Shown piece by piece: positions 1-39,278 of a stretch of DNA of 39,278 nucleotides. The DNA is taken from positions 1 to 39,278 of the forward strand of contig PGYL01000035.1 in NCBI GenBank assembly GCA_002839645.1, given 5' to 3'. The notes under the pieces were generated by a model. That model searched no databases, had not been told where the DNA came from, and saw nothing but the letters and a program-made list of their open reading frames with translations. The first letter of the stretch is position 1. The number at the start of each line of letters is the position of its first letter. Origin of the DNA: Methanomicrobiales archaeon HGW-Methanomicrobiales-2 (GTDB taxonomy: Archaea > Halobacteriota > Methanomicrobia > Methanomicrobiales > Methanoculleaceae). The translations under genes and the position numbers were made by a program.

Positions 1-58
1 CGCGCTCCTCCCCCGCCCCTGAGGGGCGGGGGCAGTGCGTGGCGATATGCGACCGGCC
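1..58 (+). repeat. Right end of a dispersed structured element, cut by the window edge
   Basis: The first 50 bases carry the CCCCCGCCCC / GGGGCGGGGG hairpin followed by GTGCGTGGCGATATGC, the same right end seen at 15697-15735 and 22525-22567 and, inverted, at 28219-28260. A further tail (about 100-150, reading GAGCAC...GGTGCGCAGCCC) is also shared with the segments after the copies at 22567 and 15860. The left half lies outside the window. No gene is visible from here to the end of pit; 151-330 holds nothing I recognise. Confidence 0.7.
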
Positions 59-330
59 GAAAGGCGAGAGCACGAGCACCGAAGAACGACGTTTCTGCAG
101 CAACGGAGTTTGAGCACCGGAGGTGCGAGGTGCGCAGCCCCCTAGTTAGCCGTGCATGGGGATAGGTGGCGTTTCAGCAAGAGCAGAGCCCTGAAAAATC
201 TGTGGATAAGATAATGCAACTGCTGGATTTACGGGATTATATGAACCAGCCAGACTTTGTCCTGCGATGTCAATCGTCACAGGGTTCGATTAAAAAGAGT
301 TGCGAGCGACCGGGCAGAGAACCGGCTTAT

Positions 331-1515
331 TCAAAAAACCCCGCTCATCAACGCATGGCCGATGAGATAACAGATCCCGGCCACGACCGCCGCCGCCGGT
401 ATGGTCAGGACCCACGCGATCAGGATCTCGCGGACCACTCCCCACTTGACCGCCGAGTAGCCGCGGGTTGCACCGACGCCCATGATCGCCCCGGTTATCG
501 CATGGGTCGTCGAGACGGGCACGCCAAAGACGTTCATCAGCGAAAGGACCCCGCCAGCGGCGGTTGATGCGGCAAACCCCTGGTAGGGCCGGATCCTGGT
601 GATCTTGTTGGCCATCTTATCGATGACCCGCCACCCCCCAAGGAGCGTCCCGACCGATATGGCGAGCGACGATGTGAGTATGACCCAGAGCGGGACGGAA
701 AACTCGGAGATCAACCCGCCGGCAAGGAGCAGGGCGGTGATGATCCCCATCGCGTTCTGGGCATCGTTGCCGCCGTGGCCGATCGCCTGGAGCGATCCCG
801 AGAAGATCTGGAGGTTTCGGAAGAGGCTTGTCAGGCGCCGCGGCTGATAGTTGCGGAAGATGTGGACGACGAAGATGCCAAAGGCAAACGCAGAGATAAG
901 ACCGAGCATGGGGGAGATGACGATGAAGACCAAAACCCCCAGGATGCCGCTGACCTTCAGAAGTCCCGTTGCGATAGCGAGCGGGATGGCCAGCGTCACC
1001 CCTATCAGGCCGCCGATGAAGAGGTTCCATGGATTGAAATCACCCTTCCCGAGCGTGAGTGCGACCGTAACGCCCGCACCAAGGATTGCACCGATGAGCC
1101 CATAGAAGAGGACCTGCCCGACGACTGCAAGCGACGGCCAGATGACCGCGCCTGTCCCGACGGCTGCAATGCTGGCACCGAGAAGTCCCCCGATCAGGGC
1201 ATGGCTGCTCGATACGGGGATCCCGAGATACGAGGTCGCGAGGACCCAGAGCACCGCACCGGTCATGGCCATGAAGATCAGCGCCGGCGTAAGGAACGAC
1301 GGGTCGACGATTGCCCTGCCGATGGTCGCTGCAATCGCCGTGGTGAAGAGAAGGGGGCCGAGGAGGTTGAAGACCCCGGCGAGGAGCACTGCCTGCAGGG
1401 GTGTTAAGGCCTTGGTCGCGATGATGGTGGCGATCGAGTTTGCGGCATCGTTCAAGCCGTTTGCAAAATTAAAGAGTAACGCAAGAAGAATGCCGAGGAT
1501 GATGATCGGGTCCAT
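331..1515 (-). CDS. pit: Inorganic phosphate transporter, PiT family
   Basis: A 394-residue integral membrane protein of the PiT (SLC20-like) family, which imports inorganic phosphate, probably as a metal-phosphate complex or by ion symport. Both family signature repeats are present: NGLNDAANSIAT near residue 20 and GHGGNDAQNAMGII near residue 245, the inverted halves that form the transport site. About ten hydrophobic segments surround a hydrophilic loop near residue 220-240 (NYQPRRLTSLF). The ATG start lies 5 nt after the stop of the upstream DUF47 gene, so the two are almost certainly co-transcribed. Length matches short archaeal and bacterial PiT proteins. The exact coupling ion cannot be read from sequence. 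Confidence 0.93.
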   Translation of the reverse strand: MDPIIILGILLALLFNFANGLNDAANSIATIIATKALTPLQAVLLAGVFNLLGPLLFTTAIAATIGRAIVDPSFLTPALIFMAMTGAVLWVLATSYLGIPVSSSHALIGGLLGASIAAVGTGAVIWPSLAVVGQVLFYGLIGAILGAGVTVALTLGKGDFNPWNLFIGGLIGVTLAIPLAIATGLLKVSGILGVLVFIVISPMLGLISAFAFGIFVVHIFRNYQPRRLTSLFRNLQIFSGSLQAIGHGGNDAQNAMGIITALLLAGGLISEFSVPLWVILTSSLAISVGTLLGGWRVIDKMANKITRIRPYQGFAASTAAGGVLSLMNVFGVPVSTTHAITGAIMGVGATRGYSAVKWGVVREILIAWVLTIPAAAVVAGICYLIGHALMSGVF

Positions 1516-1520
1516 AGCGG

Positions 1521-2150
1521 TCAGGAATGTCTGATGGCTATGTCGCTTAAGACATTTGCGACGTCTTCACACTTATCGGTCGCCATTTCCAGGTTTTCGT
1601 AGATGTCCTTGAGTTTGATGATGGTGATCGCGTCGTTCGTCTTGAAAAGATCCATGATGGCATGACTGAGGACGTTATCCGCGACGTTCTCCAGGCGGTT
1701 CACCTCAATGCACCGCTCCTCGATCAGGCTCGGGTTCTTGACCGACCTGATGTTGTTGACGGCCTTCTCGATCTCGATGACGCTCAACTGGATCAGTTTT
1801 GCAAGTTCAATCATCGAGTCGTCGGTCCCGGTGATGCCGTAGCTGTACATCTGCTGTGCGCTGCCGTCGATGTAGTCGAGAATGTCGTCCAGCGCCGACG
1901 CAAGGCGAGAGATCTCTTCCGGCTCGAGCGGCGTGATGAACGTCAGGTTCAACTGCTCGTAGATCTCATGCGTGATCTCGTCTCCCTGGTGCTCGATCTG
2001 CTTCATCCGATGACACTGCTCTTTCACGTTCTCGAAGTTTTCGACGAACTCGACGAGCAGATCGGCTGCGGAGACGACCGTCCGGGCCATCCTGTCAAAG
2101 AGGTCAAAAAAAATCTTATCTTGAGGGATTACCCACTCCTTAATGCCCAC
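1521..2150 (-). CDS. PhoU-like DUF47 (TIGR00153) family protein
   Basis: A 209-residue all-helical protein of the DUF47 family, relatives of PhoU that sit beside PiT transporters and are thought to regulate phosphate uptake. Family features seen: the N-terminal FFDLFDRMA stretch, EFVENFENVKEQCHRMKQIEHQGDEITHEI near residues 35-65 (E-x-x-x-D metal-binding type motif EHQGDEITHEI), and a second helical half with NRLENVADNVL and ATDKCEDVANVLSDIAI. The start codon is GTG at 2148-2150; no strong Shine-Dalgarno is present, which fits the TATA box at 2181-2190 and a very short leader. It is the first gene of the DUF47-pit operon. Its regulatory role is inferred from the family and from the neighbour. 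Confidence 0.9.
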   Translation of the reverse strand: MGIKEWVIPQDKIFFDLFDRMARTVVSAADLLVEFVENFENVKEQCHRMKQIEHQGDEITHEIYEQLNLTFITPLEPEEISRLASALDDILDYIDGSAQQMYSYGITGTDDSMIELAKLIQLSVIEIEKAVNNIRSVKNPSLIEERCIEVNRLENVADNVLSHAIMDLFKTNDAITIIKLKDIYENLEMATDKCEDVANVLSDIAIRHS

Positions 2151-2180
2151 GATGATCGCTATAAGATTTTCCCGTCAGGG

Positions 2181-2190
2181 GGTATATAGC
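2181..2190 (-). promoter_or_regulatory. TATA box of the DUF47-pit operon
   Basis: On the minus strand the sequence reads CGCTATATACCCCC, with TATATA centred about 35 nt before the GTG start. Archaeal TATA boxes sit about 26 nt before the transcript start, so the leader would be under 12 nt. From 2191 to 2427 I see no gene. Confidence 0.55.
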
Positions 2191-2427
2191 GTTCGGTCAG
2201 CCGTCCGGGAGGGGCGGCAGGATACGACGAAACAGGGGTAAACGGGAAAGCAAGGGCCCACCGCGAGCGCATCGGTCGGTCGTCGGGTGCAATCCGCAAA
2301 AACTGCTCCGGTTGCGGCCCGGCTTCGCCGTGGAACTCTCCGGCATCTCCCGCACGGCGGCTGGTCTGCTCACCCGGGGATCGGCCGGGCATCTGCAGCG
2401 GGCGGGGCCGCATCGTCACCCGGCCCT

Positions 2428-2736
2428 TCATTCTGAAACTTTCACGAGGTTTTTGCGGATGAAATCGATGTCCGCCTCCTTTGCCGGGATCTCGTAGAGT
2501 ATCGTCCCGAGGCCTGTGCAGCGTTTCATAAACGGCAGCAGGACCTTCTGCTTCCGGACCTGGATGCCGACGAGCATGGGGCTTTTTAAGAGCATCCGGA
2601 CGTCCTTGAAGACGAAACCCGGGGGCACCTCGTAGTACTCTTTGCAGTGCTTTCGCACGTAGTCGTTTGCCTGGTCGGGAGTTGCGCCCAGGAGGAGCAC
2701 CCGTCCACCGAGATTGTTTACGCAGCACGATGCCAT
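2428..2736 (-). CDS. Small methanogen-type protein of unknown function, possibly DUF1894-like
   Basis: A 102-residue protein starting MASCCVNNLGGRVLL. It has an alternating strand/helix pattern, a Cys pair near the N-terminus (SCCVNN), the segment VPPGFVFKDVRMLL near residues 38-51 and a C-terminal KRCTGLGTILYEI. The layout recalls the DUF1894 family known only from methanogens, but this is a memory-based resemblance and not verified. GGGGG lies directly before the ATG, too close to be a normal Shine-Dalgarno; an upstream ATTTATTCG about 30 nt away suggests a leaderless transcript. It stands alone between the pit operon and a divergent surface-protein gene. No biochemical role can be assigned. 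Confidence 0.6.
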   Translation of the reverse strand: MASCCVNNLGGRVLLLGATPDQANDYVRKHCKEYYEVPPGFVFKDVRMLLKSPMLVGIQVRKQKVLLPFMKRCTGLGTILYEIPAKEADIDFIRKNLVKVSE

Positions 2737-2864
2737 CCCCCTAATGTTCGCATTTACACGAATAAATGTTGCGCTGATACCCGGGTCCTAAAACCCGGGC
2801 ATCGGGGCGGTCGCATATTCCCGGACCGGCCTGTATCACTGTCCGCACGCCGGAAAAGGTTATC

Positions 2865-3392
2865 GTGTGCGGGGTCCGCCTCTTCCTCCTGATGGCTTTC
2901 TCCGCTCTCCTCATCATGCCCTGCTCCGTCTCGGGCGCGACGCCCCCGCTGCCCCCTCTCCTCACGGTCTCGGTATCGAACGATACCCTCTCCCCCGGGG
3001 AGAACCTGAGCGTCTCCGCCACCTGGAGCCGGGACGAGAGCTTCTACCGCCCCCCACAGAGCGTCGACGTGCAGATCTACAGCGTCCCCGGAGGGTCGTT
3101 CGTCGCAGGGTATACGGTCCCGGAGGATGAACGCGCGGTCTTTGACGGTGACACCCGGCACTTTCGGGGGGTGATTGCCTCCTCGGAGCTGCCGGCGGGG
3201 AGGCTCCTCCTCGTCGTCGTCGACCCGGTCTCCGGCGCCGACGCCCGGGTCCCGATAAACGTCACGGAGCCTGGCCCGGATTTCCCCAAAATCCAGGTGC
3301 AGGGATATCTCGATGCCGTCTTCTTCCTGGTTGTGGGGGTCCTGCTGGTCGTCCTCGGCGCCGGTCTCGTCCTGCTGCTCAGGCGCCCGTGA
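2865..3392 (+). CDS. Exported, C-terminally membrane-anchored surface protein
   Basis: A 175-residue protein with an N-terminal signal segment (LFLLMAFSALLIMPCSVSGA, cleavage probably after SGA near residue 25), a beta-rich extracellular region of about 115 residues and a C-terminal hydrophobic helix (DAVFFLVVGVLLVVLGAGLVLLL) followed by RRP. The middle, with LTVSVSNDTLSPGENLSVSATW and a later NVTEPG, looks like one Ig-like or CARDB-like beta-sandwich with N-glycosylation sequons, as in many methanogen envelope proteins. The GTG start at 2865 is preceded by AAAAGGT at a suitable distance. A terminator follows at 3453. The binding partner is unknown; it has no operon partner. Confidence 0.75.
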   Translation: MCGVRLFLLMAFSALLIMPCSVSGATPPLPPLLTVSVSNDTLSPGENLSVSATWSRDESFYRPPQSVDVQIYSVPGGSFVAGYTVPEDERAVFDGDTRHFRGVIASSELPAGRLLLVVVDPVSGADARVPINVTEPGPDFPKIQVQGYLDAVFFLVVGVLLVVLGAGLVLLLRRP

Positions 3393-3452
3393 GGTGGGGG
3401 AGGAGACGGCCCGCCTCACGGCAGCCTGCACGCCGCGGGATCCCTGCCCGGG

Positions 3453-3487
3453 GCCCGGGTTTCCGGCCGCACCCGGGCGTTTTTTTT
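3453..3487 (+). terminator. Hairpin with T-tract terminator
   Basis: GCCCGGGT (3453-3460) and ACCCGGGC (3471-3478) form a perfect 8-bp stem with a 10-nt loop, followed by G and eight T residues (3480-3487). It ends the surface-protein transcript. Because it lies inside the open frame that runs into the desulfurase fusion from upstream, it also argues that the fusion starts after it. Confidence 0.75.
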
Positions 3488-3497
3488 GTCACCGGTT

Positions 3498-3507
3498 CAC
3501 TTATTGT
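3498..3507 (+). promoter_or_regulatory. Probable TATA box of the desulfurase fusion gene
   Basis: CACTTATTGT is centred about 30 nt before the GTG at 3532 and just after the terminator. This spacing predicts transcription starting at or next to the start codon, i.e. a leaderless message, consistent with the lack of a Shine-Dalgarno. Confidence 0.45.
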
Positions 3508-3531
3508 CTGCAGCAACCAACTATTCTTCAA

Positions 3532-6180
3532 GTGATACCTGAACCGGCAGCAAAAAAGTTCCTCTACTGGTGCGACCAGTGCAACGTCCCGCTCATCGGG
3601 CGCACCTGCGCCTGCAAAACCAGAGTCAGGGAGATACCTCTCCTTCAGCCGCACGACGTCCGCCCTGCCCTCGCGGCGGATATGGCCCTGATCCGGCGCC
3701 TTCTTGCCGAACAGTTCGGCGATATCCCCCTGCCCCACGTCGTGCTCTTAAACAAGACCGGCGGCGTCGACCGGGCGGACCTCGTCATCATGCACGGCGA
3801 CCGGTTCGGCTGGCTCTCGTTCGACCCGATCGCCCGGAAGTTCAGCCTCGATATCGCCCCCGAAGCGCTCCCGTACATCCTGCAGCACGCAACCCGGGGC
3901 ATCATTGACCTTGAGGCCGAGCCCGCCGTGAGCGCCCATAAGGGCCGTATCGGTGGGAAACGATTCTCCCTGGCGACCGCCGTCCCCGACGGAACGGTCA
4001 TCGTCTCCTATAAGAACCGGTTCGGGACCGGCGTCGTCAAGGACGGGCAGGTCAGGGTGAAGGAACTCGTCTCTGTTGCGCCCCGCACCCGGCCCGACCC
4101 GGACTGGGACGTGGTGATCGAGAAGAACCGCTACCACTTAAAAAACCTCGAGCGCAACGCCGTCCGCACCATCAAGAAGCACATGAACGACCGGCCGTGC
4201 GTGAACGTCTCGTTCTCCGGCGGCAAGGACAGCACCGCCGTCCTCCACCTCGCCCGGAAGGCGGGGGTGGAGAAGGCGTTCTTCATCGATACCGGTATCG
4301 AGCTCCCCGAGACGGTGGCGTTCGTGGAGTCGGAAGGCGTCGAGATCGTCCGGAAAGGCGGCGACTTCTTCCAGGCGGTCGAGAAGGTGGGGCCACCGGG
4401 CAAAGACCACCGCTGGTGCTGCAAGCTCCTCAAGCTTCATCCTTTAAAGCTCTACCTCGCCGAGCTCGGTCCCTGTGTCACCATCCAGGGGAACCGCTGG
4501 TACGAGTCCTGGAACCGCGCCGACCTCGACGAGACGAGCCAGAACCCGGCAAACCCCTTGCAGTTGAACGTCTCGCCGATCCGGAACTGGCGGGCGCTCG
4601 AGGTCTTCCTCTACCTCTGGTGGCAGAAGGCCCCCATGAACCCGCTCTACGAGAAAGGCCTTGAGCGGATAGGCTGTTACCTCTGCCCGGCGGTGCTCGA
4701 GAGCGAGTACGAAGGGCTCCGGGAGATGCACCCGGAACTGACGGGACGCTGGGACGAATTTCTGGTCAGGTGGGGGGAGAAGACCGGGATGCCGGACGCC
4801 TACCACCAGTGGGGGCTCTGGCGGTGGCGGGCGCTGCCCCCGAAGATGCGCGAAGTCTGCAGGGACCGGGGCATCGCTGTGAACGAGGACTTCACCCTGC
4901 AGGAAGCCCCGGAGAGCCGGACTACCCCGGCCCAGAAGATCGTGGAGATGGCAGCAACGAAGACTCTAAAAACCCCTGAACCGGCAGGAAACGAGTTTAC
5001 CCCCGACGAGATCCGGGAGGACTTCCCGATCCTCGGCGACATCATCTATCTGGACAACGCCGCGACGAGTTTCTCGCCGGAGCCGGTGGTGGAGGCACTC
5101 GTCGAGTTCGAGCACCGCTACCGGGCCAACGTCGGGCGGGGCGTTCACCGCCTGACCCGGATCGCGTCGCAGCGCTACTGGCATGCCCACGAGAAGGTGG
5201 CCCGGTTCATCGGCGGCGAGGCGGGGGGCACGGTCTTTACGAAGAACGCCACGGAATCGATCAACATGGTCGCGCAGGGCCTCTCCTGGAAGCCGGGCGA
5301 CCGCGTGGTGACCACCATTCTCGAGCACCACTCAAACCTTCTCCCCTGGAGAACGCTTGAAAAACAGGGCGTCGCGCTCGACGTGATCGGGATCGACGCC
5401 GACTACTCGCTCGACCTTGCCGCGCTCGAGGAAGCTCTGGCCGGAGGCAGCGTCCGGCTCGTCGCCGTCACCCATGCCTCGAACGTCCTCGGCGTGACGA
5501 CGCCGATCCCCGAGATCGTCCGGCTCTGCCGGAAGCACGGCGCCCTCCTTCTTGTGGACGCCGCACAGTCGCTCCCGCACATGCCGGTGAATGTAGCGGA
5601 CCTCGGCTGCGACTTCCTCTGCTTCTCGGGGCACAAACTGTTCGGGCCGACCGGGACCGGCGTCCTCTGGATGCGGGATCTCCTCCTTGAACCGTCGGTC
5701 CTCGGCGGCGGCATGGTCACGAGCGTGACGGCGGAGGGGTATGTGCCGGCAGAGGGCTACCAGCGCTACGAGGCCGGGACGCCGAGCGTCGGCGGCGGGA
5801 TCGCGCTCGGCGTCGCCGTGGACTATCTCTCGGTGATCGGGATGGAGAAGATCCACCGGCACGAAGAGCGCCTGACCGCCCGGCTGATCGCGGGGCTCTC
5901 CCGGGTCGACGGAGTCACCGTCTACGCTGCGAGAACGCCCGAGGCCCGGATCGGGGTCGTTTCGTTCACCATCGACGGCGTCCACCCGCAGGAGGCCGCG
6001 CAGATGCTCGACGAGGAAGCGGATATCCTGGTACGGTCGGGGCACCACTGCTGCCAGCCGCTCATGGATTACCTGAACCTCCCTGAGGGGACGGTCCGGG
6101 CGAGTCTTGCAGCCTACACGACGGAGCACGAGATCGACCTCCTCATCGCGGCCGTCGGCGAGATCAGCCGGGGCCGGTAA
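3532..6180 (+). CDS. Fusion: zinc-ribbon / PAPS-reductase-like ATP pyrophosphatase / class V cysteine desulfurase
   Basis: An 882-residue fusion if GTG 3532 is the start; the frame is open upstream but crosses a terminator, so the earlier ATG at 3313 is unlikely. Residues 1-30 carry CDQC (C14, C17) and CAC (C26, C28), a zinc-ribbon; about 35-200 is a PUA-like/uncharacterised region; the adenine-nucleotide alpha-hydrolase domain has the P-loop SGGKDS (229-234), RWCCK (C296, C297) and CYLC (C382, C385), suggesting a bound Zn or Fe-S cluster. Residues 489-882 are a SufS-like cysteine desulfurase: SGHKLFG with the PLP lysine K702 and SGHHCCQP with catalytic C840. The desulfurase makes a persulfide from cysteine; the ATP-dependent domain could activate a target for sulfur insertion. 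True PAPS reduction is unlikely given the fusion. The gene converges on fdhD, a sulfurtransferase needing a desulfurase, so a functional link is inferred. tRNA thiolation is the main alternative. Confidence 0.85.
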   Translation: MIPEPAAKKFLYWCDQCNVPLIGRTCACKTRVREIPLLQPHDVRPALAADMALIRRLLAEQFGDIPLPHVVLLNKTGGVDRADLVIMHGDRFGWLSFDPIARKFSLDIAPEALPYILQHATRGIIDLEAEPAVSAHKGRIGGKRFSLATAVPDGTVIVSYKNRFGTGVVKDGQVRVKELVSVAPRTRPDPDWDVVIEKNRYHLKNLERNAVRTIKKHMNDRPCVNVSFSGGKDSTAVLHLARKAGVEKAFFIDTGIELPETVAFVESEGVEIVRKGGDFFQAVEKVGPPGKDHRWCCKLLKLHPLKLYLAELGPCVTIQGNRWYESWNRADLDETSQNPANPLQLNVSPIRNWRALEVFLYLWWQKAPMNPLYEKGLERIGCYLCPAVLESEYEGLREMHPELTGRWDEFLVRWGEKTGMPDAYHQWGLWRWRALPPKMREVCRDRGIAVNEDFTLQEAPESRTTPAQKIVEMAATKTLKTPEPAGNEFTPDEIREDFPILGDIIYLDNAATSFSPEPVVEALVEFEHRYRANVGRGVHRLTRIASQRYWHAHEKVARFIGGEAGGTVFTKNATESINMVAQGLSWKPGDRVVTTILEHHSNLLPWRTLEKQGVALDVIGIDADYSLDLAALEEALAGGSVRLVAVTHASNVLGVTTPIPEIVRLCRKHGALLLVDAAQSLPHMPVNVADLGCDFLCFSGHKLFGPTGTGVLWMRDLLLEPSVLGGGMVTSVTAEGYVPAEGYQRYEAGTPSVGGGIALGVAVDYLSVIGMEKIHRHEERLTARLIAGLSRVDGVTVYAARTPEARIGVVSFTIDGVHPQEAAQMLDEEADILVRSGHHCCQPLMDYLNLPEGTVRASLAAYTTEHEIDLLIAAVGEISRGR

Positions 6181-6215
6181 GGCCCCTGGCGTTTCTCACA
6201 TGGAATTCGTCATTA

Positions 6216-6318
6216 GAAGCCGCGAAGAACGCGAAGTTGGTAGATAAGTGTTGACAGTCCTCTTCGCGGCTTCGTGTGAGGCCCATCACCACTATATTGT
6301 TGACTCTCACGCGAAGCC
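6216..6318. terminator. Two overlapping hairpins between convergent genes
   Basis: GAAGCCGCGAAGA (6216-6228) and TCTTCGCGGCTTC (6261-6273) are perfect 13-bp inverted repeats. The right arm overlaps the left arm of a second pair, GCTTCGTGTGAG (6269-6280) with CTCACGCGAAGC (6307-6318), one mismatch. The two stems cannot form at once. Lying between the fusion gene and fdhD, they probably act as a two-way transcript end, though neither has a long T-tract. Confidence 0.45.
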
Positions 6319-6330
6319 CGGCGGGAGTGC

Positions 6331-7062
6331 TTACGCCCCTATCCCCGCAATCCTCTCCGCGTGCGTATACACCGCCATCTCCGGCGTCCCGGCGGCCCCG
6401 ACGATGCAGAGCCCGGTCTCGTCTGCGATCTCGACGGCAAGGGCGGTCGGCGGTCCGGTGGAGACCAGCACCGGGATGTTCGCCACCAGGCATTTCCGGA
6501 CCATTTCGGAGGTGACCGGGCCGCTGCTGACGGCGAACGTCCGGGAAAAGTCAAGGGCTTCGCGCAATCCCCGGCCGATGACCCGGTCCAGGGCGTTGTG
6601 CCGGTCGAGGTCTTCGGCGCGAGCGACGATGCGGCCTCCCGTGGCAAGAGCAACCGCATCGACCGCGCTGTGTGGGGGGAGAGCGGCGACGGCGCTCTCG
6701 ATCTCCGGGACGGTGACCGCGAGGTCGGAGTCGATCGCGGGCAGTTTCTGCGTGTCGATGTAGGAGACGGCCCCCCCGCACCCGGAGAGGATGGTCTTTT
6801 TTACGCTGACCCTCTTGAAGATGTTCTTCGTGAGGACGCTTATCCGGTTCTCCTCGATCCTGACCGATTCGATCTCCCCGGCGCTCCGGATGATCTCTTC
6901 GGTGTAGAGGTAGCCGGTGATGAAGTCTTCAAACCCGCCGGGGCTCAAGGCAACGGTCGCCAGGTGCCGGCCGTTGACGAAGACCGCCACCGGTGCCTCT
7001 TCTGCGGCATCCCGGGTTATGCTCCCGCCGCCGATGCGGATACAGGCAATTTTCTTGAACAT
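6331..7062 (-). CDS. fdhD: Formate dehydrogenase accessory sulfurtransferase FdhD
   Basis: A 243-residue FdhD. In E. coli, FdhD takes a persulfide from IscS and passes the sulfur to the bis-molybdopterin cofactor before insertion into formate dehydrogenase. Diagnostic segments: FEDFITGYLYTEEII (44-58), SGCGGA near residue 93-98, DLDRHNALDRVIG near 153-165, SSGPVTSEMV and a C-terminal TGLCIVGAAG. Only the first cysteine of the CxxC pair is present; the second is alanine. The ATG has GAGGG five nt upstream. It is last on the minus strand after fdhA, fdhB and the VOC gene, 46 nt downstream of the latter, and faces the desulfurase fusion. Confidence 0.92.
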   Translation of the reverse strand: MFKKIACIRIGGGSITRDAAEEAPVAVFVNGRHLATVALSPGGFEDFITGYLYTEEIIRSAGEIESVRIEENRISVLTKNIFKRVSVKKTILSGCGGAVSYIDTQKLPAIDSDLAVTVPEIESAVAALPPHSAVDAVALATGGRIVARAEDLDRHNALDRVIGRGLREALDFSRTFAVSSGPVTSEMVRKCLVANIPVLVSTGPPTALAVEIADETGLCIVGAAGTPEMAVYTHAERIAGIGA

Positions 7063-7108
7063 GGTCCCTCACTTCGCGTATGCCGCACGTGCCCCGGCCG
7101 GCACGCAG

Positions 7109-7573
7109 TCATACACACTGCCGGACGAACTCCTCGGGCATCGAGGTGCGCAGTGCGGTCTCCTCGACCGAGAACCCCCTGCCGAGGAACCTCTTTACCA
7201 CGCTCTCCATGGGTTCGCCGACCTCGACGATATGCCTGTCGGGGTCGTAGAGCCTGATGGCCCGCTGTCCCCAGGGTTGCTCTATCAGTTCGTGTACGTA
7301 CTCCACGGAGTCCATCCCTTTGAGCCTTTCTAGAAAGGCATCCAGGTCGTCCTCTTCAAAATAAAGTTCGGCGTTGTTCGAACCCCGGACAACATCGCTT
7401 TCATCGACGCCGATGAGAGCCGAGAAGTGCGATCGGAGATGTATCGCAAAGCCGCCCTCGAACGATACGTTCTCGCCGAGATCGAATCCAACCTTCTGGC
7501 TCAGCACCTTCTCATAGAAGGCTCTGGAAACCCCTATGTCGCGAACGACAATAAGCGGGCATATAAACTTCAT
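7109..7573 (-). CDS. VOC (glyoxalase/bleomycin-resistance) superfamily protein
   Basis: A 154-residue vicinal-oxygen-chelate fold protein. The two beta-alpha-beta-beta-beta modules are visible: KFICPLIVVRDIGVSRAFYEKVL at the start (first metal-side strand and helix) and NNAELYFEEDDLDAFLERL ... WGQRAIRLYDPDRHIVEVGEP in the second half, with the usual D-P-D-x-x-x-x-E ending. A C-terminal helix of about 35 residues (SVVKRFLGRGFSVEETALRT) follows. A strong Shine-Dalgarno (GGAGGGAG) precedes ATG 7573. Substrate is unknown; glyoxalase, dioxygenase-like and resistance roles all occur in this fold. It sits between fdhB and fdhD, 46 nt before the latter, so may be co-transcribed with fdhD. Confidence 0.85.
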   Translation of the reverse strand: MKFICPLIVVRDIGVSRAFYEKVLSQKVGFDLGENVSFEGGFAIHLRSHFSALIGVDESDVVRGSNNAELYFEEDDLDAFLERLKGMDSVEYVHELIEQPWGQRAIRLYDPDRHIVEVGEPMESVVKRFLGRGFSVEETALRTSMPEEFVRQCV

Positions 7574-7886
7574 CTTGCTCCCTCCGTTGCCACAGACCCT
7601 GCTCCGTCGGCCGGCGATACGAGCGGTCTCACCACCCTTCGGACTGCCGGTTGTGCTGCTATTGTCGTAGGAGGTTGCAACAGTTCAGTTTTCCGATTTC
7701 CGTGTTGTGCGGACGAGCATCATGCAAAATGTTGAATAAGAGCGCAGGAGATGCTTTTCCGGCTGTCCCGGCAGCGGGGGAGAGCAGCGCTCTCTCCCGC
7801 ATCCCGGGCATTGCCTGACCTTTTGCGTCCCGGCACGGGCGCAAGGGAGGTTTCTTCTGGAACTCAAGATGTTATTGGTCGTTACA

Positions 7887-7909
7887 CGCCCGGCCGGATT
7901 GGCCGGGCG
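7887..7909 (-). terminator. G+C-rich hairpin after fdhB
   Basis: CGCCCGGCC (7887-7895) and GGCCGGGCG (7901-7909) form a perfect 9-bp stem with loop GGATT, starting about 33 nt after the fdhB stop. There is no T-run after it on the minus strand, so termination is plausible rather than shown. The rest of 7574-7886 contains no gene I recognise. Confidence 0.4.
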
Positions 7910-7941
7910 CAATCAAGCTCCGGACGGCACACGCCCGTCGC

Positions 7942-9180
7942 TCACTTGAACACGTTGAAGATCTGGTCGCTACCCGTCTCGAAGAGCCGCTGGCGTTCCG
8001 CCTTCTCTTCAACGAGCGCGAGGACCGGGAGCTCCATGTCCACACCAGGGGTGTGACCGAACATCTTCTCCATGTCCACCTGCAGGGCGTGCATGTAGAG
8101 CGAGTTCGCGATCTCCATCGGGCAGTTCTCCTCGCACTGGCCGCAGTTGACACAGGAGTCCGCCACGTGAGCGTAGCGGATCAGGTGGAACATGAACGGC
8201 ACGGGGAGTACGCCCGGCGGGACCAGGTAGGGCTTCTTCGTGCTGCATTCGTTGCAGTAGCAGATCGGGCAGTTCTCGATGCAGGCGTAGCACTTGGTGC
8301 ACCGGCTCGAGTCCTCCATCATCTTCTGGAGACGCTCCTTGCCTTCCCCGAGCCCCTCGAAGTAGCGCGCCCGCCACTTGTCGCCGAGCTTCAGCATCGC
8401 GTTCTCGACCTTGCCGCGGATCTCGATACCCTTCGGGTTCGCGGGCTCGGTGGCGACCGCTCCGGCCTTGACAGCCGCGTTGAGGAGGTTTGCACCCTTC
8501 TCGGAGCAGACCTCGACGAAGGTGGCCTTCCCGGCTTTTTCCCCAATAACGCCCCAGTTACCGCAGGCGAGATCCGCCTGGCGCGGGACCTTCATCTTGC
8601 AGCGGCGGCAGTTGCCGCGGCGGCCGAACCCTTCTTCCTCGAGTTCGTCCATCGAGATGCCCTTGTGCTGGCCGTCCTTCGTCACGACGATGAACTGGCC
8701 CTTGTCGATCTCCTCCTTGACGATATCGTCGGGGTTGAACCCGAACTTCTCGGCGATCATCTTCCGGGCAGAGACCGGGCTCACAGAGCCACCGCAGTTG
8801 ACGCCGATCAGGAGGAGGTTGTCCAGGTTGACCTGGTTGCGCTTTGCGAGCTCGTAGATGCCCATCGCGTCGCAGCCTTTCACCGTGACTCCGAGACGCA
8901 TGTCTCCGGCGCCGTCGAGGTACTTCTTGATCAGCTTCGAGAGCAGGAGCGTCCCGCAGTGGAGCGAGCCTGCTGTCTGTGCGATCTCGGCGGGGTCGGT
9001 GACGATCGTGGGAACCGCATCGTAGAGGTCCACACCCTTCTTAACCGCAAGGACGGCGTCGACCATCTTGTTTTCGAGGGCGTACTTAAGGAGCCCGGTC
9101 ACCGCACCGCCGCACTCCGCCACTTTGGCGAGATCGGCGTTCGTCGTCCAGGCGTATACCATATCTCCTTTTCCTGCCAT
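7942..9180 (-). CDS. fdhB: F420-reducing formate dehydrogenase, beta subunit
   Basis: A 412-residue FdhB of the F420 hydrogenase/dehydrogenase beta (FrhB-like) family. It carries FAD, takes electrons from FdhA through Fe-S clusters and reduces coenzyme F420. Seen: the N-terminal WTTNADLAKVAECGGAVTGLL typical of this family, VKGCDAMGI near residue 105 and GNCRRCKMKVPRQADLACG near 195-215 (cluster cysteines of the FrhB core). The C-terminal part has two ferredoxin-type 4Fe-4S motifs: CTKCYACIENCP with further CYCNEC (294-312) and CVNCGQCEENCP (343-354). The start ATG abuts the fdhA TAA stop with no gap, so the two are translationally coupled. In hydrogenotrophic methanogens this enzyme supplies F420H2 and can join the heterodisulfide reductase complex. 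Confidence 0.96.
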   Translation of the reverse strand: MAGKGDMVYAWTTNADLAKVAECGGAVTGLLKYALENKMVDAVLAVKKGVDLYDAVPTIVTDPAEIAQTAGSLHCGTLLLSKLIKKYLDGAGDMRLGVTVKGCDAMGIYELAKRNQVNLDNLLLIGVNCGGSVSPVSARKMIAEKFGFNPDDIVKEEIDKGQFIVVTKDGQHKGISMDELEEEGFGRRGNCRRCKMKVPRQADLACGNWGVIGEKAGKATFVEVCSEKGANLLNAAVKAGAVATEPANPKGIEIRGKVENAMLKLGDKWRARYFEGLGEGKERLQKMMEDSSRCTKCYACIENCPICYCNECSTKKPYLVPPGVLPVPFMFHLIRYAHVADSCVNCGQCEENCPMEIANSLYMHALQVDMEKMFGHTPGVDMELPVLALVEEKAERQRLFETGSDQIFNVFK

Positions 9181-11250
9181 TTACTGCACCCCCGTGATCT
9201 TCTCGACGGCAACGGCACTGTGCTTCAACTCCGGCATCTTGGAGAGCGGGTCGAGCGCGGTGTTCGTCAGCTGGTTCACAGACCCAACCCCACCGAAGTG
9301 CATCGCCATCATCAGCACGCCGGGTGCGACCTCATCGGTCACCCGCGCGAGTGCCTCCGCCTGCCCGCGCCTGCCCTTGAGCCGGATCTTCTCCCCGTTC
9401 TGGATCTTCATCCGTGCCGCGTCCTCGTTGTTGATCTGCACGTAGGCTTCCGGCACCTCCTGGTGGAGGATCTTCGACCGGCCGGTCTGGGTCCGGGTGT
9501 GGTAGTGGAAGATCAGACGTCCGGTCATCAGGGTGAACGGATACTCGGCGTCGGCGACCTCCGCAGGCAACCGGTTCTCAATCCCGAAGAAGTGTCCGAG
9601 ACCATCGGCCGACGAGAACTTCTCGCGGTGCAGGATGGGGGTTCCCGGGTGCTCAAGGGTCGGGCAGGGCCAGTGGACGGACTCGGGCTTCTCCATCCTC
9701 TCGTAGGAGATGCCTGCCATCGACGGGGTGACCCGCCGCATGTCGTCCCAGATGTCCTCCGGCGAGTTGAAGTCAAAGCCGTTGAGATTGAGCTTGTGGG
9801 CGAGGTCGACGAAGATCTGCCAGTCCTCCTTCGAGTCGCCGGGAGTCTGGACGGCCTTACGGATACGGTTGACACGCCGCTCGCCGCTGGTGAACGTCCC
9901 GTCCTTCTCCGCGAAGGATGCGCCGGGGAGGATGACGTCGGCATACTGTGCCGTCTCGGTCATGAAGATGTCCTGCACGACCAGGAAGTCGAGTTTCTCA
10001 AGCGACCGCATGACGTGGTTCGAGTCAGGGTAGGAGACGACCGGGTTCAACGCGAAGATGTACATCGCCTTGATCGGGTCGCCGCACTGGGTGATCTGTT
10101 CGGTCAGGGTCACGCCGTAATTGCTTGCAAGTCCGGTGACGCCCCAGAGTTCCTCCATCCGCTTCCGGGTGGCGTCATCCTCGCACTTCTGGTAGCCGGA
10201 GAAGACGTTCGGGTAGGCACCCATGTCGCAGGCGCCCTGGACGTTGTTCTGTCCACGGAGCGGGTTGACACCGACACCGGGTCTCCCGACGTTGCCGGTG
10301 AGCATCGCGAGGTTTCCAAGCGACCGGACGTTGTCCGTGCCGGTCGTGTGCTCCGTTATGCCGAGGCAGTAGATGATCACCGCGTTGTTCGCGTTGGCGT
10401 AGATCCGCGCGATCTCCTTGATCCGCTCGGTGGGGACGCCGGTGATAGACTCGACCTCCGCATAGTTCTTGACGACGTTCCACAGGTCGTCATAGCCTGT
10501 GGTCCTCTTCTCGATGAACTCCTTGTCATGGAGGTTCTCCTGGATGATCCAGTACATGATCGAGTTGATCAGGGCGATGTTCGTCGAGGGGTTGTAGCGG
10601 ACGTACTCATCGGCCAGACGCGCCGTGGGCGTGTAGCGCGGGTCGCAGACGATGACCTTCTTGCCGGCTTTCTTCGCCTGGAGAACCCGGCGGCCCGCAA
10701 GCGGGTGCGCCTCAATCGAGTTCGCCCCGATCATGAAGATGACATCGGCGTTCTTGACGTCCTCGAAGGGGTTCGTCGCGGCACCGGAGCCAAACGAGAG
10801 CGAGAGCCCTGCAACGGACGGTCCGTGGCAGATGCGCGCGCAGTTGTCGATGTTGTTGGTCTTGAAGGCCACCCGCGCGAGTTTCTGCATGATGTAGCAC
10901 TCCTCGTTCGGAGTCCGGCACGAGACCTGGAAGCCGAGGGATTTGGGCCCGTACTTCTCGCTGGTCTCCTTGAACTTCGAGGCGATGAGATCATAAGCCT
11001 CGTCCCAGGAAGCTTCCTCGAACTTGCCGTTCTTCTTGATGAGGGGCGTTGTCAGCCGGTCAGGGCTCTGGACGAACTCCCAGCAGGTTGCTCCCTTGGG
11101 GCAGAGCTTGCCCTCGTTGATCGGGCTCCTCTTGTAGGGTTCGACCCCCACGAGTTTGCCGTCGTTCACCACGAGGTTAAGCCCGCACCCTACACCGCAG
11201 TACGGACAGGTCGTTGGAACATAGCGTAATTTTCCGTTGGTTTCTGTCAT
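9181..11250 (-). CDS. fdhA: Formate dehydrogenase, alpha (catalytic) subunit
   Basis: A 689-residue molybdopterin oxidoreductase, the normal length for methanogen FdhA. It oxidises formate to CO2 at a Mo- or W-bis(pyranopterin) centre. The N-terminal 4Fe-4S motif is C15-x2-C18-x3-C22-x27-C50. The active site CARICHGPSVAGL has cysteine C141 where E. coli FdhF has selenocysteine, so this is the Cys form; H142 is the conserved catalytic histidine. The C-terminal molydop-binding domain contains LMTGRLIFHYHTRTQTGRS and DEVAPGVLMMAMHF. No twin-arginine signal is present, so it is cytoplasmic. GGGAGA lies upstream of ATG 11250. A TATA box at 11341-11350 and a leader inverted repeat lie upstream. fdhB follows without a gap. 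Confidence 0.97.
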   Translation of the reverse strand: MTETNGKLRYVPTTCPYCGVGCGLNLVVNDGKLVGVEPYKRSPINEGKLCPKGATCWEFVQSPDRLTTPLIKKNGKFEEASWDEAYDLIASKFKETSEKYGPKSLGFQVSCRTPNEECYIMQKLARVAFKTNNIDNCARICHGPSVAGLSLSFGSGAATNPFEDVKNADVIFMIGANSIEAHPLAGRRVLQAKKAGKKVIVCDPRYTPTARLADEYVRYNPSTNIALINSIMYWIIQENLHDKEFIEKRTTGYDDLWNVVKNYAEVESITGVPTERIKEIARIYANANNAVIIYCLGITEHTTGTDNVRSLGNLAMLTGNVGRPGVGVNPLRGQNNVQGACDMGAYPNVFSGYQKCEDDATRKRMEELWGVTGLASNYGVTLTEQITQCGDPIKAMYIFALNPVVSYPDSNHVMRSLEKLDFLVVQDIFMTETAQYADVILPGASFAEKDGTFTSGERRVNRIRKAVQTPGDSKEDWQIFVDLAHKLNLNGFDFNSPEDIWDDMRRVTPSMAGISYERMEKPESVHWPCPTLEHPGTPILHREKFSSADGLGHFFGIENRLPAEVADAEYPFTLMTGRLIFHYHTRTQTGRSKILHQEVPEAYVQINNEDAARMKIQNGEKIRLKGRRGQAEALARVTDEVAPGVLMMAMHFGGVGSVNQLTNTALDPLSKMPELKHSAVAVEKITGVQ

Positions 11251-11290
11251 TCACATTCTCCCGATTGTTGCATTCAACGTCGGTTGCCTC

Positions 11291-11315
11291 GCATGCCGGG
11301 AAAGAACCGACATGC
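11291..11315 (-). promoter_or_regulatory. Inverted repeat in the fdhA leader
   Basis: GCATGCCGG (11291-11299) and CCGACATGC (11307-11315) are 9-bp inverted repeats with one mismatch and loop GAAAGAA. With a TATA at 11341-11350 the transcript should begin near 11320, so the repeat falls in the first bases of the fdhAB mRNA, 41-65 nt before the ATG. It could be a leader hairpin or an operator just after the start site. Confidence 0.4.
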
Positions 11316-11340
11316 TCACATTTGTTTTACTCTACTCCAA

Positions 11341-11352
11341 AGTATATAAATT
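11341..11352 (-). promoter_or_regulatory. TATA box of fdhAB
   Basis: On the minus strand AAATTTATATACT is a near-ideal archaeal TATA element within an A+T-rich 270-nt divergent region. It predicts a leader of about 70 nt with a Shine-Dalgarno, unlike the leaderless genes elsewhere in the window. The remainder (11360-11520) is A+T-rich, probably with the promoter of the divergent FmdE gene, for which I cannot choose one TATA box (candidates near 11450). Confidence 0.6.
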
Positions 11353-11521
11353 TAAACATATTCTTTTAACCTTATGCCAAATGTGGTGACGTATAGTTGA
11401 TATTCATAACAGGTGATTCGCTTGACACAGGTTAATCGCCATAATATTCAATATTATTTGATTAAAAGATGTCTCATCGGTAATACACTGAATTATCCGT
11501 TTTCATGTAAACTAAATCTAG

Positions 11522-12211
11522 TTGAATGATCCAAAATATTTACAACTAACCTTGATCAAATACTCTTCCGTGCAACCGAGACTGAATCATACATGGAACG
11601 ATATCGAAGTCCGGCTCAAGTCAAAAGGCTTCGCTCCAGAGTTGATAGAACATTTCCGGCAATGTATCGACTTTCACACCTTCGCCGCACCCGGACTCCT
11701 GGTCGGAGTCTTCATGGTGGACTATGCCTTAGAACTCCTGAACCCTCCCGGGGACGAGAAGATCTACGCCGTCTGCGAGACCACGAAATGCCTGCCCGAC
11801 CCTCTGCAGGTGATTGCCCACTGCACGACCGGCAACCACCGCCTCCGGGTGCTCCCGATCGGAAAGTTCGCCATCACCATGAACGGGCCGGCCGACGCTC
11901 CTTACGTGAATGGAATCCGGGTCTTCGTCGACGGCGAGAAGATCGGGGGATATCCAACGTTTTCCCTCTGGTACACCAAAGACCCGCTCTTCGACCCGAG
12001 AACCCGGGGCATCGCGCTGATCGAGGAGATCATCGATGCAGGACGCGGCTTCCTCTCGTACGAGAGGGTGCGGGTGAAAGTGCCCCAGAAATGGCCCTGG
12101 ATGTCTGGAATCTGCTCCATCTGCGGCGAAATGGTTCCTAACAACCTGCTCGTCGACGGGGCCTGTGTCGACTGCCGGTCCCAGTCCTACTACGAGAAGA
12201 CAGCGTACTGA
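11522..12211 (+). CDS. FmdE-family protein with C-terminal zinc finger
   Basis: A 229-residue protein of the FmdE family, named from formylmethanofuran dehydrogenase operons; its activity is not established, and a role in metal or molybdopterin handling is only suspected. The core FHTFAAPGLLVGVFMVDYAL (about 51-70), YAVCETTKCLPDPLQVIAHCTTGNH and GKFAITM shows the conserved His and Cys ligands. The tail has CSICGEM and GACVDCRS, a four-cysteine zinc finger typical of this family. The 5' end is uncertain: the frame opens with TTG 11522 directly after a TAG, and GTG 11570 is an in-frame alternative; neither has a Shine-Dalgarno. It is divergent from fdhA and upstream of a second FmdE-domain gene, so a link to formate or formylmethanofuran metabolism is inferred. 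Confidence 0.82.
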   Translation: MNDPKYLQLTLIKYSSVQPRLNHTWNDIEVRLKSKGFAPELIEHFRQCIDFHTFAAPGLLVGVFMVDYALELLNPPGDEKIYAVCETTKCLPDPLQVIAHCTTGNHRLRVLPIGKFAITMNGPADAPYVNGIRVFVDGEKIGGYPTFSLWYTKDPLFDPRTRGIALIEEIIDAGRGFLSYERVRVKVPQKWPWMSGICSICGEMVPNNLLVDGACVDCRSQSYYEKTAY

Positions 12212-12224
12212 AGAAATCTCCCTC

Positions 12225-12243
12225 CCCTTCCTGCGAGGAAGGG
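12225..12243 (+). terminator. Hairpin between the two FmdE-domain genes
   Basis: CCCTTCCT (12225-12232) and AGGAAGGG (12236-12243) form a perfect 8-bp stem with loop GCG, 13 nt after the upstream stop. No T-run follows. The next gene has its own TATA box directly after it, so transcript separation is plausible. Confidence 0.45.
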
Positions 12244-12250
12244 CATAAAT
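12243..12250 (+). promoter_or_regulatory. TATA box of the TrmO-FmdE gene
   Basis: GCATAAATCTC is centred about 26-27 nt before ATG 12274, which predicts a transcript beginning at the start codon (leaderless). A weak AGAAGG is also present 5 nt before the ATG. Confidence 0.45.
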
Positions 12251-12273
12251 CTCATCGACAGAGAAGGCACCGC

Positions 12274-13077
12274 ATGGAACTCTTCCCTATCGGGCTCGTG
12301 CACTCAAGCATCTGTTCCAGGAGCGATATGCCGGTACAGGGCGTCTGCGCCGAGATCGAGGTCTTTCCCGGGTACGCCGGGGCGCTCTCCGGCATCGAGG
12401 AGAGTTCGCACCTGATCCTGATCTGCTGGCTGCACGAGGCGGACCGGAGAGTCCTCAAGGCGGTGGCCCGGAAGGTCTCGGGCGACCTCCCGGAGAAGGG
12501 TGTCTTCTCCCTCCGCTCACCGGTGCGGCCAAACCCCCTCTCCGTCTCGGTGGTGCGGCTGTGCGGCGTGCGGGAGGGGCGGTTTCTTCTACTCGCGAAT
12601 GTGGACCTGATCGACGGGACGCCGGTGATCGACCTCAAACCCTACCAGATCGGGTGGGATTGCGTCTTCTCCGCGACCGGCCATGACCGGACGGAAAAGA
12701 TCCGGAAGATGAGCCCCGGCGAATACCGGGAGGGCCTCATCCGCGAGGCCGTGAACTATCACGGGGAACTCTGCCCGGGCGTGGCGCTCGCAGTGCGGGT
12801 CGCGGAGGCGGCGACGCGCATCTTTGGTTGCGACCTACGGCTTCCGCAGGTCTCGGTCACCCTCGGCGCCGATCCCTGCATCGCCGATGCACTCATCGGG
12901 ATCACCGGTGCGAGCCCCGGAAATCGCCGGCTGGGGTGTTCCGGGACAAACCGCTACGTCTTTGCCGGCTCTGGAAAGGAGGCGGTCTTCTGCCTCCTCT
13001 CCATGCCGGAGAGTATCGAAGCGATCCTTGCAGAGGGCGAGGCGTCACTCTTTGACTGCGAGATCCACTCCCGGTAG
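12274..13077 (+). CDS. TrmO (TsaA/UPF0066) domain fused to an FmdE domain
   Basis: A 267-residue two-domain protein. Residues 1-140 are a TrmO/TsaA-type domain: MELFPIGLVHS, GVFSLRSPVRPNPLSVSVVRL and the closing DLIDGTPVIDLKPY. In E. coli TrmO this domain methylates t6A37 of tRNA using SAM. Residues about 150-267 are an FmdE-like domain: NYHGELCPGVALAVRVAEAA with the His-x3-Cys site, ADPCIADALIGITGASPGNRR and CSGTNRYVF. The tRNA role is known for stand-alone TrmO; why it is joined to FmdE is not. It follows the other FmdE gene and precedes moeA on the same strand, suggesting a task around the molybdenum/tungsten cofactor or its enzymes. Confidence 0.85.
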   Translation: MELFPIGLVHSSICSRSDMPVQGVCAEIEVFPGYAGALSGIEESSHLILICWLHEADRRVLKAVARKVSGDLPEKGVFSLRSPVRPNPLSVSVVRLCGVREGRFLLLANVDLIDGTPVIDLKPYQIGWDCVFSATGHDRTEKIRKMSPGEYREGLIREAVNYHGELCPGVALAVRVAEAATRIFGCDLRLPQVSVTLGADPCIADALIGITGASPGNRRLGCSGTNRYVFAGSGKEAVFCLLSMPESIEAILAEGEASLFDCEIHSR

Positions 13078-13084
13078 AAAAATG

Positions 13085-13107
13085 GTTACCTTTTAATCGA
13101 AAGTAAC
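13085..13107 (+). promoter_or_regulatory. GTTAC / GTAAC dyad before moeA
   Basis: GTTAC at 13085-13089 and GTAAC at 13103-13107 are inverted half-sites 18 bp apart flanking TTTTAATCG, which may be the moeA TATA element. The half-sites match the GTWAC units at 21958-22035 but with different spacing, so they may be chance. Confidence 0.3.
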
Positions 13108-13179
13108 GTATGTATCTATACCTGCCGGGACGGGAGGGAGTTCCTCCTCAACCCGGCACGCTACCAAGGAGACGAGAGC

Positions 13180-15048
13180 ATGTCACGCCGGTACCTGAAT
13201 CTTACCCCGCTCGCGGAAGCGCTCGCGGCGATGCGGCAGGCGTTTCCCCCCCCGGGTCACGCCGAGACCGTGCCGCTGCACCTCTCGGTCGGCAGGGTGA
13301 CGGCCGAACCGCTGTATGCAGAGTATTCTATTCCCGGGGCCGATATCGCGAGGTTCGACGGCTACGCGGTGAAGAGCGGGGACACCCTGGGAGCGCAGGA
13401 CCAGCGGCCGCTGCCTCTTCTTGCGTCTGCTCGCATCAATACCGGCGAGGTGCTCCCTGTGTCGTTTGACGCCGTCGTCATGATCGAGGATACCTGGGAT
13501 GAAGGCGGCATACCCTGGGTCAGGAAGTCCGCCGCGTCCTGGCAGCACGTCCGGCATGCCGGTGAGGATATCCGGGCCGGCGAACTCGTCCTCCCGAAAG
13601 GTCACCAGATCCGGCCGTTCGATCTCGGTGCGCTCGCGACCTACGGCATCACCCAACTCGCCGTCCGGTCGGTCCGGATCGGGATCGTCCCGACGGGGAG
13701 CGAACTCGTGCCGCTCGGTGTAGCGCCCGCGCCCGGCCAGACGATCGAGACGAACACCCTCATGGCGGAGGCCTACCTCTCCCGGATGGGAGCGACCTGC
13801 CGCCGTTACGGGATCGTTCCCGACGATCCGGATCTGATCCGGAATGCGGTGCAGACGGCGGTCGCCGAAAACGACCTCGTCATCCTCTCGGCAGGCTCTT
13901 CGGCCGGCACCCGGGACTTCTCCCGGGATGTCGTCGGCGCGCTCGGGGAGATTATATTCCACGGCATCGCGGTCCGGCCGGGAAAACCGGTGCTGCTCGC
14001 GAACGTCGGCGGCAAGCCGGTCCTCGGGATGCCGGGGTATCCCGTCGCCGCACAGACCGCTCTCCGCGAAGTTGCCGGGAATCTGCTCGCATGGTGGGGG
14101 CTCTCGCCGCTCCCGGGCGGGGAGATGGACGTCCGGCTCTCAAGGAGACTGGCGTCCGACCTGGGGTTCGACGAGTTCGTCCCGGTATCGGTCGGGCGGG
14201 TCTCCGGCACCTGCTGGGCGACCCCTCATCCCCGGGGGGGCGGCATCCAGATGGCGGTGGTCCGGGCGAACGGCTACCTTCATATCCCCGCCGCTCGCGA
14301 GGGGATCGAGGCGGGCGAGGAGGTGCACGTCCGGCTCACCGTCCCGCCGCCCGAGATCGCCCGCACGGTTGTCTGTGTCGGCCAGCGCGATCCCGCCCTC
14401 GCCGAACTCAGAAACCGCCTCTCGGAGACCGGCTACCTGCTCCACTGCTGCAACGCCTCAACGATGGGGGCAGTGCTGGCCGTGCGGGCGAATACCTGCC
14501 ATGCTGCTTCGATCTCTCTCCCGGAGACCGAAACAGCCTGGGACAACCAGGTGCTCCGGTACCTGCCGGACGTGGATCTCCTGCGGGTGCAGGTGGCCCG
14601 GACGGAACTGGGCATCGTCTCGGCCGGGCCCCTCGATGCCGGGAGCCTTGCATCGCTGCGGTTCGTCAACCGTCCGAAAGGCACGGCGGCACGGATCTTC
14701 CTCGATGCGTGGCTGGATCGGCAGGGTATCGATGCCGGCCGCATCGCCGGATACGAGCAGGAGGTGCGGACGGCCGGTGCCGTCGCCGCGGCCGTCGGCA
14801 GCGGGTTTGCGGACGCAGGTGTCTGCCCGGCCCCCATGGCACGGGAGGCGGGGCTCCGGTTCACCCTGCTCGGGTACGAGTCGTGCGAGCTCCTGATCCG
14901 GAAGGAACTTGCCGCGGACGACGGCGTCGCAAGCCTCGTCCGGGCAGCCCGGTCACCGGAGTTCCGGGCGTTCCTCCGGTCGGCTGGGAGAGACCGCACC
15001 GATACCGACCCGGCGGGCGGAACCTCGCGGGATGCGCTCCCGGCCTGA
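13180..15048 (+). CDS. moeA: MoeA molybdopterin molybdenumtransferase with C-terminal periplasmic-binding-like domain
   Basis: A 622-residue protein. Residues 1-400 are MoeA, which inserts Mo or W into adenylylated molybdopterin: family marks are SIPGADIARFDGYAV near 50, HAGEDIRAGELVLPKG near 125-140, GIVPTGSELV near 170, SAGSSAGTRDF near 237 and VRPGKPVLLANVGGKPVLGMPGYP near 268-291. Residues about 405-600 form a PBP-like domain (VGQRDPALAEL..., STMGAVLAV, RFVNRPKGTAARIFLD, GVCPAPMAREAGL), similar to molybdate-sensing binding-protein domains. This fusion is common in archaea; the extra domain may sense oxyanion. AAGGAG stands at good distance before ATG. It lies downstream of the TrmO-FmdE gene and serves the nearby formate dehydrogenase. 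Confidence 0.92.
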   Translation: MSRRYLNLTPLAEALAAMRQAFPPPGHAETVPLHLSVGRVTAEPLYAEYSIPGADIARFDGYAVKSGDTLGAQDQRPLPLLASARINTGEVLPVSFDAVVMIEDTWDEGGIPWVRKSAASWQHVRHAGEDIRAGELVLPKGHQIRPFDLGALATYGITQLAVRSVRIGIVPTGSELVPLGVAPAPGQTIETNTLMAEAYLSRMGATCRRYGIVPDDPDLIRNAVQTAVAENDLVILSAGSSAGTRDFSRDVVGALGEIIFHGIAVRPGKPVLLANVGGKPVLGMPGYPVAAQTALREVAGNLLAWWGLSPLPGGEMDVRLSRRLASDLGFDEFVPVSVGRVSGTCWATPHPRGGGIQMAVVRANGYLHIPAAREGIEAGEEVHVRLTVPPPEIARTVVCVGQRDPALAELRNRLSETGYLLHCCNASTMGAVLAVRANTCHAASISLPETETAWDNQVLRYLPDVDLLRVQVARTELGIVSAGPLDAGSLASLRFVNRPKGTAARIFLDAWLDRQGIDAGRIAGYEQEVRTAGAVAAAVGSGFADAGVCPAPMAREAGLRFTLLGYESCELLIRKELAADDGVASLVRAARSPEFRAFLRSAGRDRTDTDPAGGTSRDALPA

Positions 15049-15099
15049 TTGGCGTGCATACTCGAAAAACACATCTTCTTTTCGGCGAGAGTATACTTC

Positions 15100-15528
15100 A
15101 TGCAAGTCAGCGAACAGACAAAGAACCAGATCATGGCGGTGCTCCGGCGGATGGCGGAGGCCACGGCGAAAAAGGACATCGATGGCCTGATGGCGCTTAC
15201 CGACCCTGATTTCCGGGGTTTCGGGACCGGCCCCGACGAGAAGGCGATCGGGAAGGAGGCGTATCGCCGGCACCTTGAACGGGACTTTTCTCAGGCGGAG
15301 ACGATCGCGCTTGAGTTCTGCGACATCCATATCGGCGCCGAGGGAACGGTCGCCTGGGTCATGGCCGGTATGACCTACCATATTGTCGCCAGCGGCGCCC
15401 TGCAGACCCTGAACGGGCGGCTGACGGCGGTGCTCCGCGGGACAGGCCATGCGTGGGTCTTTGCCCAGCTGCACTACTCTCTCCCGGCAGAGGGCCAGAA
15501 GGCCGGGCAGTCGTTTCCGATAAAATAA
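15100..15528 (+). CDS. NTF2-like (SnoaL-type) protein
   Basis: A 142-residue protein with the NTF2-like cone fold pattern: helix QIMAVLRRMAEATAKKDIDGLMALTDPDF, then GPDEKAIGKEAYRRHLERDF and the strands TIALEFCDIHI, VAWVMAGMTYHI and LNGRLTAVLRGTGHAWVFAQLHYS. This matches the SnoaL_3/DUF4440 group of small calcium-kinase-association-like domains, whose ligands vary. I chose ATG 15100 (MQVSEQTKNQI) over a frame opening at 15049 because family members start just before the first helix. It follows moeA by 51 nt on the same strand and might be in its transcript. Function unknown. Confidence 0.75.
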   Translation: MQVSEQTKNQIMAVLRRMAEATAKKDIDGLMALTDPDFRGFGTGPDEKAIGKEAYRRHLERDFSQAETIALEFCDIHIGAEGTVAWVMAGMTYHIVASGALQTLNGRLTAVLRGTGHAWVFAQLHYSLPAEGQKAGQSFPIK

Positions 15529-15540
15529 CTTTATTTTTGC
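15520..15540 (+). terminator. T-rich transcript end overlapping a stop codon
   Basis: AAAATAA (15522-15528, including the stop) and TTATTTT (15531-15537) are complementary, ending in a T-rich run. Archaeal termination often uses T-rich tracts; the hairpin itself would be weak. Confidence 0.35.
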
Positions 15541-15572
15541 TCTGTTGAAACCCGGTTGGCGTCCTGATGACT

Positions 15573-15703
15573 CCCCGCCCGGCCTCCTCATTCGCACCTT
15601 TGGTGCCCATGCTCCGGCCCTATGGTCCATCACACCCCGCCCGGCCTCCTCATTCGCACCTTTGGTGCCCATGCTCCGGCCCTATGGTCCATCACACCCC
15701 GCC
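15573..15703. repeat. Tandem 62-bp repeat, two full copies and a partial third
   Basis: The unit beginning CCCCGCCCGGCCTCCTCATT occurs at 15573-15634 and 15635-15696 with near-identity, and the third unit starts at 15697 before diverging into the dispersed-element right end. Each unit holds the palindrome-like GCACCTTTGGTGC. The segment is non-coding and lies between the NTF2-like gene and the META genes. Confidence 0.85.
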
Positions 15704-15735
15704 CCCGGGAGCGGGGACAGTGCGTGGCGATAAGC
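15697..15735 (+). repeat. Dispersed element, right end (rearranged copy)
   Basis: CCCCGCCCCCGGGAGCGGGGACAG followed by GTGCGTGGCGATAAGC matches the right end at 22525-22567. Here it comes before, not after, the matching left half, so the copy is rearranged, perhaps by the adjacent tandem duplication. Confidence 0.65.
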
Positions 15736-15794
15736 GACGGACGAAGGTGCGAGTTGCGACAAAACAAAGCAACCGAATTGAGAAAAATCCCCGT

Positions 15795-15866
15795 GCAGTG
15801 GGCCGTGGGAGTATCGCCATAGGGGTGGGGCTGACGGGGAGGGGGCTCGCCCCCTCCCCTGTCTCC
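15795..15866 (+). repeat. Dispersed element, left half (rearranged copy)
   Basis: GGGCCGTGGGAGTATCGCC, then an 11-bp perfect stem GGGGAGGGGGC (15836-15846) / GCCCCCTCCCC (15849-15859) with loop TC. The same order and stem occur at 22403-22466 and, inverted, at 28321-28390. No gene lies in 15867-16016; its end (GAGCAGAAGCACTGTTGCGTGCGCAGCCC) matches the tail seen after other copies. Confidence 0.65.
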
Positions 15867-16016
15867 AGCCCCCCCGGCCCCCGCAGGTCGCACCTGCAGT
15901 GCTCCTGCTCTGTTGGAACGTCGCACCCTGCAGCCAGTCGTATTCCGGCAGGAGCAGAAGCACTGTTGCGTGCGCAGCCCGCCTGCAAAAAAGAGTGCTT
16001 CGGCCGGAGATTCCCC

Positions 16017-16865
16017 TTACGGCTCTGCCTTAAAGAACAGTATCGCCCTGCCGTTGCCGTCGATGACCGCGAGCGTATCCCCGACGATCCGGTAGCCCGC
16101 CGCCGACCGGAGCAGGTCCAGGTAGGCGCTCTCCTGCTCCATGATCCCCGCCGGGCCGGCGAGGGAGGCTTTCGTCGCGATGACCCGCTCCACGGCTATC
16201 CCCGTCTCGTTGAGTTCGTACGGGGCCGAGTAGGCGTTGCACCCGGCGGACCCCGAGAGCGTGCCGTCGGCATCGAACGTCAGGTTGACGCTGGTGCCGG
16301 GGATCGGCGACACGACGGTGTTGCCGCCGCCGGTGGTGTAGTGGGTCAGTTGCCATTCTGTCGCGAGCAGCGGCATGCTCTCCGGCTGCTCTGCCCGTGA
16401 AAAGACGAGCAGGTCCTTGCCCGACGGTCCGGAGATCGTCATCCGGTCGCCCTCGACCCGGTAGGATGCAGCTGCAACCAGGAGTTCCCGGTACCGGCTT
16501 TGCTGCGCGAGCCCCTCTGCTGTCGCAGGGTAGGCCGCGGTGGCGATGACCGGCTCCACCGAGATCGTGGAGCCGTTGATCCGGTAGGGAGCGGAGTAGA
16601 GGTTGCATCCGGCGGACCCGGAGAGTGTGCCGCCCTCGCCGAAGATGATGAGCGGCTCTGCCCCGGGCAGGGGCGCGGTGACCGAGCCGTTATCGGCACG
16701 AAACGCGGCCAGGTGCCATGCCGTCCCCGCAAGGGGTTCGGCGACCCGGTCGGCATCGCCGGGAGGCGTCTCCATGCCGCCGGAGTAACCGGCCGAGACG
16801 AGGCATGCCGCCACGATGATCAATAATGCGGCCTTCGCGAATGCGTGGTGTCCGTCTCTCCCCAT
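16017..16865 (-). CDS. Exported protein with two META (HslJ-like) domains
   Basis: A 282-residue protein with an N-terminal hydrophobic segment (KAALLIIVAACLVSAGYSGG) serving as signal or anchor, followed by two META repeats at about 43-155 and 165-282. Each repeat has the family order: AGTAWHL/ATEWQL opening strand, a proline-rich turn (PLPGAEP / PIPGTSV), SGSAGCN(L/A)YSAPY, then EGLAQQSRY..LL / GIMEQESAYLDLL and a closing VEGDRM.. / IVGDTL.. strand pair. META domains are small beta-rich folds of secreted proteins, including E. coli HslJ; ligands are unknown. The second repeat cysteine present in the neighbour 17090-18733 is missing in both repeats here. It is a paralogue of that neighbour. 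Confidence 0.85.
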   Translation of the reverse strand: MGRDGHHAFAKAALLIIVAACLVSAGYSGGMETPPGDADRVAEPLAGTAWHLAAFRADNGSVTAPLPGAEPLIIFGEGGTLSGSAGCNLYSAPYRINGSTISVEPVIATAAYPATAEGLAQQSRYRELLVAAASYRVEGDRMTISGPSGKDLLVFSRAEQPESMPLLATEWQLTHYTTGGGNTVVSPIPGTSVNLTFDADGTLSGSAGCNAYSAPYELNETGIAVERVIATKASLAGPAGIMEQESAYLDLLRSAAGYRIVGDTLAVIDGNGRAILFFKAEP

Positions 16866-16918
16866 CTATATCACGGATAGGCATGGGGGGCGAGAGTTGA
16901 AAAAAATAACCCATTTGC

Positions 16919-16935
16919 ATTGAGATTATCTCAAT
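16919..16935. promoter_or_regulatory. Perfect 17-bp palindrome upstream of the two-META gene
   Basis: ATTGAGATTATCTCAAT is an exact inverted repeat around a single central T. It lies 54-70 nt upstream of the ATG and next to a T-rich TATA-like stretch (GTTATTTTTTT on the minus strand), the position expected for a repressor or activator site. Confidence 0.5.
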
Positions 16936-17089
16936 CGTCCTCTCTCCCGTGACCGGATGGAAGCGGCGTCGATCCGCCGCCGCCGCCCGGAGCCTGCCCC
17001 GGCGGGCGATACGGCCGTGCGGGTGTGACAAAATAAGAAAAATCGGGCAGGGAAGAGCGGATCGATCAGGACCGATCCGGGCTCACCCA

Positions 17090-18733
17090 TCAGTATGAGG
17101 CGACGATATTTCCGTCCTCATCGAGGAGGTCGTACGGGCCCCCGTCAGGGGGGAACATCCACCGGCCCTCGCCGGGCAGTGCCTGCATAAAGAAGAGCAG
17201 GTCGGCGCCTGTCGCGTCGGAGAGGACCAGATGGTTGCCCTCCACCCGGTAGGACGAGACGCTCGGGAGGAGGTTGAGATACGTGCTCTCCTGCTCCATG
17301 ACGCCCTCCGGGTCGTTGCAGTACATCTTCGTGCTGATGGGCGGTTCGATGGTGATCTTCGTGCCGTCGAGCACGTAGCCGGCCCCGTAGGAGTTGCACC
17401 CGGCGTTCCCGGTGACCCTGCCCTCCGATGAGAATGTCGCGGTGACTGTGGTCCCGGCGATCACCGAGGAGACCGTCTCCCCATTCAGGCTGGAGGACTC
17501 AAGCGTCCACTCCGTCCCGGCGAGCGGGGCCGGCGGGACCTCCTCGGCCTGCACGAAGAAGAGCAGGTCGGTGCCTGTCTCGTCCGTGAGGACCAGGCGG
17601 TCGTCCTCGACCCGGTAGGAGGTGGCATTTCCGAGGAGGGCGAGGTAGGCGCTCTCCTGTCGCATGACGCCCGGCGTCTCGCAGTACATCAGGGTGTTAA
17701 AGAGGGTGGAGACCGAGAGGGTCGTGCCGTCGAGGGTGTACCGGCCGCCGTAGTGGTTGCACCCGGCGTTGCCGCCGACGTTCCCGTCAGGTCCGAAGGT
17801 CACGGTGACGGCCGCCCCCGCAATCACCGAGGAGATCGCGTCCCCTCCGGTAGCGTAGCTGTCAAGCACCCAGTCCGTCCCGACGAGCGGGAGGTCGGGC
17901 GTTTGTGCGGCTTTCTCGAAGACCAGGAGGTCGGCACCCTCGCTGTCGGCGAGGATCAGCCGGTCATCCTCAATCCGGTAGGAGGCGACCTGGGCGAGGA
18001 GTGCAAGGTAGCGGTCCTCCTGCTTCATGATACCCGGCGGTTCGCTGCAGTACATCTCGGTCCTGACGGCCGGCTCGATGGTGAGGAACGCGGCGTCCAC
18101 GGTGTAGCCCGCACCGTAGTGGTTGCACCCGGCCGACCCGCCGACGTTGCCGTCAGCGTCGAAGACCATCGTGACGGCTGTGCCGGTAAGAACCGGTATC
18201 ATAGCGCCGCCCTCGTCGGAGAGGCTTGTGAGCGTCCAGGACGTCCCGGCGAGCGCCGCGGCCGCGGGTCCCTTCACGAAGACGAGCACGTCGGTGCCTT
18301 CCGCGTCGGTGATGATGAGTCGGTCATCCTCGATCCGGCATTCTGCCGCAGAGCCGAGGAGGTCCATGAATCTTGCCTCCTGCTCCATGATGCCCTCGGG
18401 CTCCGTGCAGAGTTTCAGCGTCTGGACAAGCGAGGAGACCGAGAGGGTCGTGCCGTCGAGCCGGTAGTCGCCGCCGTAACCGTTGCACCCGGCGGAGCCC
18501 GTGACCTTGCCGTCAGGGCCGAAGGCCGCCGTGATCTCCGTTCCCGGCAGGACCGGAACGAGCGTGCCGTTCCCGGCGAGGTAGGAGTCGAGGGACCAGG
18601 AGGGCCCCGCAACCGCACCGGGCGTCGACGTGCTCGCCGTGCATCCTGCGGTGATGATTGCCGCCACAACGATGACGAGCAGTGACGCCGTCGCGAGGAT
18701 GTAGTTTCTGTTCCTTCTTCTGTTCGGTGCCAT
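17090..18733 (-). CDS. Exported lipoprotein-like protein with four META (HslJ-like) domains
   Basis: A 547-residue protein. The frame is open to 18976, but MAPNRRRNRNYILATASLL at 18733 begins a clean signal segment (LLVIVVAAIITAGC) ending in a lipobox-like TAGC, so that ATG is chosen. Four META repeats follow at about 45-155, 160-270, 275-385 and 390-500, each with an opening (A/V)GT.W.L, an (S/G)(S/N)AGCN.YG motif, a second cysteine in K(L/M).C or MYC, a (G/R)(I/V)M.QE...L.LL helix and a closing D-R-L...D..G.D-L-L-F strand pair. The regular Cys pair in each repeat suggests one disulfide per domain, fitting an extracellular location. The C-terminal 45 residues are acidic and proline-rich. Function unknown. 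A TATA box at 18761-18770 suggests a short leader. Confidence 0.88.
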   Translation of the reverse strand: MAPNRRRNRNYILATASLLVIVVAAIITAGCTASTSTPGAVAGPSWSLDSYLAGNGTLVPVLPGTEITAAFGPDGKVTGSAGCNGYGGDYRLDGTTLSVSSLVQTLKLCTEPEGIMEQEARFMDLLGSAAECRIEDDRLIITDAEGTDVLVFVKGPAAAALAGTSWTLTSLSDEGGAMIPVLTGTAVTMVFDADGNVGGSAGCNHYGAGYTVDAAFLTIEPAVRTEMYCSEPPGIMKQEDRYLALLAQVASYRIEDDRLILADSEGADLLVFEKAAQTPDLPLVGTDWVLDSYATGGDAISSVIAGAAVTVTFGPDGNVGGNAGCNHYGGRYTLDGTTLSVSTLFNTLMYCETPGVMRQESAYLALLGNATSYRVEDDRLVLTDETGTDLLFFVQAEEVPPAPLAGTEWTLESSSLNGETVSSVIAGTTVTATFSSEGRVTGNAGCNSYGAGYVLDGTKITIEPPISTKMYCNDPEGVMEQESTYLNLLPSVSSYRVEGNHLVLSDATGADLLFFMQALPGEGRWMFPPDGGPYDLLDEDGNIVASY

Positions 18734-18760
18734 ACAACAGGATATGAGCGGGAATGAGTG

Positions 18761-18770
18761 ATAAATGAAT
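18761..18770 (-). promoter_or_regulatory. TATA box of the four-META gene
   Basis: ATTCATTTAT on the minus strand is centred about 32 nt before ATG 18733, supporting that start and a leader of only a few bases. Confidence 0.45.
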
Positions 18771-18975
18771 TGTAGGCTACGAAAAAAATTGAACCTATAC
18801 GCCCTCTGTTCGTCAAATCCGGTGGTTCTGGAGGGAATCGAGGTTTCCGTTGCCCCGTGTCCCCGCCGGGGCTGCACGGGCGGCTCCTCCGGCCACTCTT
18901 GCAGGACTATCCCCGGTACGTGCATGGCATTTATTCGTGGAGGAGAATCATACCGGATGTGGGAGTAGAATTGCA

Positions 18976-19722
18976 ATGGTAGCGTTGATCCTGTTGAGGC
19001 ACGGCGAAAGCCTCTGGAACAGTGAGAATCGGTTCACGGGCTGGACAGACGTGGACCTCTCACCTCGCGGCATAGATGAAGCCCACCGGGCGGCGGAACT
19101 CCTTAAGGAAGGCGGGTATACGTTCCGCGTCGCCTACACCTCCGTGCTGAAGCGGGCCATCCGGACGCTCTGGATCGTCATGGACGACCTCGATCTCATG
19201 TACGTCCCGGTGCACCGGTCGTGGCGGTTGAACGAGAAGAGTTACGGCGCCCTGCAGGGCTTAAACAAGAAAGAGACCGCCGAGAAATACGGTGCGGAGC
19301 AGGTGCACCTCTGGCGCCGGGCATACGACGTGCGGCCACCGCCGCTCCCGTGGGACGACCAAAGACACCCGCGGTTCGACCCCCGCTACGCGGATCTGGA
19401 CCCGGAGAGCCTTCCTGCGACCGAGTCCCTGCACGACACGCTCAAGCGTGTGCTCCCCTGCTGGGAGAGCCACATCACAGAAGATCTCCGGCAGGGCAAA
19501 CCGGTCCTGGTCGCCGCCCACGGCAACAGTCTCCGTGCCCTGGTCAAGCACCTGGACGGGACCCCCGACGACGAGATCGCGGTTCTCAACATCCCTACGG
19601 GTTATCCCCTCATCTACGAACTGGACGGGGACCTGAAGGCCGTGAAGCACTATTACCTGGGCGACCCCGAGGAGATCGCAGCGGCCGCACAGGGCGTGGC
19701 CCGGCAGGCGGGAGCGGGATAG
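18976..19722 (+). CDS. gpmA: 2,3-bisphosphoglycerate-dependent phosphoglycerate mutase
   Basis: A 248-residue dPGM, interconverting 3- and 2-phosphoglycerate. Start ATG 18976 gives [15 protein letters not shown] with the phospho-histidine H9; other signatures are [42 protein letters not shown] near 90-107 and [17 protein letters not shown] near 183-199 with the second catalytic His. Length equals bacterial GpmA (about 250). Most archaea use the unrelated cofactor-independent enzyme, so this gene was probably acquired from bacteria. It stands 75 nt upstream of gap, though gap has its own promoter. In a methanogen it would work mainly in gluconeogenesis and glycogen turnover. Confidence 0.95.
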
Positions 19723-19747
19723 CCAGGGTCCGCCGGTGACAAAGATC

Positions 19748-19778
19748 ATATATACCATCCCGCAGAGGGGCCCCTCTG
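19748..19778 (+). promoter_or_regulatory. gap promoter with 16-bp palindrome at the start site
   Basis: CATATATACC (TATA, 19747-19755) is followed by the perfect palindrome CAGAGGGGCCCCTCTG at 19763-19778. A start site 26 nt after the TATA centre would be near 19777, so the palindrome covers -14 to +1, an ideal repressor position. GGGGGAAG before ATG 19798 is the ribosome-binding site. Confidence 0.6.
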
Positions 19779-19797
19779 TCTGACAGGGGGAAGTACC

Positions 19798-20805
19798 ATG
19801 AAAAAGGTTGCCATCAACGGGTTCGGGCGGATCGGGCGGAAGGTTCTCTACAACTACCTGACCGATTCGCCGGAGAATATCGAGATCGTCGCGGTGAACG
19901 ACCCAAACCCGACAGAAGAACTCGCCTACCTGATGAAGTACGACTCGGTCCACGGGCGGGCGCCGTTCCCGGTCGAGACCGGCCCGGACCATATCCGGTT
20001 TGGGTCAAACGAGGTGCGGGTGCTCCACGAGAGGGACCCGACCCGCCTCCCGTGGAAGGACCTCGGTGTGGATATGGTGCTCGAGTGCACGGGGCGCTTC
20101 ATCGAGCGGGCGGGCGCCGCGAAGCACCTGGACGCCGGGGCGACCCGGGTAGTCATCAGCGCGCCCTCGCCCGACGCCGACCATACGGTCGTGCTCGGCG
20201 TCAACGAGGCGTCCTACGACCCCGCAAAGCACACCGTTGTCTCGAACGCATCCTGCACGACCAACGCGCTCGCGCCGGCGGCGAAGGTCTTGAACGACGC
20301 CTTCGGCGTCGAGCGCCTGATGGCAACGGCGATCCACGCCTACACCGCCACCCAGGCGCTGGTCGATAAGGCTGCGAAGAAACCGCGCCGGGGACGTGCT
20401 GCGGCCGTCTCGCTCATCCCGACGACGACCGGGGCCGCCGTCGCCACCACCCGTGTCCTCCCCGAACTCACCGGGAAGATGGACGCGATAGCGATCCGGG
20501 CCCCTATCCCCGACGGGTCGGTCATCGATATCGTCGCGGACGTTTCAAGGGAGACGTCGGCGGACGAGGTGAACGCCGCGATGAAGAAGGCGGCGGAGGG
20601 GCAGATGAAGGGATACCTCGCGTATACCGAGGACCCGATTGTATCGGTCGATATCGTCGGCGACCCGCACTCCGGGGTCGTCGACGGGCTCTCCACGAGC
20701 GTCGTCGGCGGGCGGATGGTCAAGGTCCTGGTCTGGTACGACAACGAGTTTGCGTACGCGAAAAGGATGGTTGATATCGCCTCCTACATGGCGTCCCGGG
20801 AGTGA
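19798..20805 (+). CDS. gap: Bacterial-type (class I) glyceraldehyde-3-phosphate dehydrogenase
   Basis: A 335-residue phosphorylating GAPDH. MKKVAINGFGRIGR is the Rossmann dinucleotide motif; the acidic residue in VAVNDPN (D35) favours NAD over NADP. The catalytic site is SNASCTTN with C153, and HAYTATQ supplies the following conserved region; the end has VVGGRMVKVLVWYDNEFAYAKR, typical of class I. The usual archaeal enzyme is the divergent class II GAPDH, so this gene, like gpmA before it, is probably of bacterial origin. The next gene, a D-2-hydroxyacid dehydrogenase, starts 11 nt after the stop, implying one operon. It would act in the reversible triose-phosphate part of glycolysis/gluconeogenesis. 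Confidence 0.96.
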   Translation: MKKVAINGFGRIGRKVLYNYLTDSPENIEIVAVNDPNPTEELAYLMKYDSVHGRAPFPVETGPDHIRFGSNEVRVLHERDPTRLPWKDLGVDMVLECTGRFIERAGAAKHLDAGATRVVISAPSPDADHTVVLGVNEASYDPAKHTVVSNASCTTNALAPAAKVLNDAFGVERLMATAIHAYTATQALVDKAAKKPRRGRAAAVSLIPTTTGAAVATTRVLPELTGKMDAIAIRAPIPDGSVIDIVADVSRETSADEVNAAMKKAAEGQMKGYLAYTEDPIVSVDIVGDPHSGVVDGLSTSVVGGRMVKVLVWYDNEFAYAKRMVDIASYMASRE

Positions 20806-20816
20806 GGGGTGCACTC

Positions 20817-21875
20817 ATGGTCAAACTGGTCTTCTTCGGCCTTGATGAGCACGAAAAGGACGTGATCTGGAAGGCGTTTGCAGGTCCGAGCGGCTACGAG
20901 ATTGCCCTGCACGCCGAACCGCTCACGATCGAGAACGTCTCGCTTGCCCGCGATGCCGACGCCATCGGGGTCTTCGTCATGTCCCGCGTCACCCGTGAGG
21001 TCCTCGACCGGCTGCCGGACCTCAAGATGATCGCCGCCATGTCCACGGGGTTCGACCATATCGACTTCGTCGCCTGCCGGGAGCGGAACATCGCCGTCTG
21101 CAACGTGCCGCGCTACGGCGACACCACCGTGGCGGAGTTCGCGTTCGGGCTCATCCTGGCCCTCGCCCGGAAGTTCAGGCCGACGTTTGAACGGGTGGAC
21201 CGGGGCGACTTCTCGCGGGTCGGGCTTCAGGGCATGGACCTCGCCGGTAAGACCCTCGGCCTGGTCGGGACCGGGCGCATCGGGTCGCACCTCGCCCGCA
21301 TCGCCCACGCGGCGGAGATGAAGGTGATCGCCTACGACCTGAGGCCGAACCCGGCCCTCACGGAGGAGTACGGCGTCCGCTACATGGACCTCGACGAACT
21401 CCTGCGGGAAGCGGACGTCATCAGCCTGCACGTCCCCTACACGAAGGCCACTCACCACCTGATCGACGCTGAGCGGCTCCGGCTCGTGAAAGATACCGCG
21501 CTCCTCGTCAACACCTCACGGGGCGGCGTGGTGGATACGGGAGCGGTCGCGGACGCCCTCCGCGAAGACCGCCTCGGGGGAGTCGCGCTCGATACCTTCG
21601 AGGGGGAGCAGGTCTGGATAGAGGAGGAGTTTGCCGGGGCGGATGAGGCATCGGCGGAGGAACTCCGGGACGCACTCGCGAGTTTCTCCCTCCTCCACTC
21701 GGACCGGGCAACCCTGACCCCGCACAACGCCTTCAACACGCGCGGGGCGGTCGAGCGGATCCTGGCGACGAGCGTCGAGAACGTCAGGGCCTTCTTTGCC
21801 GGGAACCCGCAGAACGTCGTCGCCGGGACCTACCGGGTGCCGGCGGCGCCGCAGGCCGGAGGTGGGCGGGTATGA
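20817..21875 (+). CDS. D-isomer-specific 2-hydroxyacid dehydrogenase
   Basis: A 352-residue NAD-dependent dehydrogenase of the D-lactate/3-phosphoglycerate dehydrogenase superfamily. Features: catalytic-domain opening MVKLVFFGLDEHEKDVIW, STGFDHIDFVACRERNIAVCNVP, the Rossmann motif LVGTGRIGSHLARIA near 150, VNTSRGGVVDT with the catalytic Arg, ALDTFEGEQ with the Glu, and LTPHNAFNTRGA with the catalytic His. The pattern with EGE and PHNAFNT looks closer to D-lactate dehydrogenase-like enzymes than to SerA, and there is no ACT domain. ATG 20817 has GAGGGG seven nt upstream. The 11-nt gap from gap implies co-transcription, suggesting fermentation-like handling of pyruvate or a 2-hydroxy acid. Substrate not determinable here. 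Confidence 0.88.
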   Translation: MVKLVFFGLDEHEKDVIWKAFAGPSGYEIALHAEPLTIENVSLARDADAIGVFVMSRVTREVLDRLPDLKMIAAMSTGFDHIDFVACRERNIAVCNVPRYGDTTVAEFAFGLILALARKFRPTFERVDRGDFSRVGLQGMDLAGKTLGLVGTGRIGSHLARIAHAAEMKVIAYDLRPNPALTEEYGVRYMDLDELLREADVISLHVPYTKATHHLIDAERLRLVKDTALLVNTSRGGVVDTGAVADALREDRLGGVALDTFEGEQVWIEEEFAGADEASAEELRDALASFSLLHSDRATLTPHNAFNTRGAVERILATSVENVRAFFAGNPQNVVAGTYRVPAAPQAGGGRV

Positions 21876-21957
21876 AACAGGACGCGGTCTACATCCGATG
21901 GCTCGCCGACCTTACATGATGCGCATCTCCCGCCCGGAAGTCCTGGCGATCGCTTCT

Positions 21958-22035
21958 GTAACGCAAATGTTACGCCCTCCCCTGCATTGTTACAGTTTTG
22001 TAACAATTGCCGCCCATCCGTAACAAAACTGTAAC
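21958..22035. promoter_or_regulatory. Array of six GTWAC half-sites in three 31-bp-spaced pairs
   Basis: GTAAC or its complement GTTAC occurs at 21958, 21969, 21989, 22000, 22020 and 22031: intervals 11, 20, 11, 20, 11. The pairs read TGTAACGCAAATGTTACG, TGTTACAGTTTTGTAACA and CGTAACAAAACTGTAACA. The last pair abuts the TATA box of the downstream small gene. This regularity (one turn within pairs, three turns between pairs) is that of a cooperative operator bound by an oligomeric protein. Confidence 0.8.
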
Positions 22036-22036
22036 A

Positions 22037-22044
22037 ATTAAATC
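22037..22044 (+). promoter_or_regulatory. TATA box of the small gene at 22067
   Basis: ATTAAATC is centred 26 nt before ATG 22067, which puts the transcript start on the start codon. It directly follows the sixth GTWAC half-site. Confidence 0.55.
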
Positions 22045-22066
22045 CCGGCCCGAAAAAGATCCCTCT

Positions 22067-22264
22067 ATGTCCAGAGTCGTCCGGGTCGATGAGGAGGCGC
22101 TGGAGGTCGCCCTCAAGTACGGGAAGAACCTCTCGCTCGGGATCATGAAAATGGAGGAACTGCTCCAGAAGCAGGAGAAGGCGAAGCGCGACTACACCGC
22201 CATCGAGGAGATGGTCCGCCGGACGATTCGCGAGGAACTCGAGGGGCTGACTTCCAGATATTGA
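22067..22264 (+). CDS. Small protein, possible ribbon-helix-helix regulator with coiled coil
   Basis: A 65-residue protein beginning MSRVVRVDEEALEVALKYGK. The opening alternates like the DNA-binding beta strand of ribbon-helix-helix (RHH) proteins (RVVRVDEE), followed by a helix (ALEVALKYG), a turn (KNLSLG) and a long charged helix (IMKMEELLQKQEKAKRDYTAIEEMVRRTIREELEGL) with heptad-like spacing. RHH identity is my inference; no family was recognised with certainty. ATG 22067 is chosen because a TATA box sits at leaderless distance, though TTG 22007 is in frame. The six-half-site array directly upstream suggests autoregulation by this protein or control by another one. No partner toxin gene is adjacent. 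Confidence 0.65.
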   Translation: MSRVVRVDEEALEVALKYGKNLSLGIMKMEELLQKQEKAKRDYTAIEEMVRRTIREELEGLTSRY

Positions 22265-22411
22265 TCCAGATGGCGGCCTCAAAAGCAACCCAGTAGAAGG
22301 GGTGCTCCTGCTCTTTGACTTCTGGACTCCGGAGAGACCATCAAGTAGGTCGTGTTGTCCCAGAACATGGAAACTAGCGTGTTTCCGAGAGTGCCCGATA
22401 CACTGGACCGC

Positions 22412-22567
22412 GGGGATATCGCCACTGGGGGAGGCGGCTCGCGGGGAGGGGGCATGCCCCCTCCCCTATCTGCACCTCATATGAGGATGGTTGTAACCCC
22501 ACCCCACCCGGCCTTCGGCCTCCTCCCCCGCCCCCTGAGGGGGCGGGGGCAGTGCGTGGCGATAAGC
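22412..22567 (+). repeat. Dispersed structured element, complete copy
   Basis: A 156-bp unit bounded by GGGGATATCGCCAC (22412-22425) and GTGGCGATAAGC (22556-22567), which are imperfect terminal inverted repeats. Inside are three hairpins: GGGGAGGGGGC / GCCCCCTCCCC (22443-22466, loop AT), GGCCTTCGGCC (22510-22520), and CCCCCGCCCCC / GGGGGCGGGGG (22525-22549, loop TGA). It lies between the small regulator gene and malQ; flanks 22265-22411 and 22568-22695 hold no gene I recognise, apart from a tail GAGCTCAAGCACTGTC shared with other copies. Confidence 0.8.
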
Positions 22568-22695
22568 GACGTTCCGGTAAGAACGGAGCTCAAGCACTGT
22601 CAGGTGCGTAGCCCGATGGAAATCCGTGCTCTGGAGCAACTCTGGGCAAGGCCATCTAGAGGATCGTCCAGCGTTAAGATTCCAGGACCACCGAC

Positions 22696-24195
22696 TTACC
22701 CCCGCCCGGAGAGTTCCGTAAGCCCCCGGAGCCAGTCGAACGGAGCACTGGCAAACTCACGGGGCGTCATCCGCCACACCCAGTTCCCTTCCGCCGTCGA
22801 GGGGTAGTTCATCCGCGCCGCGGCGCCGAGGCCGAGGAGGTCCTGCATGGGGATGACGCTTACCCGGGCAACCGATCTCATCGCGAGAAGGATGAGTTCC
22901 CGGTGGACCTCGCCCGCCGCCACCTCCCTTCCCGCGTAAGCAAAGAACCGCTGCCTATCCTCGACTGACGCCTCCTCCTCAAACCACCCCCGGGCCGTGT
23001 TGTTGTCGTGCGTCCCCGTGTAGCAGATGAGGTTCGGGATATAATTGTGGGGGATGTGGGCGCTCTTCTCGATCCCCTCACCGAACGCGAAGAGCAGGAT
23101 CTTCATTCCCGGGAAATCGAACCGGTCCAGGAGTTCCTGGACCGCCGGGGTGTTCGCCCCCAGGTCCTCGGCGACGATGGCAAAGCAGGGGAACCGCCGG
23201 GAGAGCGCCTCGAAGAACTCCGCTCCCGGTCCGTCGACCCAGGTGCCGTGCTCGGCGGTCGTATCGCCCGCCGGGACCTCGTAGTAGTCGGCGAACGCCC
23301 GGAAGTGATCGATCCGGAAGAGGTCGTAGAGTTCGCCGGAGCGGGCGAGCCGGCCCGCCCACCAGTCGTAACCCCGCTCCCGGAGCGCCGGCCAGTCGTA
23401 GACCGGGTTCCCCCAGAGCTGCCCGGTCCTGCTGAACATATCGGGAGGCACGCCCGCCACCACGGTAGGGCGGAGGTCTTCGTCCAGCTGGAAGATTCCG
23501 GGGTTTGCCCAGACATCGACGCTGTCGTATGCGACGTAGATCGGGATGTCGCCGATCACCTGGATGCGCCGGTCGGTGCAGTAGCGGCGGAGGGCCGACC
23601 ACTGCCGGGCGGCGAGGTACTGGAGGTACTTCTCTTTCTGGATCTTATCGGCGAGGCTCCGGCGCATCTCGTCGAGGGCCTCCGGTTGCCGGGTGCGGAC
23701 CTCCTCCGGCCACTCTCTCCACTCCTGGCCGTGGAAGCGGTCCTTGAGCGCAACGAAGAGCGCGTGGTCGTCGAGCCACCACCCCGCCCCGGTAGAGAAC
23801 GCTTCATACTCGTGTTCCGGTCCCGAATGGCGAAACCGCTCGTACGCAAGCGCAAAGAGCCGTTCCCGGTACCAGGCAGCCGCCTCGCAGGCAACCCGCT
23901 CCTCTGGAAAATCGGGCGCCGATTCGAGGTCGTTCTTCCTGAGGACCCCCTCCCGGACAAGCATCTCCGGGCTGATCAGGAGGGTGTTCATCGCAAACGC
24001 CGAAGGGCTGCTGTAGGGAGAATTGCCGCACGCCGTGCATGTCGGGTTGAGCGGCAGGACCTGCCAGTAGTGCTGCCGGGCTCGCTCAAGCGCCTCGACG
24101 AACCGGTATGCCGACGGGCCGAAGTCGCCGATGCCGTACGCCGACGGCAGGGACGTGATATGCAGGAGTATGCCGCTTCCCCGTGCGTGGATCAT
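22696..24195 (-). CDS. malQ: 4-alpha-glucanotransferase (GH77, amylomaltase)
   Basis: A 499-residue glycoside hydrolase family 77 enzyme that moves alpha-1,4-glucan segments between maltodextrins. Motifs: RGSGILLHITSLPSAYGIGDFGPSAYRFVE at the start, WQVLPLNPT and SPYSSPSAFAMNTLLIS near 45-75, IGDIPIYVAYDSVDVWANP near 215-233, RIDHFRAFADYYEVPAG (the nucleophile region) near 295-311, IVAEDLGANTPAVQELLDRFDFPGMKIL near 340-367 with the acid/base Glu-Asp, and YTGTHDNNTARGW near 394. Length is that of single-domain amylomaltases. AGAGGAGAT precedes ATG 24195. It probably serves glycogen turnover, linking with the gpmA and gap genes nearby. Convergent with the small regulator gene. Confidence 0.95.
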   Translation of the reverse strand: MIHARGSGILLHITSLPSAYGIGDFGPSAYRFVEALERARQHYWQVLPLNPTCTACGNSPYSSPSAFAMNTLLISPEMLVREGVLRKNDLESAPDFPEERVACEAAAWYRERLFALAYERFRHSGPEHEYEAFSTGAGWWLDDHALFVALKDRFHGQEWREWPEEVRTRQPEALDEMRRSLADKIQKEKYLQYLAARQWSALRRYCTDRRIQVIGDIPIYVAYDSVDVWANPGIFQLDEDLRPTVVAGVPPDMFSRTGQLWGNPVYDWPALRERGYDWWAGRLARSGELYDLFRIDHFRAFADYYEVPAGDTTAEHGTWVDGPGAEFFEALSRRFPCFAIVAEDLGANTPAVQELLDRFDFPGMKILLFAFGEGIEKSAHIPHNYIPNLICYTGTHDNNTARGWFEEEASVEDRQRFFAYAGREVAAGEVHRELILLAMRSVARVSVIPMQDLLGLGAAARMNYPSTAEGNWVWRMTPREFASAPFDWLRGLTELSGRG

Positions 24196-24299
24196 CTCTC
24201 ATCTCCTCTGGATCGGGTGCGCCTCTCTGGGGCTCTGCTCTATTATAAGTCTTGTACCGGCATGCAAGTCCGGATCTCGTGACCGGGACGATAGGGATG

Positions 24300-25115
24300 C
24301 TACGGCACCGGCGCCCTCCCCTCCGCCGCCAGCCCCGCGAGGTACGCCTCGCGCCGCGCCACGTATGCGGTCGCCCGCTCCCCGAAGGGCACGTACTCCG
24401 CGACGGTCAGGCCCTCGGTGGCGAGCCGGAGTTTCGTCTCGTCCGCGAGCCCCATCAGGAACCCGAACTCGACCGCCCCTGCCGGGCGAGCCACCAGCCA
24501 CGCGATCAGGTCCGGGTCGTGGGTGCCCACCGAGAACGGCACGCCCCGGTCGAGGAGCCCCGCTGCAAGCGCCCGGAAGCGTCGCCGGATCTCTTCGAGA
24601 CCGGCTGCGTCCCCTCCGTAGGCTCCCTTCACCAGCCGGGGCCGGATACTGTGGCGGACGATCCGCTCGAGGTCGCCGGGGGTGCGGTCGAGGGAGGTCT
24701 GGAGGGCGAGCGTCACCGGCAGCCCCTGCCGGGCGCAGGCGATGGCGGCCTCCACCGTCGTCTCCACAAGACCCCGCCCCTCCATATCCACCTCAACCCC
24801 GATCCCGCGTGCCCGGGCCTCACCAGAGAGCCGGAGCAGGGAGTCGCGGGCGGCATCGGGGTCGATGAGCGCACCGAGCGCGGTCATCTTCACCGAGAGG
24901 GATGCGTCCAGACCGTGTTCGTCGATCGCGGCTACGGCGGCGGCGGAGCGCTCCAGGTTCTCCCGGGCCTGCCGCTCGCTCCGGGCATACTCGCCGAGAG
25001 CATCGAGGATACACCGGATGCCCCGGGCGTTCTGCGCCCTGCACCGCCGGACCGCCGCATCGAGGTCGGGCAGCGTCCAGCGGTGAGCCCTGCCGGAGGT
25101 CGTGGGCACTTCCAT
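24300..25115 (-). CDS. Proline dehydrogenase-like flavoprotein (PRODH family)
   Basis: A 271-residue (beta/alpha)8 protein. PRODH-family marks: LDASLSVKMTALGALIDPDAARDSL near 92-116, GIGVEVDMEGRGLVETT near 125-141, PVTLALQTSLDRTPGDLE, PRLVKGAYGGDAAG near 180-193 (the RLVKGAYW-type motif), VGTHDPDLIAW and AVEFGFLMGLADETKLRLATEGLTVAEYVPFGE with a closing YVARREAYL. These contribute FAD and proline binding in the family. I chose ATG 25115 (MEVPTTSGRAHRW); the frame is open further up but would overlap the upstream gene. It starts 4 nt after that gene's stop, so they are co-transcribed. Real substrate unproven in a methanogen; short bacterial PRODH are about 300 aa. Confidence 0.82.
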   Translation of the reverse strand: MEVPTTSGRAHRWTLPDLDAAVRRCRAQNARGIRCILDALGEYARSERQARENLERSAAAVAAIDEHGLDASLSVKMTALGALIDPDAARDSLLRLSGEARARGIGVEVDMEGRGLVETTVEAAIACARQGLPVTLALQTSLDRTPGDLERIVRHSIRPRLVKGAYGGDAAGLEEIRRRFRALAAGLLDRGVPFSVGTHDPDLIAWLVARPAGAVEFGFLMGLADETKLRLATEGLTVAEYVPFGERATAYVARREAYLAGLAAEGRAPVP

Positions 25116-25119
25116 ATCC

Positions 25120-25887
25120 TCAGCGTGCCGCCACAACCTCCTCCTCACGGAGGGTGAAGAGGTCGCGCAGGGAGTCCTTGATGCAGGCCTCGAAGATATC
25201 CCGCACGTGGGTATGGGCAATCTCCAGCCAGTCGGCCACCCCATCGGGGGGGACGCTCTTGCCCTCCGTCAGGAAGTAGTCGATGTTTAAGAGGAACGCG
25301 TTGTTCTTCGCCGACCCGGGCACGGCGTCGGTGAGTTCCACCCGGCAGTTGTCGCGGTTGTCGTGGAACGCAAACTCGCACCCGGTGATGAACCCTGCCG
25401 GCACCCGCGGCAGTTCCGGCGGGAGAGTGGGGTAGAAGGCGAAGTAGTCCGAGAGCGTCACCTCCCGCTCCGGGATCTCAATGAGGTTGACGTAGCGGAG
25501 GTTCATGGTCCCGATGGCGTCGGCGCTGATGACCTCGCGGAACCGTTCGAACGCCCCGGTGATCTGCTTTGAGAAGGCCTCCCAGTGGACGTACGGTCTC
25601 TGGCAACTCACCGAGAGGAGGCGGGGCCCGACCTGGACCGCACAGCCCTCGTCCTCGGCGAGGAAGATCGACCGTTCGGTGACCAGGAGTTCCTCGCGGA
25701 GCCCCTCCGGCCCGACGAGCATGACCACTTCGCGCACGTAGCGCTGGTCCCTCTTCGGGTAAGTATCTTTTAAGTGATTGTAGAGTATGCCGGGGTAGGT
25801 CATATCCCAGGGAATTTCCTCGGGAAACCGGAACTCGCATATCACTTCGGCGGCGGGCGGGTTTGCGTATTTTCGTACTTCTGCCAT
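25120..25887 (-). CDS. TIGR04255-like protein
   Basis: A 255-residue protein resembling the TIGR04255 family of unknown function: opening NPPAAEVICEFRFPEE, a central MNLRYVNLIEIPE (the family R-Y-x-N-x-I signature) near 128-140, GFITGCEFAFHDNRDNCRVELT, LLNIDYFLTEGK and a closing helix VADWLEIAHTHVRDIFEACI, where other members also end with a helix ahead of ...F.....E.l. Members occur scattered in bacteria and archaea, some near defence genes, but no activity is known to me. GGGAGAAG precedes ATG 25887 and is embedded in a 10-bp inverted repeat. It heads a two-gene unit with the PRODH-like gene. Confidence 0.7.
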   Translation of the reverse strand: MAEVRKYANPPAAEVICEFRFPEEIPWDMTYPGILYNHLKDTYPKRDQRYVREVVMLVGPEGLREELLVTERSIFLAEDEGCAVQVGPRLLSVSCQRPYVHWEAFSKQITGAFERFREVISADAIGTMNLRYVNLIEIPEREVTLSDYFAFYPTLPPELPRVPAGFITGCEFAFHDNRDNCRVELTDAVPGSAKNNAFLLNIDYFLTEGKSVPPDGVADWLEIAHTHVRDIFEACIKDSLRDLFTLREEEVVAAR

Positions 25888-25892
25888 GATCT

Positions 25893-25924
25893 TCTCCCTC
25901 TAGGAGGTGTAGGATAGAGGGAGA
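25893..25924 (-). promoter_or_regulatory. 10-bp inverted repeat over the start region of the TIGR04255-like gene
   Basis: TCTCCCTCTA (25893-25902) and TAGAGGGAGA (25915-25924) are exact inverted repeats with a 12-nt spacer. On the minus strand the inner arm contains the Shine-Dalgarno AGAGGGAGA, 5 nt before the ATG. A TATA-like CTTAAAGTAG lies at 25926-25936, so the repeat may be an operator across the start site or, if the transcript starts further up, a hairpin hiding the ribosome-binding site. Confidence 0.55.
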
Positions 25925-25972
25925 CTACTTTAAGGTGACTGCTCCCGGGGCAGAGGTCGGCACCCGCACGAT

Positions 25973-25982
25973 GCTTTATCTT
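25973..25982 (+). promoter_or_regulatory. TATA box of the lipid kinase gene
   Basis: GCTTTATCTT is centred about 27 nt before ATG 26005, predicting a leaderless transcript. Confidence 0.45.
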
Positions 25983-26004
25983 CCGGGGCTGCTATTCCGG
26001 TGCG

Positions 26005-26571
26005 ATGAGCGAGACGTTCCGCCAGACGGTCCACCTCCTGATGGGGGTCATCGGCGCCGGGGTTATCCTCCGTCTGGACGACCGGTGGGCATTCGTCTTC
26101 GCAAGCGCCGTCCTTGTCGCCGTGTTTCTCGTCTGCGACGCCTTCACCCGCGGCTACGATGTTCCCGTCCTCTCATGGGTATTCGACGAGACCGAACGGC
26201 GGGGGAAGATCCCGCTCAAGGGCGCCATCGCCTACGCCGCCGGCGCACTCTTCTGCCTCGCGGTCTTTGGCCGGGAGTATACCGCGGTCGGCCTCGTCAC
26301 GGTCGGGGTGCTCGACAGCATATCGACCCTCGTCGGGCTGCGCTTTGGGCGGCACACGCTCCGGGGCAAAAAGTCGCTTGAGGGGACGGTTGCCGGGGCG
26401 GCGGCGGCCGCTCTCGCGCTCGCCTTCCTCGTCCCCTGGTGGGCTGCCGTGGTCGTTGCGGGCGTCGCCGGTGTTATCGAGGCCTTCTCCCCGGTCGATG
26501 ACAACGTGGCCGTTCAGGTGGGGGCGTGCGTGACGCTGGCGCTTATGGGGGTCGGGACGGGGTTTTTCTAA
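26005..26571 (+). CDS. Diacylglycerol/polyprenol (dolichol) kinase family protein
   Basis: A 188-residue polytopic membrane protein, about six hydrophobic segments. It matches the CTP-dependent DGK1/SEC59-type lipid kinase family: RQTVHLLMGVIGAGVI opening (conserved His-x-x-x-G), DETERRGKIPLKGAIAYAAGALF near 58-80, VGVLDSISTLVGLRFGRHTLRGKKSLEGTVAGAAAA near 100-135 (the conserved D...G..G..K.LEGS-type catalytic region), and PVDDNVAVQVGA near the end. Substrate in archaea is likely a prenol such as dolichol or a related isoprenoid lipid, for recycling glycan carriers or lipid synthesis; this is family inference. Convergent with the next gene, 33 nt away. Confidence 0.85.
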   Translation: MSETFRQTVHLLMGVIGAGVILRLDDRWAFVFASAVLVAVFLVCDAFTRGYDVPVLSWVFDETERRGKIPLKGAIAYAAGALFCLAVFGREYTAVGLVTVGVLDSISTLVGLRFGRHTLRGKKSLEGTVAGAAAAALALAFLVPWWAAVVVAGVAGVIEAFSPVDDNVAVQVGACVTLALMGVGTGFF

Positions 26572-26604
26572 TAAGAGGGGAATGGCCGCCAGGCCCTGCG
26601 GGGA

Positions 26605-26973
26605 TCAGTGCTTGACGCCCCGCTTCTTGAGTTCTTCCGACTTCTTCTTCGAGCACGCCTCGCAGCGGAACTCGGGCGCTGGGTCGTTCGACTTGTCGTA
26701 GTTCTCCGCCCGGACCAGGCGGTAGCCCCGGGCAACCGTGCCGCAGTCGACACACCGGACATCTTCCCGGATCTCCCACTGGGCGGCAAGCGTCTCTGAG
26801 GTGAAGATGAACCGGTCGACCCAGAAGAAGATCAGGCCGCCGATGAGGTTGGCGACGATGGTGGCGGCCAGTGCTCCGAGGCCCGCGAGCAGGTAGAGGA
26901 CACCGGCAAGAAGCGGCGTCGAAAGTTGCCACCGGACGAGATAAAGGCCGTAGCGTTTAAAATTTATTTCCAC
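26605..26973 (-). CDS. Small membrane protein with C-terminal zinc ribbon
   Basis: A 122-residue protein of unknown function. The first half is RYGLYLVRWQLSTPLLAGVLYLLAGLGALAATIVANLIGGLIFFWVDRFIF, two closely spaced membrane helices with a conserved-looking VRWQLSTP. The second half is cytoplasmic and has CVDCG (about 74-78) and CEAC (about 104-107), one zinc ribbon, then a lysine-rich tail (SKKKSEELKKRG). The start is GTG 26973 without a clear Shine-Dalgarno; AATTTTATAG lies directly upstream. 26974-27081 contains no gene. I do not recognise a named family. Confidence 0.65.
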   Translation of the reverse strand: MEINFKRYGLYLVRWQLSTPLLAGVLYLLAGLGALAATIVANLIGGLIFFWVDRFIFTSETLAAQWEIREDVRCVDCGTVARGYRLVRAENYDKSNDPAPEFRCEACSKKKSEELKKRGVKH

Positions 26974-27081
26974 CTATAAAATTCGCCGGCCCCCCTCATA
27001 AAGCCGGGGCCGGCACCCGGCATACCTCCCCCTGAGCGCCGCAGGAAGGGAGGGATCGGGCGACCGGGCGCACCGGCACCG

Positions 27082-28035
27082 TCACGCGAGCACCAGGATC
27101 CGGCGGGTCAGGCTCTTGTGCACCCGCTGCTCGTGCTCCTGCAGGATGGTGAAGTGGCGGGCGGCGATTGCCGTGATGTCGCGGTGCGTGACGACGACCG
27201 CGCGCCTTCCGGGCCGGAGGATGCGACGGATCTCGGCGAGCGATCCGTCGTAGAGCCGGTCCATGCTCTCTCCGTGGATCCGGACCGACTGGCCGTAGGG
27301 GAGATCCGTCACGACCGCGTCGAGGGCATCGTCGCAGACCGGGACCGCCGTGGCGTCGGCGATCACCACGTCCGACCCCGGGAGGTTCTGCCGGTAGCCG
27401 GCGACCATCGCGGGATCGAAGTCGCTCCCGAGAACCCGGACGCCGATTTCCCGGGCCTCAAGGAGGATCCCGCCGGTGCCGCAGAAGGGGTCGAAGACCA
27501 CTTCGCCGGGGCGGACCAGGGAGATGTTGACGAGCGCCCGGCCCATCCGGGGCATCATCACGCCGGGGTGGAAGAACGCCCGGCGCATAGGGTTCCTGGC
27601 ATCGAACCCCCCCCGGTCGATCCGGAAGATGACGCGGCCGAGGTAGCAGCGGTCCTCCGAGATTACGGCGCGGTACTCTTCGATTGGATCGCGGAGCGAG
27701 ACCGGACCGGCGATCAGGGTCCCGATCAGCCGTTCCAGCTCGAGGTGCGTGGCATCCATCCGGCTTCCCTGGATCGTCTTCACCCTGCCCGCAAACGGTT
27801 TATCGGTCCGGATAGCAAGGTCGCGGAGGAGGGCCGCGAACGCCTCCCGGGTGGGCTCGCACTCCCCGAGGTACTCCATCACCACGTGCGTCAGGGCAAG
27901 GCGCCGGGCGGCCTCCGGGTCCGGGCACTCGGCAACAGCGACCTGGGCCCGCCTATCAAGGACACGGCCCACGCACTCCAGTTCGGAGACCGGGAGATCG
28001 GGGTGCTCGCCGGAGAGTTCGAAGAGCAGTTTCAT
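27082..28035 (-). CDS. tRNA (guanine(10)-N2)-methyltransferase, TrmG10 type
   Basis: A 317-residue archaeal TrmG10-like enzyme that methylates or dimethylates the exocyclic amine of G10 in tRNA with SAM. The first 150 residues form the THUMP-containing RNA-binding part (MKLLFELSGEHPDLPVSELE, RIDRGGF near 138). The methyltransferase part begins near NPMRRAFFHPGVMMPRMGRALVN; VFDPFCGTGGILLEA is the SAM-binding motif I near 180-194, LGSDFDP motif II, and TDLPYGQSV near 246-254 is the N-MTase D/N-P-P-Y-type catalytic motif. The end RRAVVVTHRDI...RRILVL fits the fold. ATG 28035 has TGAGG just upstream. Single gene, between an unknown membrane protein and relics that open the accessory island. Confidence 0.92.
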   Translation of the reverse strand: MKLLFELSGEHPDLPVSELECVGRVLDRRAQVAVAECPDPEAARRLALTHVVMEYLGECEPTREAFAALLRDLAIRTDKPFAGRVKTIQGSRMDATHLELERLIGTLIAGPVSLRDPIEEYRAVISEDRCYLGRVIFRIDRGGFDARNPMRRAFFHPGVMMPRMGRALVNISLVRPGEVVFDPFCGTGGILLEAREIGVRVLGSDFDPAMVAGYRQNLPGSDVVIADATAVPVCDDALDAVVTDLPYGQSVRIHGESMDRLYDGSLAEIRRILRPGRRAVVVTHRDITAIAARHFTILQEHEQRVHKSLTRRILVLA

Positions 28036-28099
28036 CCTCAGGGTATTGGGCCGGGAGGGCGATAAAGCGGGGGGATGGGGGAAGCAGAGGTCTTAACAT

Positions 28100-28198
28100 C
28101 GGTAGCCGAAAGACTGGTCAGGATGGCTCGACTGTTGCGGTTGCAGTTAGGCGTAATATGAAGCCTCGCTGTGCGTGAGTTCAGGCCATGAGGTTTAA
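28100..28198 (+). pseudogene. Probable 3' relic of a tnpB (IS200/IS605-type) gene
   Basis: The last 14 codons (28157-28198) read YEASLCVSSGHEV then stop, a C-terminal sequence of the kind I associate with archaeal TnpB proteins. The preceding bases in another frame read STVAVAVRRN, also TnpB-like, and a stop (TAA) separates the two, so the relic is frameshifted and only the 3' end remains. No intact tnpA or tnpB is present. Identification rests on a short stretch. Confidence 0.4.
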
Positions 28199-28218
28199 TC
28201 CCCTGGCATGGATTTCGA

Positions 28219-28377
28219 GGGGATATCGCCACGCACTGCCCCCGCCCCCCGGGGCGGGGGAGGAGCGCGAAGCGCGGGCGGGGTGGGGCTGATGAAAAGA
28301 GTGGATCTTTGCGCGAGACAGGGGAGGGGGGCGGCACCCCCCTCCCCGTCAGCCTCTCCCCCAGGGGCGATATCCCC
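28219..28377 (-). repeat. Dispersed structured element, complete copy, inverted
   Basis: A 159-bp copy in reverse orientation. Its ends are GGGGATATCGCC (28219-28230) and GGCGATATCCCC (28366-28377), a perfect 12-bp terminal inverted repeat. The first inner hairpin is GGGGAGGGGGG (28321-28331) / CCCCCCTCCCC (28337-28347) with a five-base loop; its closing pair is G-C where the other copies have C-G, a compensatory change. The CCCCCGCCCC / GGGGCGGGGG stem and a GCGCTTCGCGC-type hairpin are kept. Confidence 0.8.
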
Positions 28378-28511
28378 ACGGTCCAGTGTACGGGGCTTTT
28401 TCATCGCCCCTGCTGTTCGGGTTGCCTTAACTCGCCAGTATCCACATTCGGGAGTCGTAAAACAAAAAAGATAACGAAAAACCGAACCGCCGAAGCGAGA
28501 GGGACTCCCCC

Positions 28512-28683
28512 TCACTTCACCGTCTCTTTCATCCTGTCGACGACGTCCTGAAAGAAGCCCTTGCCCTTCTTCGCGGAGGGTTTGTGCCCCTCCATTTCGA
28601 GCAGGCACAGATAGAGTTCGCGCGCCTCCTCCGATAGGCGGCCGGGCGACGATCCGGGCTCGCACCAGCATGTCGCCGGGTTT
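28512..28683 (-). pseudogene. DnaJ-like C-terminal fragment, frameshifted
   Basis: The minus strand ends with RLSEEARELYLCLLEMEG, then HKPSAKKGKGFFQDVVDRMK, the layout of many DnaJ C-termini (LSEEARELL ... KGFFEKV). Upstream, in the next frame, KPGDMLVRARIVAR matches the preceding DnaJ beta strand; one extra base separates the two. The rest of the gene is absent, so this is a relic at the island edge. 28684-28776 shows nothing further. Confidence 0.5.
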
Positions 28684-28776
28684 CGAGCGACTGGATGCTA
28701 TAGGGGTCGAAAGCCTCGCACATCCGGTTGGCCGGGACGTGAAATCCGGCGAATTCTCGGACTCCCGGAAATAACG

Positions 28777-29544
28777 TTATATCTTTTTACCAATATAAAA
28801 CACGTATCCATAATACCGTTTGTATTTTGAATACAAGTCCGCCTCGCGCCTCATGAATGCAATCATATCCTCAACGGCCTTATTTCCCGCATATTTCTTC
28901 AAGAACTCCTCCTGCCTTGCTTTCTGCGGGACAAAATAATTGTCTATCCAGCAGCTTTCAGGCAGCGTAAATGCGGCAACAGGAATGTAACCTGCTTTTT
29001 GCATGATGGAGATATTATGCGCTATCGTGCCGATCTCAGGAACTGCGTCTAACCACCACTTCTCAATCTCAGCGGGGCGTTCGTCGGTGTACCATGACTC
29101 GTAGGTTACGGCAACATAGCCATCTTTTTTGAGGAAGCGTCTCCAGTGATTCAAACCTTTTTCAAAACCTATATTCGCAATAGCCCCCTCAGACCATATA
29201 AGATCGAACTCCTCGTTCTGAAACGGCAGATTATCCATTGAACCGACAATACCATTTACCCTGTTCTGCAAACCAAGTTTTGCGGCTGTTGCGTTGAGTT
29301 TATCAATCGAGCCGGGGCAGAGGTCGAGGGCGGTGATGGTTGCCTTCGTATTCTGAGCCAGAACCATTGTTTGAAAGCCTGTCCCGCAGCCTAAATCGGC
29401 AACTTTTGTTTCGTTTGAAAGGTTGCCGATAAAGCCCAATGCCCTGATGGTTTCTTCGGCGTTGCCGGGCCCCTGCCGTTCAAGTTCCGTGAAAAATTCA
29501 TTGATGAGGGCAAAATCAAAGTCGTAGATTGTTATCTCTTCCAT
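28777..29544 (-). CDS. Class I SAM-dependent methyltransferase, bacterial-looking
   Basis: A 255-residue methyltransferase. Motif I is VADLGCGTGFQTMVLAQ near 48-64, motif II TALDLCPGSIDKLNATA, then GSMDNLPFQNEEFDLIWSEGAIANIGF (motifs III-IV) and an extra C-terminal region with FTLPESCWIDNYFVPQKARQEEFLKKYAG. This set is common in gut-type Bacteria and some methanogens; substrate unknown (small molecules likely). Two ATGs exist; ATG 29544 is chosen because AAGGAG lies seven nt before it, while the one at 29550 is too close. G+C content is clearly lower than in genes before 28035. It follows an rsgA relic by 11 nt, suggesting both came in as one bacterial segment. Confidence 0.85.
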   Translation of the reverse strand: MEEITIYDFDFALINEFFTELERQGPGNAEETIRALGFIGNLSNETKVADLGCGTGFQTMVLAQNTKATITALDLCPGSIDKLNATAAKLGLQNRVNGIVGSMDNLPFQNEEFDLIWSEGAIANIGFEKGLNHWRRFLKKDGYVAVTYESWYTDERPAEIEKWWLDAVPEIGTIAHNISIMQKAGYIPVAAFTLPESCWIDNYFVPQKARQEEFLKKYAGNKAVEDMIAFMRREADLYSKYKRYYGYVFYIGKKI

Positions 29545-29555
29545 TGCCATACTCC

Positions 29556-29750
29556 TTACCTTCTAATGATGGCATTGGCTTTTTCTGCCTTAACGATTTT
29601 TGCCATGCCTTTACGCTTCCGCTCCTCTGCCGCAAGGTAGCTTTCAGTGTCCTCAGCATAAGCGTTTTCAACCTTTAGCGTTTGATAGGACTGCCAACGC
29701 TCTGATGATTAATCCCCGCTTTCAATGAAGGCGATTACAGCGCAACCAGG
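29556..29750 (-). pseudogene. rsgA: 3' relic of rsgA (ribosome biogenesis GTPase), with internal stop
   Basis: Sixty-five codons in one frame: PGCAVIAFIESGD, a TAA, then SSERWQSYQTLKVENAYAED, TESYLAAEERKRKGMAKIVK and a short end. This matches the C-terminus of RsgA: the last zinc-ligand cysteine in EPGCAV, the A-I-E-x-G turn, S-x-E-R-x-x-S-Y and a basic tail. The internal stop and the loss of everything upstream of PGC make it a pseudogene. RsgA is mainly bacterial, so with the neighbouring methyltransferase it marks an imported fragment. No other gene lies in 29551-29788. Confidence 0.7.
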
Positions 29751-29788
29751 TTAACCCGGGAATAACCTTTTCATCTATCGAAGCTGAG

Positions 29789-30829
29789 ATGAATGAAGCC
29801 ATGCCGGAACTGACGGTAAAGACAATCAAGGGCAATAAATACCTCTACCTCAGAGATAAGGTTAAAGTTAACTCAAAATCGCTGCCGCTTCAGATATACA
29901 TCGGAAGACTCGAAACGGTAGCCCGAGAGGACTTCTTATCGAAACTGTCCAAACTCCAGACTCTGAGGTTAACAACATACCTCGATTACCGGCTGGAGCA
30001 TTACTCCTTCACGGCCCTCGACAGAACCCGGGCCGTCGATCTCGAGACCCTTCGTTACTTCTCCGGACTTTTCAAGGAACTCTACCCCGATGAGAGCGAG
30101 CGGTACATGGATGCGATGTATCTCAGATATGTCCAGGGCACGACGGCGATCGAGGGGAATACCATCAGTCTCCGGGAAGCGCAGGAACTCCTGGAACATA
30201 ACATCTCTCCGGCCGGGAAGAAGATGGATGAGGTTTATGAGATCCTCAATTTCATCAATCTCCGAAGATATCTCGAAGAGTATTCCGGGGATATAACAGA
30301 GAGACTCATCAGGAAGATCCACGAAATACTGATGAATGAGGTCCTCCGGAACCCGGGAGAGTATCGGAACATCCAGGTTGGCATCGAGCAGATGGACTAT
30401 GAACCACCTCCCGCGATCCTCGTCCCTGAGGAGATGCGTGCTCTCATCGGGTGGTACCGGCAGAATAAACGGCACCTGAATCCGTTCGAACTCGCCGTAG
30501 TACTCCACACAAAATTTGAGATGATCCATCCGTTCGTCGATGGAAACGGAAGGGTTGGACGGGCGTTGATGAATTTAGTCCTGGAGCGGGCCGGTTATCC
30601 AACGCTCTACCTGGGGTTGGAACACCGGTCGGCCTACCTGGGCGCGCTCACAAAGGCAGATGACGGGGACTATAGACCGATCATCGAGACACTCTATGCC
30701 ATCTACCGGGAACAACACGGGCGTATCGCAGATGCGGTCGGGCAGAATCTTTCCGACGGAAACAGCAGGATCCGGGAGGAGAACGCCAGGCTCGTCCGGC
30801 AGTTCGCTGAACTGAAGAGAAAGGCCTGA
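29789..30829 (+). CDS. Fic family protein (AMP-transferase fold)
   Basis: A 346-residue Fic protein. The active motif HPFVDGNGRVGR (247-258) is complete, so it can be expected to transfer AMP or another phosphoryl group to a hydroxyl side chain of a target protein. An inhibitory helix motif TTAIEGN (118-124; S/T-x3-E-G/N) lies N-terminal of the Fic core, making it a class II, self-inhibited protein that needs no separate antitoxin. The first 45 residues (KTIKGNKYLYLRDKVK) form a beta-rich extension seen in archaeal Fic proteins; the C-terminus (about 310-346) is a charged helix. The start may be ATG 29789 or the ATG four codons later. Neighbours are island genes without clear link. Target unknown. 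Confidence 0.9.
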   Translation: MNEAMPELTVKTIKGNKYLYLRDKVKVNSKSLPLQIYIGRLETVAREDFLSKLSKLQTLRLTTYLDYRLEHYSFTALDRTRAVDLETLRYFSGLFKELYPDESERYMDAMYLRYVQGTTAIEGNTISLREAQELLEHNISPAGKKMDEVYEILNFINLRRYLEEYSGDITERLIRKIHEILMNEVLRNPGEYRNIQVGIEQMDYEPPPAILVPEEMRALIGWYRQNKRHLNPFELAVVLHTKFEMIHPFVDGNGRVGRALMNLVLERAGYPTLYLGLEHRSAYLGALTKADDGDYRPIIETLYAIYREQHGRIADAVGQNLSDGNSRIREENARLVRQFAELKRKA

Positions 30830-31419
30830 TACCCGGTTGAGCAGCCGCCCGGCGTGCAGGGCGATCTGGGTTCAGATCCCGGCCGGGATGGTTCTCGTTT
30901 TGGTCGAATATTCATCAAGGTAGATCCTATTTCCATAATGCCACGAATCTCCTTTGCGTGACACCAGCAGCTCCCGTTAAAGCGGATAAACGGATCGACC
31001 ATTCCGTAAGACGCGATCTGGTAATACAGAGGGACCTTGGGTGCCCGACAGGAAAGGGGGGCTTCTACCTGAGTTCCGAGCTATTAAGCACATATCTATT
31101 TAAATTGTGGTTAAATCTCAATAAAATCGGGTATTTGACGGCATTCAAGTTGATTGATATGCATAATATTAAGCAAATTGATCCCAGTTTAAATTGTCAG
31201 ATACAAACAATTTACTCATTTATTGGATAAATTTGACCAAATGGATGTTTAATGCTTATGAAAGAATAGTGCATGTACCTAACTCCCCGAGAGAGTCAGA
31301 GATATACTAAAGGATTTCGGCTAAAATTACAAGGGTTTTGTGATTTTTTTATTTATTTACCGGGAGGAACTGGTTACTGTAAATTATAGGGAGAGAGTTC
31401 TTTCTATGCCCGCTGTGGT
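30830..31419. other. Non-coding, A+T-rich gap without recognisable gene
   Basis: About 590 bases between Fic and the SPFH operon. 30866-30882 can fold like a tRNA T-arm (CTGGG/CCCGG around TTCAGAT), but no full tRNA surrounds it. From 31080 the sequence is very A+T-rich with T-runs near 31340-31360. Frames here are short and lack family features. Confidence 0.5.
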
Positions 31420-32169
31420 TTAGCGGCCGAGCTGGCTGGTTACTATTAATTTTTGAACATCATTTTGAATGCACATGAAGATTGCCAAACGTTCACTATC
31501 TGGGGAACCACGGGCTTCACTTATTGCGCCTCTTACTTCATCTAGGAGGTTACTTATGAGTTCATATTCATCGTCTTGCATTTGACTTGCAGAAACGCGA
31601 CTCCGAATTTGATTTCGGATCGCAGAAAGATCATCATCGATTTTTCTCTGTAAAGCATTACTTTCATTACTAGATGGCAGCTGACGGAACTCGATCAATG
31701 TTTGCTGTACCGTGTTTAATAGAGCCATTTGCTCGTCTCGCGGACGACCATGGATAACTCCCTGTCCCTCCTGTCCGATAGACCACATAGCCGCTGATAC
31801 TAAGATCAGCAGTAACCATTTACTAAGAACTATCCATAGATATACTAGATCATAATAGATATAATTGAAAAACAAAAGGAATATAATAGCTATTGCCACA
31901 CTTGCAACCAAGAAGATGCTAATTGTACTTTCGATACTAATGTGCATTGCCACAGGCAGTTTACTTGTTGTCTTTTTTGTTAAAAGTTGAAAATTATAAA
32001 TTCCACATATCCCTGTTATTATTACCATCAAAGATACATCAATCATTGCGATCCAATATGAGTAGCGAGGCATATCTGGTGCGAATGACAGGAAGATGCC
32101 GACGGTAAAAAACAGAGCAACAAGTAAAGCAGCGACTCGAATCGAGAAATTACGTTTGTTATAGGTCAT
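31420..32169 (-). CDS. Four-helix membrane protein with cytoplasmic coiled coil, last gene of SPFH operon
   Basis: A 249-residue protein of unknown family. Four membrane segments are visible at about 10-28 (VAALLVALFFTVGIFLSFA), 38-58 (IAMIDVSLMVIITGICGIY), 78-105 (ISIFLVASVAIAIIFLLFFNYIYY) and 108-128 (LVYLWIVLSKWLLLILVSA). The remaining 120 residues are hydrophilic and helical (LNTVQQTLIEFRQL, NALQRKIDDDLSAIRNQIRS, DDEYELISNLLDEVRGAISEA), probably a cytoplasmic coiled coil. The ATG has GGGGG ten nt upstream. It lies 37 nt after the SPFH gene and is the last of four co-directed genes; it could be the membrane anchor of that system, as YdjH-type membrane proteins are in Bacillus. Confidence 0.75.
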   Translation of the reverse strand: MTYNKRNFSIRVAALLVALFFTVGIFLSFAPDMPRYSYWIAMIDVSLMVIITGICGIYNFQLLTKKTTSKLPVAMHISIESTISIFLVASVAIAIIFLLFFNYIYYDLVYLWIVLSKWLLLILVSAAMWSIGQEGQGVIHGRPRDEQMALLNTVQQTLIEFRQLPSSNESNALQRKIDDDLSAIRNQIRSRVSASQMQDDEYELISNLLDEVRGAISEARGSPDSERLAIFMCIQNDVQKLIVTSQLGR

Positions 32170-32206
32170 TTTTGATTACCCCCACAGATTTGTTATAATC
32201 GATAGT

Positions 32207-33343
32207 TCAAAGGGATTTACCACACTCGGAACAGAACTTCGCCTTTTCAGGAACTTGAGCACCACATGAAGGACAGTTAGTAATCGATAGGATTTTTGCA
32301 CCACAATGGGGACAAAATTTTGAATGAGTTGTCAAAGTCTGTCGGCATGAAGGACACACAGACACTGTCATAAGATTTGCACCACATTTAATGCAGAACT
32401 GACTACCTACAGGAATGTTTGCCTGACATTTTGGGCATATCAATTCAGATGAATGACTCAATGGCGTCTGTGTAACTGATTGTGTTGCTTGTTCAGTCAT
32501 AGAAGAGAATGGTCCAGCCATCTTAGCACCTATTCCAAGCCCAATGCCAGCGCCCATTAAAGTCCCAGGAGCTCCGGGATTTTTTGCAGCTTCCTCCATA
32601 ACATCGAAACCTCGCATCATTTGGTATCGCTGGTCACCGAGTCGTTCAATTTCCCGAGCTTTAAAATCAATCTCCTGGATTTTTTTCAAGTCTTCAGTTG
32701 GGATGGTGATTGATGTGATAAAGAATTTGAGCAACTCAAGACCGTATTTAGCGAACTCGTCCCTTAGGCGCTCTTCAACTAATTGTGATATTTCATCTAT
32801 CCGGGTCGTGATAGTAGCAATCGAAAGGTTCCTTTCTACAACGTATTTTGCTACACTGTCTTTTACTCTGGTGAGAATCACCCCGCGGAAATATTCGAGT
32901 ACCATATTTCCTTTCCATTCGGGCATAGTTCCCACAATTTGCGTGACAAATAACCGTGAATCAGCAACTCGAAGTCCGAACTGTCCAAAACAACCCACGG
33001 GAACAAGCACCCCGTATTTTGGGTCCTCAACCGGTATGGGTGTTAGAGTGCCCCATTTGTAATCAAGACGGGAGACCTGATTGACGTAATATATCTCCGC
33101 GGTGAATGGAGTCTCTCCGCCAAATGGTAAATTAACAAGTTTCCCCAATAATGGTAAGTTTTTTGTTGATAGTGTGTGGGTGCCGGGCCCGAAAACATCC
33201 AGAGCTTGCCCACCCTTGAAAAATATTGCCTCCTGACTTTCATTTACAATTAGTTGTGCTCCCATTGTGATGTTCTCTTTATCATACTTCCAGACCAAAA
33301 GGTCTGGAGAACCGTCATGTTTAATGCGATCTATAAGTGCCAT
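32207..33343 (-). CDS. SPFH-domain protein with three C-terminal zinc ribbons (YdjI-like)
   Basis: A 378-residue protein. Residues about 1-225 form an SPFH/band-7 domain of the YdjI or virion-core type: ITMGAQLIVNESQEAIFFKGGQALDVFGPGTHTLSTKNLPLL near 26-66, then VVERNLSIATITTRIDEISQLVEERLRDEFAKYGLELLKFFITSI near 167-211. A helical linker (KKIQEIDFKAREIERLGDQ) and a glycine-rich stretch (GAGIGLGIGAKMAG) precede three CxxC...CxxC zinc ribbons at about 303-378 (ICPKC/FCIKC, VCPSC/FCPHC, NCPSC/FCSEC). SPFH proteins build membrane-associated oligomeric scaffolds; B. subtilis YdjI belongs to the pspA operon. GGAGAGGAT precedes the ATG. It starts 15 nt after the SHOCT/zinc-ribbon gene, clearly one operon. 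Confidence 0.88.
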   Translation of the reverse strand: MALIDRIKHDGSPDLLVWKYDKENITMGAQLIVNESQEAIFFKGGQALDVFGPGTHTLSTKNLPLLGKLVNLPFGGETPFTAEIYYVNQVSRLDYKWGTLTPIPVEDPKYGVLVPVGCFGQFGLRVADSRLFVTQIVGTMPEWKGNMVLEYFRGVILTRVKDSVAKYVVERNLSIATITTRIDEISQLVEERLRDEFAKYGLELLKFFITSITIPTEDLKKIQEIDFKAREIERLGDQRYQMMRGFDVMEEAAKNPGAPGTLMGAGIGLGIGAKMAGPFSSMTEQATQSVTQTPLSHSSELICPKCQANIPVGSQFCIKCGANLMTVSVCPSCRQTLTTHSKFCPHCGAKILSITNCPSCGAQVPEKAKFCSECGKSL

Positions 33344-33358
33344 AGTAAATCCTCTCCA

Positions 33359-35152
33359 TTACTGTGCGAATAAAACCTCTTTTGTGCCGATACTAAGCGA
33401 CCTGATGTCAAAATTTGAAAGAGCAATGCTGTTGGATGAGGCCAAAATCTCCCTTCTTTCTGATTTTTGTGTGTAGTACCTCGCAACAACTACTGGCAGA
33501 TATGTTAATTGCAATTGTCTAACGTGCCCCCCAGCATAACCTTGTGTTGATGATACAAATTGTTTCATATATTTTAATGCATCATTAGAACCCACCACGG
33601 GAACTACCGCAGGCGTTGAGTATCCGATAGTTGTACGAGACCTAATTGCACTATAACATTGCTCACTCAAAGGATCACTTGAGGTAATAACGAAGCATTG
33701 TTTGTTATGACGCATAGCTTCCGTTAAGATAAGTCCAGATGCCATTGATCCTTTTTTGAATATCACACCTTTCTGCTGTGAAAAATCTAGTTCAGCAAGC
33801 CAGAATGGTAGTAATATCTTCCTTTCTCTTTCCACCGATTCTTTTCCACTTAAGAACGAGGATTTTACCAAGGCCACCATTCTTCCTTCAGCCCAGCCAA
33901 AGTCAGACACTATAGGCAAAGAAGCTTCACCAGATATCGATTCCATATGTAGAACCAGATTAGATAGGAAAGCTGACAACCACCTTAAATCCGAGGAGGG
34001 AGTCTGTGCTTTTCCAACCATCTCTTCGAGGTTAGCCAAAAAGATAGTAAAGGGCATCCCCGTTTCAGCGCCGCATTGACCGTAAAATCTCACACAGGTG
34101 GCAAGAATGCGGACTGTGTCTGCGTCATTGCGCGTTCCTTCAGCAGCGGGTACAGTTTCTCTTGGTTTCACTTCAGTTGCTTCAATTGCAGATGCAGTCT
34201 GCTCAAGCTTTACGGCTATTAACTCCAGATTATCTGCTACATAATCCGTCATCACTCCATCTGTACTAGAAAACAGATCCTCTAGAGTGTTTACAGCCTC
34301 TTCGAGTAACCTCATCCTAGTTGCCAGAGCATCTGAAAATTCAGCTAACGATGGATCAATAGACGATACTAATTGATTGGTCGTATTGTACAATTCATTA
34401 AGGGCCTGAAGGTTCGTTTTTGCTTTATGAAAACCATCAGGTGTCGGGCTAGCAAGATGGTGGCGGACATTAGACAGGTAACCCGCCTCAAGACATCGTA
34501 CTTCCAGAGTGTGCAACTCATACTTCTCCTTCTCACCTATTGCAAAAACCCTGATTTCGGGTGATTGAACACGCACCACGGTTTCTTTTATTTTATCAAC
34601 TAAATAATTCAAATCGGGCACTGATCGTAGAGTCTGATGAAAGGGAGATGAAGGGAGTCCGGTAAGCAGGGGGAACGTAAACAGAGACTGATAGCGAGTC
34701 AGGCTGAATACATCGGTTGCACGATCAGCTGCATTCTTCAATGGAGGTAATAACTTGTCGTTGAATATGAACTTGCGAGATGCTTCGTCAACCGTGGTGC
34801 TAATTCCTGCATTTCCGGCTACCTGGGAAATCCATTTCCTGATATCGTTTTTAAGGCGATCCATTTCCTCTGATGCTGTCTGTAGGGCAAATGTCCCGCC
34901 GCAATAATCGCAAATGACATTAACCTGAGAAGGATCACTCGGTAACGGTAAAGGTGCCATACAACCCGGACATTGTAGGGAAACAGCTTCCTTCGGCAAA
35001 GCCGATAAAGCCGCTGAGATAGGTTCTTCATCATGTCCAACTTGTGTACTGAACTTCGCCTTTAGTTGTTTATAGGTACCGATATCAATTTCACCAAGCG
35101 CCACTCGCCGATCAAGTGCATCCAGAACTTTTTCCATTTCTATATTGTCCAT
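33359..35152 (-). CDS. Large protein with SHOCT-like helix pair and zinc ribbon
   Basis: A 597-residue protein. Residues 7-34 (EKVLDALDRRVALGEIDIGTYKQLKAKF) look like a SHOCT domain, the short helical motif with L...G.I....Y..LKAKL. Residues 58-90 hold one zinc ribbon: C61-x2-C64 and C81-x2-C84 (CPGC...CDYCGGTF). The remainder is mixed helix and strand with no enzyme motif that I recognise; the last 170 residues (PFWLAELDFSQQKGVIFKKG ... YLPVVVARYYTQKS) look beta-rich. Zinc-ribbon proteins of similar place (YdjG) accompany SPFH proteins in Bacillus psp operons, but length and sequence differ. A strong GAGGTGA precedes ATG 35152. Second gene of the operon; its own TATA at 35208-35220 may add expression. 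Confidence 0.72.
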   Translation of the reverse strand: MDNIEMEKVLDALDRRVALGEIDIGTYKQLKAKFSTQVGHDEEPISAALSALPKEAVSLQCPGCMAPLPLPSDPSQVNVICDYCGGTFALQTASEEMDRLKNDIRKWISQVAGNAGISTTVDEASRKFIFNDKLLPPLKNAADRATDVFSLTRYQSLFTFPLLTGLPSSPFHQTLRSVPDLNYLVDKIKETVVRVQSPEIRVFAIGEKEKYELHTLEVRCLEAGYLSNVRHHLASPTPDGFHKAKTNLQALNELYNTTNQLVSSIDPSLAEFSDALATRMRLLEEAVNTLEDLFSSTDGVMTDYVADNLELIAVKLEQTASAIEATEVKPRETVPAAEGTRNDADTVRILATCVRFYGQCGAETGMPFTIFLANLEEMVGKAQTPSSDLRWLSAFLSNLVLHMESISGEASLPIVSDFGWAEGRMVALVKSSFLSGKESVERERKILLPFWLAELDFSQQKGVIFKKGSMASGLILTEAMRHNKQCFVITSSDPLSEQCYSAIRSRTTIGYSTPAVVPVVGSNDALKYMKQFVSSTQGYAGGHVRQLQLTYLPVVVARYYTQKSERREILASSNSIALSNFDIRSLSIGTKEVLFAQ

Positions 35153-35207
35153 GGTTTCACCTCACGCTATATTTCGATAAAGCATTAATTGAGTTAATTT
35201 TTCACAA

Positions 35208-35246
35208 ATGATATATATGTTATGTACTGGTTCTGCTTCAGAACCA
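35208..35246 (-). promoter_or_regulatory. Internal promoter and inverted repeat in the SPFH operon
   Basis: ACATATATATCAT on the minus strand (35208-35220) is a good TATA box 56-68 nt before ATG 35152. Just upstream of it TGGTTCTG (35228-35235) and CAGAACCA (35239-35246) form a perfect 8-bp inverted repeat with spacer CTT. It may be an operator for an internal promoter; there is no T-run that would make it a terminator of the first gene. No gene is in the 234-nt gap. Confidence 0.5.
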
Positions 35247-35386
35247 ATTGAATATCTCTTTATAGGCAGCAATAGTGTTGAATGACCTCTAATCCCTCCA
35301 TTAAATGATTTTTTGAGTTCTCTCCCACCAATGTTCAGCTTATACTAGACAGTCATTATCTTACAACAGGCTCTGCTACTCACTCA

Positions 35387-36385
35387 TTAGTGTCTGTGTG
35401 CTACACGCTCAAGTGCGCGTAATCTTTCATTATGATTCGTGAGCACATCGTTAGTTTGATTAAATAGTTGATTAGCCCAAGCACGAACTTCATCAGCACG
35501 CATCGTAGCATATCGGTCTGCTTGATTCTCAATAGCAGAGCCACAAACAGTGCAGACAGTTACATGGCCTGCATTGTCAATCATACGTAAGTCATCACTT
35601 GAGGATTCTAAGAGCTGGGTGTGATAATCCTCAGTTTCTGCAGGATAATACTTAAAGAATACATCTTCTCCTTGCATTTCCCGACCGCACATCCAACAGT
35701 GAGATTTTGATGATACCTTTGCAATATGGTCGTCAACAGTTTTTGACCAATCTACAACCATAGCTTGACGAAAACAAGATGCCGCCTTCTGCATGTGATC
35801 ATGTGCTTGTACGGGTGAAGACAGAACAACTGAAAGAGCAGAATAATAATCTGACAACCCTTCACAGTAAAAAGCACGCAGCATTGCCTTTTCCACTGGC
35901 CCCTCTAATTGAAGTCTCTCCGAGATATGAAGCGGAGCGTTACCAAGTTTCATGAAGCCTTCAGCCGCGTTCATATATTCTAGAGTCATATCAGCATAAT
36001 TGCCACACTTTTTTGCCTGTTGTTCGTATTGTAAGGATCTAAGTTCCGCGATTAGAGGGGAAGTCTGGATCATTTCATCTTGGCTTCCTATGCATGGAAC
36101 TTCAGTTATAGGCTCCAAGACCTGGATTAATTCAGGAAGAGTATCGAGATTACGTTTGTCAATTAGTTCATACAATGTGGCATTAGCTTTTGCGAGTCTG
36201 GCCATGTCTTCATTTCCTTCCTGGAGAAACATCTCGCAAGCCTTCGAAAAATGTTTAACAGCAGAGGGATAATCCGGTGGTTGAAGCAGAACACCCTTCT
36301 CATAAGCTCTTTGATATTGTTCCTGCGCATTGAGTCCAATTCCAACTTCTTTGCCAACTGCTTTCACTCTATCAAAGATACCCAT
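35387..36385 (-). CDS. TPR-like helical protein with zinc finger, first gene of SPFH operon
   Basis: A 332-residue protein starting MGIFDRVKAVGKEVGIGLN, an amphipathic N-terminus reminiscent of membrane-binding starts of PspA-type proteins (resemblance only). Residues about 20-215 are paired helices with TPR-like spacing (AQEQYQRAYEKGVLL, YPSAVKHFSKACEMFLQEGN, ADMTLEYMNAAEGFMKLGN, HDHMQKAASCFRQAM). Then HCWMCG (about 232-237) and, 50 residues later, VCTVCG supply a four-cysteine zinc site, ending in a helical tail. AGAGGAGAT lies eight nt before ATG 36385. It heads the four-gene operon, separated by 234 nt from the second gene. Likely a scaffold protein that joins the zinc-ribbon and SPFH partners; no family name recognised. 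Confidence 0.72.
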   Translation of the reverse strand: MGIFDRVKAVGKEVGIGLNAQEQYQRAYEKGVLLQPPDYPSAVKHFSKACEMFLQEGNEDMARLAKANATLYELIDKRNLDTLPELIQVLEPITEVPCIGSQDEMIQTSPLIAELRSLQYEQQAKKCGNYADMTLEYMNAAEGFMKLGNAPLHISERLQLEGPVEKAMLRAFYCEGLSDYYSALSVVLSSPVQAHDHMQKAASCFRQAMVVDWSKTVDDHIAKVSSKSHCWMCGREMQGEDVFFKYYPAETEDYHTQLLESSSDDLRMIDNAGHVTVCTVCGSAIENQADRYATMRADEVRAWANQLFNQTNDVLTNHNERLRALERVAHRH

Positions 36386-36420
36386 ATTATATCTCCTCTG
36401 TTACGGCCACTGTAATTGAG

Positions 36421-36484
36421 CCATTAAACTTTCATATTATATTAAGGGCCCATTAAGTTTTCCATTATATCCGGAGGCCATTAA
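36421..36484 (-). promoter_or_regulatory. Promoter of the SPFH operon with repeated TTAATGG sites
   Basis: CCATTAA (TTAATGG on the coding strand) occurs at 36421, 36450 and 36478, 29 and 28 bp apart, within a larger imperfect repeat (CCATTAA-x-TTT-x-ATTATAT). The TATA element TTAATATAATATG lies between the first two. Sites flanking a TATA box suggest a repressor. 36485-36640 has no recognisable gene. Confidence 0.45.
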
Positions 36485-36640
36485 GGTAATAAAACTCAAT
36501 AAACCATCATTTTAAGTAATAGAAGCATCTCAGCTCTCTGTACTTCCTTGCTCCTCGTGAGAGTTTCGGCGGCGATCTCTCGTTTCTGCTCCGTTTGGGC
36601 ATAACTCCAGGAGGTATACAATCCCCTCTATCGAGCGGTC

Positions 36641-37261
36641 ATGGGCCCTATCATTGAGCATTCGAGAAACGACGGCTCTTCTGATGAAACAGGCTTTTTC
36701 CTTCCTCATCCGGCAACGCTGCACCATTTTGTGAAATATCATCTTGACGTAGACGGGCTGAAGTGGATCATGGCACTGGTTAGGACTGCTCTCATACGAT
36801 GGGCAGATAAAGATTGGAACGGTATCATCGCTCAATCCCTCTGAAGGCATCGCGGTATGACGGCTATGCACTGTTTCATCCGCATTACTCGGTTAAATGG
36901 ATAAAGCCCACATCTTCCACCGGGGCAGATGTCCACTGGGAATAGCATATTCACCGAGAACCGGTGCCGATACCACGCACCTCTTACTACTTATCCAGAC
37001 CGTTGCGTCAACGCAGCCCAGCCTCATGGCATTTCTGCGGGATACAGGCTATACTTCTTTCGATGCTCATGCTCGGTCTGGTCTCACTCGCATGCGCGTC
37101 CCTGCATTGCTCTGCGTGAAGAAGCAGTCATTCAGGATGAGGGGATCGAGCGCCACAGTCAGCACCGGTCAATAAACTCTGAGGACAAATCCGAACAAAA
37201 GGCTCATCGGTGGGACGAGACTAACCTAGAGAGCGAGTGGATAAAAGGGAGCGATAAGTAA
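36641..37261 (+). pseudogene. Decayed transposase-like gene
   Basis: Pieces of a protein in at least two frames: LKWIMALVRTALIRWADKDW around 36770-36840, then (another frame) CPLGIAYSPRTGADTTHLLL ... MAFLRDTGYTSFDAHA about 36927-37070, then the first frame again with LREEAVIQDEGIERH near 37120-37160. The order and the wording (C-P-L-G-x-x-Y-S-P-R, then a D-x-G-Y motif) resemble a DDE transposase, but I cannot name its IS family. Stops and frame changes show it is dead. Identification is tentative. Confidence 0.4.
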
Positions 37262-37299
37262 ATGCAATTATCAGTAAAAATTTTTTATTTTCCTTCGAT

Positions 37300-37746
37300 T
37301 TAATGTACTTTTTGGTTGATAAATTCTGTAAAATCACTAATCAATTTTGATTTTTTCTTTTCTATTGCCTCTTCTTCAAATCTACCAACTCCGGACAAAG
37401 TTTTTCCTAATACTAAATCGCGAGAGCTATAAAATACGTTGTCAATATTTATTGGAAATGATTTAGGATTTGGTGTACCCAATAGCGTTAACGAGTATTT
37501 ATACCCCTCAACAGGGAGAAGATACATATGTTCCCCCCCTAAGAGTACTTTTTTTCTCTCGACTCCAGAGATCATATCATACTTGTATTCAATGTATTTT
37601 CCATTGTTAAGAATGACAAATATATCATCCAAAAACCAATGTCCTCTAACAGGAGTGTCTTCATCAGTTCTTATGCCCGATTCAAATCTAAAAATTGCAT
37701 TCTGCCTCAAATAAGGGAGATCCCTTTTAGTGGTGCTTTTAGCCAT
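37300..37746 (-). CDS. Hypothetical protein, 148 residues
   Basis: Unrecognised. ATG 37746 (MAKSTTKRDLPYLRQNAIF) has GAGGAC eight nt upstream, and TATATA at 37783-37788 gives a promoter. The body is beta-rich (GHWFLDDIFVILNNGKYIEYKY, ERKKVLLGGEHMYLLPVEGYKYSLTLLG) and ends in a lysine-rich helix (FEEEAIEKKKSKLISDFTEFIN). No signal or membrane segment. Low G+C like the rest of the island; it lies between transposase relics, so it may be cargo. 37747-37994 holds nothing else. Confidence 0.6.
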   Translation of the reverse strand: MAKSTTKRDLPYLRQNAIFRFESGIRTDEDTPVRGHWFLDDIFVILNNGKYIEYKYDMISGVERKKVLLGGEHMYLLPVEGYKYSLTLLGTPNPKSFPINIDNVFYSSRDLVLGKTLSGVGRFEEEAIEKKKSKLISDFTEFINQKVH

Positions 37747-37994
37747 ACACACGTCCTCTATTTGAGAGTGGAGTAAATAACATATATAATATTCGATTTG
37801 CGTGCTGAACTGGAGGATATCCGGTAATTATTGAATATATTGAATAAACTCAAATTTATGGCCTTCCGTAAAACCGATGACGGGATCTAGGCAATCCTCG
37901 AGCAGTAACTAACTCTTTTAAACCCCCCGCCCAGCCTCAAACCAACCATAGCCCATACTCACCGGCATCCTGTGCATCCGACCACCAGTTATGC

Positions 37995-38098
37995 CTAGAG
38001 CATTGTTCCTAAGGTCATCCCAATATTCTCCCGATCATTCATGACACTGCATGCCAAGTGAATCAAGCCCATGAATGAGTGTTCACACCGCTCGTAGC
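37995..38098 (-). pseudogene. C-terminal relic of an IS5-like transposase, cut by the IS630 element
   Basis: On the minus strand GYERCEHSFMGLIHLACSVM followed by a short tail and stop resembles the C-terminus of IS5-type transposases (R-x-E-...-F-x-G-L-x-H-L-A). It begins exactly at the border of the IS630-type element at 38099, so that element interrupted it; the other part would lie beyond the window. Confidence 0.5.
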
Positions 38099-38099
38099 C

Positions 38100-39277
38100 T
38101 AGTGCCCTTTGTCTCCTAATTCTCTAGGATCATCGGGTAGAGTCGCTTGAGTTTCCTCCTCGCATCGCTTGTGGTAAACTGCCAATCAACACCATTCGGT
38201 TGCTGTTTCTGCCCGGATTGCTTCGAGAGTCGGGATTCTGCGGTTCAAACATTGGCGCGTCAGGACACTGAGTTCAATCTCAGCGATGTTGAGCCAGCTC
38301 CCATGCTTTGGCGTGTGATGGATCTCCAGCCGGTTCAGCAGGTTTCTTGCTTTTTCGGGAGGGAACGTCTCGTAGAACGCTCCCGGGACATGCGTATTGA
38401 GGTTATCACAGACCAGGATCACCTTCTCTGCATCGGGATAGTCCACTTCGAGAAGGTGTTGTACCTGGCGAGCCCAATCTATCTTGGTCCGCGTTTCGGC
38501 TATTGCTATCCGGCGCCACAGTCCCAGCGGTTCGGTGAACATGAACCCGCAGACGACCCCGTTTCTCCGGTACTCATAGTCCCGCCGTTCCGGACGACCG
38601 GGCTGTGCCGGCATCGGTTCCCGCACCTCGGCATGCAGCTGGATCGGCTGTTCGTCCATGCAGATGACGGGGTATGCCGGATCAAACGGTCGCTGGTAGA
38701 CCTCCAGCACGTCTTCCATCGCGGCGACAAAGTTCCCGTTTTCGGCGGGGGGAATAACCCACTGCTTTTTGGTATGTGGCTGGAGCGCGTTTTTTTAGCG
38801 TCCGTTCGACGGTCTTGATTGAGATGGTGTCGACGATCTCCAGCTCCACGAGGCGATCGGCAAGTAACTGCAGCGTCCAGCGGGATCGACCATCCGGCGG
38901 TTTGCTGCAGGCGATCTGGATGAGACGGGCTTCGCCGGCGCCGTCCAGTTTCCGAGGACTTGGGGGTTCGTCGCGGAGTTTCCGGTGCAGCGCCGCGTCG
39001 AGCCCCTGCGTGACAAACGCTTTGCGGACGTTGAACACGGAGAGCGGGTGACACCGGACAAGCTCGGCAACTTCGGGATCAGGTTTGTCGGCATGGAGCA
39101 GGATGTAGGCATGCCGGATCGTGGAGGCAGAAGATTTGCCACGGTGAACGAGAGCTTCGAGGAACGAACGCTGGTCGTCGGTAAGGGTAACGGTGTACTT
39201 GCTCTTCCCCATGAAGGGATGTATTCAATAACAAACAATATAATTGTTCTTATAAAAATGTGGGACAAAAAGCACTA
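38100..39277 (-). mobile_element. IS630-type insertion sequence with both inverted repeats
   Basis: The ends are CTAGTGCCCTTTGTCTCC (38099-38116) and, inverted, CTAGTGCTTTTTGTCCC (39278-39262 read on the minus strand), imperfect terminal inverted repeats. Each is bounded by TA within CTAG, as expected for IS630/Tc1-type insertion at TA. The element is about 1.18 kb and holds one transposase gene with frame changes. It sits in a relic of a second transposase. Confidence 0.85.
38116..39212 (-). pseudogene. IS630 family transposase, two frame changes
   Basis: About 365 codons in three frame segments. Segment one (39212 to about 38795) has the helix-turn-helix region (FLEALVHRGKSSASTIRHAYILL, SVFNVRKAFVTQGLDAAL). 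The frame shifts at a run of seven A residues in CTAAAAAAACGC, after TVERTLKK; the continuation NALQPHTKKQWVIPP leads to the DDE domain with VICMDEQP, LVCDNLNTH and LNIAEIELSVL (D, D, E). Near 38190 a second +1 change leads to DWQFTTSDARRKLKRLYPMI and the stop at 38116. One A too many would explain the first break; recoding or transcript slippage on the A-run is possible. The second break has no such run, so the gene is probably inactive. Confidence 0.82.
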
Positions 39278-39278
39278 G

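Follow-up and report, generated by a model that had tools for sequence, protein, structure and literature searches.

The gene at 3532–6180 (plus strand) of the window, the whole 39,278-nucleotide stretch of contig PGYL01000035.1 (assembly GCA_002839645.1) of Methanomicrobiales archaeon HGW-Methanomicrobiales-2 analyzed here, encodes in one chain a zinc ribbon, a PUA-like region, an ATP-pyrophosphatase of the APS-reductase fold, and a SufS-type cysteine desulfurase. We consider it reasonably probable that this fusion is a bifunctional sulfur enzyme, its desulfurase feeding one class of FdhD (class A) in trans and its own N-terminal half (N-half) in cis. In the mechanism that we infer, the desulfurase would move the sulfur of L-cysteine onto C840, forming a persulfide, from which it could pass to the class A FdhD encoded next door, predicted to sulfurate the bis-pterin Mo/W cofactor, as well as to the fused N-half, which, with its PP-loop, APS-reductase-like 4Fe-4S site, and PUA-like/zinc-ribbon front, may adenylate and thiolate a target, perhaps RNA. 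The desulfurase half is probably the sulfur donor of FdhD, because the two genes are adjacent, because stand-alone SufS proteins take the place of the fused domain, and because the desulfurase co-occurs with FdhD proteins of the GCGG type; this pattern suggests a dedicated sulfur supply line to FdhD.

The plus-strand frame runs uninterrupted from an ATG at 3313, which opens it, to 6180 (955 amino acids), and a GTG at 3532 gives a product of 882 amino acids, the form to which the residue numbers used here refer. The start at 3532 taken in the earlier note is plausible, since many homologous ORFs start at the equivalent position; no strong ribosome site was found upstream of this GTG. Two Pfam domains are found in the product, PF01507 PAPS_reduct (E 6e-35; residues 225–387, 4204–4692) and PF00266 Aminotran_5 (E 2e-120; 5044–6144), and both these matches and the conservation of residues bear out the description in that note of a single chain with a desulfurase (K702, C840) and a PAPS-reductase-like domain. 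The N-terminal ribbon mentioned there corresponds to the zinc-ribbon-like cysteines C14, C17, C26, and C28 (C14xxC17...C26xC28; 3571–3615), which are expected to bind metal and are kept at 112/112, 111/112, 112/112, and 108/112 of the loci with letters at these positions, respectively. The extra Cys pairs proved to be C296-C297 (4417–4422) and C382-x-x-C385 (4675–4686), both present in all 114 N-halves having those columns. These would form the first and second halves of a cluster-binding set, as they resemble the 4Fe-4S ligands of APS reductase. The pre-PUA/PUA-like region, proposed from predicted strands and from homology to a paralog, covers approximately residues 32–185 (3625–4086). The PP-loop motif SGGKDS (residues 229–234; 4216–4233) is invariant (33/33 N-halves), and the halves are joined by a variable, low-confidence linker of approximately residues 450–488 (4879–4995), with pLDDT below 50 at residues 463–466 and 471–486. 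In the desulfurase domain, the PLP lysine K702 (5635–5637) lies in SGHK and the persulfide cysteine C840 (6049–6051) in SGHHCC, being kept in 114 and 112 of 117 desulfurase domains, respectively.

The full-length model of the fusion had a mean pLDDT of 88, and the fold search made with it was informative on the desulfurase only, the N-half then being modeled and searched separately. The desulfurase half matched 8kg1 with Z 55.3 and rmsd 1.6 over 389 aligned residues, and SufS structures in general at Z ~54–55 over ~389 residues. The Aminotran_5 fold, the PLP lysine, and the persulfide cysteine that characterize group II (SufS-type) desulfurases such as SufS and CsdA are thus all present. The differences from these enzymes are the attached ATP-pyrophosphatase and the active site, which is mostly HCC here, whereas HCA is the usual form in SufS/CsdA. 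The domain also scores under the curated SufS cut-off of TIGR01979 (407.4 vs. 475.1 bits).

The fusion is real and not a chance product, as full-length homologs with 55–92% identity occur throughout the order. Some match to it was found in every one of 199 genomes of Methanomicrobiales, and full-length fusions are spread across all six family codes of the order, with named records from Methanoculleus, Methanoregula, Methanospirillum, Methanocalculus, Methanocorpusculum, and Methanolinea. Within the phylum, 68 of 196 genomes match the N-half profile, among them all 35 listed from the order; in other families these are longer proteins, on which the fusion-type desulfurase was not seen. Regarding the origin of the fused domains, their grouping as one clade was not rejected (p-AU 0.363, for 41 of the 64 rows of an earlier desulfurase tree), while a FastTree phylogeny placed the stand-alone, FdhD-linked SufS proteins inside the fused desulfurases and a second tree had an unresolved backbone. 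The architecture itself is already in print, labeled “putative APS/PAPS reductase” in PMC6286981; the link to FdhD, not found in the open-access literature searched, is the new part.

In the window, the fusion converges on fdhD (6331–7062, minus strand; PF02634 E 5e-52), assigned to class A by tree and motif. Past it follow a glyoxalase-like gene, an fdhB-like gene for an F420-dependent subunit with an extra 4Fe-4S region (7942–9180, minus strand), fdhA for the formate dehydrogenase alpha subunit (9181–11250, minus strand; TIGR01591, 883 bits, above cut-off), and moeA with a C-terminal PBP-like domain (13180–15048, plus strand). The convergent placement within a formate dehydrogenase/moeA block noted previously is therefore correct. 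The window FdhD retains one of the two cysteines of the E. coli CxxC, the second being replaced in its SGCGG motif (6772–6786, minus strand), in which residue 95 is the sole conserved cysteine, and it falls narrowly under the cut-off of TIGR00129 (139.3 vs. 140.9 bits). Several of the FdhD proteins adjacent to fusions are fast-evolving.

Across the order, 117 loci from 25 genera carry a fusion-type desulfurase attached to or beside an N-half (L135 and L136 left out), and FdhD lies at most 700 bp away at 61 of them, in 19 of the 25 genera and in all 6 families. The 61 linked loci comprise 40 with convergent genes, 12 with FdhD in tandem downstream, 5 with FdhD in tandem upstream, and 4 divergent ones; by our own arithmetic, with 1 to 4 FdhD genes per ~2.4 Mb genome, chance adjacency would be well below 1%. 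The check for co-occurrence of fusion and fdhD proposed in the earlier note thus gave a conserved adjacency, tracking one FdhD class. At the other 56 loci, 47 of which have at least 1 kb of sequence on each side and 9 of which lie near an end, FdhD is not close; these are mainly Methanoregula-type (g16) and Methanocorpusculum-type (g20) loci, where it was absent near the fusion at 24/24 and 14/14 loci, respectively. In g16, thiM directly follows the fusion (24/24) and class A FdhD is mostly found elsewhere, after larE, while for g20 a GCGG-type FdhD was observed in just two genomes (L259 and L260).

Replacement of the fused domain by a stand-alone desulfurase points to the same partner. The fused desulfurase is degenerate in G002 and G038 (K702R, C840D), G121 (C840G), and G175 (K702A, C840G), a fifth altered domain (G090) being a cut contig, and each of these four genomes has an intact stand-alone SufS 3–5 bp upstream of a class A FdhD. 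FdhD lies downstream on the same strand at all 20 top-ranked stand-alone SufS loci, among them those of G031, G033, and G015, in which a stand-alone N-half or no fusion was found. Besides the fusion, the genome of the window encodes an N-half paralog that lacks a desulfurase, and a stand-alone SufS of the same desulfurase subfamily with a second fdhD behind it. Desulfurases other than the fused one are present there (L004–L008), so its FdhD need not rely on the fusion. Lineages with a dead and replaced fused domain represent natural controls, which makes the question of the FdhD donor directly testable.

The desulfurase also co-occurs with a particular FdhD class. In the FdhD tree, from which ORFs outside 200–420 amino acids and duplicates were left out, class A is the group linked to the fusion, SufS, or LarE and carries the Cys motif [STA]GCG[GS]; members of a second group mostly have no such cysteine, or have SGCVG. 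Neither the fusion nor a stand-alone SufS turned up in 31 genomes of 90% completeness or more; FdhD is present in 29 of these, with 33 matches, and none of the 30 sequences classed was class A, the remaining 3 matches being without locus and left unclassed. The exception to the pattern is G029, in which N-half and SufS lie side by side but FdhD is of the Cys-less kind only. The two classes seem to replace each other, as class A is the only PF02634 match in ten genomes (G002, G011, G017, G064, G121, G133, G164, G179, G181, and G184), and in others the second class is the only FdhD. These results bear on the possibility that the fused desulfurase supplies sulfur to a cofactor island as a whole (Fe-S, thiamine, NAD, and MPT), next to which FdhD would lie merely through the clustering of sulfur genes. 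The recurrent neighbors ThiM-ThiE, NadA, ThiI, LarE, MoeB, MoaE, and IscS-IscU would be in accordance with this (the names ThiM, ThiE, NadA, ThiI, MoeB, MoaE, and IscU, as well as DUF169, come from reading the cluster sequences). However, gene-for-gene replacement was seen for FdhD and for none of the other neighbors, separate IscS-IscU pairs exist, and absence of the SufS type goes along with absence of class A FdhD, the one neighbor counted systematically in this respect, so that we regard such a general donor as improbable.

Formate dehydrogenase was considered as the common thread and rejected. Its alpha subunit (Fdh-alpha; TIGR01591, at E 1e-170) was found in 52 of 61 genomes, in 51 of them above cut-off, and is absent from five genomes that carry the fusion whole or split and have a completeness of at least 98% (G005, G014, G017, G018, and G029). 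Four of these (G005, G014, G017, and G018; 98–99% complete) possess the fusion and class A FdhD. Conversely, when the presence of Fdh-alpha was crossed by eye with that of the desulfurase, all 15 of the 61 genomes without a fusion-type desulfurase had Fdh-alpha, and fdhBA lies beside the fusion or fdhD only at Methanoculleus-type loci among the loci examined. The earlier proposal of the fused desulfurase as FdhD donor thus gained strong genomic support from the four gene arrangements, the replacements, and the FdhD subclass, but the association with formate dehydrogenase did not hold. The Mo/W enzyme that benefits need not be formate dehydrogenase; formylmethanofuran dehydrogenase is a candidate.

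The same observations admit a different role for class A FdhD, namely that of a sulfur carrier that hands the SufS persulfide to PP-loop ATPases (LarE or the N-half) and is not a Mo-cofactor protein at all. Class A genes sit in LarE-SufS-FdhD or LarE-FdhD operons or beside the fusion, adjoin fdhAB only at Methanoculleus-type loci, and do not track formate dehydrogenase, all of which would be expected of such a carrier. We nevertheless hold this role to be unlikely, as MoeB and MoaE are often close neighbors, in line with a Mo/W cofactor role, and the genomes with only class A or only second-class FdhD suggest interchange within one ordinary FdhD function. It is likewise rather unlikely that class A FdhD relays sulfur from the desulfurase to PP-loop thiolases as part of a new self-contained thiolation system formed with the fusion; if true, that system would act on RNA or another nucleotide target by a DndA-DndC-like logic and would not serve the maturation of formate dehydrogenase.

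A desulfurase that hands sulfur to FdhD is also known from E. coli, where the complex of FdhD with IscS and its specificity are described in PMC6239281. Here, by contrast, the putative donor is SufS-type, often fused, and encoded next to an FdhD with GCGG in place of CxxC. According to one E. coli study, the FdhD cysteines are dispensable for formate dehydrogenase activity (PMC6239281). Methanogens are thought to use sulfide, and not cysteine, for much of their sulfur supply (PMC5372739). A desulfurase with a conserved but swappable bond to one FdhD class bears on the source of sulfur for Mo/W enzymes and thiolases in archaea.

Rather than reducing APS or PAPS, the N-half more probably thiolates a target at the expense of ATP, as it also occurs alone, is missing the cysteine of sulfonucleotide reductases, and is found in hosts with hardly any sulfate activation; RNA as this target is a guess, because a PUA match exists in a paralog and none in the fusion clade. 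The N-half-only model (pLDDT 89) matched best the APS reductase 4bwv (Z 16.9, rmsd 3.7, 197 aligned residues; Foldseek E 2e-10), followed at Z ~11 by LarE, NcsA, and TtuA, among other PP-loop enzymes; the front ~185 residues were not matched as a unit in this search. PUA models of Pfam gave no match in 42 N-halves of the fusion clade. In the paralog L136, to which the N-half profile aligns over positions 3–426, the homologous region exceeds the cut-off of the PUA model TIGR00451 (42.5 vs. 27 bits).

The fold and the CC...CxxC pattern are those of assimilatory APS/PAPS reductases, and the published reading makes the fusion such a reductase, in which the desulfurase plays an accessory part. This proposal, made for these homologs in PMC6286981 and accompanied there by reference to biochemical work on M. 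jannaschii homologs, has the fold and the Fe-S ligand pattern in its favor, but the same text itself calls the source of APS or PAPS unclear. ATP sulfurylase (PF01747) and above-cut-off CysN were found in none of 61 genomes, and APS kinase in 2 of 61. APS/PAPS reductases have a C-terminal nucleophilic cysteine in CG[I/L]H, and the motif CG[LIVMT]H occurs in none of 33 N-halves. Because this motif is absent and the order shows hardly any sulfate activation, the published label is unlikely to apply and the reductase reading with an accessory desulfurase appears very improbable; a protein group carrying the label of putative APS/PAPS reductase is thus argued to be something else. The N-half is also similar, over its full length, to archaeal PRK13795 proteins, the methanogen group so labeled in PMC6286981. 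The PRK13795 model runs on to position 667 with a C-terminal part of ferredoxin nature, in place of which the fusion has the desulfurase. The fusion scores far under the cut-offs of the two best models of that family (385 vs. 745 and 298 vs. 456 bits).

Other systems combine a cysteine desulfurase with an ATP-pyrophosphatase in a comparable way. DndA-DndC, SspA-SspD, and the Type-4 BREX desulfurase with BrxP likewise pair a desulfurase with an APS-reductase-like ATP-pyrophosphatase, and the N-half matched the models of BrxP (E 1e-37), SspD (5e-12), and DndC (2e-7), and the desulfurase half those of SspA (4e-55) and DndA (5e-53). Along with PP-loop thiolases, BrxP, SspD, and DndC are the closest functional models for the N-half. 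The fusion differs from these pairs in being a single polypeptide, in its SufS-type desulfurase, and in its zinc-ribbon/PUA-like front, and no dnd, ssp, BREX, or other defense partners were recognized among the annotated neighbors examined. A desulfurase dedicated to one PP-loop thiolase is likewise found in B. subtilis (NifZ-ThiI and YrvO-MnmA; PMC5372739), although there the genes are separate and the PP-loop family is another one.

The N-half also occurs without desulfurase and without close FdhD (L129–L134 and L368–L377) and therefore has its own job; no FdhD was found in the flanks examined (up to 7 kb) of the stand-alone N-halves L129–L134. The earlier note had offered a thiolating enzyme as a rival to the donor role. 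Thiolation is probably true of the N-half, but not as an alternative to supplying FdhD: the N-half occurs without class A FdhD and the desulfurase follows that FdhD, so the evidence fits both functions together. A second group of stand-alone N-halves lies beside dnaK-dnaJ-grpE (names assigned by reading the sequences), a setting that gives no clue to function.

Directly 3' of the fusion gene, a thiM gene was found in all 24 fusion loci of the Methanoregula-type genus g16 (among loci L046-L141), and thiE was usually the next gene after it in these loci. An APS kinase match was obtained in only two of the 61 genomes searched for sulfate-activation genes (G012 and G018), both belonging to genus g10. 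Stand-alone N-halves formed a second group (loci L368-L377) with conserved surroundings, which were read from the sequences as dnaK-dnaJ-grpE-purH.

A third FdhD, lacking the cysteine, is encoded in the own genome on contig C38 (locus L240, 6244-8538, genome G000) and adjoins an IscS-like desulfurase, so that a desulfurase neighbours all three FdhDs of this genome. Among the Methanocorpusculum-type genomes (g20), a single reading frame of about 504-522 aa carries two tandem FdhD domains and lacks the GCGG motif (loci L235-L238, L249, and L250). An operon of LarE, SufS, and FdhD recurs at loci L261-L264, L266-L269, L272, L276, and L277, and LarE-FdhD operons without SufS were also found in Methanoregula-type genomes.

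Within the window, visual inspection of the interval that separates the fusion gene from fdhD (6200-6330) picked out an inverted stretch of the CTTCGCGGCTTC / GAAGCCGCGAAG type. Further along, a gene at 12274-13077 (+), encoding a fusion of TrmO_N-like and FmdE-like domains, adjoins moeA (13180-15048, +), whose product bears a PBP-like domain fused at its C-terminal end, and a protein with four META domains, assigned by Pfam, is encoded at 17090-18976 (-).

Follow-up and report, generated by a model that had tools for sequence, protein, structure and literature searches.

The window analysed here (the whole stretch of DNA, 39,278 nt in length) contains a short gene for a 65-aa protein, predicted to be leaderless because a TATA-like element (AATTAAATC) is centred about 26 bp before its ATG at 22067, and the DNA upstream of this element carries six copies of the word GTWAC arranged as three pairs (Table 1). 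In the window's genus no gene on the same strand follows the small gene, and the neighbouring gene, encoding a 4-alpha-glucanotransferase, is convergent. The 430-bp spacer between the two is without a clear gene and contains a G+C-rich inverted repeat; a search for RNA elements gave only sub-threshold chance matches to Rfam families, and these fall in this spacer, downstream of the small gene. On the opposite strand the window also encodes a predicted secreted protein with four META domains (four stretches matching Pfam META), and META-like proteins are found near the small gene in two further genomes as well (G013 and G037).

Table 1. Features of the window and arrays found away from the promoter of the small gene in other genomes (the latter with positions in the loci named).
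Feature	Location	Position	Strand	Remarks
Putative operator pair 1, GTAAC-N6-GTTAC	window	21958-21973	.	half-sites 21958-21962 and 21969-21973; kept in orthologues of the window's genus (g1)
Putative operator pair 2, GTTAC-N6-GTAAC	window	21989-22004	.	half-sites 21989-21993 and 22000-22004; kept in orthologues
Putative operator pair 3, GTAAC-N6-GTAAC	window	22020-22035	.	half-sites 22020-22024 and 22031-22035; TATA-adjacent
TATA-like element AATTAAATC	window	22036-22044	+	BRE expected directly upstream
65-aa protein P0001	window	22067-22264	+	leaderless start predicted; may be a ribbon-helix-helix regulator; in no Pfam/NCBIfam family
Spacer to 4-alpha-glucanotransferase gene	window	22264-22696
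G+C-rich inverted repeat	window	near 22522-22549		inside the spacer
Predicted secreted protein, four META domains	window	17093-18733	-
Relocated array, genus g19	L156 (G105)	3218-3263
Relocated array, genus g19	L157 (G107)	4913-4958
Second array, genus g23	L153 (G121)	near 3421
Second array, genus g23	L154 (G122)	near 3594
Second array, genus g23	L155 (G123)	near 3491
Six-site array, separate contig	L152 (G116)	3516-3600		near contig end

The preliminary description of this DNA had listed the six half-sites with steps of 11, 20, 11, 20 and 11 bp between their starts, and all of these coordinates proved exact: pairs with a pitch of 11 bp recur every 31 bp, and the last half-site abuts the TATA box of the 65-aa gene. 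Since this half-site stands directly before AATTAAATC, it overlaps the expected position of the BRE. The single word GTWAC is at background level in the window (36 occurrences, 34.8 expected), and the pair GTWAC-N6-GTWAC occurs three times with 0.06 expected, a count that was reached in no shuffle; even four in-register sites were seen in 0 of 200,000 shuffled promoters. Elsewhere in the 2.78-Mb genome there are only three such pairs, two of them inside long open frames, and the reversed control pattern occurs twice. When a four-site pattern was sought across the whole genome with up to 3 mismatches allowed, it returned this promoter and one place with 3 mismatches (the control count was equally one), and no other multi-pair array was found beyond that one weak place. 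The spacing of the array is thus not scattered at random, either across this genome or in genomes that lack the small gene.

Alignment of orthologous promoters recovered GTWAC half-sites with matching spacing. Within the window's genus, 29 gene copies were read, of which 24 have six exact sites and five have five, all in register, and the spacers between the pairs have diverged across the genus while the sites were kept. The pitch within a pair is 11 bp in this genus (10 bp in some pairs of a few species); families f3, f4 and f5 show 10 bp within and 20-23 bp between pairs, so that the period stays at 31-32 bp, i.e. three helical turns. At 32 of 40 distant homologue loci, nearly all from other families, there are at least three in-register sites; the loci below that number come from genera g19 and g22 and from two g21 genomes, and two g22 genomes have one exact site each in front of the gene itself. 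Four pairs are present in one f3 genome (G070). The TATA columns at -28 to -24 are highly conserved among 13 non-redundant promoters; as these were chosen for their array geometry, the perfect site columns in the same set arise by construction, and conservation of the sites is therefore judged from the unselected site counts given above. In two genomes, G023 (loci L025 and L034) and G028 (L009 and L033), the gene is present twice, on separate contigs, and an array accompanies each copy; because both assemblies are fragmented, these may reflect a mixture of strains rather than paralogy.

The flanking bases in orthologous arrays reveal, beyond what the preliminary description had noted, that GTWAC is the core of a longer near-palindrome, TGTWACA, with the inner A present in 148 and the inner T in 142 of 166 sites, and the outer T and outer A in 124 of 166 each. 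The central W is freely A or T between orthologues. Together, the near-palindrome and the free central base suggest a symmetric reader, that is, that each half-site is read by one two-fold symmetric module, or one protein dimer. The near-symmetric sub-sites are themselves arranged in tandem.

Close orthologues of the 65-aa protein are present in 28 of 40 genomes of the window's family, and the named records among close relatives are mostly Methanoculleus. A profile search over 232 genomes of the order found homologues in 77, belonging to four families (f1, f3, f4 and f5), and none in families f2 and f6. Outside the order none was found in 393 genomes sampled across the phylum, nor in plasmids, and none was confirmed in viral contigs. 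The gene that follows the small gene differs between families, being Asn_synthase-like in f3 and, directly after the small gene in most of f5, a metallophosphoesterase. A type II toxin-antitoxin operon was considered and rejected for want of a constant partner (none in the window's genus, and the two different genes just named in f3 and f5), and no toxin family was seen beside the small gene in the loci read.

Array and gene are inherited together, as would be expected of an autoregulatory operator and its regulator. Specifically, among genomes sampled evenly from the order, 54 of the 67 that have the gene also have the strict four-site pattern (N5 or N6), against 0 of the 58 that lack the gene (Fisher p = 4e-23, a value that is indicative only since it ignores shared ancestry). 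Within the window's own genus, species without the gene are without the array too; both are absent from three near-complete genomes of the genus (G027, G012 and G031), which suggests that they were lost jointly.

With the exception of three groups of cases, arrays are found at the promoter of the small gene itself. In genus g19 no array precedes the small gene; in G103, G105, G107 and G108 it is found instead in the interval to the following gene, where it stops 11-15 bp short of that gene's ATG (G104 has none). This following gene encodes a metallophosphoesterase by its sequence, and Pfam assigns the homologue in g20 to Metallophos_2. In genus g23 a second array is found at one conserved locus in three genomes, flanked by a gene for a small hydrophobic protein and by genes whose products are a 176-aa protein outside any Pfam family and a PAS/histidine-kinase-like protein, the PAS-type, sensor-like assignment having been made by inspection. 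In G116 the small gene is not preceded by an array, and one with six sites is located on a separate contig, downstream of an aminotransferase-like gene. These relocated and extra arrays argue for a trans-acting factor.

Two layouts of the array can be distinguished. One, found in the window's genus and in f3, has its pairs beginning at about -110, -79 and -47; the other, found in f4, f5 and G037 (a genome from another f1 genus), has them at about -78, -46 and -15. The offset is exactly one period (31-32 bp) in the downstream direction and brings the second layout over the start site. The pair at about -47/-36, with its second half-site at the expected BRE, is common to both layouts and is retained in most lineages, and the last pair of the second layout (-15/-5) reaches up to the start codon.

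The preliminary description held that the product of the small gene may be a ribbon-helix-helix (RHH) protein, and this assignment is plausible. AlphaFold2, given 32 diverse homologues, predicted an extended segment (residues 1-8) followed by two helices (9-18 and 22-64) with a pLDDT of 90; an earlier prediction from a shallow alignment of 20 close orthologues had given a single long, uninformative helix. V4 and R6 are invariant and lie on the same face of the predicted strand, as does the nearly invariant S2, with K/R3, V/I5 and I/V/L7 on the opposite face, and an invariant S23 is found at the start of the second helix. The order strand-helix-helix, together with V4, R6 and S23, fits an RHH monomer, but fold and profile searches recognise nothing, so that no family or fold similarity places the protein in the RHH (MetJ/Arc/CopG) class. 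Foldseek gave 0 matches against the PDB and nothing significant against a viral structure library, a profile search of the PDB gave no RHH match, scans of NCBIfam and PHROG gave nothing significant, and the best Pfam hit (RHH_1, E = 0.075, in one of 32 members) is below significance. Similarly, hhalign comparisons with six known RHH proteins (sequences typed from general knowledge) were not significant, although divergent sequences in so small a number do not allow a fair test. This lack of matches is compatible with an RHH fold, and the 65-aa protein is described here as RHH-like rather than as a proven member.

Because the array is kept across four families and occurs only in genomes with the gene, the small protein is most likely what binds there; and because the four-site pattern is found nowhere else in most genomes, this promoter appears to be the binder's only conserved target, as expected of an autoregulator. 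We consider it about 75% probable that the array serves as a cooperative operator for the protein of the adjoining gene, which would probably repress by blocking TFB/TBP or RNA polymerase. What the DNA itself shows is the geometry and its conservation, the confinement to gene-bearing genomes, the shift by one period and the copies that were moved or added; the identity of the binder, its RHH fold and the repression are inferred. Under this autoregulatory reading one symmetric dimer would read each 7-bp TGTWACA, two dimers one helical turn apart would make up a pair, and the three pairs, at 31-32 bp, would align on one face of the DNA. With enough protein the array would fill and the promoter would be shut: the TATA-adjacent pair would cover the BRE and exclude TFB/TBP, with the initiation region covered by an additional pair in other lineages. 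The gene would thereby keep its own level constant, and genes sharing its transcript or carrying a copy of the array would be controlled as well. The preliminary description had likewise proposed a cooperative, probably autoregulatory operator, which the co-occurrence supports well, but the word 'autoregulatory' is incomplete, as some genera use the array also, or instead, for other genes. Sites are missing from the gene's own promoter in g19 and in two g21 genomes, and two g22 genomes have just the one exact site, which counts against this reading; and in genomes of the Methanoculleus type the whole array is upstream of the TATA box, a possible position for an activator, which counts against repression.

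A different regulator might bind the array, with the small gene as its main target and the 65-aa protein as merely a regulated product. P0001 is, after all, a putative binder with a candidate fold, and the relocation of the array to the neighbouring gene in g19 would fit any trans-acting factor. However, the sample of 58 gene-free genomes contains no array, so that a foreign regulator would need to have come and gone with the gene in four families, and a single target in most genomes would be unusual for a separate regulator, which makes this possibility rather unlikely. Archaeal activators use positions upstream of the TATA box, which is where the three pairs lie in genus g1 and family f3; the protein might thus recruit TBP or TFB from upstream of the BRE/TATA in a positive feedback. 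This we regard as improbable, since the nearest half-site overlaps the BRE, since in f4, f5 and G037 a pair spans -15 to the start codon and would block initiation, and since the archaeal RHH factors covered by one review (PMC5569661) act as repressors, through promoter occlusion. Between autorepression and activation lies a composite view, of which we are doubtful: the protein would act upstream of the TATA box in some methanogens, possibly activating or tuning, and over the start site in others, repressing, its sign or mode having evolved as the operator slid by one period, and it would found a new archaeal DNA-binding family.

The occurrence of one array per genome, beside the gene for a putative small binding protein, also recalls plasmid partition loci, in which arrays bound by RHH centromere-binding proteins have a similar arrangement. 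A centromere- or partition-like site with autoregulation as a secondary effect is nevertheless very improbable, and was rejected: the loci read have no ParA-like neighbour, and in six closed genomes (G002, G004, G008, G063, G082 and G111) the array lies at 14-48% of the chromosome from the main orc1/cdc6, so that neither a nearby ParA-type ATPase nor a site close to the origin is found, while in g19 and g23 the arrays have shifted to other promoters. Chance, or passive inheritance of a functionless repeat, is extremely improbable. In its favour is the fact that nearby species share the region by descent; against it stand the three pairs and the shuffled promoters described above, the retention of sites amid diverging spacers and the re-positioning of the array by a whole period.

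Multi-site autoregulation by small RHH-type proteins is already known. Omega of pSM19035, CopG, Arc, MetJ and NikR are bacterial RHH autoregulators with tandem operators, and they share with the system proposed here short, roughly symmetric sub-sites that take up one dimer each, cooperative assembly and self-repression (here inferred). They differ in the spacing of the sub-sites (e.g. contiguous 7-bp repeats for omega), and the present array belongs to an archaeal promoter and to a protein that RHH profiles do not recognise. In methanogens, the operators of NrpR, a large nitrogen regulator with many targets, are of the type GGTA-N6-TACC, and thus also consist of two half-sites 6 bp apart near a promoter, but the half-site sequence is different, and the array described here is often of the N5 form and in most genomes occurs once, beside the 65-aa gene. 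A further comparison is with the archaeal viral RHH repressors SvtR, AvtR and F55, reviewed as acting by promoter occlusion (at the BRE/TATA or the start site) and cooperative spreading (PMC5569661). There, as in the proposal made here, a small archaeal protein is described as binding several sites in the promoter of its own gene; however, the motifs of SvtR and AvtR are imperfect inverted repeats and those of F55 tandem repeats of ATAGATAG, in place of TGTWACA pairs, the three repressors are viral, and the present array is chromosomal, rigid (three pairs at 31-32 bp) and order-wide. Profile searches detected no sequence similarity between the 65-aa protein and these three.

The preliminary description knew of no archaeal system with this layout, and a partial literature search likewise found none, nor any description of the protein family, the operator word or a rigid array of three pairs that spans an order and shifts by one period; no paper was found for the operator strings themselves. 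The putative regulator family appears to be undescribed, with a rigid operator that can be read from sequence alone across four families of one archaeal order. It would offer a conveniently small model from nature for the action of small cooperative repressors at archaeal TBP/TFB promoters, with a ready-made comparison in the two layouts one period apart and in the genera where the operator has been moved or copied elsewhere. The putative target genes (the metallophosphoesterase, the Asn-synthase-like enzyme and the signalling locus) may provide a first handle on the purpose of the protein.

What the first reader, a model, noticed from the sequence alone, without database searches (positions are those of the whole stretch)
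31420..36385. Four-gene SPFH / zinc-ribbon / SHOCT / TPR operon resembling YdjGHI but without PspA
The SPFH protein with three zinc ribbons, a zinc-ribbon SHOCT-like protein, a TPR-like zinc-finger protein and a four-helix membrane protein are co-directed with short gaps. In Bacillus, YdjI (SPFH plus zinc ribbon) works with PspA in envelope stress. Here the set is complete in an archaeal island, beside mobile-element relics and a Fic gene, with no PspA. It may be an archaeal membrane-stress or anti-virus module in which the first gene (MGIFDRVK...) replaces PspA.
Basis: partly seen in the sequence, partly recalled or inferred. Interest (0 to 1): 0.75.

Follow-up and report, generated by a model that had tools for sequence, protein, structure and literature searches.

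The report
Acquired bacterial SPFH membrane-scaffold operon
A methane-producing archaeon carries a foreign-looking four-gene operon whose two core proteins, a membrane-scaffold (SPFH) protein and its membrane partner, belong to a bacterial pair that needs no PspA; two further zinc-finger proteins, one essentially new, sit with them, and what the set does is still a guess.

Summary
The operon is real: four minus-strand genes at 31420-36385, of low GC (42% against 64%), shared gene for gene with one other Methanoculleus (UBA77), and all under purifying selection. It is not YdjGHI. The SPFH protein is a true Band_7_1 member, but in a tree of 40 sequences it falls with full support inside a bacterial clade, apart from the archaeal YdjI-like proteins and from the Bacillota YdjI/YdjG ones. 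In that clade 9 of the 10 other members sit beside a membrane protein (TM segments, usually plus a helical tail) that is a homologue of the 249-aa gene. A zinc-ribbon or zinc-ribbon/TPR gene is usually next; the 332-aa TPR/zinc-finger protein may be its counterpart. PspA is absent from this genome, but it is also absent or unlinked in the bacterial relatives, so nothing need replace it; the 332-aa protein shows no PspA similarity. YdjH (TPM) is absent. The 597-aa protein has a YdjG-like zinc ribbon and, by weak evidence, a YdjG-like C-terminal domain around a novel helical middle; its SHOCT label is not confirmed. Best reading: a horizontally acquired, PspA-independent SPFH membrane scaffold with zinc-ribbon adaptors. 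An immune role is possible, not shown.

The parts
35387..36385 (-). Gene 1, 332 aa: N-terminal TPR/Sel1-like helical region, C-terminal treble-clef/zinc-ribbon-like region with two CxxC pairs (C230-C233, C278-C281). Possible counterpart of the ZnR-TPR proteins of bacterial operons (domain order reversed).
   Evidence: Sel1 E 2.5e-4 for residues 1-220; YhfH/treble-clef hits to the C-terminal part; dN/dS 0.127; AF2 pLDDT 40, not usable
33359..35152 (-). Gene 2, 597 aa: N-terminal helical hairpin (SHOCT-like, unconfirmed), zinc ribbon (res. 57-97), novel all-helical middle (about 95-405), C-terminal alpha/beta domain (about 414-597) with weak similarity to the YdjG-type / archaeal 195-aa ZnR protein domain.
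   Evidence: ZnR to YdjG family prob 89%; collinear matches in phmmer; C-terminal domain ranks c3 and c0 (YdjG-like clusters) 1st and 2nd of 249 but at ~5% probability; above 200 of 200 shuffles; pLDDT 41
32207..33343 (-). Gene 3, 378 aa: SPFH (Band_7_1) domain with three C-terminal zinc ribbons; member of the bacterial SPFH clade that travels with a 4TM/helical partner.
   Evidence: PF13421 E 4.7e-50; tblastn 34% to Butyrivibrio plasmid, 39% to Bacteroides; tree 100/100
31420..32169 (-). Gene 4, 249 aa: 4-5 hydrophobic segments plus ~110-aa helical cytosolic tail; predicted membrane anchor of the SPFH protein.
   Evidence: hhalign to the bacterial 4TM/helical family prob 95.4, E 1.9e-8; hmmsearch E 3.3e-8 (UBA77 copy 0.0027)
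35153..35386 (-). 234-bp gap between genes 1 and 2, conserved with UBA77; holds one TTTAATGG; possible second promoter.
36411..36490 (-). Upstream region of gene 1: repeats of ~29 bp with ATATAAT and YTTAATGG (3 copies in 65 bp); candidate promoter/operator. Conserved in outline in UBA77.
   Evidence: 5 matches in window, 1.16 expected
29789..30829 (+). Fic protein gene, neighbour in the island, opposite strand; not part of the operon.
   Evidence: PF02661 E 4.3e-24; found at the same site without the operon in other Methanoculleus

Best explanation
A horizontally acquired, PspA-independent SPFH membrane-scaffold module. SHOWN: the operon is foreign in composition, found in only two of the Methanoculleus genomes searched, and under purifying selection; its SPFH protein and 4TM/helical protein are homologues of a bacterial gene pair found in Bacillota, Bacteroidota, on a plasmid and on a phage contig. 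INFERRED: the soluble SPFH protein oligomerises and is brought to the membrane by the 4TM protein, as YdjI is by YdjG/YdjH; the zinc ribbons at its tail dock cytosolic adaptors (the 332-aa TPR/zinc protein and the 597-aa zinc-ribbon protein), which give the module its specificity; the assembly senses or stabilises damaged membrane, or gates a response to it.
For: SPFH and zinc ribbons. Tree of 40 SPFH rows: window and UBA77 sit inside a 12-row clade with 100/100 support, away from the 16 archaeal YdjI-like rows (100/100). In that clade 9 of 10 non-window members have the membrane partner next door: L133, L134, L135, L136, L138, L074, L080 intact, L073 split into two ORFs, L132 with only a 140-aa ORF; L137 lacks it. 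249-aa homology: hhalign 95.4%, E 1.9e-8. A gene with a zinc ribbon or CxxC pairs, often with TPR, lies beside the pair in L073, L074, L080, L132, L133, L134, L135, L136, L137, L138. GC 42.3% against 63.6% in the window's first 28 kb; UBA77 46.9% against 64-66%. dN/dS 0.12-0.27. Membrane recruitment of YdjI by YdjG/H is published (PMC8581546, passages read).
Against: No function was tested for any member of this clade. The UBA77 copy of the 249-aa protein scores no better (0.0027) than one unrelated membrane protein. Neither the 332- nor the 597-aa protein has a full-length sequence homologue outside Methanoculleus in what was searched; calling them adaptors is inference. The 234-bp gap may put gene 1 under its own promoter. 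Structure models were too poor to use.
Confidence: 0.6

Rival explanations
1. Immune (anti-virus) module: the SPFH/4TM pair is a membrane platform for exchangeable zinc-ribbon effectors or sensors, spread on mobile elements; in the archaeon the 332- and 597-aa proteins are the sensor/effector arm.
For: Clade members beside a ZnR-TPR-TIR protein (L138, TIR_2 E 1.5e-10), beside an EssC-like FtsK/SpoIIIE ATPase with FHA (L137), between phage tail genes and a ZnR-TPR gene on a phage contig (L080), on a plasmid (L073). Window copy lies in a variable site with Fic and a second methyltransferase.
Against: No PADLOC model fits the four proteins or the relatives; TIR and EssC partners are single cases; no recognisable enzymatic effector in the window operon; other members are in ordinary chromosomal settings (L133-L136).
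Confidence: 0.2
2. Divergent YdjGHI (PSP-type) operon in which the 332-aa protein replaces PspA.
For: PF13421 SPFH with zinc ribbons; 597-aa protein has a YdjG-like zinc ribbon and a weakly YdjG-like C-terminal domain; MGIFDRVK start.
Against: SPFH outside the YdjI-like clades; no PspA match in the 332-aa protein or genome; membrane partner is not TPM/YdjH; N-terminal helix not specially amphipathic.
Confidence: 0.1
3. Relative of the archaeal SPFH/zinc-ribbon loci linked to ESCRT ('Meth_adaptin' systems), acting in protein sorting or vesicle formation.
For: Archaeal SPFH with coiled coil and zinc ribbon occurs with adaptin-appendage/ZnR proteins in Methanobacteriales ESCRT loci (PMC10936438, section 5 part 1 and passages read).
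Against: No Vps4 or ESCRT-III match among the neighbouring genes scanned with Pfam; SPFH belongs to the bacterial clade. ESCRT genes elsewhere in the genome were not searched.
Confidence: 0.05

Closest known systems
Bacillus subtilis pspA-ydjGHI operon (YdjI SPFH-zinc ribbon)
   Same: Band_7_1 SPFH with C-terminal zinc ribbons, co-encoded membrane protein, zinc-ribbon partner with (weakly) YdjG-like ends
   Different: No PspA, no TPM protein (YdjH); membrane partner of another family; SPFH in another clade; two extra cytosolic zinc proteins
Bacterial SPFH - 4TM/helical - ZnR(-TPR) operons (Bacteroides finegoldii NZ_OY725907, Butyrivibrio pNP21 NZ_CP146965, Bacillota L133-L138, phage contig L080)
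   Same: Same SPFH clade, homologous membrane protein directly after it, zinc-ribbon/TPR protein in the set
   Different: Window adds the 597-aa protein; the TPR/zinc protein is upstream and has the zinc part at the C-terminus; archaeal host
Archaeal YdjI-like operons (L050-L065: up to three ZnR proteins, ~114-aa 4TM, ~178-aa helical, SPFH-ZnR)
   Same: Same kinds of parts; the 4TM and helical pieces may be the split form of the 249-aa protein (third and first of 125 clusters for the bacterial 4TM profile, but only 2-5% probability)
   Different: Different SPFH clade (26-31% identity); no TPR/zinc protein seen; 597-aa architecture absent
Meth_adaptin ESCRT loci with SPFH-CC-ZnR (PMC10936438)
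   Same: Archaeal SPFH plus zinc-ribbon partners
   Different: Window shows no Vps4/ESCRT-III alongside

Membership tests
YdjGHI / PSP-type operon | Band_7_1 SPFH with C-terminal zinc ribbons (YdjI) | tested here: met
   PF13421 4.7e-50 and three zinc ribbons
YdjGHI / PSP-type operon | PspA encoded in the operon | tested here: not met
   no PF04012 in the operon or genome
YdjGHI / PSP-type operon | YdjH: TPM domain membrane protein | tested here: not met
   no TPM match in any of the four; 249-aa protein belongs to the 4TM/helical family
YdjGHI / PSP-type operon | YdjG: zinc ribbons, NTF2-like domain, TM | tested here: inconclusive
   597-aa: ZnR similar, C-terminal domain weakly similar, no TM
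YdjGHI / PSP-type operon | SPFH phylogenetically with YdjI | tested here: not met
   separate 100/100 clade; the tree's YdjI-type rows come from look-alike operons, B. subtilis YdjI itself was not in it
Bacterial SPFH-4TM/helical module (defined here) | SPFH in the clade | tested here: met
   12-row clade 100/100
Bacterial SPFH-4TM/helical module (defined here) | 4TM/helical protein directly downstream | tested here: met
   prob 95.4; E 3.3e-8 (window), 0.0027 (UBA77)
Bacterial SPFH-4TM/helical module (defined here) | Zinc-ribbon(-TPR) partner | tested here: inconclusive
   332-aa has weak TPR and zinc parts but no sequence match to bacterial ZnR-TPR proteins (3.4%)
PspA/ESCRT-III (for the 332-aa protein) | PspA_IM30 profile match | tested here: not met
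Known anti-phage defence systems (PADLOC 2.0.0) | model match to core genes | tested here: not met
   only marginal, partial hits to the four proteins
SHOCT-domain proteins (597-aa) | SHOCT Pfam match | tested here: not met
   none at E up to 10 for residues 1-60

The most novel reading that the evidence does not exclude
A mobile, PspA-free SPFH platform common to bacteria, a phage contig and archaea: an SPFH ring plus a dedicated 4TM anchor to which exchangeable zinc-ribbon adaptors plug different outputs (TPR, TIR, EssC-like secretion ATPase, and in this archaeon the new 332- and 597-aa proteins), working as membrane-damage surveillance that can trigger immunity.
Probability: 0.25. Interest if true: 0.72.

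Novelty: new variant of a known kind. Interest (0 to 1): 0.48.

Why it matters
SPFH proteins are widespread and poorly understood in prokaryotes, and the zinc-ribbon type is known mainly through its tie to PspA. A clade with its own conserved membrane partner and no linked PspA says the SPFH scaffold can work on its own terms and gives a small genetic unit to test. That it reached a methanogen, whose membrane lipids are of the archaeal ether type (established knowledge), and has been kept under selection in two species suggests the mechanism does not depend on bacterial lipids or peptidoglycan. Exchangeable zinc-ribbon partners, one with a TIR domain, would connect membrane-stress scaffolds to immunity.

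Tried and rejected
REJECTED: (1) PspA replacement by gene 1 - no profile match and no special N-terminal helix. (2) Origin from Pelotomaculum - contig L002 is 99.5% identical to UBA77 and runs into the same Methanoculleus core gene, so it is a misbinned contig. (3) Viral origin - none of the four proteins has a relative in viral contigs at close range or, for the 597-aa protein, in phages or plasmids. (4) Phage records with SPFH hits: of 7 two were opened (L164, L165); they look bacterial, not phage, so only L080 counts as phage-borne. (5) SHOCT label - not confirmed.

LED NOWHERE: AlphaFold models of the 597- and 332-aa proteins (pLDDT 41 and 40), so no fold search was made; PDB sequence searches with A2, A3, A4 found nothing; hhalign of the 332-aa protein to 249 neighbour clusters gave at best 8.6%. 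The C-terminal YdjG-like reading of the 597-aa protein rests on rank and shuffles, not on a significant probability.

ROWS DROPPED: the tree left out L144 (stop codons in frame), L053 (broken frame), L070 and L072 (no SPFH ORF picked by my filter). The null for the 4TM profile used every second cluster, 125 of 249. The island comparison used 17 of the 27 other genomes matched, about 10 kb on one side only. SPFH genes: the 15 above about 170 bits (misbinned copy aside) were followed, of the 35 listed; neighbourhood tables were cut by the output limit.

LITERATURE: searches (open-access library only) listed no paper that I could recognise as describing an SPFH-4TM-ZnR/TPR module; listings were judged by title and abstract start. 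Passages read: PMC8581546, PMC11237479, PMC7159879, PMC9239133, PMC2636767, PMC10936438 (and section 5 part 1). 'SHOCT', 'treble clef', 'EssC' and IS-family labels beyond the named Pfam hits are recalled.
Full report
OBSERVATION. Order of transcription: 332 aa (36385-35387), 597 aa (35152-33359), 378 aa (33343-32207), 249 aa (32169-31420). Genes 2-4 are tightly packed (15 and 37 bp); gene 1 is 234 bp upstream. The window is the whole of contig C10 of a 2.78-Mb genome that is 99.5% complete; the nearest named relative found is Methanoculleus sp. UBA77.

IT IS NOT CHANCE. UBA77 (L003) has four genes of identical lengths and order; the DNA block 31290-36676 is 87.5% identical over 5.4 kb, upstream region included. 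dN/dS between the two copies is 0.127, 0.120, 0.157 and 0.265 for the 332-, 597-, 378- and 249-aa genes, against 0.171 for the neighbouring core methyltransferase gene. A third copy, L002, filed under Pelotomaculum, is 99.5% identical to UBA77 and continues into the same core gene, so it is a misbinned Methanoculleus contig.

IT WAS ACQUIRED. GC is 42.3% in the operon and 63.6% in the first 28 kb of the window; in UBA77 46.9% against 64-66%. The site beside the core methyltransferase gene (27082-28035) is variable: in 17 other Methanoculleus loci (of 27 available) none has the operon, and 7 (L147-L151, L153, L156) have sequence of the Fic gene and/or the second methyltransferase gene. In UBA77 the operon sits directly beside the core gene without Fic. 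The 597-aa gene is in 2 of 150 genomes of the order; the 332-aa gene in 1 of 344 of the phylum (UBA77 gave no match there, so it was evidently not in that draw).

WHAT THE PROTEINS ARE. The 378-aa protein is SPFH (PF13421, 4.7e-50) with three zinc ribbons. Its closest relatives are bacterial: 34% identity over 93% to a Butyrivibrio plasmid protein (5e-67) and 39% over 67% to a Bacteroides protein (2e-59), against 22-31% for the archaeal and Bacillota YdjI-like proteins collected here. In 383 genomes of its own phylum a profile of this group finds 20 genomes at E<=1e-20, but apart from the window's own gene (666 bits) none exceeds 176 bits; in 329 genomes of the phylum of G426, 31 match, and genes in G726, G666, G537, G493, G454 and G501 score 340-473 bits.

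THE TREE. With 40 SPFH rows, window plus UBA77 lie inside a 12-row clade (100/100) made of Bacillota-type, Butyrivibrio-plasmid, Bacteroides and phage-contig proteins; the 16 archaeal YdjI-like rows form another clade (100/100); SPFH proteins beside YdjG, TPM or PspA genes lie outside both. Long branches (L074, L066) make the finer placement unsure.

THE MEMBRANE PARTNER. In that clade the next gene is a membrane protein, typically 229-261 aa with four TM segments and a helical tail: intact in L133, L134, L135, L136, L138, L074 and L080, split in two ORFs in L073, 140 aa in L132, absent in L137: 9 of 10. The 249-aa window protein is a member: hhalign probability 95.4%, E 1.9e-8 to a six-member family alignment, while its best score against 249 neighbour clusters was 2.1% and the family's best against 125 other clusters was 4.8%. 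A profile without the archaeal copies finds the window protein at 3.3e-8, the UBA77 copy only at 0.0027, equal to one unrelated membrane protein.

THE ZINC PROTEINS. Beside the pair most members carry a zinc-ribbon protein, often with TPR: 192 aa in Bacteroides, 464 aa in Butyrivibrio, at least 176 aa (cut by the contig end) in the phage contig, 278 aa in L137, 790 aa with a TIR domain in L138. The window's 332-aa protein has the same two ingredients in reverse order but no detectable sequence similarity to them, so equivalence is inference. The 597-aa protein has a YdjG-like zinc ribbon. Its C-terminal part shares PFW and YLP motifs with YdjG-like proteins in collinear order; the two YdjG-like clusters rank first and second of 249, and the score beats 200 of 200 shuffles for the archaeal 195-aa family (22.3 against a maximum of 21.1), although the formal probability is only about 6%; against the larger YdjG cluster c0 the score (19.8) did not exceed the shuffle maximum (21.4). 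The helical middle (about 300 aa) has no convincing match.

PspA. The genome has none. Among nine genomes with the module, four have PspA and five do not (one of the five, UBA77, is 80% complete); by their coordinates none of the PspA genes lies near the SPFH gene. Archaeal and Bacillota SPFH-ZnR operons without adjacent PspA are common in the loci opened here; L146, outside the clade, has a PspA-like gene next to SPFH. So absence of PspA does not call for a substitute.

MECHANISM. Shown: conserved pair, membrane segments, zinc ribbons, selection. Inferred: by analogy with YdjI, which needs YdjG/YdjH for membrane recruitment (PMC8581546, passages), the SPFH protein is held at the membrane by the 4TM protein, and zinc-ribbon proteins are its clients or adaptors. 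Its trigger and output are unknown; membrane-damage surveillance is the most economical guess, immunity the main rival (L138 TIR, L137 EssC-like, L080 phage contig; all single cases).

COMPARISON AND NOVELTY. YdjGHI-like in parts, not a member: PspA and TPM were tested and not met, and the SPFH clade differs. The bacterial SPFH-4TM-ZnR arrangement was not named in the passages read of PSP surveys (PMC11237479, PMC9239133), of the SPFH family survey (PMC2636767) or of the ESCRT survey (PMC10936438), nor recognisable in the literature listings; most subscription papers are not in that library. I rate it a new variant of a known kind.

Noticed in passing
L138:3415-5787: ZnR-TPR-TIR protein of 790 aa (TIR_2 E 1.5e-10) after an SPFH-4TM pair of the same clade: possible link of SPFH scaffold to TIR immunity.
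   Followed up: partly
L137:3334-9987: SPFH gene of the clade between a ZnR-TPR gene and a 1547-aa FtsK/SpoIIIE protein with FHA (EssC-like): possible tie to type VII secretion.
   Followed up: partly
L080:1151-5986: Phage tail sheath, tube and XkdN-like chaperone genes followed directly by SPFH, 4TM/helical and ZnR-TPR genes on a 6-kb IMG/VR contig.
   Followed up: partly
L050-L065 (e.g. L055:7192-11747, L056:4010-8563): Conserved archaeal operon of three ZnR proteins, a ~114-aa 4TM protein, a ~178-aa helical protein and SPFH-ZnR, no PspA; 15 helical and 12 short ZnR members collected.
   Followed up: partly
window 36411-36490 and 35298-35305: YTTAATGG occurs three times in 65 bp upstream of gene 1 and once before gene 2; 5 in the window, 1.16 expected, 2 of 100 shuffles reach 5.
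   Followed up: partly
window 28777-30829: Second methyltransferase (PADLOC mad2 model E 3.4e-19, possibly only the generic fold) and Fic (SoFic model 4.5e-37), a recurrent pair at this variable site.
   Followed up: partly
window 38186-39212: DDE_3 and HTH_32 parts of one transposase in two overlapping frames: frameshifted or broken copy near the contig end.
   Followed up: no
L002 (JAHDOA010000010.1): Contig in a Pelotomaculum MAG that is Methanoculleus DNA (99.5% to UBA77): misbinning.
   Followed up: yes
L164 (MT835670.1), L165 (MT839532.1): Records deposited as bacteriophage that read like bacterial chromosome (ABC transporter-like genes; SPFH behind an ORF with a PspA-like stretch).
   Followed up: partly
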